Shown here: piece by piece, positions 1 to 64,000 of the stretch | Layout of the letters: the number at the start of each line of letters is the position of its first letter | Position numbering within the stretch: position 1 is the first letter of the stretch | Source of the DNA: Neptunicoccus sediminis | GTDB lineage: Bacteria; Pseudomonadota; Alphaproteobacteria; Rhodobacterales; Rhodobacteraceae | Direction: 5' to 3' | Length of the DNA stretch: 64,000 bases | NCBI RefSeq assembly: GCF_001719615.1 | Contig: NZ_MDVX01000003.1 | Coordinates: 248,001 to 312,000 of the forward strand | Made by a program: the position numbers and the translations under genes | The notes under the pieces: generated by a model | Databases searched by the model: none | Seen by the model: only the letters and a program-made list of their open reading frames with translations | What the model was told of the DNA's origin: nothing

Positions 1-120
1 GATCATAGCGTGCCGGTACAGACTGGACACAACCCAGCTTCCAAAGGTGCAGAGTAAAGCCGCCAGAAGCACCAGGGCAAAATCGTGTTCTGAATGCATG
101 GAGTGGAGGACAGTTAACAT
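1..120 (-). CDS. N-terminal fragment of an MHYT-type membrane sensor protein (cut by window edge)
   Basis: A 40-codon frame opens with ATG at 120 and runs without a stop off the left edge. A GAGAG stretch lies about 8 bases before the ATG. The peptide has His-Asp just before a hydrophobic segment with LVLLAALLC, then GSW and an Arg-containing turn. This resembles the first transmembrane helix of MHYT domains, which sit at the N-terminus of membrane-bound histidine kinases and diguanylate cyclases. Only this helix is visible, so the output domain is unknown. The 290 bases between it and the next gene hold no convincing gene. Confidence 0.5.
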   Translation of the reverse strand, partial: MLTVLHSMHSEHDFALVLLAALLCTFGSWVVSSLYRHAMI

Positions 121-410
121 ATTATAATTCTCTCAGCGATCTTTAGCGGTCTATGATTGGAGATGGTGGCTTAACTAAGGCGGCATTGAGACAGTGTTGC
201 TGGCTTTCATGCCATAATCTTTACAGGTTAAGGACATCGTCAGATTGCGTGTTCTATCGGCGGAATTTTAATTCCACAACCGCCTTTCAGAGAATAAAAA
301 AATACTGCTGCTTTTATGTCTAAATAGCTGAAAGAATTGGATGAACAGCCGGTGCGCTATGACGCTGGTCTTTGTGATTGCACACGTGTTAATCTGCGCA
401 ATGCGCAGGG

Positions 411-1355
411 TCAGGTGGAGATATAAACGAGGTATCCGGCGTAACAGACATAAGATCCGAACAGCAGCGTGCCGATAAAGCGGCGCAGGGCAAAATACCG
501 GATACAGGCCAGCAGGATAAGCGTCATCCCCGTCAAAACCGCCATATCCACCCAAAGCACGGTGGAGTAATCAAACGGGCGGATCAGACCGGACAGGCCG
601 AGAATGCCAAGGATGTTAAAGATCTGGCTACCCGCCACATTGCCGAGAATCAGATTCGGGCGTTTGATCCGCGCCGCCGCGATACAGGAAGACACTTCCG
701 GCAGGCTCCCGCCCGCTGCGATTACAGTTGCGCCGATGACCGCCTCGGAAATTCCCATGATTTTGGACAGGCTGACGGCGTATTGCACTGCCAGATCGGA
801 AAACAGCGCCATTGCAGCAGCACCGCCAATCAGAAAAATCACAGCCAGCCACAAAGGGGAGCTGGCGTCGATTTCTTCATCGTCGGAGCCGTCCGCATCG
901 CGGATGGAGATATACATATAATAGGCGAAGGCCACCAAAATTGCCCCCGCGTAGACCAGGCTGAACTGGGATGTCACCATCCCTGCATTGGTCAGCAGCG
1001 TGTTTGCAAGCAGGGCGAGCGTGCCGAGCAGACCGACAAACACGCTCTTCATATATTCCGGACGGGCGCGGTCAAAGCTGAGCATGAATCCCGCGATGCC
1101 GACGCCCAAACCGATATTGACGATGTTGGACCCGACGATGTTAGAGATCACAATGTCTCCGGCGCCTTCAAGGACCGCGGATATGTTGATCGCCATTTCA
1201 GGGGCGGAGGTGCCGATGGCCACGATGACCGAACCGACCAGAAATTCCGGCACGGACAGGCGGTGGGCCACGGAAACAGCGCCTTTAACGAAAAAACCGG
1301 CAGAGATTACCACCACGGCGAGACACAGCGGGAGCGCCACGAGCAAAAAAATCAT
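411..1355 (-). CDS. Calcium/sodium antiporter, YrbG type (CaCA family)
   Basis: Inner-membrane cation antiporter of the Ca2+:cation antiporter superfamily, about 314 residues and ten hydrophobic helices. Both signature alpha repeats are visible. The first has GTSAPE near residues 48-53 followed by SNIVGSNIVN. The second has GGSLPE followed by GNVAGSQIFNILG in the C-terminal half. The two halves are separated by an acidic cytosolic loop (DADGSDDEEID), as expected for the inverted-repeat topology of this family. I chose the ATG at 1355. A TTG four codons upstream at 1367 is also possible, because a GGGG lies before it. The gene is divergent from icd. The ion specificity cannot be read from the sequence. 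Confidence 0.85.
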   Translation of the reverse strand: MIFLLVALPLCLAVVVISAGFFVKGAVSVAHRLSVPEFLVGSVIVAIGTSAPEMAINISAVLEGAGDIVISNIVGSNIVNIGLGVGIAGFMLSFDRARPEYMKSVFVGLLGTLALLANTLLTNAGMVTSQFSLVYAGAILVAFAYYMYISIRDADGSDDEEIDASSPLWLAVIFLIGGAAAMALFSDLAVQYAVSLSKIMGISEAVIGATVIAAGGSLPEVSSCIAAARIKRPNLILGNVAGSQIFNILGILGLSGLIRPFDYSTVLWVDMAVLTGMTLILLACIRYFALRRFIGTLLFGSYVCYAGYLVYIST

Positions 1356-1612
1356 TGATTGGCCCAAGGCTTACCCCACTCATATAATTCCGGCGTTTCG
1401 GATTGAGGTAGTGCCCATATCGTCCGGGTGCAAGGGGGGGCTGCAAAAACATCTCTGTCACGCAGATCAGGTTGCAACGCAATCTGGTCGGGGGGCAAGG
1501 ATCGGGTCATTTTGCCCGTTCCGCAAGTTTTCGCTCTGTATGCAACGGTATACTATCGACTTCACCGGATCTATCGGCTATGGAGCAGCGAGCAACATTC
1601 GAGAGGTTTCCA

Positions 1613-3802
1613 ATGTCAGATATTATCTACACCAAAGTGGACGAAGCACCGGAACTGGCTTCCGCATCCTTCCTGCCGATCATCCAGAAATTCGCCGCCG
1701 CTGCGGGCGTTTCTGTTGGCACCAAGGACATCAGCCTTGCAGGTCGTATTCTGGCGACCTTCCCAGAGCATCTGAAAGAGGAGCAGCGCCAGTCCGATGA
1801 TCTGGCCGAACTGGGCCGTCTGGTGAAAACAGCAGAAGCCAATGTCATCAAGCTGCCCAACATCTCTGCCTCTGTACCCCAGCTGGTGGCCGCAGTGAAA
1901 GAGCTTCAGACCCAAGGCTACGCGCTGCCGGATTATCCTGAATCCCCTGAAACCGACGCGGAAAAAGAAATCCGTGCGAAATACGACACGCTGAAAGGCT
2001 CGGCTGTGAACCCCGTTCTGCGCGAAGGGAACTCCGACCGCCGTGCTGCAAAGGCCGTCAAAACCTTTGCCCAGAACAACCCGCACCGCATGGGGGACTG
2101 GTCTGCAGACAGCAAGACACGTGTGGCTTCCATGTCTGGCGGTGATTTCTTCTCTAACGAAGTTTCGGCAACGCTCGACAAGGAAACCGGTGCGAAAATC
2201 GTTCTGGAAACCGCCAGCGGCGAAACTGTTCTGAAGGACGGTCTGTCCTATCCGGCCGGAACCGTGGTTGATGCTACGTTCATGAGCGCGGCGAAACTGG
2301 ATGCTTTCCTTGCCGAAGAGATCGAAAAGACCAAGGCAGAAGGCACGCTGTTTTCGCTGCATATGAAAGCCACGATGATGAAGGTGTCCGACCCGATCAT
2401 CTTTGGCCACGCTGTGAAAGCCTACCTTGCCCCTGTGTTTGAAAAGCACGGTGATGCGCTGAAGGAATTGGGTGTGAACCCGAATTCCGGTCTGGGTGCA
2501 CTGATGGCAAATGTTGCCGGCAATGACGAGATCATGGCCGACATCAAAGCCTGCATGGACGCCCGTCCGCCAATGTACATGGTGGATTCCGACAAGGGCA
2601 TCACCAACCTGCATGTGCCATCCGATGTGATCATCGACGCCTCTATGCCTGCGCTGATCCGTGCGGGCGGCAAGGGCTGGGGTCCGGATGGTCAGGAAGC
2701 GGATGCGAATTGCGTGATCCCTGACAATTCTTACGCCCCTGTTTACGACGAAGCGATCAACTTCTTCAAAGCCAACGGCAAGCTGAACCCTGCAACTGCG
2801 GGTACAGTGCAAAACATCGGTTTGATGGCGCAAAAGGCAGAAGAGTACGGTTCCCACCCGACCACGTTTGAGCTTGCCGAAGCGGGTACAGTGAAGATGA
2901 TCCTTGACGATGGCACCGTTCTGCACAGCCACAAGGTTGAAGCCGGTGACATCTGGCGCTCTGCCTCTGCGCGCAAGGCCCCGATTGAAGACTGGGTCAA
3001 TCTGGCAATCGACCGCCAGAAGGCCGAAGGTTGCCGCGCTATTTTCTGGCTTGATGAAAACCGCGCCCATGACGCTGAACTGATCGCTTATGTGAAGCCG
3101 ATCCTTGAAGCCAAAGGCGTTGCCGACAAGTTCGAAATCATGGCCCCGCGTGAGGCGACCCGCGCCAGCCTTGAAACCATCACCAAGGGTGAAAACACCA
3201 TTGCCATCACCGGCAACGTGCTGCGGGACTATCTGACCGACCTGTTCCCGATCCTTGAACTGGCAACTTCGGCCAAAATGCTGTCCATCGTAAAGCTGAT
3301 GAACGGGGGTGGTCTGTTTGAAACAGGCGCTGGCGGTTCTGCACCAAAACACGTGCAACAATTGATGGAAGAAAACCACCTGCGTTGGGATTCCTTGGGC
3401 GAATTTTGTGCCTTGGGCGAAAGCCTGACCTTCCTTGCAGATGCACGGGACAACGCCAAAGCGCGTGTTCTGGGCGAGGCCGTGGATGCAGCGACGCAAG
3501 GTATTCTCGACAACGACCGTTCGCCTTCGCGCAAAGTGGGTGAGCCTGACAACCGCGACAGCCACTATTGGTTTGCGCGTTACTGGGCCGAGGCACTGGC
3601 GGCACAGGGTGACGATGCCGAACTGGCGTCCCACTTTGCACCGATTGCCAAGGCGCTGGCGGAAAACGAAGAGAAAATCGTCTCCGAACTGGCTGCTGCA
3701 CAGGGTAAAGCCGTTGATCTGGGGGGATACTACCACACAGACGATGCGAAAACTGCTGCTGTGATGCGCCCGTCCGAGACGCTGAATAACATCATCGGCT
3801 GA
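1613..3802 (+). CDS. icd: Isocitrate dehydrogenase, NADP-dependent, monomeric type
   Basis: Oxidative decarboxylation of isocitrate to 2-oxoglutarate with NADP+ in the cytosol (TCA cycle, EC 1.1.1.42). The 729-residue protein matches the large monomeric IDH family (about 740 residues), not the 400-residue homodimeric type. Diagnostic stretches include [10 protein letters not shown] with the substrate-binding Ser near 141, [12 protein letters not shown] just after it, [16 protein letters not shown] in the middle and [10 protein letters not shown] toward the C-terminal half. The start ATG at 1613 is preceded by GAGAGG at seven bases. An upstream in-frame extension to 1472 lacks family similarity. 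The gene stands alone with a strong terminator behind it. Its product feeds the 2-oxoglutarate dehydrogenase encoded farther right. Confidence 0.96.
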
Positions 3803-3826
3803 AACACCCGTTAGCGCTAGACCTTC

Positions 3827-3861
3827 AAACCGCCCGTCGTGAAAACGTCGGGCGGTTTTTC
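3827..3861 (+). terminator. Rho-independent terminator of icd
   Basis: The stem AAACCGCCCG / CGGGCGGTTT continues inward past a T-T mismatch as CGT / ACG around a GAAA loop. It ends in a run of T residues, 24 bases after the icd stop codon. Confidence 0.9.
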
Positions 3862-3912
3862 TTTGCTGCGGTTTTTACTGGCTTGCGGCGCAGTCCGGCA
3901 TATATCCGCTAC

Positions 3913-5115
3913 ATGAAAAAAGCATTTATGACCCATGTCAGCGCGCTGGCCCTGACCAAAACCTCCGACGGGCTGATCAATCCGAAACTGGTCCTTGCGT
4001 GGTTGCTGAACGCGCTTGGTGCGCCGGGCTATCTGATCGGGTTTCTGGTGCCGGTGCGGGAATCCGGCTCGCTGTTCCCGCAACTTCTGTTCGCACGAAT
4101 GCTGGAGCGGCGCAGCCAGCGCAAGTATTTCTGGGCGGGCGGAGCTGCGGTTCAGGGGATTGCGGCCTTTGGAATGGCTGCGGCAGCAGCGTTTCTGGAC
4201 GGGGCGGCGGCGGGGTGGACGATCCTGCTCTGTCTTGCGGTCTTGGCCGTGGCGCGGTCGGTGTGTTCGGCCAGCTTTAAGGATATTCTTGCCCGCACTG
4301 TGGACAAGGGGCGTCGGGGCAGGGTGTCCGGACTGGCGGGAACCCTGTCGGCGGTGGTGGTTCTGCTTTTTGCCCTTTTGCTAAGTTTTAACATCCTGCC
4401 ACGGGAACCCGTTGTCATCGCTATTGCGATTGCGCTGGCAGGCGTGTTGTGGCTGCTGGCATCCTTTATCTTCACTACGCTTGATGAGCCGGAGGCCGAA
4501 ACATCAGACGATGCAGAGCAGTCTTTGAAGGGGCTGTCGGAACCGCTGCGCGAAGACGGCGAGTTCCGCACCTATATCGCCACCCGCGCACTGCTGATTT
4601 CAACAGCACTCGCGCCGCCGTTCCTGATCATGCTCGGCGGCGGCGAGAGCGAGAACGGTTTTGGCAATCTTGGCCTGCTGATCCTCGCATCCTCTATTGC
4701 GTCTATCGTGTCCTCTTACCTGTGGGGCACATTCGCAGATTACTCCAGCCGGAAGACCTTGATGGTTGCAGGCGGCGTGTCGGCTGTGATCTTCGCGCTG
4801 GCAGCTCTCGGCGGTGCGTTCGGGGTAGGTGGCGGCTGGCTGATTGCGGCTTATGTCTTCTTTGCCCAGATCGCCTATCAAGGGGCAAGGGCAGGGCGCA
4901 AAACCCACCTGACGGATATGGACAGCCACGACCGAAAACCGGTTTATACCGCGCTGTCCAACACGATGATCGGCATGCTGTTGCTGGCAGGCGGTGTTTT
5001 CGGCGTCATCGCAGACGCCGCCGGACCGCAACTGGTGCTGGGGATCATGGCAGTGCTGAGTGGTGCGGCGGTGATCGTCGGAAGCCGGTTGTCCGAGGTT
5101 CAGCAGGAGAAGTAA
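3913..5115 (+). CDS. MFS-type transporter, unknown substrate
   Basis: A 400-residue polytopic inner-membrane protein with about eleven to twelve hydrophobic helices in two halves. A charged, acidic cytosolic loop (near DEPEAETSDDAEQS) separates them, the usual layout of the major facilitator superfamily. A conserved-looking loop FADYSSRKTL after helix 8 resembles the MFS loop 8-9 signature. I prefer the ATG at 3913 (MKKAFM). A TTG at 3883 and an ATG at 3928 are alternatives, and none has a clear ribosome binding site. The gene lies just after the icd terminator and ends 15 bases from the convergent aldehyde dehydrogenase gene. The substrate cannot be inferred. Confidence 0.7.
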   Translation: MKKAFMTHVSALALTKTSDGLINPKLVLAWLLNALGAPGYLIGFLVPVRESGSLFPQLLFARMLERRSQRKYFWAGGAAVQGIAAFGMAAAAAFLDGAAAGWTILLCLAVLAVARSVCSASFKDILARTVDKGRRGRVSGLAGTLSAVVVLLFALLLSFNILPREPVVIAIAIALAGVLWLLASFIFTTLDEPEAETSDDAEQSLKGLSEPLREDGEFRTYIATRALLISTALAPPFLIMLGGGESENGFGNLGLLILASSIASIVSSYLWGTFADYSSRKTLMVAGGVSAVIFALAALGGAFGVGGGWLIAAYVFFAQIAYQGARAGRKTHLTDMDSHDRKPVYTALSNTMIGMLLLAGGVFGVIADAAGPQLVLGIMAVLSGAAVIVGSRLSEVQQEK

Positions 5116-5130
5116 GGGCGGTTTCGCGCC

Positions 5131-6609
5131 TTACCGCATCACAAAGGGGTTCGCCATTGGCGCATCAGAGGTGTTGATCCACGTGGTTTTGGTGCGGGTG
5201 TAATCGTGGATCGCATCCATGCCCGCTTCACGTCCATAGCCTGAATGATTGGTGCCACCGAAGGGCGCAATGGGGGACACGGCGCGGTAGGTGTTGATCC
5301 AGCAAATCCCCGCTTTCAACCTGTCCGACACCCTGTGCGCGCGAGCCAGACTGCGGGTGAACACCCCTGAACCCAGTCCGTAGGGGGTGCTGTTGGCCAG
5401 CGCAATCGCTTCCTCCTCGGTATCAAAGGGCAGCAGCGACATGACTGGGCCGAAAAGTTCGGTGTTCAGCGTAGCGATGCTGTGATCCGCACATTCCACC
5501 AGCGTCGGTGCCATATAATTGCCCGCACGCTCCAGCGGCGCACCGCCAAAGTGGATTCTTGCCCCCTGTTCCCGCGCCTTGGCGAGCGTTGAGACGATCC
5601 GCGCAATCTGCGTTGGGGTGCACAGCGGCCCCACATGGGTGGCAGACTCCAGCGGATCACCGACTATTATGCCTGCGCTGGCTTTTGCGATCCGTTCAAT
5701 CAAATCAGCCAGCACCGAACGTTGTATCAACCCCCGCGATCCGGCGACACAGCTTTGCCCCGAGGCGCCGAAGTTCCCTGCGATCAACCCGTTTGCCGCA
5801 CTGTCGAGATCCGCATCCTCAAACACAAGGATCGGGGATTTACCGCCCAGTTCCAGCGAAGTGACGGCGAAATTCTCGGCAGAGTTGCGCACCACATGGC
5901 GCGCGGTATCAGGGCCGCCGGTAAAGGCGATCCGGTCCACGTCCGGATGGCGGGTCAGCGGAATGGCGCAATTCTCTGCATCTCCGGTAATCACGGATAC
6001 GACACCGGGCGGAAAACCGGCCTGATCCACCAGTCTGGCAAACTCCAGCATGGGGGCGGGCGCAATTTCGGATGCTTTCAGCACCACCGAACAGCCCGCC
6101 GCCAATGCAGGGCCAAGTTTTGTTGCGGTCAGGAACATCTGCGCATTCCACGGCACAACGGCTACCACTACACCGATAGGTTCGCGACGGGTAAAGACGT
6201 GCATATCGGGCTTGTCGATAGGCAGAACCGCGCCCTCGATCTTATCCGCCAGCCCCGCGTAATAGCGGTAATAATCCCCGACATAGCCGGTCTGGCTGGC
6301 GGTTTCGGCCAGCAGCTTGCCACTGTCGGTGGTCTCGATCCGCCCCAGTTTTTCTGCGTTCTGTTCGATCAGATCCGCCAGCCGGTGCAGCAGTTTGCCC
6401 CTTTGCGTCTGGGTCATGTCGCGCCAAGCCGGATCGTCCAGAACGCGGCGGGCTGCCTTGATCGCGCGGTCCACATCCTGCGGTGCGGCGCAGGCGAAAC
6501 TGGCCCAGTCCTCTCCGGTGGCGGGGTTAGCAGAGCGCAGAACCTGCCCGTCATGCCCTTCGCAAAAGGTGCCATTAATATAAAGCTGGAAGTGGGGGAG
6601 ATCAGTCAT
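5131..6609 (-). CDS. NAD(P)-dependent aldehyde dehydrogenase
   Basis: Oxidises an aldehyde to the carboxylic acid in the cytosol. The 492-residue protein shows the whole ALDH fold. The oxyanion Asn is at 155 in PWNAQ, the cofactor Lys at 178 in LKASE, the general base Glu253 in LELGGKSP and the nucleophile Cys287 in GQSCVAGSR. The C-terminal FGPV and NTY motifs are also present. It is the last gene of a five-gene minus-strand operon and starts 8 bases after the flavin monooxygenase gene. That position suggests it removes the aldehyde released by the monooxygenase or hydrolase. The substrate is not known. The motifs fit the broad betaine/phenolic aldehyde class but do not decide within it. Confidence 0.92.
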   Translation of the reverse strand: MTDLPHFQLYINGTFCEGHDGQVLRSANPATGEDWASFACAAPQDVDRAIKAARRVLDDPAWRDMTQTQRGKLLHRLADLIEQNAEKLGRIETTDSGKLLAETASQTGYVGDYYRYYAGLADKIEGAVLPIDKPDMHVFTRREPIGVVVAVVPWNAQMFLTATKLGPALAAGCSVVLKASEIAPAPMLEFARLVDQAGFPPGVVSVITGDAENCAIPLTRHPDVDRIAFTGGPDTARHVVRNSAENFAVTSLELGGKSPILVFEDADLDSAANGLIAGNFGASGQSCVAGSRGLIQRSVLADLIERIAKASAGIIVGDPLESATHVGPLCTPTQIARIVSTLAKAREQGARIHFGGAPLERAGNYMAPTLVECADHSIATLNTELFGPVMSLLPFDTEEEAIALANSTPYGLGSGVFTRSLARAHRVSDRLKAGICWINTYRAVSPIAPFGGTNHSGYGREAGMDAIHDYTRTKTTWINTSDAPMANPFVMR

Positions 6610-6617
6610 TTCAATCC

Positions 6618-7652
6618 TTAAGCAAAAGCGGGCATTACATCGTCAATAAACCGTGCAAGCGAGTCCCGCTTGCGGCTGTAATCCATGCCGCTGTCCACCC
6701 AGAAGGCGTATTCGTCATAGCCCAGATCCTCATAGCGTTTGATCCGGTCGATCACTTCCTGTGCGGTGCCGATGGTCAGATCGCGGCGCATGTTTTCGGG
6801 GCACATCATCGTGTTTGCGGCCATTTCATCCTCTGACAGGGTTTCGATCAACCCCTGATGCACGGGCCGCTGGTTTTTGAACCATGCACCGAAATAATTG
6901 TAAAACCGCGACAGCTCTTTTGCGGCACGCGCGGTGTCGGCGTCATCGGCGGCGACATAGGTGTGGTGCAGCAGCATGATTTTGGGGCGGGGACCGTCAT
7001 AGGCGGTGCACGCCTCGTTGAACTTTTCCATCAGGCTTTGAATTTCGCCAATCCCCTGCCAGAGCGGTGTAACCTGAATGTTAAAGCCGTTTTCCACGCC
7101 GAAACTGTGGCTGTTAATATCCCGCGCCGCGATCCAGATCGGCGGACCGTTTTCCTGCAGCGGTTTGGGGGCAGAGGTGGTTGACGGGAACTGGTAAAAC
7201 TCCCCCTCATGGATGCAATCCCCGTCCCAGAGCGGGCGCAGCAAGGGGGCGGTTTCGCGCATTCTCTGTCCGGCCTCCCACGCGTCCAGCCCCGGGCGAA
7301 GCCTTTCGTATTCATAGGAATAAGCCCCGCGCGCAATGCCGATTTCGATGCGTCCGTCAGTGATCAGATCGGCGGCGGCAGCTTCGCCGGCCAGTTTGAT
7401 CGGATGCCAGAAGGGGGCCACAACGGTGCCTGTGCCAAGACGCAGGTTCCTGGTGTGATGGCTGAGGTCCACAAGGGTCAGGAACGGGTTGGGCGCGATG
7501 GTGAAATCCATGCCGTGATGTTCCCCCGTCCAGATCGCCCGCATGCCGCCGTCATCCGCCATTTTCGCCAGCGCGATCAGTTCGTCCCGCAGGCTGGCGT
7601 GGCTCTGGTCCGGTGTGATCCGTTCCATGTGGGCAAACAGTGAAAATTCCAT
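6618..7652 (-). CDS. LLM-class flavin-dependent monooxygenase (luciferase-like)
   Basis: A 344-residue TIM-barrel oxidoreductase of the bacterial luciferase family, which uses reduced flavin and O2. Typical features are the EFSLFAHMER opening, IWTGEHHG (the EHH region near the flavin), LRLGTGTVVAPFWHP, RIEIGIARGAY and GTAQEVIDRI near the C-terminus. It has no own flavin-reducing domain. The flavin reductase gene sits immediately upstream (25-base gap), so the two most likely form a two-component monooxygenase. Neighbouring hydrolase and aldehyde dehydrogenase genes point to degradation of a small organic compound. The substrate is unknown, and I do not see the marks of NtaA, SsuD or RutA that would allow a closer name. 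Confidence 0.85.
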   Translation of the reverse strand: MEFSLFAHMERITPDQSHASLRDELIALAKMADDGGMRAIWTGEHHGMDFTIAPNPFLTLVDLSHHTRNLRLGTGTVVAPFWHPIKLAGEAAAADLITDGRIEIGIARGAYSYEYERLRPGLDAWEAGQRMRETAPLLRPLWDGDCIHEGEFYQFPSTTSAPKPLQENGPPIWIAARDINSHSFGVENGFNIQVTPLWQGIGEIQSLMEKFNEACTAYDGPRPKIMLLHHTYVAADDADTARAAKELSRFYNYFGAWFKNQRPVHQGLIETLSEDEMAANTMMCPENMRRDLTIGTAQEVIDRIKRYEDLGYDEYAFWVDSGMDYSRKRDSLARFIDDVMPAFA

Positions 7653-7676
7653 CGGATGTATCCTCTGCGGGGTGAT

Positions 7677-8171
7677 CTATTGCGCGGCGATTTGTGGTGC
7701 GAAGTTGAGATAGCGGCCCCCGCCATAGCCAAGGCCAAGCGTGTCGCTCTGGGTGAAAGCCAGCACCTGACCGATCAGAATGCTGTGGTCGCCCATTGGG
7801 ATTGATTGGTGGGTCTGACAGGAAAACTGTGCGGCGGCATTGTCGATCAGGGGCAGACCGCGGGCGTCGATCCGGTGATTTACCTGCGCAAAGCGGTCGC
7901 CTTTGTAGCGGGCAAAAATATCCGCGATGTCATCCTGTCCCTGTGCCAGCACATTCACCGCAAAATGGGAGCATTCCGAAAAGGCGGTATAGTTTGACAG
8001 AAATTTGCCCGGACAGACCAGCAGCAGCGGCGGGTCGAGCGATACGGATGAAAAGGAATTGGCGGTAAAACCGATGGGCGTTCCGTCCGCCCGTCGCGCT
8101 GTCACCACTGTGACGCCGGTCGGATAGCTGCCAAACGCCACGCGCAGTTCTTTGGGATCAATGGGGGGCAT
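7677..8171 (-). CDS. Flavin reductase-like protein (HpaC/RutF type)
   Basis: A 164-residue FMN-binding split-barrel protein predicted to supply FMNH2 or FADH2 to the adjacent luciferase-like monooxygenase. It opens with the family pattern LRVAFGSYPTGVTVVTA, followed by GFTANSFSSVSLDPPLLLVC (flavin phosphate binding) and FAVNVL. GDHSILIGQV lies near the C-terminus. The length is typical of the short single-domain reductases. Its start codon overlaps the stop of the upstream hydrolase gene by one base (TGATG), so translation is probably coupled. A role as a partner of the monooxygenase is inferred from adjacency. Confidence 0.88.
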   Translation of the reverse strand: MPPIDPKELRVAFGSYPTGVTVVTARRADGTPIGFTANSFSSVSLDPPLLLVCPGKFLSNYTAFSECSHFAVNVLAQGQDDIADIFARYKGDRFAQVNHRIDARGLPLIDNAAAQFSCQTHQSIPMGDHSILIGQVLAFTQSDTLGLGYGGGRYLNFAPQIAAQ

Positions 8172-8947
8172 CAGCAGGTCTCCTTCAAAAATCCGGTCAA
8201 AATCCGGTTTACATCGGCACTGTGAGTCATCGGGGCCATATGGGCCGCGTCGGTCAGGATTTCGGCCCGTCCTTGCGGTGCAAGTGCGGCCATCTGTTCG
8301 GACATGGCGGGGGTCGAATTCGGCTCTCGCCCGCCGGTGAGGAACAATGCGGGGCAGTGCAGGGCCTGTAGATCGCTTTCCTGTGGTCCGTCTTCTTGCG
8401 CAAAGACGCGGTAGGCATCGCGATAACCGCGCGGATCAGCTTTGCGCAGCCAGCTTTCACAGGCTTTGCGTTCCTTTGAAATTTCAGAACCAAACCAACG
8501 GTCAAGCGGTATCGCTGGGTCCGCAGTGCTGACACCGTTCAGACTGTCCGCGCGGGCTACGACCGCAGCGCGGGCGTCCGGGCTACGGCGGTAAATCCCA
8601 CTGAGCGCAGCCACACCGGTGATTTTCCAACGATGCCGGATTGCCAGATCAAGCGCAATCATTGCGCCAAAGGAATGGCCGATCACCGTGGCCGGTTCGT
8701 CGATAATTTCCGCGATCCGCCCCGTGTAAGAGGCAAGCGTGGGCTGTTCCGTAAAACGCAGGCTTTCTCCGTGTCCGGGCATATCCACCGCCAACACGCG
8801 GTAATTCTGCGCCAGCGCGTCGATCTGTGCGCCCCAAGCTTCTGCCCGCAAGCCAACCCCGTGGATCAGAACCACAAGCGGCCCTTTTCCTGCGGTGATT
8901 GCTGCCAGAGCGCCGGTTTCAGACCGCGGCCGGATTGTCCAGATCAT
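8171..8947 (-). CDS. Alpha/beta-fold hydrolase
   Basis: A 258-residue cytosolic hydrolase with the classic triad layout. The oxyanion-hole segment HGVG is at residues 29-32 and DMPGHGES at 55-62. The nucleophile Ser92 lies in GHSFG, an acid residue is expected near the TGGREPN turn, and His is in DAAHMAP near 236. There is no signal peptide. The gene overlaps the end of the DUF1185 gene by 29 bases and couples to the flavin reductase gene. Within this operon it could open a lactone or ester made by the flavin monooxygenase in a Baeyer-Villiger-like reaction. That chemistry is inference only. Confidence 0.85.
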   Translation of the reverse strand: MIWTIRPRSETGALAAITAGKGPLVVLIHGVGLRAEAWGAQIDALAQNYRVLAVDMPGHGESLRFTEQPTLASYTGRIAEIIDEPATVIGHSFGAMIALDLAIRHRWKITGVAALSGIYRRSPDARAAVVARADSLNGVSTADPAIPLDRWFGSEISKERKACESWLRKADPRGYRDAYRVFAQEDGPQESDLQALHCPALFLTGGREPNSTPAMSEQMAALAPQGRAEILTDAAHMAPMTHSADVNRILTGFLKETC

Positions 8948-9518
8948 GTCCCAAATCCTTCAGATCCTGATAGCGATCACCGATCCGGTGATGTGGCCGT
9001 CCGTTCATCGCAGCGCCCAGCACCACAACGATTTCATCGTCGCGCGGGGCATCGGGAATGGCGAACTGGATGGTCAGATAATGGGACCGGCGGCCCGCGT
9101 CGTTCTTGTCCATCAGCGGCACGGCAATGGGCGCATTGGCCCCGCCACGGGTGTTGGTGAAAGCCAGATAGGATTTCGCGCCTACGGCTTCGCGGTAGTG
9201 GTTGCCAAAGCGCAGGGTGTGGATCAGGCCGGAGGCATGTTCGATCTCGCCGTTCAGACCGACAACTGCCGCTTTGCCATAGGCTTCGATACTCTCTCCG
9301 GACCCTGCCAGCGCGATCATCCGCTCTGTCATCAATTCGCCCAGAACAGGGCCATAGGCCATAATCTCGGGCTTGAGATTTTCGACATAGCGTCCCGCCC
9401 AAGGGTTTTTCACAACAGCCGCCACAGCAAACATGCGCCATGGCGTCTTGGCGGGTTTGAAGCCTTCGATCAGGATTTCTTCGTCAAAGGTGACGATCTT
9501 TCGGATTTCCGGTTGCAT
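8919..9518 (-). CDS. DUF1185 (amino acid synthesis family) protein
   Basis: First gene of the catabolic operon, 199 residues. The sequence matches the family annotated as 'amino acid synthesis family protein' (Pfam DUF1185). Known family structures have a chorismate-mutase-like variant fold, but the function is not established. Conserved-looking pieces include AVAAVVKNPWAGRY, GKAAVVGLNGEIEHASGLIHT, FTNTRGGANAPIAVP and VVLGAAMNGRPHHRIG. The ATG at 9518 is preceded by GAAGGA at seven bases, so I prefer it to a GTG at 9533 that would place this site inside the gene. It overlaps the downstream hydrolase gene by 29 bases and faces the LysR gene across a short divergent promoter region. Confidence 0.85.
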   Translation of the reverse strand: MQPEIRKIVTFDEEILIEGFKPAKTPWRMFAVAAVVKNPWAGRYVENLKPEIMAYGPVLGELMTERMIALAGSGESIEAYGKAAVVGLNGEIEHASGLIHTLRFGNHYREAVGAKSYLAFTNTRGGANAPIAVPLMDKNDAGRRSHYLTIQFAIPDAPRDDEIVVVLGAAMNGRPHHRIGDRYQDLKDLGHDLDNPAAV

Positions 9519-9591
9519 GGTGTATTCCTTCACAGCGTTGCACAGATCATTGTCCGCACAGGAAAATTTGACAAACGAAGGATTTGCAGGC

Positions 9592-9611
9592 TTAGGTATA
9601 AGTCTTACTAA
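9592..9611. promoter_or_regulatory. Candidate LysR-type operator dyad
   Basis: An imperfect dyad, TTAG-N12-CTAA, with an inner CTTA-N4-TAAG palindrome, lies between the divergent LysR gene and the DUF1185 operon. T-N11-A dyads are the usual LysR targets, and such regulators are often divergent from the genes they control. The dyad overlaps an upstream ATG at 9611, which argues for the later LysR start at 9626. Confidence 0.4.
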
Positions 9612-9625
9612 TGGATGGATTGATC

Positions 9626-10468
9626 ATGGCCAAATCCCTGCCGCCGCTCACGTGGTTCCGCGCCTTTGAAGCGGCCGCCCGACATCTGAGCTTTACCGCT
9701 GCTGCGGAAGAAATTGGCATGACCCAATCTGCCGTCAGCCAGCAGGTAAAATCACTGGAAAGCAGGCTTGGCGTTGCCTTGTTCATCCGGCAGGCGCGGG
9801 GGTTGATGATCACTGATGACGGGCGAAAACTGATGCCGCAGGTGACATCTGCGCTTGAAACGCTCGGGGCTGCTGCGCGGTCTTTTGAAACCGGATCGAC
9901 GCAGAACCTGCTGACCATCGCGTGCTCTGTAACGGTGGCGCAATGGTTTATTGCGCCACGGCTTCCCAGTTTCACCAAGCGCCACCCCGACATCCGTTTC
10001 CGGTTTCTCAGCACGATCTGGCCCGATGATTTCAACACCATTCGCGCCGATGTGGAGATCCCGTTCGGGTCACACAAGCAGTTCGGGCAAGGCGCGGTTT
10101 TGCTGGAACCGAGCGGTCTGGTGGCGATGAAATCGCCGCATCTGGCGGGCGAACTGAAGGATCTGCCGCTGATCGAAGCTGTGGGCACCTCGTCGGGGTG
10201 GAAAAACTGGAAAACCGCCGAAATGCCCGAATTGGTCCCGCAAATCTATGTAGATTCCTTCGGGGCGGCGCTGAATATGGCGGTGCATGGCAACGGGGTG
10301 GCGCTGGTCAGTGAGGTGCTGTCCTATCCGGCCCTTGCCTCCGGTGCGCTGGTGCTGGCCCACGGCCGCGTGGCACCTTCGCAGGAGGGGTATTTTCTGC
10401 GGGCAGATGAACGTAATCCTACGGCCCGACTGTTTCGCGACTGGATAATGGAGCAGGGGCAGGCGTGA
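9626..10468 (+). CDS. LysR family transcriptional regulator (GcvA-like)
   Basis: A 280-residue DNA-binding regulator. The N-terminal winged helix-turn-helix is seen in LTWFRAFEAAARHLSFTAAA and MTQSAVSQQVKSLESRLG. A linker helix and a two-lobed effector domain follow. The opening SLPPLTWFRAFEAAARHLSF is typical of the GcvA-like subgroup. The start at 9626 has GGATGG at about eight bases. The alternative ATG at 9611 lies within a dyad-like operator. The gene is divergent from the DUF1185-hydrolase-reductase-monooxygenase-aldehyde dehydrogenase operon and is most likely its regulator. The inducer is unknown. Confidence 0.88.
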   Translation: MAKSLPPLTWFRAFEAAARHLSFTAAAEEIGMTQSAVSQQVKSLESRLGVALFIRQARGLMITDDGRKLMPQVTSALETLGAAARSFETGSTQNLLTIACSVTVAQWFIAPRLPSFTKRHPDIRFRFLSTIWPDDFNTIRADVEIPFGSHKQFGQGAVLLEPSGLVAMKSPHLAGELKDLPLIEAVGTSSGWKNWKTAEMPELVPQIYVDSFGAALNMAVHGNGVALVSEVLSYPALASGALVLAHGRVAPSQEGYFLRADERNPTARLFRDWIMEQGQA

Positions 10469-10769
10469 CGGATTCGTTGTGATTCCGGTGCGCGGAGCCG
10501 ACCCAGAATCAGATTGGGCAACGGATTAAGACAGGGAGGCGACACAGGCGTCGCTAGGGGGCGAATCGGCAATATCAGGACGCTGATGCGGCGTCGATGT
10601 TTTTCAAATCGAAGCAGGAAGTGCGGTTTCGGTTGCGTCGGTAATAGGTCCTAAAAATCTGTAGTTTTTATTAAGAAATTACAGAAAAATCCGGCTATAG
10701 CCATATAGCAGACAGGGGTCGGATTTCTCCGTAACCCACTCAAAACGCTTACAATAGAAAGGAAGGTTT
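10469..10769. other. Intergenic stretch with no recognisable gene
   Basis: About 300 bases between the LysR gene and tRNA-Ala. It starts GC-rich and becomes AT-rich from about 10650. I see no frame with a plausible start and family similarity, no second tRNA and no strong terminator. It probably holds the 3' ends of the convergent LysR and tRNA transcripts. Confidence 0.5.
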
Positions 10770-10845
10770 TGGTGGAGCCTAGGAGGATCGAACTCCTGAC
10801 CTCTTCGCTGCCAGCGAAGCGCTCTCCCAGCTGAGCTAAGGCCCC
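10770..10845 (-). tRNA. tRNA-Ala (anticodon GGC)
   Basis: Read on the minus strand this is a complete 76-base cloverleaf. The acceptor stem GGGGCCT pairs with AGGCTCC (one G-T pair). The D-arm contains AGCTCAGCTGGGAGAGC. The anticodon stem CTTCG / CGAAG encloses the loop CTGGCAG, giving anticodon GGC (decodes GCC/GCU). The T-arm contains GTTCGATCC. The discriminator is A and the CCA end is encoded. Confidence 0.97.
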
Positions 10846-10879
10846 GATGCGTACTCTTCAGTGCGCCTGTGGTGTTTAG

Positions 10880-10905
10880 GAAAACCCGCTTGCAGGTGCA
10901 AGCGG
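10880..10905 (-). terminator. Rho-independent terminator after the TIGR02300 gene
   Basis: On the minus strand an 8-bp perfect stem, CCGCTTGC / GCAAGCGG, with the loop ACCT is followed by GTTTTCC. It lies about 15 bases past the stop of the TIGR02300 gene and before the tRNA. Confidence 0.75.
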
Positions 10906-10920
10906 AAAATCCATTTTTTT

Positions 10921-11259
10921 TCAGCTATCGTCATCCGGAGATGCAACATCCGCAATTTCTTCCAGCGGAACGGTCTCATCGTCGTCATCTTCGAGCACGT
11001 CATCGCCCAGATCCACATCCACGTCGTCCTCATCGTCGAGCACGTCGAGATCATCAGAATCATCAGCCTCGGTGGCTTTCTTGATCGCGGATTTGTCTTC
11101 CTTGTCTGCCATCGTCGTTTTCGACTTGTCAGACACAAAGTGGGACAGAGGATATTCTTTCCCGGTGTAGGGGCTGACGACCGGGTCTTTGCCGAGATCG
11201 TAGAAACGCTTGCCGGTTTCAGGGCAAACGCGTTTCACTCCCCATTCTTCTTTTGCCAT
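10921..11259 (-). CDS. TIGR02300 family protein (acidic, unknown function)
   Basis: A 112-residue protein of a family known mainly from Alphaproteobacteria. The N-terminal part has KRVCPETGKRFYDLGKDP and SPYTGKEYPL, the diagnostic family pattern with a single Cys in CPETGKRFYDL. The C-terminal half is strongly acidic and of low complexity (runs of Asp and Glu) and is probably disordered. The ATG at 11259 is preceded by AAGGGG at seven bases, and a longer in-frame extension lacks family similarity. The gene stands alone with its own terminator. The function is unknown. Confidence 0.9.
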   Translation of the reverse strand: MAKEEWGVKRVCPETGKRFYDLGKDPVVSPYTGKEYPLSHFVSDKSKTTMADKEDKSAIKKATEADDSDDLDVLDDEDDVDVDLGDDVLEDDDDETVPLEEIADVASPDDDS

Positions 11260-11409
11260 TGGATAACCCCTTGGTACACTGTTTTTGCGAGTATCGCAGC
11301 CAACTGCCATAGAGCAAGAGTGTTGTCAAAGGCTGAATGGGGATTTTTACCCTGACCACGCTTTGGGCGCTGCTTTGGGATTGCCTCTGGCACAGGCGGC
11401 GCTAAGGAT

Positions 11410-12102
11410 ATGCCCATGCCGGAGAGTTTTGAAATCGGGGCGCCGCCCATTGCTGTTGTGTTGAAGAAATCCGCGCGGGCGCGGCGGTTCTCGCTGCGTA
11501 TTTCCAATGTGGACGGGACGGTTAGCCTGACCATGCCAAAGCGGGCGGCCAAACGGGATGCGATGGCCTTTGCGACCGCGCAAGAGGGCTGGATGCGCAA
11601 GCATCTCGACAAACAGCCCGACCGGGTTATCCCTGCATTTGGTGGAACGATCCTGATCGACGGAATGCCTGTCGCGCTGACACAGGGGCAGGGGCGCACC
11701 GTTGAGTTTTCAGAGGGGACGCTGCTGGTTCCGGGAACCGAGGAGCAACTGGCCGGAAAGCTGCGGGCTTACCTAAAGACACTTGCGCGGGATCGTCTGT
11801 CGCAGGCCTCTGAACGCTATGCGGCGATGGTGGGGCGAAAGGTCTCTAGGATTACCCTGCGCGATACGCGGTCCCGTTGGGGGTCCTGCACCAGTGATGG
11901 TAATCTGATGTATTCATGGCGTCTGGTGATGGCGCCGCGCGGGGTTCAGGATTATGTGGCCGCCCATGAAGTGTGTCATTTGCTGGAGATGAACCACTCG
12001 GCGGCTTACTGGGCGCATGTGGCGGCGGTCTATCCGGACTATCAGGCGCAGAGGCAGTGGCTGCGGGATAACGGCGCGTTGTTGCATCGAATTGTTTTGT
12101 AA
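11410..12102 (+). CDS. YgjP/SprT-like M48-type zinc metallopeptidase (DUF45)
   Basis: A 230-residue cytosolic protein of the DUF45/YgjP family. The zinc site is clear: HEVCHLLEMNHSAAYW supplies the HExxH motif plus a downstream His. The preceding DTRSRWGSCTSDGNLMYSWRL is the family signature. The N-terminal half is basic and rich in beta strands (KKSARARRFSLRI). There is no signal peptide or membrane segment. The physiological substrate is not known. The gene is monocistronic as far as can be seen and is followed by the nested inverted-repeat region. Confidence 0.85.
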   Translation: MPMPESFEIGAPPIAVVLKKSARARRFSLRISNVDGTVSLTMPKRAAKRDAMAFATAQEGWMRKHLDKQPDRVIPAFGGTILIDGMPVALTQGQGRTVEFSEGTLLVPGTEEQLAGKLRAYLKTLARDRLSQASERYAAMVGRKVSRITLRDTRSRWGSCTSDGNLMYSWRLVMAPRGVQDYVAAHEVCHLLEMNHSAAYWAHVAAVYPDYQAQRQWLRDNGALLHRIVL

Positions 12103-12118
12103 GATGTTTTTCGTATGA

Positions 12119-12192
12119 CCCTGCAGATATGAAGCGTCATATATGAAGCTTCATATAAGACGCGTCGATTAAGACGCTTCATATTTGCAGGG
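12119..12192. repeat. Nested palindrome array (20-bp inverted arms with two inner palindromes)
   Basis: The outer arms 12119-12138 (CCCTGCAGATATGAAGCGTC) and 12173-12192 are inverted copies with 19 of 20 positions matching. Between them lie a perfect 18-bp palindrome, TATATGAAGCTTCATATA (12140-12157), and a perfect 8-bp palindrome, GACGCGTC (12159-12166). The units ATGAAGC and GACGC recur throughout. The block is much more AT-rich than the flanking genes. It sits between the metallopeptidase gene and the GntR gene. It could be a terminator-like hairpin, a multi-site operator or a mobile miniature repeat. Confidence 0.8.
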
Positions 12193-12277
12193 TGATCGGA
12201 ACAATTACCCGTTTCGCAGCCCGTATCGGATAAGCGCCGTTTCCACACGTGCGCCTGAATTTCCGCCTAATCTGACA

Positions 12278-12305
12278 TTGACAAAGCCCCAGATTGTGAT
12301 CACAA
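12278..12305 (+). promoter_or_regulatory. gntR promoter with palindromic operator TTGTGATCACAA
   Basis: A TTGACA box at 12278-12283 is followed after ten bases by a perfect 12-bp palindrome, TTGTGATCACAA (12294-12305), ending seven bases before the GntR start codon. The core TGTGATCACA recurs twice in the sucC promoter. TGT...ACA half-sites fit operators of GntR/FCD proteins, so autoregulation is likely. The -10 box is poor and overlaps the palindrome. Confidence 0.65.
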
Positions 12306-12312
12306 AAAATCC

Positions 12313-12963
12313 ATGAGCAAACCCGATCGTCCCGCAGAAACCTCTACCCCCACCCATGAGCGGGTCTTCCGCGCCTTGCGTTCCGAGATTATGCACGGCG
12401 AGATCACGCCCGGGCAGGCGATTACCATACGCGGCATTGCCGATACGTATGGCGTCTCCATGACCCCCGCACGAGAGGCCGTGCGCCGTCTGACAGCCGA
12501 AGGGGCGCTGTCCCTGTCCAAAACCGGTCGCGTGTCCGCGCCGCAGCTTAGCACCGAGCGGATTGAGGAACTGGCCTCCATCCGTGCACTTTTGGAACCG
12601 GAACTGGCCGCGCGGGCGCAGCCTCGGGCGCATCTGGCTTTGATTGAACGGCTTCAGAATATCAACACCACCATCGAACAGATGATCGTAAAAAAGGACG
12701 CTGTGGGCTACATCCGCAGCAATCTGGAGTTCCATCGCACGCTTTACTTGCGGGCGCAGGCTCCGGCGATGTTGGCGATGGTAGAAACCGTGTGGTTGCA
12801 GCTCGGCCCGACGATGAGCGCCCTTTATGCCCGATTGCAGCGCCCGAATGCCGCCGGAAACCACCGCACCGCGATTGCGGCTTTGCGGGCGGGGGACGAA
12901 CCGGGGCTGAAACTGGCTATTCGGGCCGATGTGACCCAAGGTTTGCGTATGCTCGGGAGCTGA
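12313..12963 (+). CDS. GntR family (FCD domain) transcriptional regulator, probable suc operon regulator
   Basis: A 216-residue repressor or activator. The N-terminal winged helix (residues 12-75) contains HERVFRALRSEIMHGEITPG and the recognition helix YGVSMTPAREAVRRLTAEGAL. The C-terminal all-helical FCD-type domain (about 85-210) has conserved His in EFHRTLY and NHRTAI, the usual metal/ligand positions. No clear ribosome binding site precedes the ATG, and the promoter palindrome ends seven bases upstream, so the mRNA may be leaderless or have a very short leader. The gene converges on the suc-lpd operon, three bases from its last gene. The shared palindrome links it to sucC. From memory, a regulator named AkgR controls TCA genes in Rhodobacter sphaeroides; whether this is its orthologue is unverified. 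Confidence 0.85.
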   Translation: MSKPDRPAETSTPTHERVFRALRSEIMHGEITPGQAITIRGIADTYGVSMTPAREAVRRLTAEGALSLSKTGRVSAPQLSTERIEELASIRALLEPELAARAQPRAHLALIERLQNINTTIEQMIVKKDAVGYIRSNLEFHRTLYLRAQAPAMLAMVETVWLQLGPTMSALYARLQRPNAAGNHRTAIAALRAGDEPGLKLAIRADVTQGLRMLGS

Positions 12964-12966
12964 CCC

Positions 12967-13695
12967 CTAGAAAAACACCGAGACCAGCAGGTTCAGCGCC
13001 GACAGTCCCAGCAACAGATGGATGAGCTTGCTAAACCCCGCATTTCCCATCCGTTCAAACACCCGCAACCCGATGGTCGCAGCAAGCAGCGTTAGCGGGA
13101 TCACGAACAGGGCGGTGTAAAAGAACTGCTTGTCCAGAAACCCCCAATAGGCAAACAGGCTAAGTGAAAACAGCCCCATCGACAGGTTAAAGGCTTGGAA
13201 TACGCCGCGCTTTTCCTGTTTGCTCCACCCGAACAAGCCCGCCCAGATTGTCGTCACCACACCGGACAGCGCAGAAATTCCGCCAAATACGCCCGCCAGA
13301 ATACCCACGGGAAAGTGAAACCGCTCTGCCTGTCGGGGCAGGGACAGGCGGTTTTGCAGCACGCGCACAAACAGCAGGTTCAGACAGATCAAAAGGGCCA
13401 CGCCCGCTTTGAACTGGGGCAGTGGCACAAGGGGCAGCAGGGCGATGCCGAAGGGCACGCCGATCAATCCACCCAGCGTCAGAGGCAGAGCGCGTTTCAC
13501 CTCTATCATCCGCCAGATCCGTGGCATGGTTAGCAGTTGGCCGCAGGCCATGCAGGTGGCCATCAAGGGAACAACAGTGGTCGGGGGAAGCACGATCAGC
13601 CAGAATCCGGCAGACATCAAGGCAAAGCCGAATCCGGTCAGACCGTTTACAAAACCGCCGGCAATCGCGCCGGCGGCCAGAAGGGCGAGTTCCAC
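12967..13695 (-). CDS. TSUP family membrane permease (TauE/SafE-like)
   Basis: A 242-residue integral membrane protein with about seven or eight hydrophobic helices in two homologous halves. The first helix has GGFVNGLTGFGFAL and the second half has VFGGISALSGV, the typical TSUP G-x-x-G-F/S-G-x-G pattern. Members export or import sulfite, sulfoacetate, organosulfonates or small carboxylates. The GTG start at 13695 lies six bases past the lpdA stop, so it appears to be the last gene of the suc-lpd operon. It converges with the GntR gene with a three-base gap. A role in moving a TCA-related carboxylate or a sulfur compound is speculative. Confidence 0.8.
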   Translation of the reverse strand: MELALLAAGAIAGGFVNGLTGFGFALMSAGFWLIVLPPTTVVPLMATCMACGQLLTMPRIWRMIEVKRALPLTLGGLIGVPFGIALLPLVPLPQFKAGVALLICLNLLFVRVLQNRLSLPRQAERFHFPVGILAGVFGGISALSGVVTTIWAGLFGWSKQEKRGVFQAFNLSMGLFSLSLFAYWGFLDKQFFYTALFVIPLTLLAATIGLRVFERMGNAGFSKLIHLLLGLSALNLLVSVFF

Positions 13696-13701
13696 TAGGC
13701 G

Positions 13702-15090
13702 TTACGCATGAATAGCGCCGTCGCCGCAAGCCAGTGCAGCTTCACGGACCGCTTCAGAGAAGGTCGGATGGGCGTGACAGGTCAGCGCCACATCCTGCGC
13801 AGAGGCGCCAAATTCCATCGCCACACAGATTTCATGGATCAGATCACCGGCGGAGGGGCCGATCAGGTGACACCCCAGAATCCGGTCGGTCTTTTTATCT
13901 ACCAGAAGTTTTACAAAACCATCGCCCTGATGCACTGCCTTGGCGCGGCCGTTGCCCATGAAGGGGAATTTGCCGACCTTGTAGTCCACGCCTTCCTCTT
14001 TCAATTGCTCTTCGGTTTTACCGACAGAGGCCACTTCGGGGGTGGTGTAGATCACGCCGGGAATAACGCCGTAATTCACGTGGCCATGCTTGCCCGCAAT
14101 CTGTTCCGCCACGGCCATGCCTTCGTCTTCCGCTTTATGGGCGAGCATCGGACCTTCGATCACGTCACCAATGGCGTATACACCGTCAATGTTTGTGCCC
14201 CAAGTGTCGTTGGTTTTGATCTGACCCCGTTCGGTCATCTCGCCGCCCAATTCGGTGAAGCCCAAGCCGTCGGTGAAGGGTTTGCGGCCGGTTGCGACCA
14301 GAACCACATCCGCATCAATCGTGACGGATTCACCTTTCTTGCGGGTTTCATAGGCCAGTTTGGCTTTGGTTTTGCTGGCTTCAACGCTTTGCACAGCGGC
14401 GCCGAGAACAAATTTCAGCCCCTGCTTTTTCAGCACCCGTTGCAGCGCCTTACCGGTTTCCTTGTCCATGCCTGGCGTAATGTGGTCGAGGTATTCGATC
14501 ACGGTCACTTCAGTGCCAAGACGGGAGTAGACAGAGCCGAGCTCCAGCCCGATCACGCCGGCACCGATAACAGCCATGGTTTTGGGCACTTTAGGCAGTT
14601 CCAGCGCACCTGTAGAGGTCACGACGACTTTCTCGTCCACTTCAACACCTTTTAGTGCAGACGGTTCGGAGCCTGTGGCGATGACGATGTTTTTCGCCTT
14701 ATGCACTTCGCCATCAACGGAAACCTCGCCCTTGCCGGTGATCTTGCCCCAGCCGCGCAGGTAGTCGATCTTGTTCTTCTTAAACAGGAATTCAACACCA
14801 TTGGTGTTCTGAGCGATGGTCTCGTCTTTATAGGCCAGCATCTGTTTGAAATCCACAGAGGGGCTTTTGCCTTTCAGACCCATTTTGGCGAAATTATGCT
14901 CTGCCTCGTGCAGCATATGGGAGGCGTGCAGCAGGGCTTTGGACGGGATGCAGCCCACGTTCAGACAGGTGCCGCCAAGGGCGCCACGGCCTTCGACACA
15001 GGCGGTTTTCAGGCCGAGTTGCGCACAGCGGATCGCACAGACATAGCCGCCCGGGCCACCACCGATGATGATTACGTCATAGTCTGCCAT
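13702..15090 (-). CDS. lpdA: Dihydrolipoyl dehydrogenase (E3)
   Basis: FAD flavoprotein that reoxidises dihydrolipoyl groups of the 2-oxoglutarate dehydrogenase complex and passes electrons to NAD+ (EC 1.8.1.4). The 462-residue protein has the N-terminal FAD motif GGGPGG (residues 10-15) and the redox-active disulfide Cys42/Cys47 in [13 protein letters not shown]. The NAD-binding [10 protein letters not shown] lies in the middle. The catalytic His-Glu pair is in HAHPTFSEA near the C-terminus. The length is normal. It lies in the suc operon downstream of the VOC gene (20-base gap), which makes it the dedicated E3 of the OGDH complex, though E3 may also serve other complexes. Confidence 0.97.
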
Positions 15091-15110
15091 GATAGGTCTC
15101 CTTTTAGGTG

Positions 15111-15764
15111 TCAGTCGCCCAATACGGCCAGTGTGCCGTCTGGGGTTTGATAGGTTGCGGTGATCGCGGGTGTTGCCGCGGGGATCACCTCAATTCGGTC
15201 GTCTACTAGGCCAAGGGCACGGTAGAGCGATGTCAGTTCGTCCGCCAGCGGGGTGCGGATTTCAAGCCGGTGCAGGGTCAGGCCCTGTGTATCCATGCTC
15301 TCGCTTACATGGGGGCCTTCGGGCCATTGCAACAGCACCGGAACCGCGCCTTGGGCGTTGAGTTTCCCATCGGGGCGCAGCGCAATGTGCCAGCGCAGAT
15401 CGCCCCGTGACGCGGTCACGGAGTCGCCAAGGTCAAAACCGTGTTCGCGGTAGATCGCCATATCCCGTTCGATGTCATCGGTGCGCAGCAGATAGGTCTG
15501 GATACGCGGCCCCGCCTTCAGGGCTGCGCGGGTGGATGCGGCGTCCAGATCAAACAGGCGCGGGGTTTGTGGTTCATCCTGTTCGGGGTCAGGGGCGATG
15601 ATCTCCAGATAACTGCCCCCGCCCGTAGCGGTCAGCGCGTTGTGGGTGCCGCGACCGGGATGGGCACCGCCGAACGGCACAGTCACGCCGCTTCGGGCTT
15701 TTACATAGTCAACGCCTTCGGACAGGGTGGCTGCCGCCAGCGCAATATGGTCGAGCGCAATCAT
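15111..15764 (-). CDS. VOC-superfamily (glyoxalase-like) protein
   Basis: A 217-residue cytosolic protein of the vicinal oxygen chelate superfamily. The opening [20 protein letters not shown] with a candidate metal His, [20 protein letters not shown] and the second-half HRLEIRTPL match glyoxalase-like domain proteins often annotated only as VOC family. I start it at the ATG at 15764. This start overlaps the stop of the upstream MAPEG gene as ATGA, so translation is coupled. A longer frame to 15896 would run inside the MAPEG gene and shows no family similarity. The substrate is unknown. It sits between the MAPEG genes and lpdA in the suc operon. Confidence 0.75.
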
Positions 15765-16171
15765 ACCAGTGCAGCCAGCAGCATGAAGAGGGTTGCAAGG
15801 AACCCGACGAACCAGATGATCGAACGACCGGGCGCGAGGCCATAGTAATAGGCCGGAACATAAAGGATACGGGCGCCTAGATAGACCCAAGCGCAAATCG
15901 CGGTAAAGCCGGTAGACTGCTCACCCAGAGTCACCACCACGACGGCGATGGTAAACAGGATCAGCCCTTCAAAATGGTTGTTAAAGGCGCGGAACAGGCG
16001 GCCCGGCTTTTCGGATAGCAATTCCTGCACCGGCTTGCCCAAACGGGAGGGGTCGCGTGGCGACATGGTCTTGCCCGGTCCCACGTCCAGATTGGCCGTA
16101 ATCGACATCAGCGCGAATTGCACCACTTGCAGCAGGGCCGCATAGGTCAGGACTGTGATCTCTGTACTCAT
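15761..16171 (-). CDS. MAPEG family membrane protein (copy 2)
   Basis: A 136-residue inner-membrane protein with four hydrophobic helices. The features LFRAFNNHFEGLILFTIAV and YLGARILYVPAYYYGL match the MAPEG family (membrane-associated eicosanoid/glutathione proteins). The RAxxNxxE-like pattern of the family is visible as RAFNNHFE. In bacteria the role is mostly unknown. It is the second of two tandem MAPEG genes in the suc operon and couples translationally to the VOC gene by a four-base overlap. The 102 bases before its start hold no further gene. Confidence 0.85.
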   Translation of the reverse strand: MSTEITVLTYAALLQVVQFALMSITANLDVGPGKTMSPRDPSRLGKPVQELLSEKPGRLFRAFNNHFEGLILFTIAVVVVTLGEQSTGFTAICAWVYLGARILYVPAYYYGLAPGRSIIWFVGFLATLFMLLAALV

Positions 16172-16273
16172 TAATTCTGGTCCGATCCGGTCCGGCAGAG
16201 TGCTGCACCTCCGACAGGAACACGGGGTGTGTGTCGGGGATGCAAATGGGGGGCGCTTGGGGTCATGTCAGGG

Positions 16274-16660
16274 TCAAAGCGCCGCGAGATAAAGATAGAT
16301 GGTGGCAAGGAAACCGGCGGCCCAGACCAGCGTGCGCAGCCAAGGAATGCCGAACCAGTAAATCGGCGCATAGAGGATACGCGCAATCAAAAATATCTGA
16401 GCGGCCAGCAGGGTGCTGGCTGTGGTTGCGCCGGTTACGGCCAGAATCAGAACCGCAGGGGCGAACAGCGCCAGTGCAACGACTGAATTGTTCAGACTGC
16501 GTTCAACGCGCGCGCCCATGCCGGACAGTTCCCGCCCTTCGTCACGGGCGGTCGCCAGATAGGGCAGGCCCAGTTGCGCCGCACCAAATGACGCCTGCAC
16601 AACAATCGTCAGAATGACAAGCAAGCCATAGAGGGCAAGTATGGATAATTCGGAGGTCAT
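16274..16660 (-). CDS. MAPEG family membrane protein (copy 1)
   Basis: A 128-residue membrane protein paralogous to the next gene. It has the family pattern RVERSLNNSVVALALFAPAV, followed by AQIFLIARILYAPIYWFGIP and LRTLVWAAGF. The core motif reads RSLNNSVVAL, so the acidic residue found in the partner (RAFNNHFE) is replaced. The two copies may therefore differ in glutathione or ligand use. The ATG at 16660 has AAGGAG at about eight bases, which fixes the start; a longer frame exists but is not supported. It lies 81 bases after sucB, across a degenerate hairpin repeat. Confidence 0.85.
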   Translation of the reverse strand: MTSELSILALYGLLVILTIVVQASFGAAQLGLPYLATARDEGRELSGMGARVERSLNNSVVALALFAPAVLILAVTGATTASTLLAAQIFLIARILYAPIYWFGIPWLRTLVWAAGFLATIYLYLAAL

Positions 16661-16687
16661 GGGTATTCTCCTTTGGCTGGTTTTGCG

Positions 16688-16730
16688 GTGGGCAAACCCC
16701 ACCCTGCCTTTCACGGTAGGGCGGGGATCA
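16688..16730. repeat. Degenerate copy of the intergenic GC-rich hairpin repeat
   Basis: GGTAGGGCGGGGATCA (16715-16730) matches 15 of 16 bases of the perfect element between sucC and sucD (from 22856). A CCCTGCC / GGTAGGG hairpin with one G-T pair lies across it. It fills the gap between sucB and the first MAPEG gene. Confidence 0.6.
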
Positions 16731-16741
16731 GCCTATCGCAA

Positions 16742-18283
16742 TCACAAATCCATAAGCAGGCGGCGGGGATCTTCCAGCGCTTCTTTGACCCGTACAAGGA
16801 AGGTCACAGCCCCTTTGCCATCCACGATGCGGTGATCATAGGACAGGGCCAGATACATCATCGGACGGATGACAACTTCACCGTTGATCGCCATCGGGCG
16901 GTCCTGAATCTTGTGCATCCCCAGAATACCCGATTGCGGCGGGTTCAGAATGGGCGAAGACATCAGCGAGCCGTACACACCGCCGTTGGAAATGGTAAAG
17001 CTGCCGCCCTGCATATCTGCCATAGACAGTTTGCCGTCGCGGGCCAGACCACCCAGACGGGCGATTTCCTTTTCGATCTCGGCAAAGGACAGGCTGTCCG
17101 CATCCTTGACCACCGGAACCACCAGACCTGTTGGCGTGCCTGTGGCGATACCCATGTTCACGTAGTTCTTGTAGACAATTTCGGTGCCGTCGATTTCGGC
17201 GTTCACCTCGGGGACTTCTTTCAGGGCGTGGTTACAGGCTTTGGTAAAGAAGGACATAAAGCCCAGTTTTACACCGTGTTTCTTCTGGAACAGCTCTTTG
17301 TATTCGCTGCGCAGGGCCATCACCTCTGTCATGTCCACCTCGTTGTAGGTGGTCAGCATGGCGGCGGTGTTCTGGCTGTCTTTCAGACGACGCGCGATGG
17401 TCTGACGCAGGCGGGTCATTTTCACCCGTTCCTCGCGTCCGGCCTGATCCGCCGCAACCGGAGCCGATGCCGCCGCCCGTGGTGGTGTAGCGGTTGCCGG
17501 TTTGGACGCCCCGCCAGAGGCTTCGGCCTTAAGCACGTCTTCTTTCATGATCCGTCCGTCACGGCCCGTGCCTGTGACCTGATCCGCTGTCAGACCTTTT
17601 TCTGCCATCAGTTTTTCAGCAGAAGGCGCGTTTTTCATGCCGTCGCTTGTCACCTGTGGCGAAGCGGTTGCAGCAACGGCCTGTGGTTCGGATTTGGCAG
17701 CGCCACCGGCGGCACCCGCTGAAATCAGCGCAAGCTTGCCGCCCGCTTCGACCGTCACACCGTCCCCGGCGTAGATCTTGCTCAGGATACCGGCGGCAGG
17801 GGCAGGAACCTCAACAGAGACCTTGTCAGTCTCCAACTCGCAGAGCATTTCATCCGCCGCCACTTCATCGCCTTCGGCTTTGAACCACGTGGCAACGGTG
17901 GCCTCGGAGACACTCTCGCCAAGGGCGGGAACCATCACGGGAACCTCTTCGCCGCCTTCAGCCGGTTTGGCTGTGTTGTCCGCAGGCTGAGCATCGTCTT
18001 TTGCGTCTGCGGGGGCATCTTTCTTGGCCGGAGCCTCGGTCGCTTCGCCGCCTTCGCTGATCACGGCCAGCAGCGCATCAACGCCAACGGTTTCGCCCTC
18101 TGCGGCAACGATTTCACCCAGCGTGCCCGCCACAGGAGAGGGAACTTCGACGGTGACTTTATCCGTTTCCAGTTCGCACAGCATTTCGTCCACGGCTACA
18201 CTGTCGCCGGGTTGTTTGAACCATGTGGCGATGGTCGCTTCGGTTACGCTTTCGCCCAAAGTTGGTACTCTTACGTCGGCCAT
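16742..18283 (-). CDS. sucB: 2-oxoglutarate dehydrogenase E2 (dihydrolipoyl succinyltransferase) with two lipoyl domains
   Basis: Core of the 2-oxoglutarate dehydrogenase complex, forming succinyl-CoA (EC 2.3.1.61). The 513-residue chain carries two lipoyl domains with lipoyl-lysines at Lys42 and Lys154 (both in LCELETDKV). They are joined by an Ala/Pro/Lys-rich linker. Next comes a peripheral-subunit-binding domain (about 215-255, with [14 protein letters not shown]), another Ala-rich linker and the catalytic domain ending in [13 protein letters not shown] with the catalytic His. Most E2o proteins have a single lipoyl domain and about 400 residues; the second domain explains the extra length. 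It starts two bases after sucA. Confidence 0.96.
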
Positions 18284-18285
18284 GG

Positions 18286-21243
18286 TTATTTATCCTCTAA
18301 TGTCAGCGCCGCATTCACCAGCGCCTGTTGTTCTGCTTTATGTTGGCTTGCCAGTCCTGTTGCCGGCGACGCGGAGGCGTTGCGACCGACATAGGACGGG
18401 CGGGTGTTCTTATGTTCGATACGGGTCAGAACCCACTCGATATTCGGCTCCACAAAGGTCCAGGCCCCTTGGTTTTTGGGTTCTTCCTGACACCAGATGA
18501 ATTCTGCATTTGGGAAGCGTTGCAGCTCTGTCACCATGGAATGGGCAGGGAAGGGGTAGAACTGTTCCAGACGCAGCAGGTAGATGTCATCAATGCCCCG
18601 CTTGTCCCGCTCTTCCAGCAGGTCGTAGTAAACCTTGCCGGAACACAGAACGACCCGTTTGATCTTGGCGTCATCTACCAGTGTCGTGTCCGAGTTGCCG
18701 TATTGCGCATCATCCCACAGCACACGGTGGAAGCTGGAGCCCTCGGCCATTTCCGCCAGTGTGGAGACTGCGAGTTTGTGGCGCAGCAGGGATTTCGGCG
18801 TCATCAGGATCAAGGGTTTGCGATACGTCCGGTGCATCTGGCGGCGCAGGATGTGGAAGTAGTTCGCAGGCGTTGTACAGTTCGCCACGATCCAGTTATC
18901 CCCGCCACACATGGTCAGAAAGCGTTCCAGACGGGCAGAGGAGTGCTCCGGTCCTTGGCCCTCATAGCCGTGGGGCAAGAGGCAAACCAGACCGGACATC
19001 CGCAGCCATTTGCTCTCGCCGGAGCTGATGAACTGGTCGAACATGATCTGCGCACCGTTGGCGAAATCCCCGAATTGCGCTTCCCAGAGGGTCAGGGCGT
19101 TCGGTTCGGCAAGGGTGTAGCCGTATTCATATCCCAGCACCGCATATTCCGACAGCATGGAGTCGATGACTTCGTATTTCGCCTGTTTGTCCGCGATGTG
19201 GTTCAGCGGCAGGTAGCGTTCTTCGGTTTTCTGGTCGATGATACCGGAATGCCGCTGGCTGAACGTGCCGCGGGTGGAATCCTGACCCGACAGACGCACC
19301 GGATAGCCTTCGCGCAGCAATGTGCCAAAGGCCAGCGCCTCGGCTGTGGCCCAGTCGATGTTCTTGCCAGTGGCAAACATCTCTTTCTTGGCTTCCAGCA
19401 GGCGGGACACCGTGCGGTGAACGTTAAAGCTGTCGGGCAGGGTGGTCAACGCCTCGCCCACATTGCGCAGGGACTCTTCGTCTACGGATGTGGCCCCGCG
19501 CTGGTAATCCTCGCCCCGCTTGTCCAGATGGGACCAGCGCCCGTCCAGCCAGTCGGCCTTATTGGGTTTGTAGGATTTGCCCGCCTCGAATTCCTCGTTC
19601 AGATAGGCCTGAAACGCGGCTTTCTGATCTTCGATTTCGCCTTCGGGGATCAGACCGTCCTTGACCAGCCGTTCGGTGTAAACCGCCAGAGTGGTCTTGT
19701 GCTTCTTGATCTGCGTGTACATTTCGGGGTTGGTGAACATGGGCTCGTCGCCCTCGTTGTGGCCGAAACGACGGTAGCAGATGATGTCGATCACCACGTC
19801 CTTGTGGAACTTCTGGCGGAATTCAATCGCAACTTTGGCGGCGTGGACCACTGCCTCGGGATCATCGCCGTTTACGTGGAAAATAGGCGCTTCAACCATC
19901 AGCGCAATATCGGTGCAATAGGGGCTGGACCGCGAGTTGTGGGGCGCTGTGGTGAAGCCGATCTGGTTGTTCACCACAACATGAATGGTGCCGCCGGTCT
20001 TATGGCCTTTCAGACCCGACAGACCGAAACATTCCGCAACCACACCTTGTCCGGCAAAGGCCGCATCGCCGTGCAACAGGATCGGCAGAACCTTGGTGCG
20101 CTCTGTATCGTTAAGCTGTTCCTGCTTGGCCCGTGCCTTGCCTAGAACCACAGGGTTCACCGCCTCAAGGTGAGAGGGGTTGGCGGTCAGGGACAGGTGC
20201 ACCGAATTGCCATCAAACTCACGATCCGAAGACGCGCCGAGATGGTATTTCACATCGCCGGACCCATCCACGCTGTCGGGTTTGAAACTGCCGCCCTGAA
20301 ACTCGTGAAAGATCGCGCGGAAGGGTTTTTGCATCACGTTGGACAAAACGTTCAACCGGCCGCGGTGGGGCATGCCGATGATGATGTCCTCAACGCCAAG
20401 TGCGCCGCCCCGTTTGATGATTTGTTCCATCGCAGGGATCAGGCTTTCGCCGCCGTCCAGCCCGAAACGTTTGGTGCCGGTGTATTTCACATGCAGGAAT
20501 TTCTCAAAGCCCTCGGCTTCGACCATTTTTTGCAGGATCGCCTTGCGGCCTTCCTTGGTGAAATGGATTTCCTTGCCAAAACCCTCTATGCGTTCCTTTA
20601 GCCAGCTGGCCTGTTCTGCATCGGAAATATGCATGTATTGCAGCGCGAAAGTACCGCAATAAGTGCGTTTCACGATCTCCAGAATTTCGCGCATGGTGGC
20701 TGTTTCCAGACCCAAGACGTTATCTAGGAAAATCGGGCGGTCCATATCCGCCTCGCTAAAGCCGTAGTTTTCGGGGCGCAGTTCGGGCAGGTCTCCGGTC
20801 TTGCGCATGTTCAGCGGGTCAAGGTCAGCGGCCAGATGGCCGACGATCCGGTAGGCGCGGATCAGCATCAGGGCGCGCACGGAATCCAGCACTGCCTGAC
20901 GGACCTGCGTTTCAGAAATAGCGACCCCTTTTTCCGCTGCTTTCTCGGTGATTTTCTTCTCGGCATTCGCGCTCGGGTCCGTGCCCCACTGACCGTCCAG
21001 CGCTGCTGTCAGTTCGTCATTGGGCTGGGGCGGCCAATCCGAACGGGCCCAACTGGGGCCAGCGGCTTCTGCCTGCACATCACCTGCCGGATCATCCAAC
21101 GACCGGAAGAAATCGCCCCAAGCGGCATCAACCGCAGAGGGGTCTTTGGTAAACCGCGCATAAAGCTGTTCGATATATTCAGCATTATGTCCCTGCAAAA
21201 AACTCTCAGCATTAAACTGGTCGTTGGAAGGAAGTTCGGTCAT
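18286..21243 (-). CDS. sucA: 2-oxoglutarate dehydrogenase E1 component
   Basis: Thiamine-diphosphate enzyme that decarboxylates 2-oxoglutarate and succinylates the lipoyl group of SucB (EC 1.2.4.2). The 985-residue length is normal for the homodimeric E1o family. Recognisable regions are the N-terminal [17 protein letters not shown] (E2-binding arm), [22 protein letters not shown] in the thiamine-diphosphate domain, [21 protein letters not shown], and the transketolase-like C-terminus with RHSGIIDQ and [11 protein letters not shown]. The start overlaps the preceding secreted-protein gene by four bases (ATGA), showing translational coupling. Confidence 0.98.
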
Positions 21244-21949
21244 GGTTTGTGGTCCTTTGCGGGATAGCTCAGGGAGGTTGAGATGATAGCAGAGGCCGGA
21301 ACATTGGTTCGCAGGCCGGATTTCAAGGTTTTCTTGTCCATAAAGACAAGCTGGATGGTGCGGGTGTTGCCGAAGTCCGTTGCTCTGAGGGTTGGCACGC
21401 GGGCGAACCCTTTGCTGTAAGCTAGGGGCGCATGTTGATTTCGCAAGGGGGCGGTGGTGGCTTCGCTCAGCGCAAAGTCACAGGTGACATGGATTTCCAT
21501 CAGCGAGGTTCTTAACCACGACAGCAACAGCAGTTCGGACTCCCGCCCGACCTTTCGGGTCAGAATGCGGGTCTTGGCGTTGGGCAGGTCTTTTTTGCGA
21601 AAATACCCCTGCGCGGCCTTGCGTTTCAGATCCAGCACATAAGATTGCGTCTGGCCACCGCTGTCGCCCGCGAAAAACTGCGGCATGCCGATCCAGGCGA
21701 GGGATTCGATCACAGGTGTGCTCGGGCGGGTGACACGGCTCCAGCCTTCCGCGCTCAGGCGGGCTTCAACATCGGTCAGGTCGCTTGTGGGGGTTATACA
21801 GGCTGCGGTGTCAAACGCATGGGCCGAAGCGGGCGCCAGCGCCACAAGGCACAGCGCACACAAGGCGCGACGGGCGCGCCTTGCAAGAGTAAAGCCGCCA
21901 GTCAGGAATGCGTGCGCAATCTCCGCGCAACCATCGCGGCGGCGGGGCA

Positions 21950-21950
<1 letters not shown>
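21240..21950 (-). CDS. Secreted protein of unknown function inside the suc operon
   Basis: A 236-residue protein I do not recognise as a named family. The N-terminus has an Arg-rich start (RRARRALCALCLVAL) followed by APASAHA-FD, a good Sec signal peptide with cleavage near residue 45, so the mature protein should be periplasmic. The rest contains two Cys (ACI... and VTCDF) that could form a disulfide, and no known catalytic motif. Its start overlaps the sucD stop by one base and its stop overlaps the sucA start by four, so it is firmly built into the operon. A periplasmic product between two cytosolic TCA enzymes is unexpected. Confidence 0.75.
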
Positions 21951-22831
<881 letters not shown>

Positions 22832-22856
22832 AGTGTTTGTTCCTTGGTAATTTGGG

Positions 22857-22910
22857 GTAGGGCGGGGTTCACCCCGCCGGAAAGCGCTGGCGGGGTGAAC
22901 CCCGCCCTAC
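22857..22910. repeat. Perfect 22-bp inverted repeat (REP-like hairpin) between sucC and sucD
   Basis: Arms 22857-22878 and 22889-22910 are perfect inverted copies around a 10-base spacer. Each arm holds its own inner dyad, GGCGGGGTTCACCCCGCC, so the element can fold as one long hairpin or two small ones. A partial copy lies at 16715-16730 in the same operon. It resembles dispersed bacterial palindromic repeats and could stabilise or attenuate the mRNA between sucC and sucD. Confidence 0.9.
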
Positions 22911-22911
22911 A

Positions 22912-24105
22912 TTAGCCTTTGACCTCTTTGACGATCTTCTGTGCAGCATCGCCCAGATCGTCGGCAGCAATCACGGCAAGGCCGCTCTCGTTGATGATCT
23001 TCTTGCCTTCTTCCACGTTTGTGCCTTCCAGACGCACAACCAGCGGCACCTGAAGACCGACTTCTTTCACAGCCGCAACAACGCCTTCTGCGATCACGTC
23101 ACAGCGCATGATACCGCCGAAGATGTTGACCAGAATGCCTTTGACGTTTGGATCGGAGGTGATGATCTTGAAGGCTTCGGTCACTTTCTCAGTCGTCGCA
23201 CCGCCGCCCACATCAAGGAAGTTGGCAGGCTCTGCACCGTAGAGTTTGATGATGTCCATAGTGGCCATCGCCAGACCGGCACCGTTCACCATACACCCGA
23301 TTTCACCGTCCAGCGCGATGTAGTTCAGATCGAACTTCGATGCGGCGAGCTCTTTGGGGTCTTCTTCGGTTTCATCCCGCAATGCCAGAATATCCTTCTG
23401 ACGGTACAGAGCGTTGCCATCAAAACCCATTTTGGCGTCGAGGCACTTCAGATCGCCCTTGTCGGTCACGATCAGCGGGTTGATTTCCAGCATTTCCATG
23501 TCCCGCTCGACAAACATCTTGTAAAGTTGCGAGATCAGTTGAACGCATTGTTTGACCTGTGCGCCTTCAAGACCCAGTGCAAAAGCCACGCGGCGGCCGT
23601 GGAATGCGGACAGGCCGGAGGCCGGATCAACCGAGAAAGTCACAATCTTTTCAGGGGTATTCGCGGCCACTTCTTCAATGTCCATACCGCCTTCGGTAGA
23701 GGCAACAAAGGAAACGCGGCTGGATACGCGATCGACCAGCAGAGCGAGGTACAGCTCTTTTTCGATGCCGGAACCGTCCTCGATATAGATGCGGTTGACC
23801 TGTTTGCCTTCGGGGCCTGTCTGATGGGTGACAAGCGTGCGGCCCAGCATCTTGCGGGCTTCCTCGGCGGCTTCTTCCACGGATTTGGTCAGGCGCACAC
23901 CGCCTTTATCACCAGCGGATTCCTCTTTGAACGATCCTTTACCGCGTCCCCCTGCGTGGATCTGGGCCTTGACCACCCAAAGCGGGCCGTCCAGCTCTCC
24001 TGCGGCGGTCTTGGCATCCTCGGCGCGCAGAACCACGCGGCCGTCAGATACCGGAGCACCGTATTCTTTCAAAAGTTGCTTGGCTTGATATTCGTGAATG
24101 TTCAT
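22912..24105 (-). CDS. sucC: Succinyl-CoA synthetase beta subunit (ADP/GDP-forming)
   Basis: Nucleotide-binding subunit of succinyl-CoA synthetase (EC 6.2.1.5), first gene of the suc operon. The 397-residue protein starts with the classical [19 protein letters not shown]. It continues with the ATP-grasp parts [28 protein letters not shown] and [12 protein letters not shown], then the C-terminal [28 protein letters not shown] and [10 protein letters not shown]. The length is standard. About 110-140 bases upstream lie two TGTGATCACA palindromes and a plausible sigma-70 promoter, so transcription of the whole ten-gene run probably starts here. Confidence 0.98.
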
Positions 24106-24197
24106 GCGAGCTGTCCCTTAGGCAAAGAATTCACCCGTTGGTCGCACATCCAGAACAGTGTTTGAAGGGAAAAAGGATAATTTTTCCGTTATCGGCG

Positions 24198-24227
24198 TAA
24201 ATACGTCATTTTGTGATCACACGTCAA
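24198..24227 (-). promoter_or_regulatory. Candidate sigma-70 promoter of the suc operon
   Basis: On the minus strand TTGACG (24222-24227) is followed by an 18-base spacer and TATTTA (24198-24203), about 95 bases before the sucC start. One TGTGATCACA operator fills the first part of the spacer and a second lies just upstream of the -35 box. Confidence 0.5.
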
Positions 24228-24242
24228 AATTATGTGATCACA
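24212..24242. promoter_or_regulatory. Paired TGTGATCACA operators upstream of sucC
   Basis: Two identical 10-bp palindromes occupy 24212-24221 and 24233-24242. Their centres are 21 bp apart, two helical turns, which allows binding of two dimers on one DNA face. The same 10-mer is the core of the palindrome in front of the GntR gene at 12294. No other intergenic copy was noticed by eye. Binding by that GntR protein is inferred. Confidence 0.7.
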
Positions 24243-24298
24243 AAGCGTAGGGGGCGTGGAGGCGCCCCTTGATTCGGGGGCCTTTGGTGCACGCGGAA

Positions 24299-24327
24299 CG
24301 CCCTTGGAGGCTTTCTCCCCAAGGGCG
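24299..24327 (-). terminator. Hairpin downstream of the RTX gene
   Basis: A 9-bp perfect stem, CGCCCTTGG / CCAAGGGCG, lies about 37 bases past the RTX stop codon. A second small GGGGCG / CGCCCC hairpin is at 24251-24268. Neither has a long T run, so termination is plausible but not typical. Confidence 0.45.
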
Positions 24328-24363
24328 GATATACGATTTCACGCCCGCTTGACGCCTCCGGTC

Positions 24364-26232
24364 TCAGGCAAGATCGTCAACCAGTTCCATCTTGGTCATG
24401 CCCATGACAACAACCTTGTTTCCGTTGTTGAAATCAAAGATCACGTCCCCGTCCACCTCATGGGCATATTTATCCATGAAGGCCGCGATGCTGGTGGGGT
24501 CGCCTTTTTTGTCCTCGTAAAGATTGTGGTCGAAGAACAGCGTGTCCACATCATCCTGAAAATCCGTGATGGTCAGGCGGTCGTTCAGATCGGTGTGGAA
24601 ATAGAAATTGTCTTCGCCACCGCCACCGGCGACAGTGTCATTTCCCTTGCCGCTGTGGATGTCGTCCTTACCGGCACCGCCGAATATCAGATCACGGCCC
24701 TTGCTGGTCTGGATGTAGTCTGCACCGCCCCCGCCATAGACTGTCGCTCCGTTGGATTCATCCCAGATGTAATCATTGCCGCCGCCGCCATAATAAAGGT
24801 TCGTGCCGATGCCAAACCCTTCCATGTTGTCCTTGCCGCTACCGCCGTAAAGTTCGTTGTTGCCGTCCTCGACAGACATCCAGTCGGCGCCGCCGCCGCC
24901 AAACAGCATGTCGTCTCCGGCAAAACCGGCGATACTGTTGGCGCCGTTCGTGCCGGTCAGGTGATCGTGGTAATGGGTGCCGTGGAGGTTCTCGATCTTT
25001 TGGTAGCTGTCACCGGCCGCTGACCCTGCATTCGCACTGTCGTTTTTCAGGGATGCTGTCGCGCCGGTTTTGGACAGTTCGTATGAAACCGTGTCCTTGC
25101 CTTTCCCGCCGTAGTATTCATCCGCACCGGTGCCCCCGTAAAACACATCGGCACCGTTTTGTCCGAAGAGTTTGTCATCGCCGGACCCGCCCTTAAGCTG
25201 ATCACCGCCGGCACCGCCGAACAGCCGGTCATCACCGTTCCGTCCGTCCAGAAAATCGCCCCGCTTGCCGCCCTTCAATACGTCGCGCCCGTCGTCGCCA
25301 TAAAGATAATCCGACGCATTGCCGCCGAAGATTTTGTCGTTGCCCTTACCGCCATAAGCCTGCATCTCGTAGGCGCCGCCGAACAGTTCTGTTTCAAGGT
25401 AGATCTTGTCGCCGCCACCGCCACCAAAGGCGACACCATCGCCTTCCAGCAGGTAAAGCTTGTCGCGCCCGCCATCGCCGTAAAGCTCGCTTTGCTCTGG
25501 GCCACCAAACAGGGAATCCTTGCCGGCGCCGCCAAAGAGTTGATCTGTACCAAACGAGCTCGAATAGCCGGATGCGCCGCCGTAGAGATGGTCTCTCCCC
25601 TTGCCGCCATAAAGAAAATCCTGATCGTCGCCGCCAAATATCGTATCATTGCCGTCTTCACCATCGATCAGGTCCGAACCTCCAAGCGCTTTGACCGTGT
25701 CGTCGCCAGCGCCAAGCTGGTAGCTATCGTCACCTTCCGTCCCGGTAACGTCATCGTTTTCGCTGACGGACACATGATCTGTGAAGCGGGTGAAGCTGAA
25801 AGACTGGTTCGCAGCAAGATCGCCAGAAAGGATCGGGCCTTCTGCGGTCAGGCTGGACACGAAGCTGCGAAGCTCCTCGGAGGATTCAACCCTGACCGGA
25901 TCACCCGCGATATTGATGAAAACGAACTCTGTCCGCGACAGGTGGATCAGCATGACATCAGTTACATTGCCGGCCCCCCATTCAAGTCGTCCAACGTCAA
26001 TATCCTGAATACCTTCCACGCCATTGAAAACCGTACCGTCGATGACCACCTGCTGCGGCACCGTCAAAAGCTCGACCGGAGACAGCCCGCGCGGGTCGTC
26101 GTCAAAATGCGCATAGCTCAGGGTTTCGCCAATGTGATTGAACGTCATGGTGACGGTGCTGTTCTGGTTCACCAGTGTCAGCACATTCTTTTTGTCAGTT
26201 GCTCTAAATGCGCTAAAAGTATGTGTAGTCAT
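24364..26232 (-). CDS. RTX-type calcium-binding repeat protein
   Basis: A 622-residue protein with a unique N-terminal domain of about 170 residues, followed by some fifteen or more nonapeptide-type repeats of the GGxGxDxLx kind (for example GGSGDDKLFG and GGAGKDSLFGG). Such repeats form a Ca2+-binding beta-roll and mark proteins exported by type I secretion through a C-terminal uncleaved signal. The last 60 residues are repeat-free and end in hydrophobic/acidic residues (MELVDDLA), as expected for such a signal. No ABC exporter or membrane fusion gene for type I secretion is nearby. No protease or hemolysin motif is visible in the N-terminal part, so the activity is unknown. Confidence 0.85.
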   Translation of the reverse strand: MTTHTFSAFRATDKKNVLTLVNQNSTVTMTFNHIGETLSYAHFDDDPRGLSPVELLTVPQQVVIDGTVFNGVEGIQDIDVGRLEWGAGNVTDVMLIHLSRTEFVFINIAGDPVRVESSEELRSFVSSLTAEGPILSGDLAANQSFSFTRFTDHVSVSENDDVTGTEGDDSYQLGAGDDTVKALGGSDLIDGEDGNDTIFGGDDQDFLYGGKGRDHLYGGASGYSSSFGTDQLFGGAGKDSLFGGPEQSELYGDGGRDKLYLLEGDGVAFGGGGGDKIYLETELFGGAYEMQAYGGKGNDKIFGGNASDYLYGDDGRDVLKGGKRGDFLDGRNGDDRLFGGAGGDQLKGGSGDDKLFGQNGADVFYGGTGADEYYGGKGKDTVSYELSKTGATASLKNDSANAGSAAGDSYQKIENLHGTHYHDHLTGTNGANSIAGFAGDDMLFGGGGADWMSVEDGNNELYGGSGKDNMEGFGIGTNLYYGGGGNDYIWDESNGATVYGGGGADYIQTSKGRDLIFGGAGKDDIHSGKGNDTVAGGGGEDNFYFHTDLNDRLTITDFQDDVDTLFFDHNLYEDKKGDPTSIAAFMDKYAHEVDGDVIFDFNNGNKVVVMGMTKMELVDDLA

Positions 26233-26319
26233 AAATCCCTCCGAAATTCCGGCGTAAGTTAGCGGAGGTGCAGCAGTATTTCAAGATTTCGAGCGGCGTA
26301 AAACCGGGCATATAAGCGC

Positions 26320-26356
26320 CAGCTCCGGCGCAGGTGCAATTCCAGCGCCGGAGCTG
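26320..26356 (-). terminator. Strong hairpin after the 5'-nucleotidase gene
   Basis: A 12-bp perfect stem, CAGCTCCGGCGC / GCGCCGGAGCTG, with a 13-base loop lies 34 bases past the stop codon of the minus-strand nucleotidase gene. The following bases are T-rich only in part (TTATAT). It separates the nucleotidase from the RTX gene. Confidence 0.65.
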
Positions 26357-26389
26357 ACTTGTAATCAATTGAAATGGACCGGATGCTGC

Positions 26390-27964
26390 CTATTTGCGGC
26401 TGATGCGACCGTCCGTGTAAGGCTTGTAAGGTCCGTTCGCTGCGAGGTATTCCGCCAGAACATCCGCCACATCCGGTCCGAAATCATAGGCGTTCTGCGC
26501 ATCAATGAACATCTTGTAGCCGTCACCGCCGCCCCGCACATAATTGTTTGAAACCACACCGTAGGTCGCCGCCGGATCAATCGGTTCAAACCCGTCACCC
26601 TTGGCCACCATTACCTCTGCAATCCGGCCTTCACCCGCAGGTTTGGACGGGTCCCAAGTGAACTTCAGCCCTGCCACCTGCGGGAAACGGCCCTTGATCT
26701 CTTCGACCTGACTAACCCCGTTTTCCAGCGCGTCGATGACGGTCTGACCGCTGACCTGAAAGGTGGACAGCGTGTTCTGGAAGGGCAGCACGCTTAGCAC
26801 TTCGCCCATCGTCACCTCGCCCCCGTCGATCGAGGCCCGCAAACCGCCGGAGTTGGCAATGGCGATGTCTATGCCCTGATCTTTCACCCGGTCCAGCATG
26901 GCATCGGCCACCAGATTGCCCATGGCGCATTCTTCAATCCGGCAGACCTCGCGGTTGCCCTCAACGGGTTCGGCTGTTTCCGCAACCACCTTGTTGCGGA
27001 TCTCATCCAAGGGAACGGCTGCTTCGGCAATCCGCGCCTTGGTGTCGGCGTCTTCGGCAATTTCGCCGTCAACAATGACAGGTTCGCCCTTGGCCAAGAC
27101 AATCTCGCCCGCGTCGTCAAAGGTGACGTTCAACTCGCCCAGAAACTTGCCATAGGCGTAAGCCTGCACAATCGCGGTGTTGCCGACCATTGTGGGATAG
27201 GGGCCTTGGGCGCGCTCGTTGGTATTGCTCAGCAGTGTGTTGGTGTGACCGCCCACGATCACATCTACACCTGTAGTTTCAGCCGCAACCTTCTGATCCA
27301 CCATATAACCGGAGTGGGACAGCACGATAATCTTGTTCACGCCCATTTCCGTCAGCCGGTCCACCTCGCCCTGAACTGCATCTACTGGATCGGTGAAGAT
27401 GATATTCGGTCCCGGACTGGCGAGCTCATGGGTGTCGTGGGGCGTCAGACCGATCAGGCCCAGTTTTTCGCCGCCCCGTTCGATCACGGTGGATTTGGCC
27501 AGTTTGTCCTTTAGAAGATCCTCGCCAGAAACATCCGCGTTGGACATCAGAACCGGAAAATTGACCGCATCCATAAACCCGCGCAGCACTTCGGGGCCGT
27601 CGTCAAATTCGTGATTGCCCACGGTCATCCCGTCATAGCCGAGCTTGTTCATCATTTCGGCCGCCAGCTTGCCCTTATAATAGGTGTAAAACAGCGAACC
27701 CTGAAACTGGTCGCCGCCATCCACGAGAATCGCATTGTTGGACCGGGCGCGGGCCTCTTTGATGGCTGTCACCAGACGGGCCGAACCACCAAAACACTTG
27801 CCTGCGTCATTGTCCTCGGTCGAACAGCCGCTGTCGTATTTGCTGATCGGCTCGAACCGCGAGTGGAAATCATTCGTGTGCAGGATGGTCAGGGAATAAT
27901 CCGCAGCCGCCGCAGAGGCGCTTAGCGCGAGGGCAGAAATAGTGGTCAGTAGTTTGGCAGACAT
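26390..27964 (-). CDS. Periplasmic 5'-nucleotidase / UshA-like metallophosphatase
   Basis: A 524-residue secreted enzyme hydrolysing nucleotides or nucleotide sugars. It starts with a signal peptide (MSAKLLTTISALALSASAAA-ADY). The metallophosphoesterase domain shows all ligand blocks: HTNDFHSRFEP, LVDGGDQFQGS, TVGNHEFDDG, VLSHSGY and VGGHTNTLL. The C-terminal 5'-nucleotidase domain (about 320-500) has IANSGGLRASIDGG and the substrate-binding YGVVSNNYVRGGGDGY. This points to phosphate or nucleoside scavenging. A CxxC-like pair (CSTEDNDAGKC) near the first metal motif may form a disulfide. The gene is divergent from surE, and the 200 bases between them must hold both promoters. Confidence 0.93.
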   Translation of the reverse strand: MSAKLLTTISALALSASAAAADYSLTILHTNDFHSRFEPISKYDSGCSTEDNDAGKCFGGSARLVTAIKEARARSNNAILVDGGDQFQGSLFYTYYKGKLAAEMMNKLGYDGMTVGNHEFDDGPEVLRGFMDAVNFPVLMSNADVSGEDLLKDKLAKSTVIERGGEKLGLIGLTPHDTHELASPGPNIIFTDPVDAVQGEVDRLTEMGVNKIIVLSHSGYMVDQKVAAETTGVDVIVGGHTNTLLSNTNERAQGPYPTMVGNTAIVQAYAYGKFLGELNVTFDDAGEIVLAKGEPVIVDGEIAEDADTKARIAEAAVPLDEIRNKVVAETAEPVEGNREVCRIEECAMGNLVADAMLDRVKDQGIDIAIANSGGLRASIDGGEVTMGEVLSVLPFQNTLSTFQVSGQTVIDALENGVSQVEEIKGRFPQVAGLKFTWDPSKPAGEGRIAEVMVAKGDGFEPIDPAATYGVVSNNYVRGGGDGYKMFIDAQNAYDFGPDVADVLAEYLAANGPYKPYTDGRISRK

Positions 27965-28173
27965 GGAAAGGCTCCTAAAAGTCGAATGGGAGAGCGGGCG
28001 GCGCCTGTGCGAGAGGTGCTCCGTCGGTAAACATAGGGTTGAGTGTTCCGCCTCGTCTCTGTTCTGTCAAGGTTTCCCTAGGTGGAGGGGCGAATTCCGC
28101 CTTTTCACGCCGCGCTGCTTGGGGTAGCTACACTGCAGAGTATTTTAGACAGCAAAACGGAAAGCAGGCAGCC

Positions 28174-28953
28174 GTGCGGATAATGATTACCAATGATGAC
28201 GGAATTTCCGCGCCCGGATTGATGGCGTTGCATGAAATTGCCAGCGCAATTGCGGGCAAGGACAACGTCTGGACCGTGGCACCGGCGTTTGAACAATCCG
28301 GTGTGGGTCATTGCATTTCTTACACCAAGCCGATGTTGCTGACCGAACTGGACCCGCGCCGCTTTGCGGTGGATGGCTCGCCCGCGGATTGCGTGCTGGC
28401 GGGGCTGTTCGAGGTTATGAAGGACAATCCGCCGGATCTGATCCTCTCCGGTGTGAACCGTGGCAACAACGCGGCGGAAAACACGCTTTATTCCGGCACG
28501 GTCGGGGCCGTGATCGAAGCCGCCATGCATCAGGTGAAATCCATTGCCCTGTCCCAGTATTTCGGACCGGACAACCGCGATCTTGATGATCCGTTTGCGG
28601 CTGCACGGGCCAGCGGAGAAGAGGTCGTGCGCCGTCTTTATGACGAAGCCCCGTGGCACGACGGCCCTTACGAGCTGTTCTATAACGTGAATTTCCCGCC
28701 CTGTTCGGCAGCGCAGGTGCAAGGCACCAAGGCGGTGACACAGGGCTGGCGTGCGGATACCGAATTTACCATCGACCCCCACACGATCAACAACCGCCGG
28801 TTCCTGTTCATTCAGGGCGGACCGCAGGACCAGCCGACCGAACCGGGCAGTGATGTCCATGCGAACCTGCAAAACTATGTCTCGGTGACACCCATGCGGG
28901 CCGATCTGACCGCGCATCAATCTATGGCACAGCTTCAAAAGGTCTTTGCCTGA
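28174..28953 (+). CDS. surE: 5'/3'-nucleotidase SurE
   Basis: Stationary-phase survival nucleotidase that dephosphorylates nucleoside monophosphates with a divalent metal (EC 3.1.3.5). The 259-residue protein opens with RIMITNDDG (metal ligands Asp-Asp). It continues with [24 protein letters not shown] and [24 protein letters not shown], all classical. A GTG start at 28174 gives the family-standard N-terminus; the longer frame to 28039 adds unrelated residues, and an ATG three codons later is possible. The stop overlaps the pcm start (TGATG), as in many proteobacteria where surE, pcm and nlpD form one operon. Confidence 0.96.
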
Positions 28954-29594
28954 TGGTTAATGCGCAATCCATGATGCAATATATGTTCGCGTTGCGCGCA
29001 GCCGGCGTCACGGACAAGCGCATTCTGAACGCGATGGAGAAAGTCCCACGGCATCTGTTCGTGCAAGGTCACTTCCAACCCCGCGCCTATGAAGACATGG
29101 CCCTGCCAATTGCCAGCGGCCAGACAATCAGCCAGCCTTCGGTGGTGGGTAAAATGACCAAGGCGCTGGATGTGGGGCCACGGGACAAGGTGCTCGAGAT
29201 CGGGACCGGATCGGGCTATCAGGCGGCGATCCTGTCCCATCTGGCACGGCGGGTTTACACCATAGAGCGGCATCGCGGTCTGGCGCGAAGTGCGCAGCGG
29301 GTGCTCGACGAATTGCGGCTGGCGAATGTGATTGTGATGACGGGAGACGGATCTCTTGGGCTGGAGGATCAGGCGCCCTTTGACCGTATCCTTCTGACGG
29401 CCGCCGCAGAAGACCCGCCTGCAAATCTCTTGGCGCAATTGCGTGTCGGGGGTATTATGGTATTACCCGTTGGGCAAACGGATGCGGTGCAACATTTGAT
29501 CAAGGTGGAAAAGCTGGAAAACGGCTTTGAATACACAGAGTTAGAGGCGGTACGTTTTGTGCCGCTGGTAGAGGGGATCTCTCCGGATCCCTAA
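28953..29594 (+). CDS. pcm: Protein-L-isoaspartate O-methyltransferase
   Basis: Repairs isomerised aspartyl residues in damaged proteins using S-adenosylmethionine (EC 2.1.1.77). The 213-residue protein has the family blocks [24 protein letters not shown], the SAM-binding [14 protein letters not shown] and the post-motifs [11 protein letters not shown] and GGIMVLPVG. The length and start are normal. It is translationally coupled to surE and followed after 41 bases by the NlpD-like lipoprotein gene. Confidence 0.96.
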
Positions 29595-29635
29595 GAAAAT
29601 AGCCTGAAACTGGGCAAACGATTGAGGTGAGCGGT

Positions 29636-30802
29636 ATGACGAAGGGTATGACAGGACTTCGCAAGAGTGCAATTCTACTGACAGGCGGCGCAATTTTGCT
29701 GATGGGGTGTGACACCAGTCCGGGCAGTCTGACCGACAGGCTTGACCGCAGGCCGAACACGAATAACGCCGTTGTCGAGTCCGCCCCGAGGCCCAAACCC
29801 GACAGTCGCGGACTGATCACCTATCCCCATTATCAGGTCATTGTCGCCAACCGGGGTGACACCATGAACGATGTGGCCAGCCGTATCGGTATGACCGGCG
29901 TTGAACTGGCCCGTTACAACGGACTCGACCCGAATTACATGCCCCGCTCTGGTGAGGTTCTGGCCCTGCCCAAAGGCGTTGTTATTCCGGTCGGCTCGAC
30001 ATCTGTTGCTGCGGGTACCTCTGCTGGCACGGCTGCTGGCACCAATAACATCGAAGCGATTGCCTCTACGGCGATCGGGCGGGCGGGCAACCAGCAAACG
30101 GCTGCGGTGCAACAAGGCCCCGAACCGATCCGCCATGTGGTGGAACAGGGCGAAACCGCTTATTCTATTGCGCGGCTGTATCGTGTGTCCGTGACCTCTC
30201 TGGCAAGCTGGAATGGTCTGGGCAAGGATCTTGCGGTGCGCACCGGCCAGCGACTGCTGATTCCCGTGGTTGAAGACGGCACACCGGCCCGCCAGACACA
30301 GCAAGTTGCGGCGGTGGAACCGGCACCGGGGCAGGGCTCCATCACGCCGATCCCGCCAAGCGCTGTTGAACCTTTGCCCGAACCCGTGGAAGAGGCGGTT
30401 GTGCCCGACAGCCCGAACCTCGCAGCCGAACGCACCCCTGCTGGCGCGTCCCGCAAGCTGCTCAAGCCGGTGTCCGGCGAGGTTCTGCGCGGCTATTCCA
30501 ACAAACCCGGCGGGAATGAAGGGCTGGATATTGCAGCCGACAAAGGCACCACAGTGAAAGCCGCCGAAAACGGCGAAGTCGCACTCGTGTCCTCGGCGGG
30601 CGGCAATTCCAAGATCGTCCTCGTGCGCCACCCAGACAATCTGTATACCGTCTATTCCAATCTGTCTGACGTGTCCGTCAGCAAGGGTCAGAATGTGAGC
30701 CGCGGACAATCACTTGGCAAAGTTGCGGGCGGTTCGCCCGGTTTCGTGCACTTTGAAATCCGGCGCGGCACCGAGAGTGTGGACCCCACACCTTACCTTT
30801 AA
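29636..30802 (+). CDS. nlpD: NlpD-like lipoprotein: two LysM domains and degenerate LytM/M23 domain
   Basis: A 388-residue outer-membrane or periplasmic lipoprotein with lipobox LLMGC near residue 24. Two LysM peptidoglycan-binding domains follow (about 60-110 and 165-210), then a Pro-rich linker and a C-terminal M23 fold. The zinc ligands of active LytM enzymes are not intact: the HxxxD position reads NEGLD, the middle His region reads YSNLSD, and HxH is reduced to VHFE. This matches NlpD/EnvC-type activators of cell-division amidases. The ATG at 29636 has GAGGTGA before it. It lies in the surE-pcm-nlpD arrangement that supports the name. Confidence 0.88.
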   Translation: MTKGMTGLRKSAILLTGGAILLMGCDTSPGSLTDRLDRRPNTNNAVVESAPRPKPDSRGLITYPHYQVIVANRGDTMNDVASRIGMTGVELARYNGLDPNYMPRSGEVLALPKGVVIPVGSTSVAAGTSAGTAAGTNNIEAIASTAIGRAGNQQTAAVQQGPEPIRHVVEQGETAYSIARLYRVSVTSLASWNGLGKDLAVRTGQRLLIPVVEDGTPARQTQQVAAVEPAPGQGSITPIPPSAVEPLPEPVEEAVVPDSPNLAAERTPAGASRKLLKPVSGEVLRGYSNKPGGNEGLDIAADKGTTVKAAENGEVALVSSAGGNSKIVLVRHPDNLYTVYSNLSDVSVSKGQNVSRGQSLGKVAGGSPGFVHFEIRRGTESVDPTPYL

Positions 30803-30843
30803 TCCGCTTCACCTTGGCTGTGTAAGGCTTTGTAATCCAATAA

Positions 30844-30870
30844 AAAACCCCGCCAGTCCGGCGGGGTTTT
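30844..30870. terminator. Bidirectional terminator between nlpD and serS
   Basis: An 11-bp perfect stem, AAAACCCCGCC / GGCGGGGTTTT, with the loop AGTCC lies in the gap between two convergent genes. T runs follow on either strand, so it can serve both. Confidence 0.95.
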
Positions 30871-30901
30871 GTGTTTTCGGACAGCCCAAGCGGGTTTGGC
30901 G

Positions 30902-32194
30902 TCAGGCCATAACCCCGTCGGCTGTGATCATGGTTTTACCACCCAACCACGGATGCAGCGCCTCTGGCAGTTTGACAGACCCGTCTTCCTGCTGGCCGTT
31001 TTCCAGCACCGCAATCAGACAGCGCCCAACCGCCAGTCCGGAACCGTTCAGCGTGTGCACAAACTCCGGTTTTTTCTCGCCAGTGCGTTTGAAGCGGGCG
31101 TTCATGCGGCGGGCTTGGAAATCTCCGCAGACCGAGCAGGAACTGATCTCGCGGTAGGTGTCCTGACCGGGCAGCCAAACTTCGATGTCGTGGGTCTTGC
31201 GCGCGCCAAAACCCATATCGCCGGTGCACAGGATCACCGTTCGATACGGCAGTTCCAGACGTTCCAGAATACCCTCGGCGCATTTTGTCATCCGGTCCAG
31301 TTCGGACAGGCTGTCCTCGGGGCGGGTGACGCTGACCATTTCGACCTTTTCAAACTGGTGCTGGCGCAACATGCCCGAGGTATCCCGTCCCGCCGACCCT
31401 GCTTCGGACCGGAAACACAGGGAATGGGCGGTGTAGCGGCGGGGCAGGGAAGCCTCGTCCATCATCTCGCCAGCGGCAAGGTTGGTCAGTGTAACCTCTG
31501 ACGTGGGGATCAGCCACCAGCCGTTCGTGGTCTGATAGCTGTCCTCGGCAAATTTCGGCAACTGGCCGGTGCCCATCATCGCCTCGTCGCGCACCAGAAC
31601 AGGGGTGTTGACCTCGGTCAGTCCATTGTCGCTGGTATGGGTGTCGATCATGAACTGGGCCAGCGCACGGTGTACGCGCGCCACGGCACCCGACATCACA
31701 ACAAAGCGCGAACCGGACAGTTTCGCCGCCGCCTCAAAGTCCATGCCACCTTGCACAGCGGCCAGTTCGAAGTGCTCTTTCGCCTTAAAATCGAAGGATT
31801 TCGGCGTGCCCCACTTGCGCAGTTCCACGTTGTCGGACTCATCCGCGCCAAGGGGCACGTCGTCATGGGGCAGGTTGGGGATTGTGGCCAGAAGGCCCTG
31901 CAAACGCTGGTCCTCGGCTTTGGCTTCCTCTTCCAGAGTGGCAATTTCTGCCTTTTTATCCGCCACCAGCGCACGCAAGCGTTCAAACTCTGCCTCGTCG
32001 CCCTTGGCCTTGGCCGCGCCCACCTGTTTGCTGGCCGCATTGCGATCCGCCAAAGCGGTTTCCGCCGCCGTTATCTTGGCACGGCGGGATTCATCAATGG
32101 CGAGGATTTGGGATGACATCGGCGCCAATCCACGTTTCGCCAGTGCGGCATCAAACCCTTCGGGGTTGTCACGGATCAGTCGAATATCATGCAT
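30902..32194 (-). CDS. serS: Serine--tRNA ligase
   Basis: Charges tRNA-Ser with serine (EC 6.1.1.11). The 430-residue class II synthetase starts with [18 protein letters not shown] and a long coiled-coil arm (about residues 30-100, rich in Ala/Glu/Lys). The catalytic motifs are [39 protein letters not shown] (motif 2 region) and [18 protein letters not shown] (motif 3). The start at 32194 has AAGGA four bases upstream; a six-codon longer frame is not supported. The gene is monocistronic and shares a terminator with nlpD. Confidence 0.98.
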
Positions 32195-32377
32195 CGTCCT
32201 TAAGCCTTTCAAAGTAACGGAGTCGGTGATGATGGCGGGATATAGGAAACCGGCGCCAAGGTTAAGAGGGTTTGTTCAACAGGGGCTTTGGCCTGTTGCG
32301 GGCGTGATGCGGCGGCACCTGTCCGGTTTCGCCAGTGCATTAACCATGTGTTAACCGCTTTGGGTCAAGCTGGGGTC

Positions 32378-32674
32378 ATGGGTAAGTTTTGGATCATATT
32401 CGGATTTTGTGTGGCTTTTGCGGGCTGTGATACGCCATTGGTCGGATTTGACTATGAGCAGAGCAATCGGCTCAACGTGGGGGAAAACCGCTTTCTGGTT
32501 TATTACAACGATGCAGAGGCGCAGGCCCTGCGGTTGAACAACCAGTCCCTGAAGGGGTTGAAACAGGCGGTGTCCGACGGGGTCACGGCGATTGAAATCG
32601 TGACGGGATGTGAGGTGAAAGCAGTGCTTCCGAAATCCGACACGGTCCTGACCCGCGCCAGTTTGAAATGTTAA
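32378..32674 (+). CDS. Small putative lipoprotein of unknown function
   Basis: A 98-residue protein with a short hydrophobic N-terminus ending in AFAGC, a possible lipobox, so the mature chain would start at Cys16 and be lipid-anchored in the envelope. The remainder is a compact alpha/beta sequence with two further Cys (VTGCEV and the last residue). I do not recognise a family. The gene ends seven bases into a longer possible frame of the next lipoprotein gene, and the two are probably co-transcribed. The start has only a weak GGGG ahead of it. A longer frame begins at 32288 but lacks a signal sequence. Confidence 0.6.
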   Translation: MGKFWIIFGFCVAFAGCDTPLVGFDYEQSNRLNVGENRFLVYYNDAEAQALRLNNQSLKGLKQAVSDGVTAIEIVTGCEVKAVLPKSDTVLTRASLKC

Positions 32675-32700
32675 GTCGACGTATTGTAAGGAATAAAACT

Positions 32701-33207
32701 GTGTTCAAAGGTATTAAACTCTCCTGTCTGGCCCTGATTTTGGGGGCCTGTGTCGGGCGGGATCTGGAAATCACCGCCAAATTCGATCCGCGTGAGGCGG
32801 CTTTTGTCAAACAGGGGGGATCGGCGCATCTTTCGGGGCAGGCGTTTATGCGCCAGAACGGAGGCGGCGTTGTGACCTGTGCGGGCGAAGAGGTAAATCT
32901 GTTTCCCGCGACCCGCTACGCGACAGAGCGGTTTGCCAAGATCTACGGCGATGTGTCGGGCGGGCGGATCAATGTGTTTCAGGGGGTGACGCAAAAAGGC
33001 GTACCACCGGAATATTTACAGTATCGCCGCATTGCGATGTGCGATGCGGAGGGGGATTTTGAGTTTAACGGCGTGGCGGCAGGGACGTATTACGTGCAGT
33101 CACGGGTGCTTTGGACCGTGCCTAACAGCTATTTCCCTGAGGGCGGTTCGGTGGCCAAACGGGTGACGGTGCGTCCGGGCCAGAAACTGCGGGTGCTGTT
33201 AAACTGA
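32701..33207 (+). CDS. Putative lipoprotein with carboxypeptidase-regulatory-like fold
   Basis: A 168-residue envelope protein. From the GTG at 32701, with AAGGA eight bases upstream, it starts MFKGIKLSCLALILGACVG, a textbook lipoprotein signal with lipobox LGAC. An ATG at 32668 is in frame but has no ribosome binding site and adds a charged extension. The C-terminal half (DAEGDFEFNGVAAGTYYV followed by a Val-rich strand) looks like a carboxypeptidase-regulatory or transthyretin-like beta sandwich. Two internal Cys (VTCAGEE and AMCDAEG) could pair. The function is unknown. It lies behind another small lipoprotein gene. Confidence 0.65.
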   Translation: MFKGIKLSCLALILGACVGRDLEITAKFDPREAAFVKQGGSAHLSGQAFMRQNGGGVVTCAGEEVNLFPATRYATERFAKIYGDVSGGRINVFQGVTQKGVPPEYLQYRRIAMCDAEGDFEFNGVAAGTYYVQSRVLWTVPNSYFPEGGSVAKRVTVRPGQKLRVLLN

Positions 33208-33228
33208 CAAAGTTTCGGGGCGGGTGGC

Positions 33229-34575
33229 TCAGGTCATCCCCGCCTGTTTCTTTACATTGCGCCACAGGCTGAAAAAGGCTTCGGACGGCAGCACCTTATC
33301 CGTCCATGTCTCAGAACGGGGTGTCAGGATATTGACCGGAAGAACGGTAGAGCCATCGCCCACCGTTTCAGCCAGTTGCTGTTCGTCGAGATGTTTTGCA
33401 TCGGTGAAATCGGTGCTTTTCACCGCCGCAAAGCTAAGTTCGGTGGCCGAGAAATTCGCGTTCTGGAACTTCGCCAGCGACAATTGCGAACCGTGTAGCA
33501 CAGCCCAGTCGAGCCACGCATTGGACAGGGTCGCGCCGGACAGCCATGCCTCGGTTAGATTGGCCTTGAACAGATCAGCCCCGATGAGCGAGGCATTCTT
33601 AAGCCGCGCCCCCCGCAGATTGGCTACACACAGGCTGGCCCCGTTGAGGCTGGCGTCATCCATTATGGCATTGGCCAGATGGGCATTGGTCAGGTCGATC
33701 CGGTCCAGATGCACCCCCCGCAGGTCAAGCACGTATTTTTCAGATTCTTCCAGCGCAATGGCATCCTCAGAACGGCGACCCAGAATGGTAGCGGCCGCCT
33801 GAATATCCGCGCGCGGCACCGCATAGGTCAGACAGGCGGTCCTGTCGCTGTCTTCCAGATCGGTCCGCTTGATCTTGAGCCGGCGGGCGGCGTCGATTTC
33901 ATTCTGGCGGGTAGCGGCGGCGTCAATATAGGGCGCATTGGCGTTTTCGCGGATATAGGCGCAGATGGTCTCGGTGATGGGGATATGGTCGCGCGGGCTG
34001 TCCTTGCCGATCCGCTCCAGCAGGTACAGCGCCCCCATGCGCACCTCAAGGTTGGGCTCGGATTGTTGTTTGTTGTCCCGCCAGACAACCCGTTCCGCCC
34101 CCAGTTTTTCCACCGCTTGGGAAATCCGGTCGGTCAGATAGCTTTCTTCATTCGCGCGGGTGCGCCGCTCGGCGTGAAAGGCGTTCATGATCAACAGCGG
34201 CATGGACAACAGCCCCACCAAAGAGGCGATCATCCCGACAATCGCCAGCACGTGCCAGCGCATGGATTCAACGCCGATAGCCTCGCCAAAGGAAATCGCC
34301 AGCATCCAGATTGAGAAAAACACCAGAAATATGAGAGAAATCCAGATCGGAGACACCAGAATCGACATCCAGCCTATCACCCGCAGCAGCGGTTTTTCGG
34401 TGCGGCGAAAGAAATTCAGCCGCCGCCGCCAGACGCGCCACATCTTGTAACGCAGGATCAGGATCAACAGCAGAACACCGGCGGCCAGAGCCCAGGGCAC
34501 CATCTCTGGCGACAGAGAGGTGGGAATCGTAATTGCCGGTAGATCGAGCACCAGCCCCCGTTCTGTTGTTTCCAT
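33229..34575 (-). CDS. Membrane-anchored pentapeptide-repeat protein
   Basis: A 448-residue protein. The N-terminal third has three hydrophobic segments (about 22-40, 68-90 and 105-130) separated by Arg-rich loops, then a soluble helical region (about 135-260). The C-terminal part carries pentapeptide repeats of the A(D/N)LxX type (for example DLTNAHLANA, NLRGARLKNASLIGADL and KANLTEAWLSGA), which form a right-handed beta helix. The fusion of a membrane module to such repeats is seen in poorly characterised bacterial proteins. No DNA-gyrase-mimic role can be claimed. The gene is monocistronic and convergent with the lipoprotein gene at a 21-base distance. Confidence 0.8.
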   Translation of the reverse strand: METTERGLVLDLPAITIPTSLSPEMVPWALAAGVLLLILILRYKMWRVWRRRLNFFRRTEKPLLRVIGWMSILVSPIWISLIFLVFFSIWMLAISFGEAIGVESMRWHVLAIVGMIASLVGLLSMPLLIMNAFHAERRTRANEESYLTDRISQAVEKLGAERVVWRDNKQQSEPNLEVRMGALYLLERIGKDSPRDHIPITETICAYIRENANAPYIDAAATRQNEIDAARRLKIKRTDLEDSDRTACLTYAVPRADIQAAATILGRRSEDAIALEESEKYVLDLRGVHLDRIDLTNAHLANAIMDDASLNGASLCVANLRGARLKNASLIGADLFKANLTEAWLSGATLSNAWLDWAVLHGSQLSLAKFQNANFSATELSFAAVKSTDFTDAKHLDEQQLAETVGDGSTVLPVNILTPRSETWTDKVLPSEAFFSLWRNVKKQAGMT

Positions 34576-34956
34576 AGACTGTCCCCCCGACAGATGCGCA
34601 AAGCATTTTGGATAATTCTTACAGTAGTATAGCGACCAGAGTGCGCCGGATTTCTTGTGTTATCAACTTATTTGACGCAAAGTTTCTGTCGGGCAAGGGG
34701 GCAATTTCATTCATCGTTTCCGTTTGGGAAACGAAACACGCAGGCCGCGATGATTTTGCCCGATAAGGGAAAACCGACCGCAGCGGAGCGGTCACAAAAC
34801 CGTGGCATCTGGCAGTTTGCGGGCAGATTGCGCGATTCGATCTGTTTTCTCGCTGCATTAGCTCTTGTCAGCGGCCTTGCTATCCCCCATCTGAAGTTCT
34901 AGGTTCCACGCGGAAATTCGGTGGCTGAACGGCTGCCCGCTACAAAGGATAAAAAT
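34576..34956. other. Intergenic region upstream of yajC, no convincing gene
   Basis: About 380 bases between the divergent pentapeptide-protein gene and yajC. Two short perfect hairpins stand out: CGTTTCC / GGAAACG near 34718-34735 and GACCGC / GCGGTC near 34777-34794. Short open frames on either strand have no ribosome binding site or family similarity. It probably holds both promoters and a long yajC leader. Confidence 0.5.
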
Positions 34957-35277
34957 ATGTTTGCAAGTCCTGCTTATGCACAGGCAGCCGGTGGTGGTTT
35001 GGGTGGAATCGGGGGCTTTGTGCCGCTGATTCTGATCTTTGGCATCATGTATTTTCTGATGATCCGTCCCCAGCAAAAGAAGCTGAAGGAACACCGCGCT
35101 ATGGTCGAAGCCCTGCGCAAAGGGGATCAGGTTGTCACCGCCGGCGGTCTGATCGGCAAAGTGACCAAGGTTAAGGAAGACAATGAAGTCGAAGTCGAAC
35201 TGGCCACAGGCGTTAAGGTTCGTGTGGTCCAATCCACCATCCAGACCGTTCTGAGCAAGACAGAGCCGACAACGTAA
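34957..35277 (+). CDS. yajC: Preprotein translocase accessory subunit YajC
   Basis: A 106-residue single-span inner-membrane protein of the SecDF-YajC complex. It has a hydrophobic segment (GFVPLILIFGIMYFLMI) followed directly by RPQQKKLKEH, the diagnostic YajC motif. A basic/acidic C-terminal domain includes LRKGDQVVTAGGLIGKVTKV. The ATG at 34957 has AAAGGAT eight bases ahead; an upstream extension is not supported. It is the first gene of yajC-secD-secF. Confidence 0.96.
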   Translation: MFASPAYAQAAGGGLGGIGGFVPLILIFGIMYFLMIRPQQKKLKEHRAMVEALRKGDQVVTAGGLIGKVTKVKEDNEVEVELATGVKVRVVQSTIQTVLSKTEPTT

Positions 35278-35286
35278 ACACGCCAG

Positions 35287-35315
35287 AATGCGCATCGGTC
35301 TCCGGTGCGCATTTT
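35287..35315 (+). terminator. Hairpin with T tract between yajC and secD (attenuator-like)
   Basis: An 8-bp stem, AATGCGCA / TGCGCATT, continues inward as CGG / CCG around a TCT loop and is followed by TTTTC. It lies in the 68-base gap inside the operon. It could partly terminate after yajC or stabilise its mRNA, giving more YajC than SecDF. Confidence 0.6.
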
Positions 35316-35345
35316 CGGCTATAATAACAAGAACAAGGGCAGAGC

Positions 35346-37010
35346 ATGCTTCAATTCCCCCTTTGGAAAAAGATAGTGATCTGGGGCATTTGCGCCCTTG
35401 GAATTCTTATGGCCAGTCCCAACCTGCAATATACGCAGGTGGAACAATACAATGATGCTACCGCCGCGCTGGAAGCGGGGGCGGAGGAAACGCCGGAACT
35501 GGCGGCAATGGCCGCACAATGGCCGTCCTTCCTGCCATCGTCTCTGGTGAACCTTGGACTTGACCTGCGGGGCGGGGCGCATTTGCTGGCAGAGGTCCAA
35601 CTGGGAGAGGTTTACGCCGCCCGAATGGATGATCTGTGGCCGTCTGTGCGCGATGCGCTGCGCGGCAAACGCAGCGAGATCGGCACCATCCGCCGCGTGG
35701 ACAGCCCCGAAGACGAGCTGCACGTGCGCATTTCCAAACCCGAAGCCATTGATGCAGCGGTCGCAGCCGTTCGCGCTTTGGCCCAACCCGTGGTTTCGCT
35801 GACAAGTGCGGGACAGACCGACATCGAAGTCAGCTCCAACGGGGCAGATGTCATCGTGCGTCTGTCCGAGGCCGAGAAACTGGCCACCGACCAGCGCACG
35901 CTGGAGCAAACCCTCGAAATTATCCGCCGCCGTGTGGATGAGGCCGGCACACGAGAGCCGACAATCCAGCGGCAGGGCACGGATCGTGTTCTGATCCAGG
36001 TGCCTGGCATCGGTTCGGCAGAAGAACTCAAGGACCTGATCGGTACCACCGCGAAACTGACGTTTCACGCGGTTGTCGGGCGCACGTCAGATCAGAACGC
36101 CCGCGTCCAGTCCCGCCAGATCATGCTGCCTTCCGAAGACGAGCCGGGGATTTTTTACATCCTCGAAAAAACCCCTGTCATCAGCGGCGAACAACTGGTG
36201 GATGCGCAAGCGGCCTTTGACCAGAACAATCAGGCGGCTGTCAGCTTTCGGTTGAACCCCTCGGGGGGACGGATTTTTGGGGAATACACCGCCAATAACA
36301 TCGGCACGCCTTTTGCGATTGTGCTGGATGGGGGCGTCGTGTCCGCACCAACAATCCGCAGCCATATTCCGGGCGGTTCCGGCATCATCACCGGCAGATT
36401 CAGTGTGGAAGAAACCGCTAAACTGGCGATCCAGTTGCGGGCGGGGGCCTTGCCTGCGAAAGTGACCTATCTGGAAGAACGGACCATCGGGCCGGAACTG
36501 GGGCAGGACAGCATTGATGCGGGGCGTATCGCCTGTATCGTTGCCTTTGCCGCTGTGCTGATCTTCATGGGGCTCAGCTATGGCACCTTCGGCCTGTTTG
36601 CCAATGTGGCGCTGATTATCAACGTTGCCCTGATCTTTGGACTGCTCAGCGCGATTGGCGCAACATTGACCCTGCCCGGTATTGCGGGGATCGTGCTGAC
36701 CATCGGGATGGCGGTGGACGCCAACGTGCTGGTGTTTGAGCGTATCCGCGAAGAGTTGAAATCTGCCAAAGGCCCGGCCCGCGCGATCGAGCTTGGCTAC
36801 GAGCGGGCGTTCTCGGCCATTGTGGATGCGAATATCACCACTCTGATCGCCGCAGTCATCCTGTTCGTCATGGGGTCCGGTCCGGTGCGCGGCTTTGCGA
36901 TTACCCTTGGCTTTGGCATCGTGACCTCGGTCTTTACGGCAATCTGGGTAACGCGACTGCTGATTTCCACATGGATGCAATATCGTCGTCCAAAGACAAT
37001 CGAAGTTTGA
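35346..37010 (+). CDS. secD: Protein translocase subunit SecD
   Basis: Inner-membrane subunit that uses the proton gradient to help pull proteins through SecYEG. The 554-residue protein has an N-terminal transmembrane helix, then the signature NLGLDLRGGAHLLAEV (about 67-80). A large periplasmic P1 domain includes RRRVDEAGTREPTIQRQG. Five C-terminal helices carry the RND-type conserved regions (GMAVDANVLVFERIREEL and GPVRGFAITLGFGIVTS). The length is typical of alphaproteobacterial SecD. It lies 13 bases before secF. Confidence 0.98.
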   Translation: MLQFPLWKKIVIWGICALGILMASPNLQYTQVEQYNDATAALEAGAEETPELAAMAAQWPSFLPSSLVNLGLDLRGGAHLLAEVQLGEVYAARMDDLWPSVRDALRGKRSEIGTIRRVDSPEDELHVRISKPEAIDAAVAAVRALAQPVVSLTSAGQTDIEVSSNGADVIVRLSEAEKLATDQRTLEQTLEIIRRRVDEAGTREPTIQRQGTDRVLIQVPGIGSAEELKDLIGTTAKLTFHAVVGRTSDQNARVQSRQIMLPSEDEPGIFYILEKTPVISGEQLVDAQAAFDQNNQAAVSFRLNPSGGRIFGEYTANNIGTPFAIVLDGGVVSAPTIRSHIPGGSGIITGRFSVEETAKLAIQLRAGALPAKVTYLEERTIGPELGQDSIDAGRIACIVAFAAVLIFMGLSYGTFGLFANVALIINVALIFGLLSAIGATLTLPGIAGIVLTIGMAVDANVLVFERIREELKSAKGPARAIELGYERAFSAIVDANITTLIAAVILFVMGSGPVRGFAITLGFGIVTSVFTAIWVTRLLISTWMQYRRPKTIEV

Positions 37011-37023
37011 AGGAGCAAGAAAC

Positions 37024-37989
37024 ATGCGTTTGAAACTGGTTCCCGAAAGCACGAATGTTAATTTCTTCGGCATCACCTATATCACGGTGGGCCTGTCAGC
37101 GATGGCGATGGTGGCCTCTGTGGTGCTGTTCCTGACGATGGGGTTGAACTATGGGATCGACTTCATGGGAGGGACAACGATCCGCACCGACAGTGAGACA
37201 ACTGTGGATGTGGGGGTATACCGCGATGCGCTAACGCCGCTGAACCTCGGGGATATTTCCATCACCGAAGTGACCGATCCGACGCGGCCTGACCTGAATG
37301 TGGCGCAAATCCGTATTCAGGCGCAGGACGGGGCGCAGGCAATCACCAACGAGACTATTCAGGCGGTGAAAGCGGCGCTGACCGAGGCGGATAGCACCAT
37401 CACTTTCCCATCTGTGGAAAGTGTCGGGCCAAAGGTCTCCGGAGAGCTGGTCTGGACCGCGGTAGAGGCCGTTGTTTTTGCTGTTCTGGCGGTTTTGTTC
37501 TACATCTGGCTGCGGTTTGAGTGGCAGTTCTCAGTGGGCGCGGTGCTGGCGCTGATCCATGACGTGACCCTGACCATCGGTGTGTTCAGCCTGCTGCAAA
37601 TCAAATTCGATCTGGCCATTATTGCGGCGCTGCTGACGATTGTGGGCTATTCGCTGAACGATACGGTGGTGGTGTTTGACCGCGTGCGGGAAAACCTGCG
37701 CAAGTTCAAGACAACTCCGTTGCAGGATGTTCTGAACCTCTCCATCAACGAGACCCTCAGCCGGACGGTGATGACCTCTGTCACAACCCTGATCGCGCTG
37801 ATTTCCCTGTTTGTGCTGGGCGGCGATGTGATCCGCGGTTTTGTGTTTGCGATGATCTGGGGCGTTTTGGTGGGGACATATTCGTCGGTCTTTGTGGCCT
37901 CCAGCGTGCTGCTGCGCCTTGGTGTGACACGGGATAAATCCAAACCTGACAATACCTCGGGCAACCAGTTCGCCAACATCGACGCCTGA
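37024..37989 (+). CDS. secF: Protein translocase subunit SecF
   Basis: Partner of SecD in protein export. The 321-residue protein has the first helix followed by LNYGIDFMGGTTIRT, the SecF/SecD hallmark, a small periplasmic domain and the C-terminal helices with GYSLNDTVVVFDRVRENL and TLSRTVMTSVTT. The ribosome binding site AAGGAGC lies six bases ahead of the ATG. It is followed one base after the stop by a TSUP permease gene, so they are probably co-transcribed. Confidence 0.98.
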   Translation: MRLKLVPESTNVNFFGITYITVGLSAMAMVASVVLFLTMGLNYGIDFMGGTTIRTDSETTVDVGVYRDALTPLNLGDISITEVTDPTRPDLNVAQIRIQAQDGAQAITNETIQAVKAALTEADSTITFPSVESVGPKVSGELVWTAVEAVVFAVLAVLFYIWLRFEWQFSVGAVLALIHDVTLTIGVFSLLQIKFDLAIIAALLTIVGYSLNDTVVVFDRVRENLRKFKTTPLQDVLNLSINETLSRTVMTSVTTLIALISLFVLGGDVIRGFVFAMIWGVLVGTYSSVFVASSVLLRLGVTRDKSKPDNTSGNQFANIDA

Positions 37990-37990
37990 C

Positions 37991-38740
37991 GTGCACACCC
38001 TGACAGAACTGGTGCAGCTGCCCGGACTGTGGTGGCTGCTCCTTGGGGCTGCCATCGCCGGCATTGTGCGCGGTTTCACAGGGTTTGGCACCGCGATGGT
38101 CTATCTGCCCTTCGCCAGTGCGGTGGTCAGTCCGGTCACTGCGCTGGTTTCCTTGATTTCGATGGATATTTTCGGCCCGCTGCCAATGGTGCCCAGTGCG
38201 CTGCGCAAGGGGCAGCCCCGCGACATCGTTCTGATGGGTTTGGGGCTGGTGATCATGCTTCCGGTTGGACTGTGGTTTCTGGTGCGTATGGAATCAGACA
38301 CCTACCGCTATGTGGTTTCTGTCACCACTTTGATCTGCGTTATGGTTCTGCTGTCGGGGTTGCGCTATAGGGGGCAACTGTCCAAGGGCGTGATCGCTGC
38401 TACAGGGGGGCTTGGCGGATTTCTCGGCGGGGTTGCCGGGTTGCCCGGCCCGCCGGTCACGGTGCTTTACATGGCCAGCAGTTTGCCCGCCGAAACCGTT
38501 CGCGCCAATATGATCCTCTATCTGATCCTAGCTGATCTGGCGATTTTTCCGGTTCTCGGGATGCAGGGCGTGCTGGGCTGGGAGCCGATCCTTATCGGGC
38601 TGCTGGCGCTGCTGCCCTATATGGCAGGAACGGCGGTAGGGGCGGCGTTGTTTGATCCTGCCAAGGAAAACCTGTATCGAGCGGCAGCATTCGTCGTGAT
38701 TACCGTGTCGGCCCTGACGGGGCTGCCGCTATGGGGTTAG
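37991..38740 (+). CDS. TSUP family membrane permease (second in window)
   Basis: A 249-residue integral membrane protein with about seven hydrophobic helices in two repeats. AGIVRGFTGFGTAMVYLP opens the first half and GGLGGFLGGVAGLPGPPVTV the second, the paired glycine-rich signature of the TauE/SafE (TSUP) family. The GTG start at 37991 follows the secF stop by one base. The substrate is unknown; family members move sulfonates, sulfite or small organic acids. Its place behind secF is typical of Rhodobacterales gene order and need not imply a role in protein export. Confidence 0.82.
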   Translation: MHTLTELVQLPGLWWLLLGAAIAGIVRGFTGFGTAMVYLPFASAVVSPVTALVSLISMDIFGPLPMVPSALRKGQPRDIVLMGLGLVIMLPVGLWFLVRMESDTYRYVVSVTTLICVMVLLSGLRYRGQLSKGVIAATGGLGGFLGGVAGLPGPPVTVLYMASSLPAETVRANMILYLILADLAIFPVLGMQGVLGWEPILIGLLALLPYMAGTAVGAALFDPAKENLYRAAAFVVITVSALTGLPLWG

Positions 38741-38770
38741 GCCGCGCGCCAGAAAAACAGGAGAAAGCCT

Positions 38771-39124
38771 ATGAAACTTTCAGAAGTCACCTTCGGTTCA
38801 CAACCGCCTGTGGACGCCTATGGTCCGGGGTTCTTTCGGGTGGAAAACCAGCCCCGCGACGGCGCCCTGTTGTTAAGTTCGCAGGGTATTTCGGATTGGG
38901 CGGGATTGCAGGATCCCGCACCGCTGCTGGCCCTTGCAGACAGTTATGACATTCTTTTTGTGGGTACGGGTGCGGATATTGCGCCCTTGCCCGCCAGCCT
39001 GCGCGAGACGCTCGAAGAAGCGGGTGTCGCCGCCGAGGTCATGTCCAGCCCGAGCGCCTGTCGCACCTATAACATCCTGTTGTCCGAAGGCCGCCGCGTA
39101 GCCATCGCCGCCTTGCCAGTCTGA
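38771..39124 (+). CDS. Mth938-like domain protein (DUF498)
   Basis: A 117-residue soluble protein matching the Mth938/DUF498 family, a small alpha/beta fold of unknown function (its eukaryotic relative NDUFAF3 helps assemble complex I). Visible family pieces are the GPGFFRVENQ opening, LFVGTGADIAPLPASLRETLEEAGV and MSSPSACRTYNILLSEGRRVAIAAL. AGGAG precedes the ATG. It is probably the last gene of the yajC-secD-secF-permease transcript, a common arrangement in this order. Confidence 0.88.
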   Translation: MKLSEVTFGSQPPVDAYGPGFFRVENQPRDGALLLSSQGISDWAGLQDPAPLLALADSYDILFVGTGADIAPLPASLRETLEEAGVAAEVMSSPSACRTYNILLSEGRRVAIAALPV

Positions 39125-39173
39125 GCTTGGAATAGGGCTTGGCTTTGCTGGCGGAGGCTCTAGGTTATGGGCT

Positions 39174-39632
39174 ATGAAAAGACTTTTACATCTGTCCTGC
39201 CTTACGGCGATCCTGCTGGCTGCACCGGCGGCTGCGCGGACCTATAATTGTGTGCTCAAAGACGCCAGAAACAGCGGATGGGCCCCCGAAACCCTTGCGT
39301 TTGAGGTATTTGAAGGCGACACCACGGCGCGTGCCTTTGACCCGATCACCTATTCGATCAGCGGCCAACTGGCCACCGCGCAGGTTGTGACCGCCAATTC
39401 GGTGCGGGTGTCGCTGAACTGGAAATCCGGACGCTATGACAACCCCAAAGCCCGCCCCACGCGCGATTTTTCAGGGCGCGGGGCGCTGCCGATTACCTTT
39501 ACCGCAACGTTGCTAAGGGGCGGGAACAAAATCCTTTTACGGGCCAGCCCAAGCGGTCTGAACAGCTTTTTCACCGCCAAGGGAGCCTGCGTCGAAAGCA
39601 ACGCACCCTTGGAACAACTGATACCTCTCTAG
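39174..39632 (+). CDS. Secreted protein of unknown function
   Basis: A 152-residue protein with a clear Sec signal peptide (MKRLLHLSCLTAILLAAPAAA-RTY). The mature part is about 130 residues, beta-rich and basic. It contains two Cys (YNCVL and GACVE) that may form a disulfide linking the ends. I do not recognise a family. The gene starts 49 bases after the Mth938-like gene and may belong to the same transcript. The 197 bases that follow hold the sodB promoter region and no other gene. Confidence 0.65.
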   Translation: MKRLLHLSCLTAILLAAPAAARTYNCVLKDARNSGWAPETLAFEVFEGDTTARAFDPITYSISGQLATAQVVTANSVRVSLNWKSGRYDNPKARPTRDFSGRGALPITFTATLLRGGNKILLRASPSGLNSFFTAKGACVESNAPLEQLIPL

Positions 39633-39829
39633 CCTCTTGCACGGGGCGGGAAGGTCTGCGTCGAAATCATCCATGCCGTCGGGCACAGCAAAAGCCTGAT
39701 TTGGTTTGCAAAACAATTTCAACGCATTAGAGATAGGCAAAACACGGGTTTTACCGACAGGTGAAGCGCGATACAATCACCCCGACGCCAGAGCAGTGCT
39801 TTGGCCAGACTAAACAGAAAGAGGATACT

Positions 39830-40429
39830 ATGGCTTTTGAACTTCCCGATCTTCCCTATGCGCACGATGCTTTGGCAGATGCCGGCATGTCCAAGGAAAC
39901 ACTGGAATATCACCACGACCTGCACCACAAAGCCTATGTGGACAACGGCAACAAGCTGATCGCGGGAACCGAGTGGGAGGGCAAGTCCCTCGAAGACATC
40001 ATCACCGGCACTTATGATGCGTCTTCTGTTGCCCAGAACGGCATCTTCAACAACATCAGCCAGCTTTGGAACCACAACCAATTCTGGGAAATGATGGGTC
40101 CGGGCGAAAGCAAGATGCCTTCCGAACTGGAAGCCGCCCTGAAAGACAGCTTCGGTTCTGTTGACAAGTTCAAGGAAGACTTCTCTGCAGCAGGTGCAGG
40201 TCAGTTCGGTTCCGGTTGGGCCTGGCTGGTAAAAGACAAAGACGGCGGTCTGAAAGTGACCAAAACCGAAAACGGCGTGAACCCGCTGTGCTTTGGTCAG
40301 ACCGCGCTGCTGGGCTGTGATGTGTGGGAACACTCCTACTACATCGACTTCCGCAACAAACGTCCGGCCTATCTGTCGAACTTCCTCGACAAACTGGTAA
40401 ACTGGGAAAACGTCGCAAGCCGCATGTAA
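39830..40429 (+). CDS. sodB: Superoxide dismutase, iron type
   Basis: Cytosolic enzyme that dismutates superoxide (EC 1.15.1.1). The 199-residue protein has all four metal ligands: His28 (YHHDLHH), His82 (QLWNHNQFW), Asp164 and His168 (CDVWEHSYYIDF). Gln78, four residues before His82, is the Fe-type second-sphere glutamine, so iron is the likely metal, although cambialistic use cannot be excluded. The ATG at 39830 gives the standard MAFELPDLPYAHDAL start. The gene is monocistronic with its own promoter region and a strong terminator. Confidence 0.96.
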   Translation: MAFELPDLPYAHDALADAGMSKETLEYHHDLHHKAYVDNGNKLIAGTEWEGKSLEDIITGTYDASSVAQNGIFNNISQLWNHNQFWEMMGPGESKMPSELEAALKDSFGSVDKFKEDFSAAGAGQFGSGWAWLVKDKDGGLKVTKTENGVNPLCFGQTALLGCDVWEHSYYIDFRNKRPAYLSNFLDKLVNWENVASRM

Positions 40430-40470
40430 GCAGCAGGGCGCGGTCCTGCGCCATGACGACAGATCTTTTG

Positions 40471-40502
40471 ACCCGCTCCCAAACCTTGGGGGCGGGTTTT
40501 TT
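40471..40502 (+). terminator. Rho-independent terminator of sodB
   Basis: The stem ACCCGC-T-CCCAA / TTGGG-G-GCGGGT around the loop ACC is followed directly by a run of six T, about 40 bases after the sodB stop. Confidence 0.95.
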
Positions 40503-40565
40503 CATGCAACCTTGTCGTCCTGCCCCGCGTTGGCTCTGTGAACCGGAACAACTTAGGAGGATCAG

Positions 40566-41018
40566 ATGGCTGAACTGAAAAACGGGACTTGGGTGCTTGT
40601 CGCAGACGGTGAAAAAGCGCTGTTTCTGGAAAACCTGACCGATGGAGAAGATCCGCACCTGCAAGTGGTCCGTAAGGAAGAGCAGGACAATCCCCCCCAC
40701 CGGGAACAGGCTGCCAACCGACCCGGACGGATGCCCGATGTGGGGCAGGGACAACGTTCTGCACTGGCGGATACGGATTTTCATGAGTTGGAGAAAGAAC
40801 GTTTCGCGGCCCAACTGGCAGACATGCTGTACCAGCGCGCCCATAAGGGCCAGTTCAAGCACCTTGTTCTTGTGGCTGCACCCAACATTCTGGGGGAGCT
40901 GCGCAGTCAGATCCATTCGGAAGTGTCCGATAAGGTGGTTGGCGAGATTGCCAAAACCCTGACCAATCACCCGCTGGATGAAATTGAGGATATTGTGAAA
41001 AAAGAACTGGCCGCCTGA
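40566..41018 (+). CDS. Host attachment family protein
   Basis: A 150-residue soluble protein of the 'protein required for attachment to host cells' family. The start NGTWVLVADGEKALFLEN, the loop GRMPDVGQGQRSALADTDFH and the C-terminal APNILGELRSQIHSEV with a LxxHPLDEIE tail are the usual family blocks. The family was named from Agrobacterium work. The fold resembles archaeal release factor-like domains and the molecular function is unknown. A strong ribosome binding site, TTAGGAGG, lies seven bases ahead. The gene is alone between two terminators. Confidence 0.87.
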   Translation: MAELKNGTWVLVADGEKALFLENLTDGEDPHLQVVRKEEQDNPPHREQAANRPGRMPDVGQGQRSALADTDFHELEKERFAAQLADMLYQRAHKGQFKHLVLVAAPNILGELRSQIHSEVSDKVVGEIAKTLTNHPLDEIEDIVKKELAA

Positions 41019-41039
41019 CGCAGTCGGTGCCGGAAAAAC

Positions 41040-41068
41040 AGCGGTGCGGGGAATATGCCCGCACCGCT
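41040..41068 (-). terminator. Terminator between host-attachment and LOG genes
   Basis: An 11-bp perfect stem, AGCGGTGCGGG / CCCGCACCGCT, with a 7-base loop is followed on the minus strand by TGTTTTTCC. It serves the LOG gene and may also end the opposite transcript. Confidence 0.85.
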
Positions 41069-41079
41069 TCATTTGGGGG

Positions 41080-41643
41080 CTAGCCGTTGGCAGGGGATAG
41101 CCGGTTCAGGACTGCCTCAACGGTTTCGTCCACAACAAACAACTGTTTCAGACTGCCATCGGCAAAACCCTTATCTACCGTGTGATCCACCAATGCCAGC
41201 AGCGGGTCCCAGTAGCCGTCGATATTCACCAGAATAATCGGCTTGGCGTGGAGCTTTAGCTGCGCCCATGTCAGCACCTCAAAGAACTCGTCCAGCGAAC
41301 CGGCGCCGCCCGGCAGGACCACAATCGCGTCAGAGTTCTTATACATCACCTTTTTACGTTCGTGCATGGTCTCGGTGACGATAAAGGCCGACAGGTCCCG
41401 TTTGCCGACCTCCCAGTTCAGCAGGTGTTCGGGAATGACGCCGAAGGTTTCGCCGCCGGCCTTTTGTGCGGCGGTGGCAACCGCGCCCATCAATCCGACA
41501 TCTCCGGCCCCGTAGACCAGCCGCATGTTCCGTTCCGCCAGTCCGGTGCCAAGGTCGATCGCTGCCTGTTTATAGGCCGGATCGGTCCCGAAACGGGAGC
41601 CGCAGAAGACGCAGACAGAGAGGTTTTGGGTATTTAGGGGCAT
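41080..41643 (-). CDS. LOG family protein (nucleoside 5'-monophosphate phosphoribohydrolase)
   Basis: A 187-residue Rossmann-like protein of the LOG/TIGR00730 family. These proteins cleave AMP-type nucleotides to base and ribose 5-phosphate; in plants and some bacteria they activate cytokinins. The signature PGGAGSLDEFFEVLTW (PGGxGxxxE) is present with VYGAGDVGLMG and FCGSRFGTDPAY earlier. It has the typical length of the bacterial enzymes. Whether it makes cytokinins or acts in nucleotide clean-up cannot be told. The gene is divergent from the LysM gene. Confidence 0.9.
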   Translation of the reverse strand: MPLNTQNLSVCVFCGSRFGTDPAYKQAAIDLGTGLAERNMRLVYGAGDVGLMGAVATAAQKAGGETFGVIPEHLLNWEVGKRDLSAFIVTETMHERKKVMYKNSDAIVVLPGGAGSLDEFFEVLTWAQLKLHAKPIILVNIDGYWDPLLALVDHTVDKGFADGSLKQLFVVDETVEAVLNRLSPANG

Positions 41644-41746
41644 TGCAGGCTCTTTGTTATTGGCATTTTGAGATTGGGTTTTCTTAGTGTATCACGGTAG
41701 CGAGCCGGTGAAACGGCAAAACGCTGCCCCGAGAAGACCACGATTT

Positions 41747-43357
41747 ATGTCCAAGCTGCCTTCGATTTCCGTCCCGATCCAGATTGCCATCGCGGGTGTG
41801 ACGCTCGCTATAATCATGGCGCTGATGGTGTTCCTGCGGGATCCTTTACCGCCGGAACTGGTGCCAACGCGGGAAGAAACCACCTTGCAGGACACGTCAC
41901 TAGGGACGCAGCGCGAATCCTCGTCCCGGACTACGACCCAGTCCGGGCGTGTGCAAGAGACTGCGACGGCATCCAATAGCACCGCGCAAGTTAACGCGGA
42001 TGATCCGGCCGCCCCGCGCGAAAGGCCGGCCGATTTCGGGTTCGTCGGAACTGACGCTATAAAGGAAGAGGAACCGGTTGAGACTGCCAGCCCGAACACG
42101 GCGGGGCGCGATACAGCACCCGCCGTATCTCCCGCAACTGAGCGAGAGCCAACAGCAAGCGACACCGCGGCCGCGCTGTCAGAGCCTGTAACCGCAGAGG
42201 AAACGGCAGGCGAAACCGCAGAAGAAACGGCAGCGGCAGAAGCGCCCGTGGCAGAACCTTTGGTGGCACAAGAGCCAGCAGAGCGGCTGAACACCCCTGA
42301 TGTAGCCGATACCCCTGTCACAACCCTTGCCACTGCCAGCGAAGCTGTCGGTCCCGTGAACGAAACCGATACGGCAGCGCTTGAAGACATCACCGAGCCA
42401 CGCGTGCAGGATAACCTTGCAGAACCGGCGGAGGCATCCGCGCCGGATCTGGCGGTCAATTCGTCCCAACCCGCCGCTGCGCCAGAGGTGCAAGCCACCA
42501 CCGCACAGCCCGACCCGACCACGAAAGCCCCGCGATTTGATCTGGTGCGGGTGGATAACAGCGGCGCAACCGTGATCGCAGGACAGGCGGCGCCCGGGGC
42601 GGAGGTGCAGGTAACGCTTGGAAATGCCCCTCTGGAAACCGTTCGGGCGGATCAAAGCGGTTCTTTCGTGGCTATTGTCCAGCTTCCGGCGGGAAATAAT
42701 CCCCAGACGATGGGGCTGGAGGAATTACGGGATGGCGATGTTGTTTCAGCCTCTCCCCAGACGGTGCTGGTGGTGCCGCCGCAACCCGATACGCCGGAAA
42801 CCGCGCCCACCATTGTCGTGGCCGATACCCAAGGGGCTGCGGTGATCCAACCGGGCCAGCCCCCGTTGCCCGAAGAACTGTCTGACGATCCGCTGAGCCT
42901 TGATACCATTTCCTACGATCAGGGCGGCGCAGTGGTGCTGGCGGGGCGCGGCAGTGGCGCACAATTCGTGCGGGTTTATGTGGACAACCAGCCGGTCCAG
43001 ACCGAACCCGTGCTACAGGATGGCAACTGGCGCGTTGTGCTGCCTGCGGTGGATCAGGGGGTCCACACGCTGCGGGTGGATCAGATCAGCAAGGCCGGAG
43101 ATGTGCTGTCCCGTGTCGAAAGTCCGTTCAAACGGGAAGCACCGGCAGAACTGGCCGCCGCTGCCCGCAATGCGCCGGATAAATCAACAGTGGTGGTGCA
43201 ACCGGGCCATACGCTTTGGGCGCTGGCCGAAAGCCGTTACGGGGACGGGGTGAAATACGTCCAGATTTTCCGCGCCAATCGGGACCGGATCAGGGATGCG
43301 GATTTGATCTACCCCGGACAGGTGTTTGACCTGCCAGAGGCGGCGGCGCCAAATTAA
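41747..43357 (+). CDS. Membrane-anchored LysM protein with long Ala/Glu-rich region
   Basis: A 536-residue protein. An N-terminal transmembrane anchor (IQIAIAGVTLAIIMALMVFL, about residues 11-30) is followed by some 220 residues of Ala/Glu/Thr/Pro-rich low-complexity sequence, probably disordered and periplasmic. Next are two beta-rich repeats with GATVIAGQAAPGAEVQV and GGAVVLAGRGSGAQFVRV (Ig-like). The chain ends in a LysM domain (VVVQPGHTLWALAESRYGDG to IYPGQVFDLP). It should span the periplasm and hold peptidoglycan. The start at 41747 was chosen because the 20 upstream codons from a GTG at 41687 add charged, unrelated residues. It is a single gene before the Atm1-type exporter. Confidence 0.8.
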   Translation: MSKLPSISVPIQIAIAGVTLAIIMALMVFLRDPLPPELVPTREETTLQDTSLGTQRESSSRTTTQSGRVQETATASNSTAQVNADDPAAPRERPADFGFVGTDAIKEEEPVETASPNTAGRDTAPAVSPATEREPTASDTAAALSEPVTAEETAGETAEETAAAEAPVAEPLVAQEPAERLNTPDVADTPVTTLATASEAVGPVNETDTAALEDITEPRVQDNLAEPAEASAPDLAVNSSQPAAAPEVQATTAQPDPTTKAPRFDLVRVDNSGATVIAGQAAPGAEVQVTLGNAPLETVRADQSGSFVAIVQLPAGNNPQTMGLEELRDGDVVSASPQTVLVVPPQPDTPETAPTIVVADTQGAAVIQPGQPPLPEELSDDPLSLDTISYDQGGAVVLAGRGSGAQFVRVYVDNQPVQTEPVLQDGNWRVVLPAVDQGVHTLRVDQISKAGDVLSRVESPFKREAPAELAAAARNAPDKSTVVVQPGHTLWALAESRYGDGVKYVQIFRANRDRIRDADLIYPGQVFDLPEAAAPN

Positions 43358-43424
43358 GCCTTCGCCGCTCTGGTCAATCCGGTCGCCGGGAACTATCTAA
43401 GAGCCTTCAAGAGAAGGCGTCCCG

Positions 43425-45263
43425 ATGCGAAAATCCACTATTACCACTTCTGACATTGATCGCAAAAGCGGCATGCGCACCATCCGCAAGGTGATGCCCT
43501 ATCTGTGGCCAAGCGACAAGCCCGAGATCAAGACCCGCGTGATCGCCGCCCTTGTGGTGCTGGTGATTGCCCGTTTGATCGCCGTTGCGACCCCGTTTTT
43601 CTACAAAGGCGCGGTGGATGCACTGGCACCGGTGGCCGAGGAAACACCCCCCGTTCTGATGTTGGCGATGGGCGCGGTTGGTCTGACGGTGGCGTACGGT
43701 GCGTTGCGTCTGCTGTCTGTAGGCTTCAACCAGTTGCGCGATGCGATTTTCGCCCGTGTGGGCCAGCGGGCGCTGCGCAAACTGGCGCTGGAAACCTTTG
43801 AACATATGCACGCGCTTTCGCTGCGCTATCACATCACCCGCAAGACCGGCGGGCTGAGCCGGATCATCGAACGGGGCGTGAAGGGCGTGGATTTTCTGCT
43901 GCGCTTCTTGCTGTTCTCCATCGGACCGCTGGTGCTGGAACTGGTGCTAATCGGCGGTATCCTCTTTTTTGTATTCGATGTCTGGTATCTGGCTGTGGTG
44001 GTTGTAACCATCTGGCTTTACATCTGGTTCACCTTCAAGGTGACCGAATGGCGAGTGCAAATCCGCAAAGAAATGAACGATCAGGACACGGACGCCAACC
44101 AGAAGGCCATCGACAGTCTGCTGAACTTTGAAACGGTGAAATACTTCGGCGCGGAAAAGCGCGAGGCGGCCCGTTACGACGAAAGTATGAAAAATTACGA
44201 ATCCGCGGCCCTTAAAACCAGCTACTCGCTGTCCTTCCTGAACTTCGGCCAGTCGTTCTTTATTTCAACCGGACTGGTGATCGTCATGGTCATGGCCGCG
44301 ATGGGCGTGCAAAGCGGGCAGATGACGGTGGGCGATTTCGTCATGGTTAACGCCTATATGATCCAGATCACCATGCCGCTGAACTTCCTTGGCACCGTGT
44401 ACCGTGAAATCCGTCAGGCGCTGGTGGATATGGGCGAAATGTTCGATCTGTTGGAACAACCCTCGGAAGTGACAGACAAGCCTGATGCGAAGAAGCTGAA
44501 TGTCACGGGCGGTGAGATCCGCTTTAAAGGGGTGGATTTCGGCTATAGCGGGGAACGTCAAATCCTTAAATCGCTCGATCTGGTGGTGAAACCCGGTCAG
44601 ACGGTTGCGGTGGTCGGGCCGTCCGGTTCTGGCAAATCCACCATCGGGCGGCTGTTGTTCCGGTTTTACGATGTGAACGGCGGTTCGATCAAGATTGACG
44701 GTCAGGACTTGCGGGATGTGACGCAAGACAGTCTGCATGATGCGCTTGGCATTGTGCCGCAGGATACGGTGCTGTTCAACGATACCATTGGCTATAACAT
44801 TGCCTACGGACGCGAGGGCGCTACCCGCGAGGATGTGATCACTGCCGCCAAGGCTGCCAAGATCCACGACTTTGTGGAATCCCTGCACGAAGGCTATGAC
44901 ACTGCTGTCGGGGAACGGGGGCTGAAGCTGTCGGGTGGTGAGAAACAAAGGGTCGGCATCGCACGGACCTTGCTCAAGAACCCGCCGATCCTGCTGCTGG
45001 ATGAGGCGACTTCGGCGCTGGATACCGAAACCGAACGGGACATTCAGGAAAGCCTGCGGGCCATGGGGCAGGGGCGTTCGGTGATTACTATCGCGCACCG
45101 TCTGTCCACTGTGGTGGATGCAGACCGGATTATGGTGCTGGAACAGGGTGTGGTTGTTGAACAGGGCACCCACGACGAACTGGTCGCGATGGGCGGGCGC
45201 TATTACAGCATGTGGCAGCGCCAACTCTCTGAACAGGACGAGGAAGGCAGCGCCGTCGCCTAA
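43425..45263 (+). CDS. Atm1-type ABC exporter (heavy metal / Fe-S related)
   Basis: A 612-residue half-transporter with six transmembrane helices (to about residue 330) fused to an ATPase domain. The Walker A GPSGSGKST is near residue 398, the signature LSGGEKQRV near 501 and Walker B ILLLDEATSALD near 522. The N-terminal KVMPYLWPSDKPEIKTRV and LLNFETVKYFGAEKREAARYD match the Atm1/HMT1 group, which exports glutathione-linked compounds in metal homeostasis and cytosolic Fe-S maturation. It should work as a homodimer. A strong terminator follows. Confidence 0.9.
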   Translation: MRKSTITTSDIDRKSGMRTIRKVMPYLWPSDKPEIKTRVIAALVVLVIARLIAVATPFFYKGAVDALAPVAEETPPVLMLAMGAVGLTVAYGALRLLSVGFNQLRDAIFARVGQRALRKLALETFEHMHALSLRYHITRKTGGLSRIIERGVKGVDFLLRFLLFSIGPLVLELVLIGGILFFVFDVWYLAVVVVTIWLYIWFTFKVTEWRVQIRKEMNDQDTDANQKAIDSLLNFETVKYFGAEKREAARYDESMKNYESAALKTSYSLSFLNFGQSFFISTGLVIVMVMAAMGVQSGQMTVGDFVMVNAYMIQITMPLNFLGTVYREIRQALVDMGEMFDLLEQPSEVTDKPDAKKLNVTGGEIRFKGVDFGYSGERQILKSLDLVVKPGQTVAVVGPSGSGKSTIGRLLFRFYDVNGGSIKIDGQDLRDVTQDSLHDALGIVPQDTVLFNDTIGYNIAYGREGATREDVITAAKAAKIHDFVESLHEGYDTAVGERGLKLSGGEKQRVGIARTLLKNPPILLLDEATSALDTETERDIQESLRAMGQGRSVITIAHRLSTVVDADRIMVLEQGVVVEQGTHDELVAMGGRYYSMWQRQLSEQDEEGSAVA

Positions 45264-45285
45264 GGCGGTAAGGCTGGACCCAAAC

Positions 45286-45326
45286 AAAAGCCCCCGCCGG
45301 AGTGGATGCTCTGGCGGGGGCTTTTT
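45286..45326. terminator. Bidirectional terminator between ABC exporter and RND pump genes
   Basis: A 13-bp perfect stem, AAAAGCCCCCGCC / GGCGGGGGCTTTT, with a 14-base loop is flanked by T runs on either strand, between two convergent genes. Confidence 0.95.
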
Positions 45327-45345
45327 CGTTTCCGTGAAGTCCTGA

Positions 45346-48300
45346 TTACTCGGCTGCTTTCAGGGGCGGTTTGGGGCTGGCGGATAGCTCTGTCACCGGC
45401 GCAGGGCCTTCCACCGCGTCATCCCAGTGGATTTCCCCTGCACTGGCGTGACGCGCCTGTTTGCGCTGCCTGCGGTCCTGCGCAATGCGGCTGCCCCGAC
45501 CGCCCAGAACCGTTCCTGCCAGTGCGCCGGCACTATAGGCGCCGGTGGTGAACCAGACCCGCAGCGCCAGCATGGAAGGCGTGAACACCAGCGTCAGCAC
45601 CGTAGCAATGCCAAGTCCAAAGACCACCGCAGTGGCAAGTTGCTTCCACCACAGCGCGGTTGGTGCATCTATGGAATAACCGCCATTGTAAAAGTCGATA
45701 GACAGGCCGAACATCATCGGTGCCAGACCTGCCATTGTTGTGATGGTGGTCAGCAGAACGGGGCGGATGCGGTCCTCTGCGGTGCGCACAATCGCCTGTA
45801 GCCGCGGCATGTATTCCGCATATTCCTGATAGGTGTCGATCAGAACAATGTTGTTGTTCACCACGATTCCCGCCAGCGCCACAATACCAGTGCCTGTCAT
45901 GATAATCGAGAACGTCTGGTCCATCACCAGCATCCCGATCAGAACGCCTGTGGTGGACAGAACCACGGCCAACAGCACAAGGATGGAGTTGTAGACCGAG
46001 TTGAACTGCGCCAGCAAAATGACGAACATCAGGCCGAGCGCACCTGCGAAAGCCTTGCCAAGAAACGCTTCGGATTCCGCCTGATCCTGCTGGTCGCCCT
46101 GCCATGACCATTCCACACTGGGCGGCAAGGGGGAGTCCTCTTGCAGCCATTTTGTCATCGCCTCAATCGCCACATTCCCGTTAAGCGGCTTGGCCCCTTC
46201 CACATCGCCTGAAACGATGTCTCCGTCAGCGTCAACAAACAGTCCGGGTTCTATATCCGCTTTAACATCGAAATAGCGTTTGGTGTCGAAGCGGTCGATC
46301 TGTCCCAATTTGTCCACGGGCGTGCGGGTGATGAAATTGCTGAGCGGGATCAAACCCGAAGCGGTCCGCACCCGCAGCGTGTCAATGGTAGAGAGCAACC
46401 GGTCGTTTTCCGGCAGCCGCACGCGGATTTCGATTTCATCATCCGAACTGTCCACCCGCATGGTGTCGAGCATCAGACCACGGGTCACAAGCTGGACCAT
46501 CGCGCCCACTGACAGCACATCCGCGCCGTAGCGTCCGGCCTGTTCCACATCCACGTCGATCTGCCAGTCAATACCGGGCAGGGGGCGGGTGTCCTCGATT
46601 TTGATCAGCCCCGTGGTATTGTCGAATTTGCGCCGCACAATATCTGCTGCGGCTTGCAACTCTTCCCAATTATCCCCCGTTACCCGCAGGTTCAGCGGCT
46701 TGCCGGATGCAGGCCCCATCGCAGCCTCGGAAATTTCTGCCTGAATGCCCGGAACGGTTTTCAGACGCTCGTTGATGCGGTTCAGAATGTCGTTGCCGGA
46801 CCCACGGGGGCGTTCGGTCCATTTTACCAGTTCGATCTGCACCTGTCCGATACTGTCGGTCGGGGCAATGGCGCCGCCGGTGTTCTGGTTCAAACCGCCT
46901 TCTCCGGCAAAGGCAAACAGGCTCTCGACCCCGTCCACCTGCATAATCTCGGCTTCGACCTGACGGACCAGACTGTCCTTTTCTTCAAGGCTAAGATTGC
47001 CGCGGGCCCGCACATAGGCGATGGCTCGCTCCGGTTCGGTTTCAACGAAGAACTCCACGCCTTTGGAATGGGTGCCGAAATAGCCGAAAACCGAGACAAC
47101 AAAGAACCCGATTGCGGCAATTGTCACGATGGGCATCACCGGATTGCCTGCGATCAGGTGGATGACCCAGCCAAAGGGCGTGCGCTTGTAGCCGGCCTTT
47201 ATCTTCTTTTTCTTCTGCTGCGGCCCGAGCGATCCACCCGTCGCCGCCAGCGCCAGACAGCCCAGCAATATGGCGATGACAGCTCCGGCCATTTCGCCCC
47301 GCAACAGCATCAGGACTCCGTTGAACAGGATTACCGCGCTGAGAACCATCATAATCAGGCGCAAGGCCCAGTGGACCTTGGCGCGCAACCAGTCCGAAAC
47401 CCGCCCGAGAATGGCCGAAATCCGCCCCGCAACCCCGCCCACGACGGGCAGATAGACCAGCGCCACCAACAGGGAAGCGGACAGGACGAAGATCAGGGTG
47501 ACTGGCAGGTTGCCCATGAATTCACCCGGCACACCGGGCCAGAACAGCATTGGCAAAAAGGCACACAGGGTAGTGGCTGTAGAGGACACGATCGGCCAGA
47601 ACATCCGCTTTGCCGCCGCCGTATAAGCCCGCATCGGGCCGACACCGCGGGTGATTTCCTTATCGGCGTATTCCACCACCACAATGGCCCCGTCCACCAG
47701 CATTCCGACCGCAAGGATCAGGCCGAACATAACAATATTGGAAATCGAAATCCCTGCCACCGCCATGATTGCAAAGGACAACAGAAAAGAGGTGGGAATG
47801 GCAAAGCCCACCAGCAGCGCAGAACGTACGCCAAGGGCAGCCAGCACCACGATCATCACCAGCGCCACGGCCGTCAGGACCGAAGCCTCAAGCTGGCTGA
47901 CCATATCGGCCACATTGGTGCTTTCGTCCATAGAGTAGCTGACGGTGATACTGTCGCGCAATTCCTGTGGCCACTCCTGTTGCGCAGCCTCGACCGTGTC
48001 ACGCACCAGTTGTACCGCGTTGATCAGGTTGGTGCCCTTGCGTTTGACCACCTGCAAGGCCACGGTGGTCTGCCCGTTATAGCGCGCTGTGCCTACCTGA
48101 TCCTCAAAGGTCAGTCGAATATCGGCCAGATCGCCCAGCGTGATCACACGGTCGCCGTTCACCTTTACCGGCAGATTGTACACATCCTGCGGATCATCAA
48201 AGGCAGACGGGATCTTGACCGAAAACGCCCCGTTCGCGGTTTCCACTTCACCGGCGGCAATCAACTGGTTGTTGTTGGTGACAACATTGATCAACTCGCC

Positions 48301-48897
48301 AGCAGTGACGTTATATGCCTCCAGCTTCAGCGGGTCGATCAGCACCTCGAGCATTTCGTCCCGATGCCCCGCCAGTCCCGCCTCTAGCACGGGTGTCAGG
48401 GCCTCAACCTTGTCCTGCAAGTCTTTGACAACGCGTAACAAAGTGCGTTCGGGTATGGCGCCGGACAGGGACACCACAAGCACCGGAAACTCCGAGAAGT
48501 TAATCTCGTTGATCGTGGGTTGATCCGCGTCTTCGGGGAAATCGGCCTGCGCCTGATTAACCTTGTCGCGCACATCCGCTATGGTGGCGGATTTATCCCA
48601 GCCAAATTCAAACTCCAGCGCCACACCGCCATAGTTTTCTGCCGCCGTGCCAGAGATTTTCTTCAACCCGTCCAGATCGCGCAGCTTGCTTTCCAGCGGT
48701 TTGACCAACAGCTTTTCGCTATCTTCCGCCGAGATACCGGGAAACTGGACCGATACGAACAGGGCCGGAATGTCGATGTCCGGTTCACCCTCTTTGGGCA
48801 GGTTTACATAGGAAAACGTCCCCGCGCCCAGCGACAGGGCGATCAAGGCAAAGATCATCCGTGCGCGGGCAGAGGCCCAGTCGACGATACCGATCAT
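45346..48897 (-). CDS. RND efflux pump inner-membrane subunit (AcrB/HAE1-like)
   Basis: A 1183-residue proton-driven efflux transporter, longer than the usual 1030-1050. The typical N-terminus (MIGIVDWASARARMIF), porter-domain segments (VSVQFPGISAEDSE and DQPTINEINFSEFPV) and the TM4 region AVGMLVDGAIVVVEYADKE are visible. TM4 has one Asp with Gly next to it instead of the Asp-Asp pair of AcrB. The excess length comes partly from an extra hydrophobic stretch plus a Lys-rich loop (QQKKKKIKAGYKR) in the central linker and partly from an extended cytosolic tail. It overlaps the adaptor gene by four bases. Substrates are unknown. Confidence 0.93.
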   Translation of the reverse strand: MIGIVDWASARARMIFALIALSLGAGTFSYVNLPKEGEPDIDIPALFVSVQFPGISAEDSEKLLVKPLESKLRDLDGLKKISGTAAENYGGVALEFEFGWDKSATIADVRDKVNQAQADFPEDADQPTINEINFSEFPVLVVSLSGAIPERTLLRVVKDLQDKVEALTPVLEAGLAGHRDEMLEVLIDPLKLEAYNVTAGELINVVTNNNQLIAAGEVETANGAFSVKIPSAFDDPQDVYNLPVKVNGDRVITLGDLADIRLTFEDQVGTARYNGQTTVALQVVKRKGTNLINAVQLVRDTVEAAQQEWPQELRDSITVSYSMDESTNVADMVSQLEASVLTAVALVMIVVLAALGVRSALLVGFAIPTSFLLSFAIMAVAGISISNIVMFGLILAVGMLVDGAIVVVEYADKEITRGVGPMRAYTAAAKRMFWPIVSSTATTLCAFLPMLFWPGVPGEFMGNLPVTLIFVLSASLLVALVYLPVVGGVAGRISAILGRVSDWLRAKVHWALRLIMMVLSAVILFNGVLMLLRGEMAGAVIAILLGCLALAATGGSLGPQQKKKKIKAGYKRTPFGWVIHLIAGNPVMPIVTIAAIGFFVVSVFGYFGTHSKGVEFFVETEPERAIAYVRARGNLSLEEKDSLVRQVEAEIMQVDGVESLFAFAGEGGLNQNTGGAIAPTDSIGQVQIELVKWTERPRGSGNDILNRINERLKTVPGIQAEISEAAMGPASGKPLNLRVTGDNWEELQAAADIVRRKFDNTTGLIKIEDTRPLPGIDWQIDVDVEQAGRYGADVLSVGAMVQLVTRGLMLDTMRVDSSDDEIEIRVRLPENDRLLSTIDTLRVRTASGLIPLSNFITRTPVDKLGQIDRFDTKRYFDVKADIEPGLFVDADGDIVSGDVEGAKPLNGNVAIEAMTKWLQEDSPLPPSVEWSWQGDQQDQAESEAFLGKAFAGALGLMFVILLAQFNSVYNSILVLLAVVLSTTGVLIGMLVMDQTFSIIMTGTGIVALAGIVVNNNIVLIDTYQEYAEYMPRLQAIVRTAEDRIRPVLLTTITTMAGLAPMMFGLSIDFYNGGYSIDAPTALWWKQLATAVVFGLGIATVLTLVFTPSMLALRVWFTTGAYSAGALAGTVLGGRGSRIAQDRRQRKQARHASAGEIHWDDAVEGPAPVTELSASPKPPLKAAE

Positions 48898-49985
48898 GAC
48901 GCATCCTTTTGATAGGTCACGGTCACACGGCGCCCGCTTACGACATATTCCTGCCCGACGATGATCACATCCGCCTGTTCCGGCAGACCGCCGACCCAGA
49001 CCCCGTCAGGGCTTTCGTTCAGGATGCTTACCTGTTTGAACGCCGCCGTTTCCCCATCCACAATGCGCACGCCAAGCTGCCCCTGATCGTTCAGGGTCAG
49101 CGCAGATTGGGGCAGCAGGTGTCCGGTTTCACCGTGCAACGCAATGTAGATTTCCGCGGTGGAACCGTCGCGGATGGACAGGTCTTCGTTTGGCACCGTC
49201 ACTTCGACGCGGAAAGTCCGTGTCAGCGGATCGGCACTGCGGGAAATGAAGGTCAGCTTGCCTTGTACCTGCTGCCCGCCGATCAGCCGCGCCCCCGCAG
49301 GGCCGCCAACCGAAATCCGCTGCACCTGTTGTTCCGTGGCATAGCCCACTAGTTTGATCGGATTAAGCGCAATTACCCGCGCACAGGTGCCGCCGGTTTG
49401 CAGCAAGGCGCCAAATTCCGCCGTATCGGATTCCAGCAGACCGGAAAACGGCGCGTGAATCTCCAGTTGTTCCAGTTCCTTCTTAGCCCGCTCCACCACC
49501 GCTTGGGCCGCTTGCAGGGCAGCAACGCGGGAGATCGCAGTGGTTTCGGACGCATAGCCTTTTTGCACCAGACTGGCAGAGACATTGTTATTGGCCTGCG
49601 CCTCGGCCAGACGGGCCTCGGCTTCTGACAGGGTTGCCTCTCGGGTGCCGGGGTCCAGTTTGCACAGCAACTCCCCTTCACCGATCAGCGTTCCGGCCCG
49701 CAAAGGCGGTGAGATCACCTGCCCGCTGGTCTCGGCCTTTACGTCCAACAGGCGAAAGGCCGCCGTCTGTCCGCGCAACACAATGCCACGGGCCACCGGC
49801 TGGGCCTCGGATTTTTTCACCAGCACGGAAACCGGCGGCTTGTCTTCAATACCGTTTTCGACCGTTTCCTGCGCAGGCGGCTCTGTCTCGGCCCCGGCAA
49901 ATGCCAGCAGGGCCTCCCGCTCAAGAATGAGCATATAGGTAAAAGCACAGACGAGCGCGGCTGTCAGCAACGGGGTAAAGCGCAT
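48894..49985 (-). CDS. RND efflux periplasmic adaptor (membrane fusion protein)
   Basis: A 363-residue adaptor linking the RND pump to an outer-membrane channel. An N-terminal membrane anchor (MRFTPLLTAALVCAFTYMLIL) is followed by a lipoyl-like half (ETSGQVISPPLRAGTLIGEGELLCKLD), a helical hairpin (EATLSEAEARLAEAQ and AALQAAQAVVERAKKEL), the second lipoyl half (IHAPFSGLLES) and beta-barrel/membrane-proximal domains. The ATG at 49985 has AGAGG seven bases upstream. The frame stays open to 50255, but that extension has no similarity and overlaps the opposite gene. No outer-membrane TolC gene is adjacent. Confidence 0.92.
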   Translation of the reverse strand: MRFTPLLTAALVCAFTYMLILEREALLAFAGAETEPPAQETVENGIEDKPPVSVLVKKSEAQPVARGIVLRGQTAAFRLLDVKAETSGQVISPPLRAGTLIGEGELLCKLDPGTREATLSEAEARLAEAQANNNVSASLVQKGYASETTAISRVAALQAAQAVVERAKKELEQLEIHAPFSGLLESDTAEFGALLQTGGTCARVIALNPIKLVGYATEQQVQRISVGGPAGARLIGGQQVQGKLTFISRSADPLTRTFRVEVTVPNEDLSIRDGSTAEIYIALHGETGHLLPQSALTLNDQGQLGVRIVDGETAAFKQVSILNESPDGVWVGGLPEQADVIIVGQEYVVSGRRVTVTYQKDAS

Positions 49986-50198
49986 GTAGAAACCTCTTTG
50001 CATCGCAGCACCCATTGCGCAGCGATTGGCGTAAATAAGCAGTGCTCTCTGAATAGGGGCGTGAACCCTTGCTGACAAGGACAGCTTGCACGTCAAGGGG
50101 CCATTTCTGCGCCTCTGCGGGGGGTTCTTGCAAATGCGCCTTGGCAAACTTGCCCGCTTCGCAGTATTGTCCGCCCGAATTCGGGTCAGGAGACAACT

Positions 50199-50870
50199 GT
50201 GAGCGATAGCGATTCCTTTATTGAAGAAGTCACCGAGGAAGTTCGGCGCGACCAACTATATAAATACGTGCGCAGATACGGCTGGATTGCTGTTGTGCTG
50301 GTGGTTGGTGCAGTTGGTGTGACAGGTTTTCTGGAATGGCAAAAGGCAAGTCTGGCCGCAGATGCGCAAGCCCGTGGTGATCAATTCGCCGCCGCGCTTG
50401 ACGCCGATGACCCTGCTGCACGGGCAGAGGCACTGGCCGCACTGACCGCCAATTCCGGTCCGGCTGCGGTGATCGTAGAATTGCGCCGCGCCGCAGAACT
50501 GGCCGAGGCCGGGGATGTAGACGGGGCTGTCGCCGCCTATGACGGGGTTGCCAACAGCGCTGCCGGTCCGGTTTATACGGAACTGGCACGGCTGAAATCA
50601 GTCATCCTGCAAGGCACGGCAATGGATGCTGCCGCACGTCAGGCCGAACTGGAATCGCTGGCTGCACCGGGTGCGATTTATCGTCCGCTGGCGCTTGAGC
50701 AACAGGCGATTTCCGCGCTGGCAGCCGATGATAAGGACACCGCAATCGCGCTTTACGCAGAGCTGGTACAGGACAGCGAGTCAACAGACGCGCTGCGCAA
50801 CCGTGCCTCACAGGTTCTGGTGGCCCTTGATGCGGAAATTCCGGCAATGTCCCAATTGCTTTCCGAGTAA
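50199..50870 (+). CDS. YfgM-like membrane-anchored TPR protein
   Basis: A 223-residue protein with a cytosolic acidic N-terminus (DSFIEEVTEEVRRDQLYKYVRRYGW), one transmembrane helix (IAVVLVVGAVGVTGFLEW, about 30-47) and a periplasmic Ala-rich helical domain with TPR-like repeats. In E. coli the YfgM protein sits before bamB and der and is a chaperone partner of the Sec translocon. Here the same order yfgM-bamB-der is kept. The GTG start at 50199 has AGGAG seven bases ahead. Confidence 0.88.
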   Translation: MSDSDSFIEEVTEEVRRDQLYKYVRRYGWIAVVLVVGAVGVTGFLEWQKASLAADAQARGDQFAAALDADDPAARAEALAALTANSGPAAVIVELRRAAELAEAGDVDGAVAAYDGVANSAAGPVYTELARLKSVILQGTAMDAAARQAELESLAAPGAIYRPLALEQQAISALAADDKDTAIALYAELVQDSESTDALRNRASQVLVALDAEIPAMSQLLSE

Positions 50871-50882
50871 AAAAAGGCACAA

Positions 50883-52271
50883 TTGCAGTTACAACAGGAT
50901 CAATCCAAGATCGGGGCCGAGCAAGTGGTAAGCAGTCGTAATTTAACAAAAACAAGCAAACTCGGACGTGCCGTCGTGGTATCTCTGCTGCTTGGAACCG
51001 CGCTTGTGGCCTGTTCCCAACAGGAACCGCCCTTGCCGGGCGAGCGGCTGGACCTGCGCGAACCCTTCCTGCCCGAAGGGGCAGGGACGGAACCCGCTCG
51101 GGTTGACCGACTGGCCCTGCGCGCGCCCGCTGTAAACGCTGAGTGGACCCACCGCAACGGCTCGGCGCAGCATCTGATCCGCCATCCCGCACTCGGGCGC
51201 AGCCTGTCGCGGGTCTGGAGCGTTGGGATCGGTGCGGGCAACAGCCGCAAAAATGCCATCACCGCCAGCCCTGTGATTGGCGGCGGGCGTATCTATTCGA
51301 TGGATTCCGCCGGTTCACTGCGGGCATTCACCCTTGCGGGGCAGCCTGTCTGGACTCGTGACCTGACCCCGCCGAATGAGAAAAAAGGCGAGGCATCGGG
51401 CGGCGGTGTTGTGTATTCCAACGGGCTGCTTGCGATCACCACGGGCTATGGCGAGGTGATCCTGGCGGACGCGGCCACAGGCGCCATCCGCTGGCGTCAC
51501 CAGATGACGGGCGCCATTTCCAGCGATCCGCTCATCGTGGGCGATGTGGTTGTAGCGGTTGCCCGTAACAACGTTGCAATCGGACTGGATATATCTAACG
51601 GACGCCTGCTGTGGCAACAGATCAGTCCGGGCGATACCTCGGGCATCGCGGGGGCAGGCGCTCCGGCGGCGGCTGGTAAACTTGCCGTTCTGCCTTTTGC
51701 ATCCGGTGAAATCGTCGGAGCCGTCACCAGCAACGGGTTGCGGGCGTGGTCCGCAACCGTCACGGGCAGCAATAAGGGGCAGGCGCGTAATCTGGTCTCC
51801 GACATCTCCGGCGATCCCGTGATTGATGGCACAACACTTTATGTTGCCAACCAGTCAGGCCGCCTTGCGGCGCTTGACCGGCGCTCGGGTGACCGGCTCT
51901 GGACCGCCAAAGACGGCTCTTACTCTCCGGTTTGGCCTGCGGGCGGTGCGGTCTTCATGATCACCGACCGCTTTGCCGTTAAGCGGTTGAACGCATCGGA
52001 CGGAACCGAGGTCTGGTCGGCCGAACTCCCTGATTTCAAAGCAGAACGGGATCGCCGCAAGCGGGCAACCTATGCCTATTTCGGGCCGGTTCTGGCGGGC
52101 GGACAGTTGTGGGTTGCGGGCAGCGACGGATTGTTGCGCAGCTATAATCCGGCGGATGGCGCGTTGACCGGAACGGTGGAAATTCCCGGCGGTGCGGCCT
52201 CTCAACCGGCAATCGCGGGTGGCAAATTCTACATCTTCTCGGCCAATGGCCAGTTGCACGCCTATCAATAA
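50883..52271 (+). CDS. bamB: Outer membrane assembly lipoprotein BamB (PQQ-like beta-propeller)
   Basis: Scaffold lipoprotein of the BAM complex that inserts beta-barrel proteins into the outer membrane. The lipoprotein signal ends in LGTALVAC, and the rest (about 400 residues) consists of PQQ-type blades such as SAGSLRAFTLAGQPVWTRDL, LLAITTGYGEVILADAATGAIRW and TLYVANQSGRLAALDRRSGDRLW. It starts 12 bases after the YfgM-like gene. I give the TTG at 50883, which has AAGG before it. A GTG at 50925 would give a shorter and more ordinary signal peptide and is an equal alternative. Confidence 0.88.
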   Translation: MQLQQDQSKIGAEQVVSSRNLTKTSKLGRAVVVSLLLGTALVACSQQEPPLPGERLDLREPFLPEGAGTEPARVDRLALRAPAVNAEWTHRNGSAQHLIRHPALGRSLSRVWSVGIGAGNSRKNAITASPVIGGGRIYSMDSAGSLRAFTLAGQPVWTRDLTPPNEKKGEASGGGVVYSNGLLAITTGYGEVILADAATGAIRWRHQMTGAISSDPLIVGDVVVAVARNNVAIGLDISNGRLLWQQISPGDTSGIAGAGAPAAAGKLAVLPFASGEIVGAVTSNGLRAWSATVTGSNKGQARNLVSDISGDPVIDGTTLYVANQSGRLAALDRRSGDRLWTAKDGSYSPVWPAGGAVFMITDRFAVKRLNASDGTEVWSAELPDFKAERDRRKRATYAYFGPVLAGGQLWVAGSDGLLRSYNPADGALTGTVEIPGGAASQPAIAGGKFYIFSANGQLHAYQ

Positions 52272-52334
52272 GCCTTTCCAATAGGGTTGCGATCCGTTAG
52301 AGCGCGGTTTCAACCCATACACAGGTTTCTAGTT

Positions 52335-53828
52335 ATGTCTTTTACGCTGGCCATAGTCGGGCGTCCCAACGTTGGTAAATCCACTCTGTTCAACCGTCTG
52401 GTTGGACGCAAACTCGCGCTGGTTGACGACCAGCCGGGGGTCACGCGCGACCTGCGCGAAGGCGATGCCCGCCTTGGCCCGCTGCGCTTTACGGTGATCG
52501 ACACCGCCGGTTTGGAAGAAGCCACCGACGAAAGCCTGCAAGGGCGGATGCGGATGCTGACCGAACGGGCCGTCGAAATGGCCGACATCTGTCTGTTCAT
52601 GATGGATGCCCGCGCCGGTGTTATGCCCGCCGATCAGGTGTTTGCCGAAATCCTGCGCAAGAAATCCGCGCGGGTGATCCTTGCCGCGAACAAGGCCGAA
52701 GGCAAAGCCGGCGAGACCGGATATTACGATGCGTTTTCCCTTGGTCTGGGCGAACCTGTGCAGCTTTCTGCCGAACACGGCGAGGGCATGGACGATCTGC
52801 TGCGGATGCTGGAACCGCTGGCCAAGGAATTTGAAGACCGCCAGATCGAACCGGAAACCGATGTGGATGTCTCCGACGAGCATGAGGATTTTGAGGATGA
52901 GGATGTGGAAATCACCTATTCCGCCTCCAGACCCCTGCAAATTGCGGTGGTTGGCCGCCCGAATGCGGGTAAATCCACGCTGATCAACAAAATTCTCGGT
53001 CAGGACAAACTGCTGACCGGCCCTGAAGCGGGCATCACCCGTGATGCGATTTCGACCAATGCCAACTGGGACGGTATTCCGTTTCGGATCTGGGATACCG
53101 CCGGAATGCGCAAGCGGGCCAAAGTGCAGGAAAAGCTGGAAAAGCTCTCCGTCTCCGATGGGCTGCGCGCGGTCAAATTCTCCGAAGTCGTGGTGGTCCT
53201 GCTTGATGTAGACATCCCGTTTGAACAGCAGGACCTGCGTATTGCCGATCTTGCCGAACGGGAAGGCCGCGCTGTTGTGGTTGCGGTGAACAAATGGGAT
53301 CTGGAAGACGACAAACAGGCTAAGCTGAAGGAATTGCGCGAAAGCTTCACCCGTTTGCTGCCCCAGTTGCGCGGCGCACCGATGGTGACGGTTTCCGCAC
53401 GCACCGGCAAGGGGCTGGACCGTCTGCACGCCGCAATCCTGAGCGCGCATAAAGTCTGGAACCGGCGGATCAGCACGGCGCGTCTGAACCGCTGGCTGAC
53501 CGGAATGCTAGAGGCGCACCCGCCACCCGCACCGGGCGGTCGCCGCATCCGCCTGCGCTACATGACACAAGTAAAGACCAGACCGCCGAGCTTTGTGATT
53601 ATGTGTTCGCATCCGGATCTGGTTCCTGAAAGTTATAACCGTTATCTTATCAATGGCTTGCGGGCCGATCTTGATATGCCTGGAACACCGATCCGCCTGT
53701 TCATGCGCAGTCAGTCGGACAAAAACCCGTATCGGGACAAGAAAGAAAAGAAAGTGACCAAGTTGAACAAACACACCGAAGGTCGCTATCGCAAAGAGGC
53801 CGGACGGGGCGTCAAACCCAAGTCTTAA
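52335..53828 (+). CDS. der: Ribosome biogenesis GTPase Der (EngA)
   Basis: Double GTPase needed for maturation of the 50S ribosomal subunit. The 497-residue protein has two complete G domains: GRPNVGKST and DTAGLEE with NKAEGK in the first, [19 protein letters not shown] and NKWD in the second (about residues 200-370). A C-terminal KH-like domain ([21 protein letters not shown]) and a Lys/Arg-rich tail follow. An acidic stretch ([15 protein letters not shown]) links the G domains. The ATG at 52335 gives the standard [15 protein letters not shown] start; 16 codons more upstream are not supported. Confidence 0.98.
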
Positions 53829-53852
53829 AACGGCTTCTTCTGGCAAAAAATA

Positions 53853-53892
53853 TCCCCGCCGGAGGCTCCCGTACTCTCGGGCTCCGGCGGGA
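53853..53892 (-). terminator. Terminator after the first sulfatase gene
   Basis: The stem CCCGCCGGAG / CTCCGGCGGG with an inner CCCG / CGGG hairpin starts right after the sulfatase stop codon. It is followed on the minus strand by ATATTTTTTG, so it ends the minus-strand transcript. It may also act on der. Confidence 0.85.
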
Positions 53893-55257
53893 TCAGTTGG
53901 CAGGCTCTGCCATGTCCTCGGGCAGTAGCGCCATAAACTCTTCGCGTAATGCCAGCGCACGTGCATTTCCGGTGCCGCCAGCCAGCAGGTTGTCATGCTC
54001 GAATGGATCACGCTGGTGATCATAAAGTTCCTCTGAACCGTCCCAGTAGAAAATATAGCGATGTGTGGCGCTGCGCAGGGATAGCGCGGTCTGTGCCAGA
54101 CCCTCCTTGCTCTGCTGCGTCCAGACCGATCCTGCATACCCGCGCATCGCCGCAGTTTCGCCTTTTAGCAGCGGCAGCAGGTTCTGACCGGAAAACTGCG
54201 GCACAGGGGGCTGTCCCGCCACTGCCATCAGCGTCGGGGCAATATCAATCAGCGACACCGGCTCGTCGTAGCGTCCTGCTGCAATCTGCGGTCCCGCGAT
54301 CATCAAGGGCACTCGCAAGGACCGCTCCCACAGGGTGAATTTGTGAAATGCCAGCTTTTCGCCCAGTTGATAGCCGTGATCGGACCAGAGTAACAGGGTT
54401 GTATTCTCCCACAGACCCGCATCGTCCATATGGTCCAGCACCCGCCCAAGCAGATAATCCGCATAGGCGACAGAGGCGAGATAGGCTTTGAGAAAATCCT
54501 GATATTCCCCTGTCCGGCTGACGATGCGGCGGAACTGGGCGCGGCTGTTGGCATAGGCCTTGCCAGCGGCGGACAGGCCTGATTGGGGCGCCTCTGCCGT
54601 TGGGTCAAAGCTGTTTTGCCCCAGCCCCGGTGGGTTGGCCACTGTGTCGGGCAACATGTCAAAAAACCGCTGCGGCACCACGAAGGGCAGGTGCGGACGG
54701 TAGAGCCCCAAGGCCCAGAACTGCCCCTGACTGCCGCGTTCCATCCGCGCAATCATCGCACTGGTGTTTGCATCGTCGTACAGATCATCGCCATCGGGAA
54801 TGGCCCCGAAGTCTATGGAGGGGCCGAACTTGCCGGTTTTCGCCAGACGGCTGATCGGCGGGAACAGTTCCGAATTGCTTTGGGGGAAACTGTCCCAATC
54901 TTCATAGTCGAACTGCGGCTTGTTGACATGGAACACTTTGCCAAGCCCGTGGGTTTCAAATCCGGCGCTGCGCATCCGACCGATCAGAGAGAGCCGTTTG
55001 CCCTTTGCGTAATGGTGGTGCCACTTGTGTTTATTCTCATAAACGCCTGTTTCCCAAGGGTTTTGCCCGAAAAGCGCTGCGGTTCGTGCGGGGGAGCAGG
55101 CAGGCGCCGGACTATAGGCTTGGGTAAACACGGCGGCGCGTTTTGCCAGCCGTGACAGGTTCGGCGTTATCGCATCCGGATGCCCGCCAAGGGGTTCGAT
55201 CCAGTCGTTCAAATCCTCGATCGAGAACAGCAGGATATTCTGGTGCGGCTTATCCAT
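53893..55257 (-). CDS. Sulfatase, iduronate-2-sulfatase-like, cytosolic (copy B)
   Basis: A 454-residue type I sulfatase. The catalytic Cys54 lies in APACSPARTAALFG, the CxPxR motif whose Cys is converted to formylglycine. Other family blocks are ILLFSIEDLNDWIEPLGGHP at the N-terminus, FWALGLYRPHLPFVVP, LLLWSDHGYQLGEK with metal-site Asp-His, and KFTLWERSLRVPLMIAG. It has no signal peptide, so it should act on a sulfate ester taken up into the cell. The first metal-site Asp of most sulfatases is Glu here (IED). The gene starts 18 bases after its paralogue, and the pair is co-transcribed. The substrate is unknown. Confidence 0.9.
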   Translation of the reverse strand: MDKPHQNILLFSIEDLNDWIEPLGGHPDAITPNLSRLAKRAAVFTQAYSPAPACSPARTAALFGQNPWETGVYENKHKWHHHYAKGKRLSLIGRMRSAGFETHGLGKVFHVNKPQFDYEDWDSFPQSNSELFPPISRLAKTGKFGPSIDFGAIPDGDDLYDDANTSAMIARMERGSQGQFWALGLYRPHLPFVVPQRFFDMLPDTVANPPGLGQNSFDPTAEAPQSGLSAAGKAYANSRAQFRRIVSRTGEYQDFLKAYLASVAYADYLLGRVLDHMDDAGLWENTTLLLWSDHGYQLGEKLAFHKFTLWERSLRVPLMIAGPQIAAGRYDEPVSLIDIAPTLMAVAGQPPVPQFSGQNLLPLLKGETAAMRGYAGSVWTQQSKEGLAQTALSLRSATHRYIFYWDGSEELYDHQRDPFEHDNLLAGGTGNARALALREEFMALLPEDMAEPAN

Positions 55258-55275
55258 GATTTTTAACCATGACGC

Positions 55276-56667
55276 TTATTCACGATGGGCGGTCTGGGAA
55301 ACGGGGATGGCGAAATCTTCGGGCAGCATCAACTGATGGGCCTCACGTATAGCGGCAAGTTCGGGGTCCTTTGCCGCAGTCGGATCAGCCAGCAGGTTCA
55401 CATGCTCGAACGGGTCGCTGCGATGGTCGTAAAGCTCCTCTCCGCCATCCCAGTAAAGAATATAGCGATGACTGCGGGACCGCGCTGACATCGCCAGTTT
55501 CGGACTGTCGGTCTTGAACTCGCGCCCCCAAACCGCCACAGCGCTGCCCCGCATTTCTGCACGGGTATGATCCATGACGGGAGAAAGATCCTGCCCTTCA
55601 AACTGCTCCGGCAGGGGCAGCCCTGCGCGGGCAAACAGGGTGGGGGCGATGTCACATAAGGAGACGGGTTCGTGCACCTGACCTGCCTCAATACCGGCGC
55701 CTGCGAACATCAAAGGTACGCGCAAGGCCCGCTCCCAAAGCGTGAATTTGCGGAAGGCCAGTTTCTCGCCCAATTGCCAACCGTGATCGGACCAGAGCAC
55801 CACCAGCGTATCCTCCCACAGGTCACAAGCATCCATCCGGTCAAGCACCTTGCCAAGCAGTTCATCCGCATAGTTGATTGAGGCGAGATAGGCTTTCAGC
55901 AGGTCTTTATACTCGTCGTTGCGCCCCAGTATCCGGCGCAACATGGCGGAATCATTGGCAATCATTTTACCGGACTCCGGCAGCGGATCATGCAGCGAGG
56001 TATTGGCCGGATCAAACCGGTTCAGCCCCAATCCCGGCGGATCGGTAATAACCGCGGGGAAGCGGTCAAAATACTTTTGCTGCACCAGAAACGGCAGGTG
56101 CGGCCGATACAGCCCCAGTGCCCAGAACTGGCCCGTAGCCTTGGGTTGCAGGCGTTCGACCAGCCAGTCGGTGTTGTGGTCGTCGTATTGCAGGTAGCCT
56201 TCTTCCAGCGGACCGAAATCCGTATAAATGCCCACTTTGCCGGATTTTCGGGTCTTGCTGATCGGCTCAAACCCTTCAATCTGGATGTCGTTGTAACTGG
56301 TCCAGTCGCTGTGATCGAAATGCTTGGGGGCTACGTGGAAAACCTTGCCTGCGCCGTGGGTATCAAAGCCCGCATCGCGGAACCGCCCGATCAGGGACTT
56401 CCGTGCGCCGGGTTCAAAAAAATCGTGCCATTTGTGGTTGTTGGCATAAACGCCGGTAGACCAAGGATGACGGCCAAACAGCGTAGAGGTGCGGCTGGGC
56501 GAACAGGCGGGCGCCTCGGCATAGGCGTTCTGGAACACCTGCGCACGGGCGGCGAGACGGGTCAGATTCGGGGTGATCGTGTCGGGATGGCCGCCCAGCG
56601 GTTCTATCCAGTCGTTCAGATCCTCAATCGACAGAAAGAGGATGTTTTTAACCTTTGATGTGCGCAC
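55276..56667 (-). CDS. Sulfatase, iduronate-2-sulfatase-like, cytosolic (copy A)
   Basis: A 463-residue type I sulfatase, paralogous to the next gene over its whole length. The formylglycine Cys55 lies in APACSPSRTSTLFG. Further shared blocks are FLSIEDLNDWIEPLGGHPD, FWALGLYRPHLPFLV, LWSDHGWQLGEK and KFTLWERALRVPLMFAG. A GTG start at 56667 with AGG four bases ahead gives an N-terminus that matches the paralogue. The longer frame to 56736 would include a perfect hairpin (56678-56702) and adds no similarity. No signal peptide is present. Tandem duplication of this enzyme suggests two related sulfated substrates or a dosage effect. Confidence 0.9.
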   Translation of the reverse strand: MRTSKVKNILFLSIEDLNDWIEPLGGHPDTITPNLTRLAARAQVFQNAYAEAPACSPSRTSTLFGRHPWSTGVYANNHKWHDFFEPGARKSLIGRFRDAGFDTHGAGKVFHVAPKHFDHSDWTSYNDIQIEGFEPISKTRKSGKVGIYTDFGPLEEGYLQYDDHNTDWLVERLQPKATGQFWALGLYRPHLPFLVQQKYFDRFPAVITDPPGLGLNRFDPANTSLHDPLPESGKMIANDSAMLRRILGRNDEYKDLLKAYLASINYADELLGKVLDRMDACDLWEDTLVVLWSDHGWQLGEKLAFRKFTLWERALRVPLMFAGAGIEAGQVHEPVSLCDIAPTLFARAGLPLPEQFEGQDLSPVMDHTRAEMRGSAVAVWGREFKTDSPKLAMSARSRSHRYILYWDGGEELYDHRSDPFEHVNLLADPTAAKDPELAAIREAHQLMLPEDFAIPVSQTAHRE

Positions 56668-56677
56668 GATCCTGCCT

Positions 56678-56702
56678 GCAGACTGTTTTTTTCGCAGTCT
56701 GC
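56678..56702 (-). promoter_or_regulatory. Hairpin abutting the sulfatase ribosome binding site
   Basis: The perfect 8-bp stem GCAGACTG / CAGTCTGC with an A-rich 9-base loop (minus strand) ends about ten bases before the sulfatase GTG start. It could hide or expose the AGG site or end the upstream SDR transcript. Confidence 0.5.
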
Positions 56703-56772
56703 TGGAAACCGTCGGGAAAGGGAAGGGGGATTGCACCCCTGCGTTGCAACCGGACGGGTCAGATTGTGCGGG

Positions 56773-57417
56773 TCAGAGCAGCGCGACGAGTCTTGCGGCT
56801 TCGCTGGCGCAGGGCGTCAGGGCTGCGCGGTCTTCGCCGGGATAAAACCGTGCCCGTGTCGCTGTGGGCATCGGGGCCGGTTCAAAACCGATAACCTTGC
56901 GCCCGCGTCCCGAACCTTCGGCCGCCCAACTGTCAAACAATGCTTTTTGCGCGGCCTTGGAGGCGCCGTAAGCGGCGAAGAATTTTTCTCCGGCACGGGG
57001 GTCAACGCAATGGACAGCGGTGCCTTTGCGGGCCTCTAACAGCGGGTCGATGTTCACGATCAACTGCTGCGCCATACGCACGTTGGTGTTGAACGTATTG
57101 TCCCAATCCTTTTGCGCGGCATGGTTCGCAGGCGACAGAGGCGGCGCGTGATTAATGCAATGCACCCACAAATCCAGCCCGCCCCAACGCTCGTGAATTG
57201 AAATGCACAGCCGTTTGACCGCCTCTTCGTCCTTCACGTCCAGCGGCACCAGCGTGGTGGTGCCGCCTTTGGCTTGAATACGGTCATCCAGCTCTTCCAG
57301 AGCGCCGGTGGTTCGCGCCAGAGCAATCACGTGATGGCCTTTGGCGGCCAGTGCTTCGGCCGTGGCAGCGCCCAGCCCGCGCGATGCGCCGGTTACAAGT
57401 GAAACAGGTTGGGTCAC
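56773..57417 (-). CDS. Short-chain dehydrogenase/reductase
   Basis: A 214-residue NAD(P)-dependent SDR. The cofactor motif TGASRGLG (residues 9-16) is clear, as is PLDVKDEEAV. The usual NNAG is replaced by INHAPP, and the catalytic YxxxK is present as YGASKAA. A Ser of the triad is less obvious (HCVDPRAGE in its place). The gene starts three bases after purF and ends about 105 bases before the sulfatase pair. Adjacent purF-SDR order is common in Rhodobacterales. The substrate is unknown. Confidence 0.88.
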   Translation of the reverse strand: MTQPVSLVTGASRGLGAATAEALAAKGHHVIALARTTGALEELDDRIQAKGGTTTLVPLDVKDEEAVKRLCISIHERWGGLDLWVHCINHAPPLSPANHAAQKDWDNTFNTNVRMAQQLIVNIDPLLEARKGTAVHCVDPRAGEKFFAAYGASKAAQKALFDSWAAEGSGRGRKVIGFEPAPMPTATRARFYPGEDRAALTPCASEAARLVALL

Positions 57418-57420
57418 GTC

Positions 57421-58893
57421 TTACTCCGCTGCTTTCATCAGAAAGCCTTTTTCGATCTGGTCTGCCGGTTTCACCGGATATTCGCCGCTGAAACAGGCGT
57501 CACAATAGGCCGGAGACGCATTGTCACGGCCGATTTCAACGCCACAGGCGCGGTAGAGCCCGTCAAGCGTGACAAACTTCAACGAAGCCACTTCCAGATG
57601 GTGGCGCATTTCGTCCTCGCTCATGGTGGCGGCGAGCAGTTTTTCCCGCTGTGGCGTGTCTACACCGTAAAAACAGGGCCATGCCGTAGGCGGTGAAGCA
57701 ATGCGGAAATGGACCTCGGCAGCGCCGGCATCCAGTATCATTTCCTTGATCTTGCGCGAGGTCGTGCCCCGCACAACCGAGTCGTCCACCAGAATGACCC
57801 GCTTGCCTTTGATCAGGGCGCGGTTCACGTTCAGTTTCAGACGCACGCCCATGTTGCGGATCTGCTCTGTCGGTTCGATAAAGGTGCGGCCCATATACTG
57901 GTTGCGCACGATGCCCATCGCGTAGGGAATGCCGCTTTCCTGCGAATAACCGATGGCGGCCGGCGTGCCGGAATCCGGAACGGGGCAGACCAGATCAGCC
58001 TCGACCGGAGATTCCTTGGCGAGTTCGACACCGATCCGGCGGCGGGTCTCATAGACGGATTGACCGCCAAGAATACTGTCGGGACGGGAGAAATAAACGT
58101 GTTCAAAGATACAGGGACGCGGTTTGGCTTTCTCAAAAGGGTAAGAGCTTTCGATACCCTTGGCCGAAGCGATGATCATCTCGCCCGGTTCCACTTCGCG
58201 GATGAACTCTGCACCGATAATATCGAGCGCACAGGTCTCAGATGACAGCACCCAACCGTCCCCGAGTTTGCCCAGAACCAGCGGCCGGACCCCCAGCGCA
58301 TCGCGCACACCGATTAGTTTGGTGCGGGTTTGGGCAATGACGGAAAACGCGCCCTCAACACGGCGCAGCGCGTCTTTCAGACGTTCTGGCAGCGTGGACT
58401 GGTAGGAACGGGCGATCAGGTGGATGATACATTCACTGTCGGATGATGACTGAAAAATCGACCCGCGCGAGATCAGCTCTTTGCGCAGGGAATCCGCATT
58501 GGTCAGGTTGCCGTTATGGGCAATCGCGCAACCGCCAAGAGAGAACTCTCCGAAGAAGGGTTGCACGTCGCGGGCTGCGGTGTGGCCCTTGGAACCGGAT
58601 GTGGAATAGCGCACATGCCCGATCGAGTTTGATCCGGGTAAGGTTTCCATCAGGGAAGCTTTGGTGAAATTGTCGCGCACATAACCAAAACGCCGTGCGC
58701 TGTTGAAACCGTGTTCGGGGTCATAGGCAACGATCCCGCCGGCTTCCTGCCCGCGGTGTTGCAGGGCGTGCAGCCCCAGAGCAACGAAATTGGCGGCGTC
58801 CTGGACGCCGATAACACCGAAAACGCCGCACTCCTCTTTGAGTTTGTCGTCGTCAAAAGGATGGGAAAGAAACGGCTTGGTCTGACTCAGCAT
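57421..58893 (-). CDS. purF: Amidophosphoribosyltransferase
   Basis: First committed step of purine synthesis: PRPP plus glutamine gives phosphoribosylamine (EC 2.4.2.14). The 490-residue protein has a 21-residue propeptide before the catalytic Cys22 (KEECGVFG), so it must be processed to free the N-terminal nucleophile. The glutaminase domain shows GHVRYSTSG and CAIAHNGNL. The PRPP-binding motif VILVDDSVVRGTTS and the C-terminal YGVDTP are present. It has a promoter region of about 150 bases behind the cvpA terminator and is followed by the SDR gene. Regulation is not evident. Confidence 0.97.
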   Translation of the reverse strand: MLSQTKPFLSHPFDDDKLKEECGVFGVIGVQDAANFVALGLHALQHRGQEAGGIVAYDPEHGFNSARRFGYVRDNFTKASLMETLPGSNSIGHVRYSTSGSKGHTAARDVQPFFGEFSLGGCAIAHNGNLTNADSLRKELISRGSIFQSSSDSECIIHLIARSYQSTLPERLKDALRRVEGAFSVIAQTRTKLIGVRDALGVRPLVLGKLGDGWVLSSETCALDIIGAEFIREVEPGEMIIASAKGIESSYPFEKAKPRPCIFEHVYFSRPDSILGGQSVYETRRRIGVELAKESPVEADLVCPVPDSGTPAAIGYSQESGIPYAMGIVRNQYMGRTFIEPTEQIRNMGVRLKLNVNRALIKGKRVILVDDSVVRGTTSRKIKEMILDAGAAEVHFRIASPPTAWPCFYGVDTPQREKLLAATMSEDEMRHHLEVASLKFVTLDGLYRACGVEIGRDNASPAYCDACFSGEYPVKPADQIEKGFLMKAAE

Positions 58894-59046
58894 GGGGAGA
58901 TTCCGAGATTGGCAGCAGGTAGGCAGGGTATAACCTGCAAGCCGGTGAACGTCTATGGCCGAGTGTTCATCAAAATGTCATACCAAATGTCGCAGCGCAA
59001 CCAGCGTGGAGCGCGACCAAAGACGTGCGCAAGGCATGTGCGCAAC

Positions 59047-59082
59047 AAAAAAACGCGCGCCGGATGATCGCGGCGCGCGTTT
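59047..59082 (-). terminator. Rho-independent terminator of the radA-cvpA transcript
   Basis: An 11-bp perfect stem, AAACGCGCGCC / GGCGCGCGTTT, is followed on the minus strand by TTTTGTTG. It lies about 38 bases after the cvpA stop codon. Confidence 0.93.
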
Positions 59083-59119
59083 GTCAGAAAGGGTGCGGGA
59101 TCAAATCCTGCAAGGTGGC

Positions 59120-59743
59120 TCAGGTTTCAGAGGTGTTCTCTGGTGTAGAGGGCGTTGTGATCCCCGTATCGGACGGACCGTCAGCGCCACCACCACAGGT
59201 GCCAACAAAGGCTTCATAGCGGTCTTGCAGCCAGGTAGGGACCTCGGTGGGCAGCATTTCTGCCAGACGCGCCTGACTTTCGGACAGAACCGCGCGGGAT
59301 TTGCTATTTTCAACAATCTCCAGACGGTCGCCCGCAGGGAAGATATTGTCATAAAGGATAAAGGCAATCAGCACCAGCAACAGCCCCCGTGCAACACCAA
59401 AGAGGAAGCCGATCCCCTGATCGACACCGCCGATGGCGGATTGCTGCACCATGCCTGAAAACAGCGGCGTGAAGATTGACACCACGATCAGCGCAACCGC
59501 AAAGATGATCGCGAAGGCAACGATCAGGGACAGTACACAAGAACCGCCGATAATGTCGGAGACAACGGGAATTTCCTTAACCAGAGGTTCCACCTGCGGT
59601 GTCAGCACATAGGCCACCACAGCGGCGATGATCCAACCTGCAATGGACAGGACTTCGCGAACAAAGCCGCGCGAATAGGCCAGAATGGCCGAAATTAGAA
59701 CAACAACAGCAACGCCGCCGTCCACCAGTGTGAAACCTTCCAT
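59120..59743 (-). CDS. cvpA: CvpA family membrane protein
   Basis: A 207-residue inner-membrane protein with four hydrophobic segments. The start GFTLVDGGVAVVVLISAILAYSRGFVREVLSI and the QQSAIGGVDQGIGFLFGVARG loop are the family hallmarks. The family is named after colicin V production; the real role is unclear and may touch on peptidoglycan or envelope homeostasis. The C-terminal tail is acidic and Thr/Ser-rich. It starts 13 bases after radA, and cvpA lies upstream of purF in many proteobacteria, as here. Confidence 0.93.
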   Translation of the reverse strand: MEGFTLVDGGVAVVVLISAILAYSRGFVREVLSIAGWIIAAVVAYVLTPQVEPLVKEIPVVSDIIGGSCVLSLIVAFAIIFAVALIVVSIFTPLFSGMVQQSAIGGVDQGIGFLFGVARGLLLVLIAFILYDNIFPAGDRLEIVENSKSRAVLSESQARLAEMLPTEVPTWLQDRYEAFVGTCGGGADGPSDTGITTPSTPENTSET

Positions 59744-59756
59744 GGTATCCTCTTCT

Positions 59757-61130
59757 TCAGGCCTCTATGTCGCCAAAGCAATCAGCGATAAACGTAGCCA
59801 CATCATTCACTTTTTTTAACGTCATGCCAGATGTGCTGGCAAGTTTCATGCGGGATGGCGCAAACGCGCCACTAAAGCCAAGCTTGGCTGCCTCTTTCAA
59901 GCGGGCTTCGGCCTGAGAGATCGGGCGCAATCCGCCCGACAGGCTGATTTCGCCAAACACCACCAGATCCCCCGGAAGACTGGTGTCCTGACGGGCCGAA
60001 ATCAGCGCCGCCGCCACGGCCAGATCGGCTGCAGGCTCGGTTATTCGCATGCCGCCAGCCACGTTGAGATATACGTCCATCCCCGCAAAGGACAATCCCG
60101 CGCGGGATTCCAGCACCGCGAGGATCATTGACAAGCGGCCGCTGTCCCAGCCCACCACCGTGCGCCGCGCATTGGCCAGCGCGGATTGCGCCACAAGCGC
60201 CTGAATTTCCACCAGCAGCGGGCGGGTGCCTTCGATACCGGCAAAGACCACTGAACCCGGGGCCGGTTTTTCTCGATCAGACAGAAACAGCGCCGAGGGG
60301 TTGGTGACTTCCTCAAGACCGGCACCGGTCATCTGGAACACCCCGATTTCATCCGCAGGGCCAAAGCGGTTCTTCACGGCGCGCAGGATACGGAACTGGT
60401 GGCCGCGCTCGCCCTCAAAATAAAGGACCGTGTCGACCATATGTTCCACGACGCGGGGGCCGGCGATCTGGCCTTCCTTGGTGACATGGCCCACAAGGAT
60501 CACCGCCACACCGCGGCTTTTGGCAAAAGTGGTTAGTTCATGGGCAACGGCGCGGACCTGCGACACGGAACCGGGGGCACTGTCAATGTGATCGGCCCAC
60601 ATGGTCTGGATCGAATCAATCACCACCAGATCGGGCTTTTCCGCCTCAAGCGTGGTCAGAATATCCCGCAGGTTGGTTTCAGAGGCCAGTTGCACCGGCG
60701 CCTGTGTCAGGCCCAACCGTTGCGCACGCATCCGAATCTGGCTGGCGGCTTCCTCTCCGGAAACATAAATCGCTTTCTTGCCGGTCATGGCAAACCGCGC
60801 GGTGGCCTGTAGCAGAAGGGTGGATTTCCCGATGCCGGGATCGCCGCCCACCAAAATGGCAGATGCAGGGACCAAACCGCCCCCCAACACACGGTCCAGT
60901 TCCTCTATCCCGCAGTTGGAACGAGGCAGGGGCGCGTCTTTGGTAGTAAGGTCGGACAGCTCTATCCGGCGGCCCTTGGCGGCACCGATGGTTTTACCCT
61001 TGGGACCAGCGGCCAGAGGCGCCTGTTCCTGAATGGAGTTCCACTCACCACAAGCATCACAGCGCCCCGCCCATTTCTTATGGGAGGCACCGCAGGCAGA
61101 GCAGGAAAAAGCGAGAGATTGTTTGGCCAT
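59757..61130 (-). CDS. radA: DNA repair protein RadA (Sms)
   Basis: RecA-like ATPase that helps branch migration in recombinational repair. The 457-residue protein has the N-terminal zinc finger CSACGASHKKWAGRCDACGEW (four Cys), Walker A GGDPGIGKST (residues 95-104), Walker B LVVIDSIQTMW, the RadA-specific KNRFGP near 255 and a C-terminal Lon-protease-like domain without the catalytic Ser-Lys pair in its usual context. The length is normal. It precedes cvpA by 13 bases. Confidence 0.98.
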   Translation of the reverse strand: MAKQSLAFSCSACGASHKKWAGRCDACGEWNSIQEQAPLAAGPKGKTIGAAKGRRIELSDLTTKDAPLPRSNCGIEELDRVLGGGLVPASAILVGGDPGIGKSTLLLQATARFAMTGKKAIYVSGEEAASQIRMRAQRLGLTQAPVQLASETNLRDILTTLEAEKPDLVVIDSIQTMWADHIDSAPGSVSQVRAVAHELTTFAKSRGVAVILVGHVTKEGQIAGPRVVEHMVDTVLYFEGERGHQFRILRAVKNRFGPADEIGVFQMTGAGLEEVTNPSALFLSDREKPAPGSVVFAGIEGTRPLLVEIQALVAQSALANARRTVVGWDSGRLSMILAVLESRAGLSFAGMDVYLNVAGGMRITEPAADLAVAAALISARQDTSLPGDLVVFGEISLSGGLRPISQAEARLKEAAKLGFSGAFAPSRMKLASTSGMTLKKVNDVATFIADCFGDIEA

Positions 61131-61161
61131 AGGCGCAAATAGGCCAAAGCGGGTGGCAGGA

Positions 61162-61614
61162 TCAAGCTCTTTGATCGGGGTCCGGCGTTTTGTCGATCAG
61201 GGTGATAGCGTAAGAGACGAAAACGCACGCAGTGAACAGGTACAAGCCCCAGCCGGTTTCCAGTCGGCCAACGCCAATGCCCTTGGCCGCAACGATATAA
61301 ATCGCGATCAGGAAAACATCTGCCATGGCCAAACGGCCAAGCATTATCAGGACAGGTTTGAGGCGGCGCGACATCAGGTTGAACTGGATCAGGGACGTGC
61401 CGATCACCTTGGCCAGAGGGGCTACCAGCGCGAGAAACGTGACCAGAAGGGCGAGAAACACGTCCTTTTGCCAGAGCGCCTGAAGGCCGGATATGACGCT
61501 GATTTCATCCAGCGCAAAGAACGGCAGCAATCCCGCCCGCAGCAGCGGTGCAAACCATGCAACGGGGAAGAGGATCAGAAGGCAGAGATTGGCGGCTTTG
61601 AGCATCGGTGCCAC
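61162..61614 (-). CDS. PqiA-like (paraquat-inducible protein A) membrane protein
   Basis: A 150-residue membrane protein with four hydrophobic helices and a short charged tail. It resembles a single PqiA module, as in YebS/PqiA-type partners of lipid-transport systems, but lacks the zinc-finger-like cysteines of E. coli PqiA. The start is either GTG 61614 or ATG 61605; neither has a clear ribosome binding site. It lies between mlaF and radA in a run of minus-strand genes. A link to lipid transport is suggested by the neighbouring MlaEF-like genes but is not proved. Confidence 0.8.
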   Translation of the reverse strand: MAPMLKAANLCLLILFPVAWFAPLLRAGLLPFFALDEISVISGLQALWQKDVFLALLVTFLALVAPLAKVIGTSLIQFNLMSRRLKPVLIMLGRLAMADVFLIAIYIVAAKGIGVGRLETGWGLYLFTACVFVSYAITLIDKTPDPDQRA

Positions 61615-61669
61615 GGGGGCTGGGGACGGGTGGGTATAAAGATGAGTATTTGTGGAACATTGAAGCGGA

Positions 61670-62416
61670 TCAGCGCACGGCCTCTATCGGGCCTTCGGCG
61701 CGGGCGTTGATAAACTGGTCGAGATAGGGATCGCCGCTGCTGTCCATTTCGGATACAGGGCCGGTCCATTGGACAACCCCTTCGTGGAGCATGGCAACTT
61801 TATCGGCAATGGCGCGGACGGATGACATATCGTGGGTGATGGTCATGGCGGTTGCGCCCATTTCCACGACGATCTCGCGGATCAGCTCGTTAATTACGCC
61901 GGACATGATCGGGTCGAGTCCGGTAGTGGGTTCATCAAAGAAGATAATATCCGGTTCCGCTGCAATGGCGCGGGCGAGGCCGACACGTTTTTGCATGCCG
62001 CCCGAAAGTTCGGCGGGAAATTGGTCTGCCACTTCGGGCTTCAATCCGACACGTCGCAGTTTTTCAATGGCCACATCGCGGGCGTCAGATTTGGAGAGTT
62101 TTCCCTTGCCGCGCAGCAGACGGAAGGCGACGTTCTGCCAGACCGACAGGCTGTCAAACAGTGCACCGCCCTGAAACAGCATGCCAAACTGCGCCAGAAA
62201 CGCATCGCGGTCGCCCTCGGTTGTATCTGCGCCATTCACAAGAATCTGGCCGCTGTCCGGTTGCACCAGACCAAGCACGGATTTCAGCGCAACCGACTTG
62301 CCGGTGCCCGATCCGCCAATGATCACCATGCTTTCGCCCTGTTCGATGGTAAGGTTAACACCGCGCAGGACGTGATTGTTTCCGAAAGATTTTTTGACGT
62401 TGATAAGCTGTATCAT
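61670..62416 (-). CDS. mlaF: MlaF-like ABC transporter ATPase
   Basis: A 248-residue ATPase of the MCE/Mla phospholipid-transport type. The Walker A GGSGTGKS, signature LSGGMQKRV and Walker B IIFFDEPTTGLDP are present, and AIAAEPDI between the latter two is typical of MlaF. Its start overlaps the end of the permease gene (ATGA). It should drive lipid movement between inner and outer membrane together with MlaE. The MlaD/MCE-domain and MlaC genes expected as partners are not in this window. Confidence 0.92.
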   Translation of the reverse strand: MIQLINVKKSFGNNHVLRGVNLTIEQGESMVIIGGSGTGKSVALKSVLGLVQPDSGQILVNGADTTEGDRDAFLAQFGMLFQGGALFDSLSVWQNVAFRLLRGKGKLSKSDARDVAIEKLRRVGLKPEVADQFPAELSGGMQKRVGLARAIAAEPDIIFFDEPTTGLDPIMSGVINELIREIVVEMGATAMTITHDMSSVRAIADKVAMLHEGVVQWTGPVSEMDSSGDPYLDQFINARAEGPIEAVR

Positions 62417-63207
62417 GAGGTGAAGAATATCTCTGTCAGAAGGTAGTTGGCAGCGAGGATCAGCACGCTGGCGCTGACCACGGCATTGGTTGTGGCGCGG
62501 CCCACACCCTGTGCGCCGCGGCCCGAATTATAGCCGTGATAGCAGCCCATCAGTGCGACGATAAACCCGAATGCGGCGGCTTTGACCAGACCGGAGAAGA
62601 CGTCTTCAAACTCCAGAAAGCTCCAGGTGTTGTTGATGTAGGTGGCGGCGTTGAAACCGAGCCGCTGTGTGCCCACCAGAAAGCCGCCCATGATGCCGAT
62701 GACATCTCCGATAAAGGCAAGGATCGGCATGGCGATTGTGGCGGCGAGCACGCGGGGCACCACCAGATATTTCATTGGGTTGGTGGATAGTGTCGTCAGC
62801 GCGTCGATTTGTTCGGTCACGCGCATCGTGCCAAGTTCCGCAGCAATAGAGGAGGAAACCCGCCCTGCAACCATCAAGCCGCTTAGAACCGGACCAAGTT
62901 CGCGCACCATTGCGATTGCGACCACGGAAGGGACCACAGCTTCGGCGCTGAAACGGGCACCGCCGGAATAGATTTGCAAGGCCAGAGCACCGCCGGTGAA
63001 CAGGGCGGTTAATCCCACAACAGGCAGGGAAAAATAACCGATATGCAGCAACTGGCGGCCAAATTCCGCCAGATAGAACGGCGGGCGCAGCAGGTGGCTG
63101 ATGGTCAGAACGGCAAATATTGCGATGCGCCCGATCGCGGCGCAGAGCCCGAGCACAGACCGCCCGATGCTGCCCAGAAAGGCGTCAAGGAATGTAAGTG
63201 CCTGCAT
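62413..63207 (-). CDS. mlaE: MlaE-like permease of a lipid ABC transporter
   Basis: A 264-residue integral membrane protein with about five helices. The domain is recognised by GALALQIYSGGARFSAEAVVPSVVAIAMVRELGPVLSGLMVAGRVSSSIAAELG, of which the AMVRELGPVLSGLMVAGR segment is the MlaE signature. EQIDALTTLSTNPMKYLVVPR follows. It forms a pair with MlaF by a four-base overlap. The 75-base gap to alr holds a hairpin-like stretch and no gene. Confidence 0.93.
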   Translation of the reverse strand: MQALTFLDAFLGSIGRSVLGLCAAIGRIAIFAVLTISHLLRPPFYLAEFGRQLLHIGYFSLPVVGLTALFTGGALALQIYSGGARFSAEAVVPSVVAIAMVRELGPVLSGLMVAGRVSSSIAAELGTMRVTEQIDALTTLSTNPMKYLVVPRVLAATIAMPILAFIGDVIGIMGGFLVGTQRLGFNAATYINNTWSFLEFEDVFSGLVKAAAFGFIVALMGCYHGYNSGRGAQGVGRATTNAVVSASVLILAANYLLTEIFFTS

Positions 63208-63282
63208 AATCTACCCTTTTTTGCGGTGTTAACCGGATTTAGACTGTTAAGCCAGCCGGTTTCGCGATTCCGCGACGCTGTT

Positions 63283-64000
63283 TTACCCCTTGTAGACGCG
63301 ATTGTAACGCGCGCCAAGGGAGGTGAGAATTTCATAGCCGATGGTGCCAGCGGCATCCGCCAGATGGTCCACGGTCTGGATGTCGTTCAACAGGTCAAGA
63401 TGATCGGGAATGGTTTCAAGCTCGGTCACGTCAACGGTGATCAGATCCATCGACACTCGGCCAATCAGCGGGCAGGGGGTGTCACCGGCGTAAAGGTTCA
63501 GATTGCCGTTGCCGATGGCACGGATCAACCCGTCCGCATAGCCTGACGCGATGGTCGCCACCTTGCTGTCCCGCGTTGCTGTCCAGTTCGCGCCATAGCC
63601 GACAGTCTCGCCTTTTGTAACGCGGCGGGTCTGGATCACGGGGATCGCCAGACCAACCACCGCTTTGGCATCACCGAAAGGTGCGCCGCCGTACAACCCG
63701 ACACCGGGACGGTTCAGGTCAAAATGGTAATCGGCCCCAAGCAGGGTGCCGCCCGTTGCCGAGAGGGATTTGCGGGTGGTCAGCCCGTCGGTCATGGCGC
63801 GGAAACAGTCCAGTTGCGCCCTGTTCTGCGGGTGGTCCGGTTCATCGGCGCAGGCCAGATGAGACATGACCAGTTTCGGACCAGCTGCGGTGATCTGCGC
63901 CTTCAGACTGGCAAATTCCGCAGGCTCCATCCCGAGCCGGTTCATACCGGAATCAAGCTGGATGCCGAATGCCTGACCAATGGGAAGAAACTCGTTAACC
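63283..64000 (-). CDS. alr: Alanine racemase, C-terminal part (gene continues past window)
   Basis: PLP enzyme interconverting L- and D-alanine for peptidoglycan (EC 5.1.1.1). About 239 residues are in the window and the frame runs off the right edge. The catalytic Tyr region reads VGYGANWTA, and the C-terminal beta-domain shows [21 protein letters not shown] and [12 protein letters not shown]. The PLP-binding N-terminal Lys lies outside the window. The part near the edge reads [12 protein letters not shown], the usual barrel motif. Confidence 0.95.

Follow-up and report, generated by a model that had tools for sequence, protein, structure and literature searches.

Which compound is consumed by a compact operon of Neptunicoccus sediminis that joins a DUF1185 protein, a hydrolase, a flavin reductase, a luciferase-like monooxygenase (LLM), and an aldehyde dehydrogenase (ALDH)? 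The operon, found in a 64,000-nucleotide stretch of DNA (the window), looks uncharacterized because none of the six ORFs of the locus reaches an NCBIfam equivalog cut-off. The sequence-only reading had indeed called it uncharacterized and had held that its substrate could not be named. Neither statement was supported: orthologous clusters with a known substrate exist in Acinetobacter (tgn) and on pSymA of Sinorhizobium meliloti, the very finding that the earlier reading had set as a refutation of its own label, and the substrate could be narrowed to an N-methylpyridinium carboxylate, with trigonelline the likeliest and homarine its rival. The remainder of that reading, namely the enzyme set, the LysR regulator, the chemistry, and the N-heterocycles listed among candidate substrates, agrees with the present analysis. 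Trigonelline (N-methylnicotinate) is a small N-methylated pyridine of plants and algae. Plants and phytoplankton use both trigonelline and homarine as nitrogen-rich osmolytes, and the marine bacteria that consume them matter for ocean carbon and nitrogen cycling.

Organization and Conservation of the Operon

The five genes are packed on the minus strand between 5131 and 9518, as described earlier. In the ORF list the DUF1185 and hydrolase genes overlap by 29 bases and the hydrolase and reductase genes by 1 base; the reductase and LLM genes lie 24 bases apart, and the LLM and ALDH genes 8 bases apart. The features of the locus are as follows.

5131–6609, minus strand: ALDH in the TgnC position, 492 aa; Pfam Aldedh
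6618–7652, minus strand: luciferase-like FMN monooxygenase (LLM), TgnB counterpart, 344 aa; Pfam Bac_luciferase
7677–8171, minus strand: flavin reductase, shortened TgnA counterpart, 164 aa; Pfam Flavin_Reduct
8171–8947, minus strand: alpha/beta-hydrolase, TgnD counterpart, 258 aa; Pfam Abhydrolase_6
8919–9518, minus strand: DUF1185 (PF06684) protein, TgnF counterpart, 199 aa; Pfam AA_synth, 246.7 bits
9567–9575: conserved TTTGTCAAA, containing the -35-like TTGTCA of a promoter-like site
9598–9612: LysR-box-like palindrome ATTAG-N5-CTAAT (ATTAGTAAGACTTAT in the window), overlapping the LysR start codon
9611–10468, plus strand: divergent LysR-type regulator, GcvA-like and specific to group A; Pfam HTH_1 and LysR_substrate

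An alternative start of the DUF1185 gene is an open GTG at 9533, 15 bases upstream. All assigned domains were confirmed with Pfam, and the earlier assignment of a two-component flavin monooxygenase accompanied by a hydrolase and an ALDH was supported.

LLMs of this kind were divided into group A (the type found in the window), group B (the type of Acinetobacter sp. PK01, S. meliloti, and Leisingera), and group C (distant and rearranged). The neighborhood search that had been proposed for the five-gene set recovered the identical block, in the same order, in ∼110 group-A loci and 15 related group-B loci; the group-A total counts some genomes twice, because two of the collections have genomes in common. 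The overlapping DUF1185/hydrolase junction is kept in most group-A loci. The operon is real and conserved: the number of loci, the shared overlap, and the conservation of the intergenic region in 90 loci place the block far beyond chance. No conserved transporter adjoins the group-A operon in the ∼30 neighborhoods examined.

The divergent LysR gene, also noticed earlier, is present at 9611 on the plus strand and recurs, almost without exception, in group-A loci on contigs long enough to show it, giving the group-A layout LysR | DUF1185 - hydrolase - (reductase) - LLM - ALDH. It scores 195.8 bits against the PRK11139 GcvA subfamily, below the cut-off of 288. Group-B clusters carry a GntR regulator instead. 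In an alignment of the LysR/DUF1185 intergenic region from 90 group-A loci, both the palindrome and the 9567–9575 element are conserved, and the palindrome is a putative conserved operator of the group-A LysR protein. The only sigma-70-like site between 4900 and 10700 lies upstream of DUF1185 (9574–9546, minus strand); one match against 2.5 in shuffled sequences makes it weak on its own.

Relationship to Known Trigonelline Clusters

A tgn cluster for trigonelline catabolism was reportedly described in A. baylyi ADP1 by Perchat et al. in 2018. Plasmids were searched for an Acinetobacter copy with the S. meliloti monooxygenase back-translated into AT-rich codons, and the best match was plasmid NZ_CP094644.1 of Acinetobacter sp. 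PK01. Its order is GntR | DUF1185 - hydrolase - tgnA - tgnB - tgnC, with a succinate-semialdehyde dehydrogenase (SSADH) gene downstream. The annotation names a flavin-dependent trigonelline monooxygenase together with a (Z)-2-((N-methylformamido)methylene)-5-hydroxybutyrolactone dehydrogenase. The names of tgnA-C on this plasmid are similarity-based database annotation, which counts against the trigonelline reading. The window proteins are 63% (LLM), 57% (ALDH), 68% (DUF1185), 39% (hydrolase), and 51% (reductase, over the shared part) identical to those of PK01. Indeed, the order tgnF-tgnD-tgnA-tgnB-tgnC within one operon is found in the window, and the Acinetobacter cluster shares with it the five enzymes in equal order, the DUF1185/hydrolase overlap, and a divergent regulator. 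It differs in having a GntR rather than a LysR regulator, a full-length reductase (310 aa rather than 164 aa), a TgnC of another ALDH lineage, and the nearby genes for an SSADH and a cytosine-permease-family protein, with mgd-like sarcosine-oxidase genes upstream. The latter are four genes in the mgdABCD layout (L069:244-5401) directly upstream of tgn, and their position suggests a coupling to methylamine use.

On pSymA of S. meliloti, the same five-gene block lies between noeB and the nif genes, with DUF1185, hydrolase, reductase, LLM (65% identical to that of the window), and ALDH genes in one operon. In contrast to the window, a NIPSNAP gene, an ABC transporter, and an SSADH-like ALDH follow the block, and the TgnC is classical. 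The trc genes, with which S. meliloti catabolizes trigonelline, map to this symbiotic plasmid. Wild-type S. meliloti grows on trigonelline and does not when pSymA is absent (PMC4207669). On pMESCI01 of Mesorhizobium ciceri, a tgn-type hydrolase and flavin reductase are fused into one 600-aa protein (L070:6205-8004).

The agreement of gene set and order with the PK01 and pSymA clusters argues for the trigonelline reading. The operon very probably encodes a tgn-type ring opening of an N-methylpyridinium carboxylate.

The Monooxygenase and Its Partner Enzymes

In the window's own family, an LLM was detected at E ≤ 1e-40 in 53 of 199 genomes. Identity to the window LLM is ∼70%–78% in group A, 62%–69% in group B, and 35%–40% in group C. 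The group-A LLMs form one clade (SH-aLRT 100) nested within the A + B (TgnB) family, where they adjoin group-B sequences from roseobacters (support 93), and group C falls outside. At 63% identity to the annotated TgnB, the window LLM thus lies inside the TgnB clade. Of its 344 positions, just two (F190 and N280) are fixed differently between A (n = 29) and B (n = 14), and 34 are common to A and B and not to C. This nesting and the near identity at fixed positions favor trigonelline. The nearest solved LLM structures (7bip, 1brl, and 6ket) are too distant to serve as a guide to the substrate.

A survey of 397 genomes found A in 29, B in 37, and both in none (P = 0.05 for zero overlap by chance), and this lack of co-occurrence was counted in favor of trigonelline. 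The hosts of group A are almost all marine (Tateyamaria, Yoonia, Ruegeria, Roseibium, Sulfitobacter, and Granulosicoccaceae). Group A is a new, mainly marine branch of a known kind of pathway. The operon becomes a testable marker in ∼7% of the sampled genera of the family, and group A lends itself to a natural test of whether such enzymes distinguish the isomers trigonelline and homarine.

The partner enzymes diverge to different degrees, with fixed A/B differences numbering 2 in the LLM, 2 in the reductase, 9 in DUF1185, 6 in the hydrolase, and 41 in the ALDH. The ALDH has the TgnC position and 57% identity to the annotated TgnC, yet in the ALDH tree it lies outside the TgnC clade; its catalytic residues C287, E253, and N155 are invariant. 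The hydrolase can be assigned to the TgnD type, with 39% identity to the PK01 and 42% to the S. meliloti counterpart. All 106 group-A and 15 group-B sequences compared keep its nucleophile S92 (GHSFG) and H236, and four of the six fixed differences fall within residues 234–242, around the catalytic H236.

The reductase is of the TgnA type over the shared domain (51%) and lacks the C-terminal half (164 versus 310 aa). Among group-A loci it is ∼305 aa long in 71 and absent in 30; seven more, among them the window, encode a version of 161–169 aa. In the window lineage the C-terminal half has been lost cleanly, leaving 24 bases (7653–7676) before the next gene; the same is seen in L093, L095, L096, and L048.

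DUF1185 corresponds to TgnF, with 68% identity to the PK01 protein and conservation of the cavity residues E91, E93, H94, R174, and R178, the residues named for BB2672 (PMC2954203). In A. baylyi, TgnF is a DUF1185 homolog that stimulates the oxidation of succinate semialdehyde (PMC7913881). The predicted fold matches 3byq and 2qtp, and a Foldseek search of the model against the PDB (E ≤ 0.001) returned these two DUF1185 structures only and no RidA/RutC-like match; a RidA/RutC-like fold was rejected for this protein. DUF1185 is absent genome-wide in two group-A genomes (G161 and G072). Elsewhere in the genome of the window, unlinked to the operon, are two tandem DUF1185 paralogs (G000:C64:243545-244665), one of them ∼90% identical to the crystallized SPO0826 (2qtp) of R. 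pomeroyi.

Proposed Pathway

The gene set, its order, the homologies, the catalytic residues, and the conserved operator were observed directly; the supply of FMNH2, the ring opening, the oxidation and hydrolysis, and the SSADH step are proposed by analogy with characterized relatives and the tgn pathway. The LysR protein would switch the operon on. FMNH2 would come from the flavin reductase or, in relatives without the gene, from another reductase of the cell. The TgnB-like LLM would then add oxygen and cleave the C5-C6 bond to give an N-methylformamido aldehyde/hydroxybutyrolactone, which the ALDH would oxidize to a dicarboxylate. Deformylation by the alpha/beta-hydrolase would release methylamine, formate, CO2, and succinate semialdehyde. 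DUF1185, as the TgnF counterpart, would speed the late steps, perhaps by hydrolyzing an enamine, which is a guess. An SSADH encoded elsewhere would deliver the product to the TCA cycle; the genome of the window holds two 56% SSADH homologs outside the operon (G000:C64 and C31). The earlier reading had suggested Baeyer-Villiger or C-X bond cleavage with subsequent hydrolysis and aldehyde oxidation; in the form of a cleavage of the ring or of a C-C bond, after which the aldehyde is oxidized and hydrolysis follows, this chemistry was supported.

Trigonelline, Homarine, or Another Substrate

Trigonelline is somewhat favored as the physiological substrate. The best argument for it is a chimeric locus in genome G154, where a single contig carries classical tgn-type genes for GntR, DUF1185, hydrolase, and ALDH, then an ABC transporter, and then a LysR gene with a group-A reductase and LLM. 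The classical genes (ALDH 79% and DUF1185 88% identical to Leisingera) lie ∼4–9 kb from the group-A reductase and LLM, and G154 has no further LLM at E ≤ 1e-40, no second ALDH above 39%, and no group-A ALDH. The simplest reading of this one genome is that the product of the group-A LLM would be accepted by TgnC and TgnD. Homarine (N-methylpicolinate), the marine isomer, would be attacked by the same chemistry, with C5-C6 cleavage, oxidation, and deformylation leading to N-methyl iminoglutarate and thence to 2-oxoglutarate and methylamine, or to N-methylglutamate. It is a serious rival, though as the physiological substrate it appears rather unlikely. Group-A hosts are almost exclusively marine, the ALDH lineage has been replaced (outside the TgnC clade, with its 41 fixed differences), the hydrolase has fixed changes around H236, and the linked SSADH (TgnE), which homarine would not need, is absent; each of these points also counts against trigonelline. 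The absence of a linked SSADH does not exclude trigonelline because 12 of the 15 group-B loci also lack it: a nearby gene was found in 3 of these 15 and in none of ∼109 group-A operons, counts that carry no correction for relatedness. Our finding no assayed group-A enzyme in the literature was likewise counted against trigonelline. Against homarine, the LLM is nearly unchanged from TgnB at fixed positions, and G154 pairs it with a classical TgnC, TgnD, and TgnF. A substrate shifted to homarine, or widened to both isomers, with the ALDH replaced, the hydrolase retuned, the LLM nearly unchanged, and the reductase shortened or lost, is a tentative description of group A and a doubtful one.

Tgn-type cleavage of homarine would, on chemical reasoning, leave an N-methylglutamate skeleton. 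A homarine operon, homABCDER, was reportedly described by Ferrer-Gonzalez et al. in 2026, with five genes and a regulator, equal in number to those of the window; its pathway shares with the window an N-methylpyridine carboxylate substrate and marine bacterial hosts. The group-A operon may be this published operon, in which case it is already known. As far as the citing article describes it, that conserved pathway of 2026 includes N-methylglutamate dehydrogenase (Mgd) (cited in PMC13390433). The genome of the window has only a 46% Mgd paralog and lacks GmaS and MgdC, which would leave the published N-methylglutamate route incomplete in this organism and argues against homarine. MgdC, a component of methylamine assimilation, occurs in 17 of 29 A genomes, 29 of 36 B genomes, and 2 of 14 background genomes, and its enrichment in A and B was counted for trigonelline. 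As a substrate test, methylamine assimilation was set aside, GmaS and MgdC being patchy in both groups and giving no separation of trigonelline from homarine. Homarine is a marine osmolyte, and Heal et al. argued on steric grounds that TgnAB is ill suited to it (PMC8269262); the homarine concentrations first published were subsequently revised to lower values (PMC10134881).

Two further explanations were weighed. The same enzyme class could act on a different N-methylpyridinium, pyridine, or lactam-like compound, such as N-methylnicotinamide or a nicotinate derivative. This is improbable: group C does redeploy the five-domain set with a CoA-transferase, BKACE, and a TPP enzyme, but the window LLM groups with TgnB and not with group C. 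A Rut-like degradation of pyrimidines (with RutA as LLM, RutF as reductase, RutD as hydrolase, and DUF1185 as a RutC-like protein), or an unrelated substrate, is very improbable. Rut likewise combines an LLM, a flavin reductase, and an alpha/beta-hydrolase in small-molecule chemistry, and the reductase and hydrolase do match RutF and RutD weakly (76 bits where the cut-off is 254.75, and 53 where it is 238.5). The Rut reading was rejected on these family scores. RutA is absent among the families listed, however, the gene set and order match tgn, and the DUF1185 model gave no RidA/RutC-like hit.

Clusters of the Distant C Type

Genome G453, which we take to be that of R. pomeroyi, lacks both A and B and carries a C-type cluster alone, and was therefore rejected as a physiological anchor. 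R. pomeroyi grows on trigonelline (PMC8269262). Its use of trigonelline without A or B means that another route exists, a point counted against trigonelline as the substrate of group A. The C-type cluster of this genome (L181:6725-13548) and those of L037, L025, and L073 contain a distant LLM (38% identical to that of the window) and an ALDH, together with RidA, a hydrolase, a CoA-transferase/flavin-reductase fusion, and a crotonobetainyl-CoA-hydratase-like protein. Some of these loci add carnitine-dehydrogenase-like, BKACE, and GbdR-like genes, and the cluster of L037 is adjoined by a glutamine-synthetase-like gene that coincides with a gmaS match. A second C-type cluster (L026:4204-11429, L035:3849-10984, and L036:3876-10410) combines LLM, ALDH, DUF1185, and hydrolase genes with a 562-aa thiamine-diphosphate enzyme (Xsc/acetolactate-synthase-like) and a LysR gene.

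What the first reader, a model, noticed from the sequence alone, without database searches (positions are those of the whole stretch)
12119..12192. Nested palindrome array between metallopeptidase and GntR genes
20-bp outer inverted arms (19/20 matching) enclose an 18-bp perfect palindrome and an 8-bp perfect palindrome, built from the recurring units ATGAAGC and GACGC in an AT-rich block. This is more ordered than a simple terminator. It could be a multi-site operator, a structured small RNA or a miniature mobile element.
Basis: seen in the sequence. Interest (0 to 1): 0.6.

Follow-up and report, generated by a model that had tools for sequence, protein, structure and literature searches.

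The report
Dispersed palindrome-array repeat family, Amylibacter group
The nested palindrome is one of about thirty scattered copies of a modular DNA repeat, made of short palindromes in strict 14-base steps between fixed end pieces, which has kept the same places between genes across related marine bacteria while its number of units changed.

Summary
12115-12196 is one copy of a dispersed modular repeat: four 14-bp near-palindromic units (core GAMGCKTC) between inverted caps (ATSACCCTGCAAAT). The genome holds 31 such arrays of 1-7 units, which contain all 60 adjacent perfect unit pairs of the genome. It occurs in 5 of 33 species of the genus; other Rhodobacterales show only single chance matches. 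All arrays found in two sister species sit at places occupied in this genome (23 of 23 and 26 of 26), although fourfold sites are only 60% identical and unit number and type differ. No array lies in a called gene; 17 of 31 lie between convergent genes. No REP transposase, target duplication, phage or plasmid copy was found. The operator reading for the GntR gene fails: the array is missing in 5 of 7 species while TGTGATCACAAA before the gene is in all 7. Best reading: a BOX/BrickBuilt-like interspersed repeat, once spread by its ends, now immobile, its 14-bp units held by constraint or homogenisation at the ends of transcription units. The factor that reads it is unknown. New family of a known kind.

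The parts
12115..12196 (.). whole element: left cap, four 14-bp units, right cap
   Evidence: boundaries from the type 1 end consensus ATSACCCTGC over 89 ends
12115..12128 (+). left cap, type 1 (ATGACCCTGCAGAT; consensus ATSACCCTGCAAAT)
12131..12138 (.). unit 1 core GAAGCGTC (mixed halves, not self-palindromic)
12145..12152 (.). unit 2 core GAAGCTTC (palindrome, centre of the 18-bp palindrome 12140-12157)
12159..12166 (.). unit 3 core GACGCGTC (8-bp palindrome)
12173..12180 (.). unit 4 core GACGCTTC (mixed halves, not self-palindromic)
12183..12196 (-). right cap, type 1, inverted copy of the left cap (ATTTGCAGGGTGAT)
11410..12102 (+). upstream neighbour: YgjP-like metallopeptidase gene; its stop codon ends 12 bases before the left cap
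   Evidence: PF01863
12313..12963 (+). downstream neighbour: GntR/FCD regulator gene
   Evidence: PF00392, PF07729

Best explanation
The feature is one copy of a clade-specific family of small interspersed modular repeats. Each copy is a run of 1-7 units, each a 14-bp step with a palindromic or near-palindromic core (GAAGCTTC, GACGCGTC or the mixed forms), between end pieces of three recurrent types. SHOWN: dispersed copies, exact 14-bp phase, intergenic placement with a bias to convergent gene ends, full sharing of positions by the arrays of two sister species, change of unit number and type at fixed positions, and unit sequence far better kept than neutral sites. INFERRED: the family spread long ago as a non-autonomous element through its inverted ends; it no longer moves in this clade; units are gained and lost in whole 14-bp steps by slippage or unequal recombination; and the units are now held at the ends of transcription units by a sequence-specific process, most likely a dimeric DNA-binding protein that reads the 14-bp dyads in tandem (a nucleoid, topology or boundary role).
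For: 31 arrays in the own genome; 5 of 33 congeners carry the family and the reversed control pattern has 0 in all 33; of 390 genomes of the order only three have more than one place. 23 of 23 G031 arrays and 26 of 26 G015 arrays lie at G000 array positions with both flanks homologous. Fourfold-site identity G000-G031 is 0.605, yet 108 of 129 unit slots (G000) and 66 of 72 (G031) are perfect. Window place: four units in G000, two in G015, same caps. 0 of 72 arrays inside a called gene, 41 convergent, 5 divergent; G000 alone 17 of 31 convergent against 2 of 15 array-free gaps, p 0.010. Sharp outer boundary of 89 type 1 ends.
Against: The DNA-binding protein is not identified, and constraint is not separated from copying between loci. 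Unit perfection is inflated because arrays were recognised by those bases. No target duplication longer than 2 bp in 17 of 17 arrays with type 1 caps at both ends, no transposase found, no clean empty site, so the mobile origin is inference. Four G000 arrays (L013, L019, L020, L032) have no partner in either sister, and G003 shares only two positions by both flanks, so positions do turn over on a longer scale. The convergent bias rests on a home-made gene caller and a background of 15 gaps.
Confidence: 0.5

Rival explanations
1. Selfish debris only: a miniature inverted-repeat element (possibly moved once by an IS5-like or other transposase) that collected in harmless places downstream of genes; its units stay alike through copying between loci, and it has no use to the cell.
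For: Intergenic placement with convergent bias, which the BOX paper reads as a mark of tolerated parasitic elements (PMC3049150, passages); sharp inverted type 1 ends; lineage-wide unit flavour in G003, 18 of 24 arrays with only ACGCGT cores, as homogenisation would give; the G003 form GAGACCCTGCAAAT of the cap (L109) resembles the IS5-family end GAGACCTTTGCAAAA listed for ISNme1 in PMC4596501, a likeness by eye.
Against: All 49 arrays of two sister species at old positions with near-perfect units although fourfold sites are 60% identical; closest paralogs only 86% alike, little sign of recent copying; no mover found.
Confidence: 0.33
2. RNA-level element: transcribed from either side, it forms a long hairpin that ends, protects or processes the 3' ends of messages.
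For: 72 of 72 arrays fold better than shuffles (z below -2, median -6.3); the window copy has z -9.9 and -8.7 on its two strands; placement at 3' ends; the window copy lies 12 bases after a stop codon.
Against: Any tandem palindromes fold well; order of half-site types gives no more pairing than shuffles (105 of 500 as good); 27 of 93 3' flanks have their own terminator-like hairpin before the array, shuffles 2.0; no T run after the outer hairpin and no Rfam family.
Confidence: 0.13
3. Local operator: the palindromes regulate the downstream GntR gene or the upstream metallopeptidase gene.
For: It lies between the two genes and is palindromic.
Against: Absent at this place in G031, G003, G004, G009 and G020, which keep both genes; TGTGATCACAAA before the GntR gene is kept in 7 of 7; 30 other copies lie beside unrelated genes.
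Confidence: 0.02
4. Chance palindrome.
For: None found.
Against: 31 copies in the genome; the reversed control pattern has none.
Confidence: 0.01

Closest known systems
BrickBuilt, minisatellite-bearing MITE of Porphyromonas gingivalis (PMC4596501; abstract, section 5 and part 1 of section 7 read)
   Same: Variable number of short tandem units between end pieces with inverted termini; about 20-30 intergenic copies; narrow host range; some positions shared between species; no transposase inside.
   Different: [quoted passage not shown] here units are 14-bp palindromes or near-palindromes, ends are short and mostly symmetrical, and no insertion-sequence parent was found.
BOX elements of Streptococcus pneumoniae (PMC3049150; passages)
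   Same: Modular: end modules around a variable number of inner modules; folded; over-represented between convergent genes; slow turnover.
   Different: boxA/B/C are larger and unrelated in sequence; BOX has reported inverted ends with target duplications; here no target duplication longer than 2 bp was found.
REP / BIME with RAYT transposase (PMC2817692, PMC1525189: search listings only)
   Same: Interspersed palindromic units in alternating orientation, outside genes, at gene ends.
   Different: No Y1 transposase over the cut-off in any of five carrier genomes.
CGTC-tagged REPs, common in alphaproteobacteria and without a known transposase (PMC3733652; passages and section 6)
   Same: Short palindromic repeats in alphaproteobacteria, no dedicated transposase; many cores here contain CGTC.
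   Different: CGTC-REPs have an 8-9 bp stem, a 4-5 nt loop and a CCA-like tail at one end, mostly as dimers; the units here are 14-bp steps without such a loop or tail, in runs of 1-7.

Membership tests
Small interspersed modular repeats with variable unit number (BOX/BrickBuilt kind) | Many dispersed intergenic copies in one genome | tested here: met
   31 arrays, 0 of 72 arrays over all species inside a called gene
Small interspersed modular repeats with variable unit number (BOX/BrickBuilt kind) | Recurrent end pieces around a variable number of inner units | tested here: met
   three end types, 138 of 144 ends assigned; 1-7 units
MITE | Terminal inverted repeats | tested here: met
   type 1 ends inverted and sharply bounded; but arrays with two unlike ends also exist
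MITE | Target-site duplication | tested here: not met
   0 of 17 arrays with type 1 caps at both ends have a flanking match above the ever-present AT
MITE | Ends shared with an autonomous transposon in the same or a related genome | tested here: inconclusive
REP/REPIN | RAYT (Y1) transposase in the genome | tested here: not met
   PF01797 over the cut-off in 0 of 5 carrier genomes
CGTC-REP | 8-9 bp stem, 4-5 nt loop, terminal CGTC tag and CCA-like tail | tested here: not met
   unit sequences compared by eye with section 6 of PMC3733652
Intrinsic terminator | G+C-rich hairpin followed directly by a T run | tested here: not met
   the outer hairpin is followed by GATCGGAA on the + strand; the scan finds only an inner 5-pair stem with a weak tail on each strand, 2 found against 0.5 in shuffles
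Known RNA family (Rfam) | Match at the gathering score | tested here: not met
   best match 23.8 bits against a gathering score of 119
Operator of the GntR regulator | Kept with the gene across relatives | tested here: not met
   array in 2 of 7 species at this place
Array of binding sites for a trans-acting protein | Specific binding by a protein of the organism | not testable with these tools
   needs pull-down or ChIP

The most novel reading that the evidence does not exclude
The arrays are the sites of an undescribed, clade-specific DNA-binding protein that marks or insulates the ends of transcription units at about 30 fixed chromosome places; the shift of most units from AAGCTT to ACGCGT in the G003 lineage would be the footprint of co-evolution with the protein, and the TTAAC-N6-TTAAC boxes that flank the arrays there would tie the system to CtrA-type cell-cycle control.
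Probability: 0.2. Interest if true: 0.72.

Novelty: new member of a known kind. Interest (0 to 1): 0.42.

Why it matters
Small interspersed repeats are usually judged from one genome or from strains of one species. Here the arrays of two sister species, whose fourfold sites are about 60% identical to this genome's in the one pair measured, sit without exception at this genome's array positions, while the arrays change by whole units. That separates 'where' from 'how many' and makes a testable case that such repeats are kept for use, or are homogenised, rather than merely tolerated. The family also gives ready loci for typing this group of marine bacteria.

Tried and rejected
Chance palindrome: refuted by copy number. 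Known RNA: one Rfam match far below threshold (RF04130, 23.8 bits against 119). Phage or plasmid origin: no match in phages or plasmids; the cap pattern has 0 matches in viral contigs and the unit-pair pattern has one, which looks like a chance match in a different, protein-coding-like context by eye. RAYT-driven REPIN: no transposase over the cut-off. A specific multibranch fold, suggested by the A/C half-site order of the window copy: not above shuffles; in that test permuting whole units never changed the statistic, so only the shuffle of halves informs, and it is negative (105 of 500 as good). Coupling of half-site types within a unit (28 C-C seen, 21.6 expected) and across the unit border (35 seen, 27.2 expected) is weak. 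Target duplications: none; that script's measure always counts the AT present at both edges, so only matches above 2 would inform. Empty sites (window gap in G031; L020 and L032 in G015 and G031) are too diverged to give the insertion point. Inverted TTAA-box pairs in array-less congeners: an exact pattern found two places, one in each of two genomes, neither a known array by its letters, and it misses nearly all known arrays, so it is uninformative. A single TTAA box across the genus: no clear excess over the reversed control except perhaps in G003 (15 against 3), G004 (8 against 1) and G008 (7 against 0). Orthologous flanks measured by lenient global alignment gave median 0.75 against an unrelated-pair null of 0.72, which says little; the local-score version is used instead. 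Nothing in print was found on this family; searches: (an open-licence library only).

Full report
WHAT IS THERE. The underlying order is simpler and stricter. Four cores, GAAGCGTC, GAAGCTTC, GACGCGTC and GACGCTTC, start at 12131, 12145, 12159 and 12173, exactly 14 bp apart, and the run is bounded by ATGACCCTGCAGAT (12115-12128) and its inverted near-copy ATTTGCAGGGTGAT (12183-12196). Two such cores at 14-bp distance occur in the window only here, against 0.01 expected. Both strands fold far better than shuffles (z -9.9 and -8.7).

A DISPERSED FAMILY. The own genome gives 64 BLAST matches, counted over both strands. I fetched these places and read 31 arrays of 1-7 units. The 31 arrays contain 60 perfect adjacent unit pairs, the same number as the whole genome has, so the set is complete for arrays with at least two perfect neighbours. 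The reversed control pattern has none. In the genus, 5 of 33 genomes carry the pair pattern: G000 60, G015 47, G031 38, G003 16, G004 15. In a draw of 390 genomes of the order, 11 have a match: G000, G031 and G003 with many, and eight with a single place each, no more than the reversed control gives in nine genomes (G015 and G004 were not in that draw). Contig lengths identify G031 as Amylibacter cionae m18 and G015 as the Rhodobacteraceae metagenome genome P03SST1bin.12. By GntR-protein likeness the carriers are the nearest relatives of the window's genome among 12 compared (97-98% for G015 and G031, 87-88% for G003 and G004, against 76% or less for the seven non-carriers), although the tree does not settle whether they form one clade.

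END PIECES. One search used 144 ends of 72 arrays. Type 1 (89 ends) is ATSACCCTGCAAATATGAAGCGTC with a sharp outer boundary. Type 2 (20 ends) is a longer conserved piece ending in TTAACATACTGCATATATGAAGCTTC. Type 3 (29 ends) is a TTAA box, about CTTAACAAANCCTTAATCATGAAGCTTC. Six ends fitted none. At orthologous loci the end type appears to be kept while the units change; I judged this by eye, not by a count. In G003 most array ends have the TTAA box, inverted at the two sides, with consensus cTTAaCaaa...TtAAcC next to GACGCGTC over 42 ends of 21 loci, and 18 of 24 arrays show only ACGCGT cores. The box has nearly the spacing of the CtrA consensus TTAA-N7-TTAAC quoted in PMC4046655 (passages); this is likeness of letters, not binding.

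POSITIONS ARE FIXED, UNITS ARE NOT. After fetching the remaining G015 arrays, every array of G031 (23 of 23; their unit pairs add up to the 38 of that genome) and of G015 (26 of 26; their unit pairs add up to the 47 of that genome) has both flanks homologous to the flanks of a G000 array. 23 of 31 G000 arrays have a partner in G031, 26 of 31 in G015 and 27 of 31 in at least one; L013, L019, L020 and L032 have none. At the window's own place G015 has a two-unit copy with both caps, while G031, G003, G004, G009 and G020 have none. Over 17,790 aligned codons next to the arrays the G000-G031 identity at fourfold sites is 0.605. Neutral 8-mers would rarely survive that, yet 108 of 129 unit slots in G000, 66 of 72 in G031 and 48 of 54 in the 14 G015 arrays then at hand are perfect (inflated, because arrays were recognised by these bases). 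Flanks of 36 bp just outside the caps exceed the 95% level of unrelated pairs in 13 of 37 cases. So either the unit sequence is under constraint or copies are homogenised between loci. The closest paralogs are 86% alike from cap to cap, which speaks against very recent copying. Against strict fixity, G003 shares only L160/L030 and L165/L017 by both flanks, and L172/L034 by one.

PLACEMENT. By a simple gene caller of my own, none of 72 arrays is inside a gene; 41 lie between convergent, 26 between co-directional and 5 between divergent genes. For G000 alone it is 17, 11 and 3, against 2, 8 and 5 in 15 array-free gaps of at least 100 bp; Fisher p is 0.010 for convergent and 0.09 for divergent. 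In 27 of 93 3' flanks a terminator-like hairpin with T run lies between the stop codon and the array, shuffles 2.0. Arrays are therefore not the only terminator of such genes, and many are probably weakly transcribed (inference). The 20 neighbouring proteins scanned, of 62 listed, are mixed; no transposase was among them.

HOW IT MOST LIKELY WORKS. Shown: dispersion, phase, placement, fixed positions, unit turnover, kept unit sequence. Inferred: an old spread through the inverted ends, loss of movement, and present retention because a sequence-specific process reads the 14-bp dyads at transcription-unit ends. A protein array is my first choice because the unit, not the overall fold, is what is kept: nested pairing of half-site types is not above shuffles. 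Topology control at convergent ends is a possible use; one array (L014) lies beside a GapR-like gene, and GapR is reported to sit on overtwisted DNA at the 3' ends of highly expressed genes (PMC8510090, start of abstract in a search listing). No experiment here shows it. The rival that it is homogenised selfish debris remains serious.

WHAT IT IS NOT. It is not the operator of the GntR gene: TGTGATCACAAA directly before the gene is in 7 of 7 species, the array in 2 of 7. It is not a RAYT-linked REP, nor a CGTC-REP by the published build (PMC3733652), nor a known RNA. Its architecture is closest to BrickBuilt (PMC4596501) and BOX (PMC3049150).

Noticed in passing
window 12294-12305: Palindrome TTGTGATCACAA just before the GntR/FCD gene; TGTGATCACAAA is kept in 7 of 7 species aligned and is the likely autoregulatory operator of that regulator.
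   Followed up: partly
L111, L154-L173 (G003): Arrays in G003 are mostly flanked on both sides, inverted, by TTAAC-N6-TTAAC boxes that resemble the CtrA consensus.
   Followed up: partly
L014:2213-2506: A GapR-like nucleoid protein gene ends next to a seven-unit array.
   Followed up: no
L174-L176, L178, L179, L182, L183 (G004) and L108, L109 (G003): Some arrays hold an odd 26-bp step (12 + 14), so a 12-bp unit variant exists in that lineage.
   Followed up: no
L010, L012, L033, L034 and other type 2 ends: Type 2 ends carry about 50 bp of further conserved sequence outside the units, much longer than type 1 ends.
   Followed up: partly
L188, L189 (G003): Two sub-threshold Y1-transposase-like matches in G003 only (20.2 and 15.7 bits, cut-off 23).
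   Followed up: no
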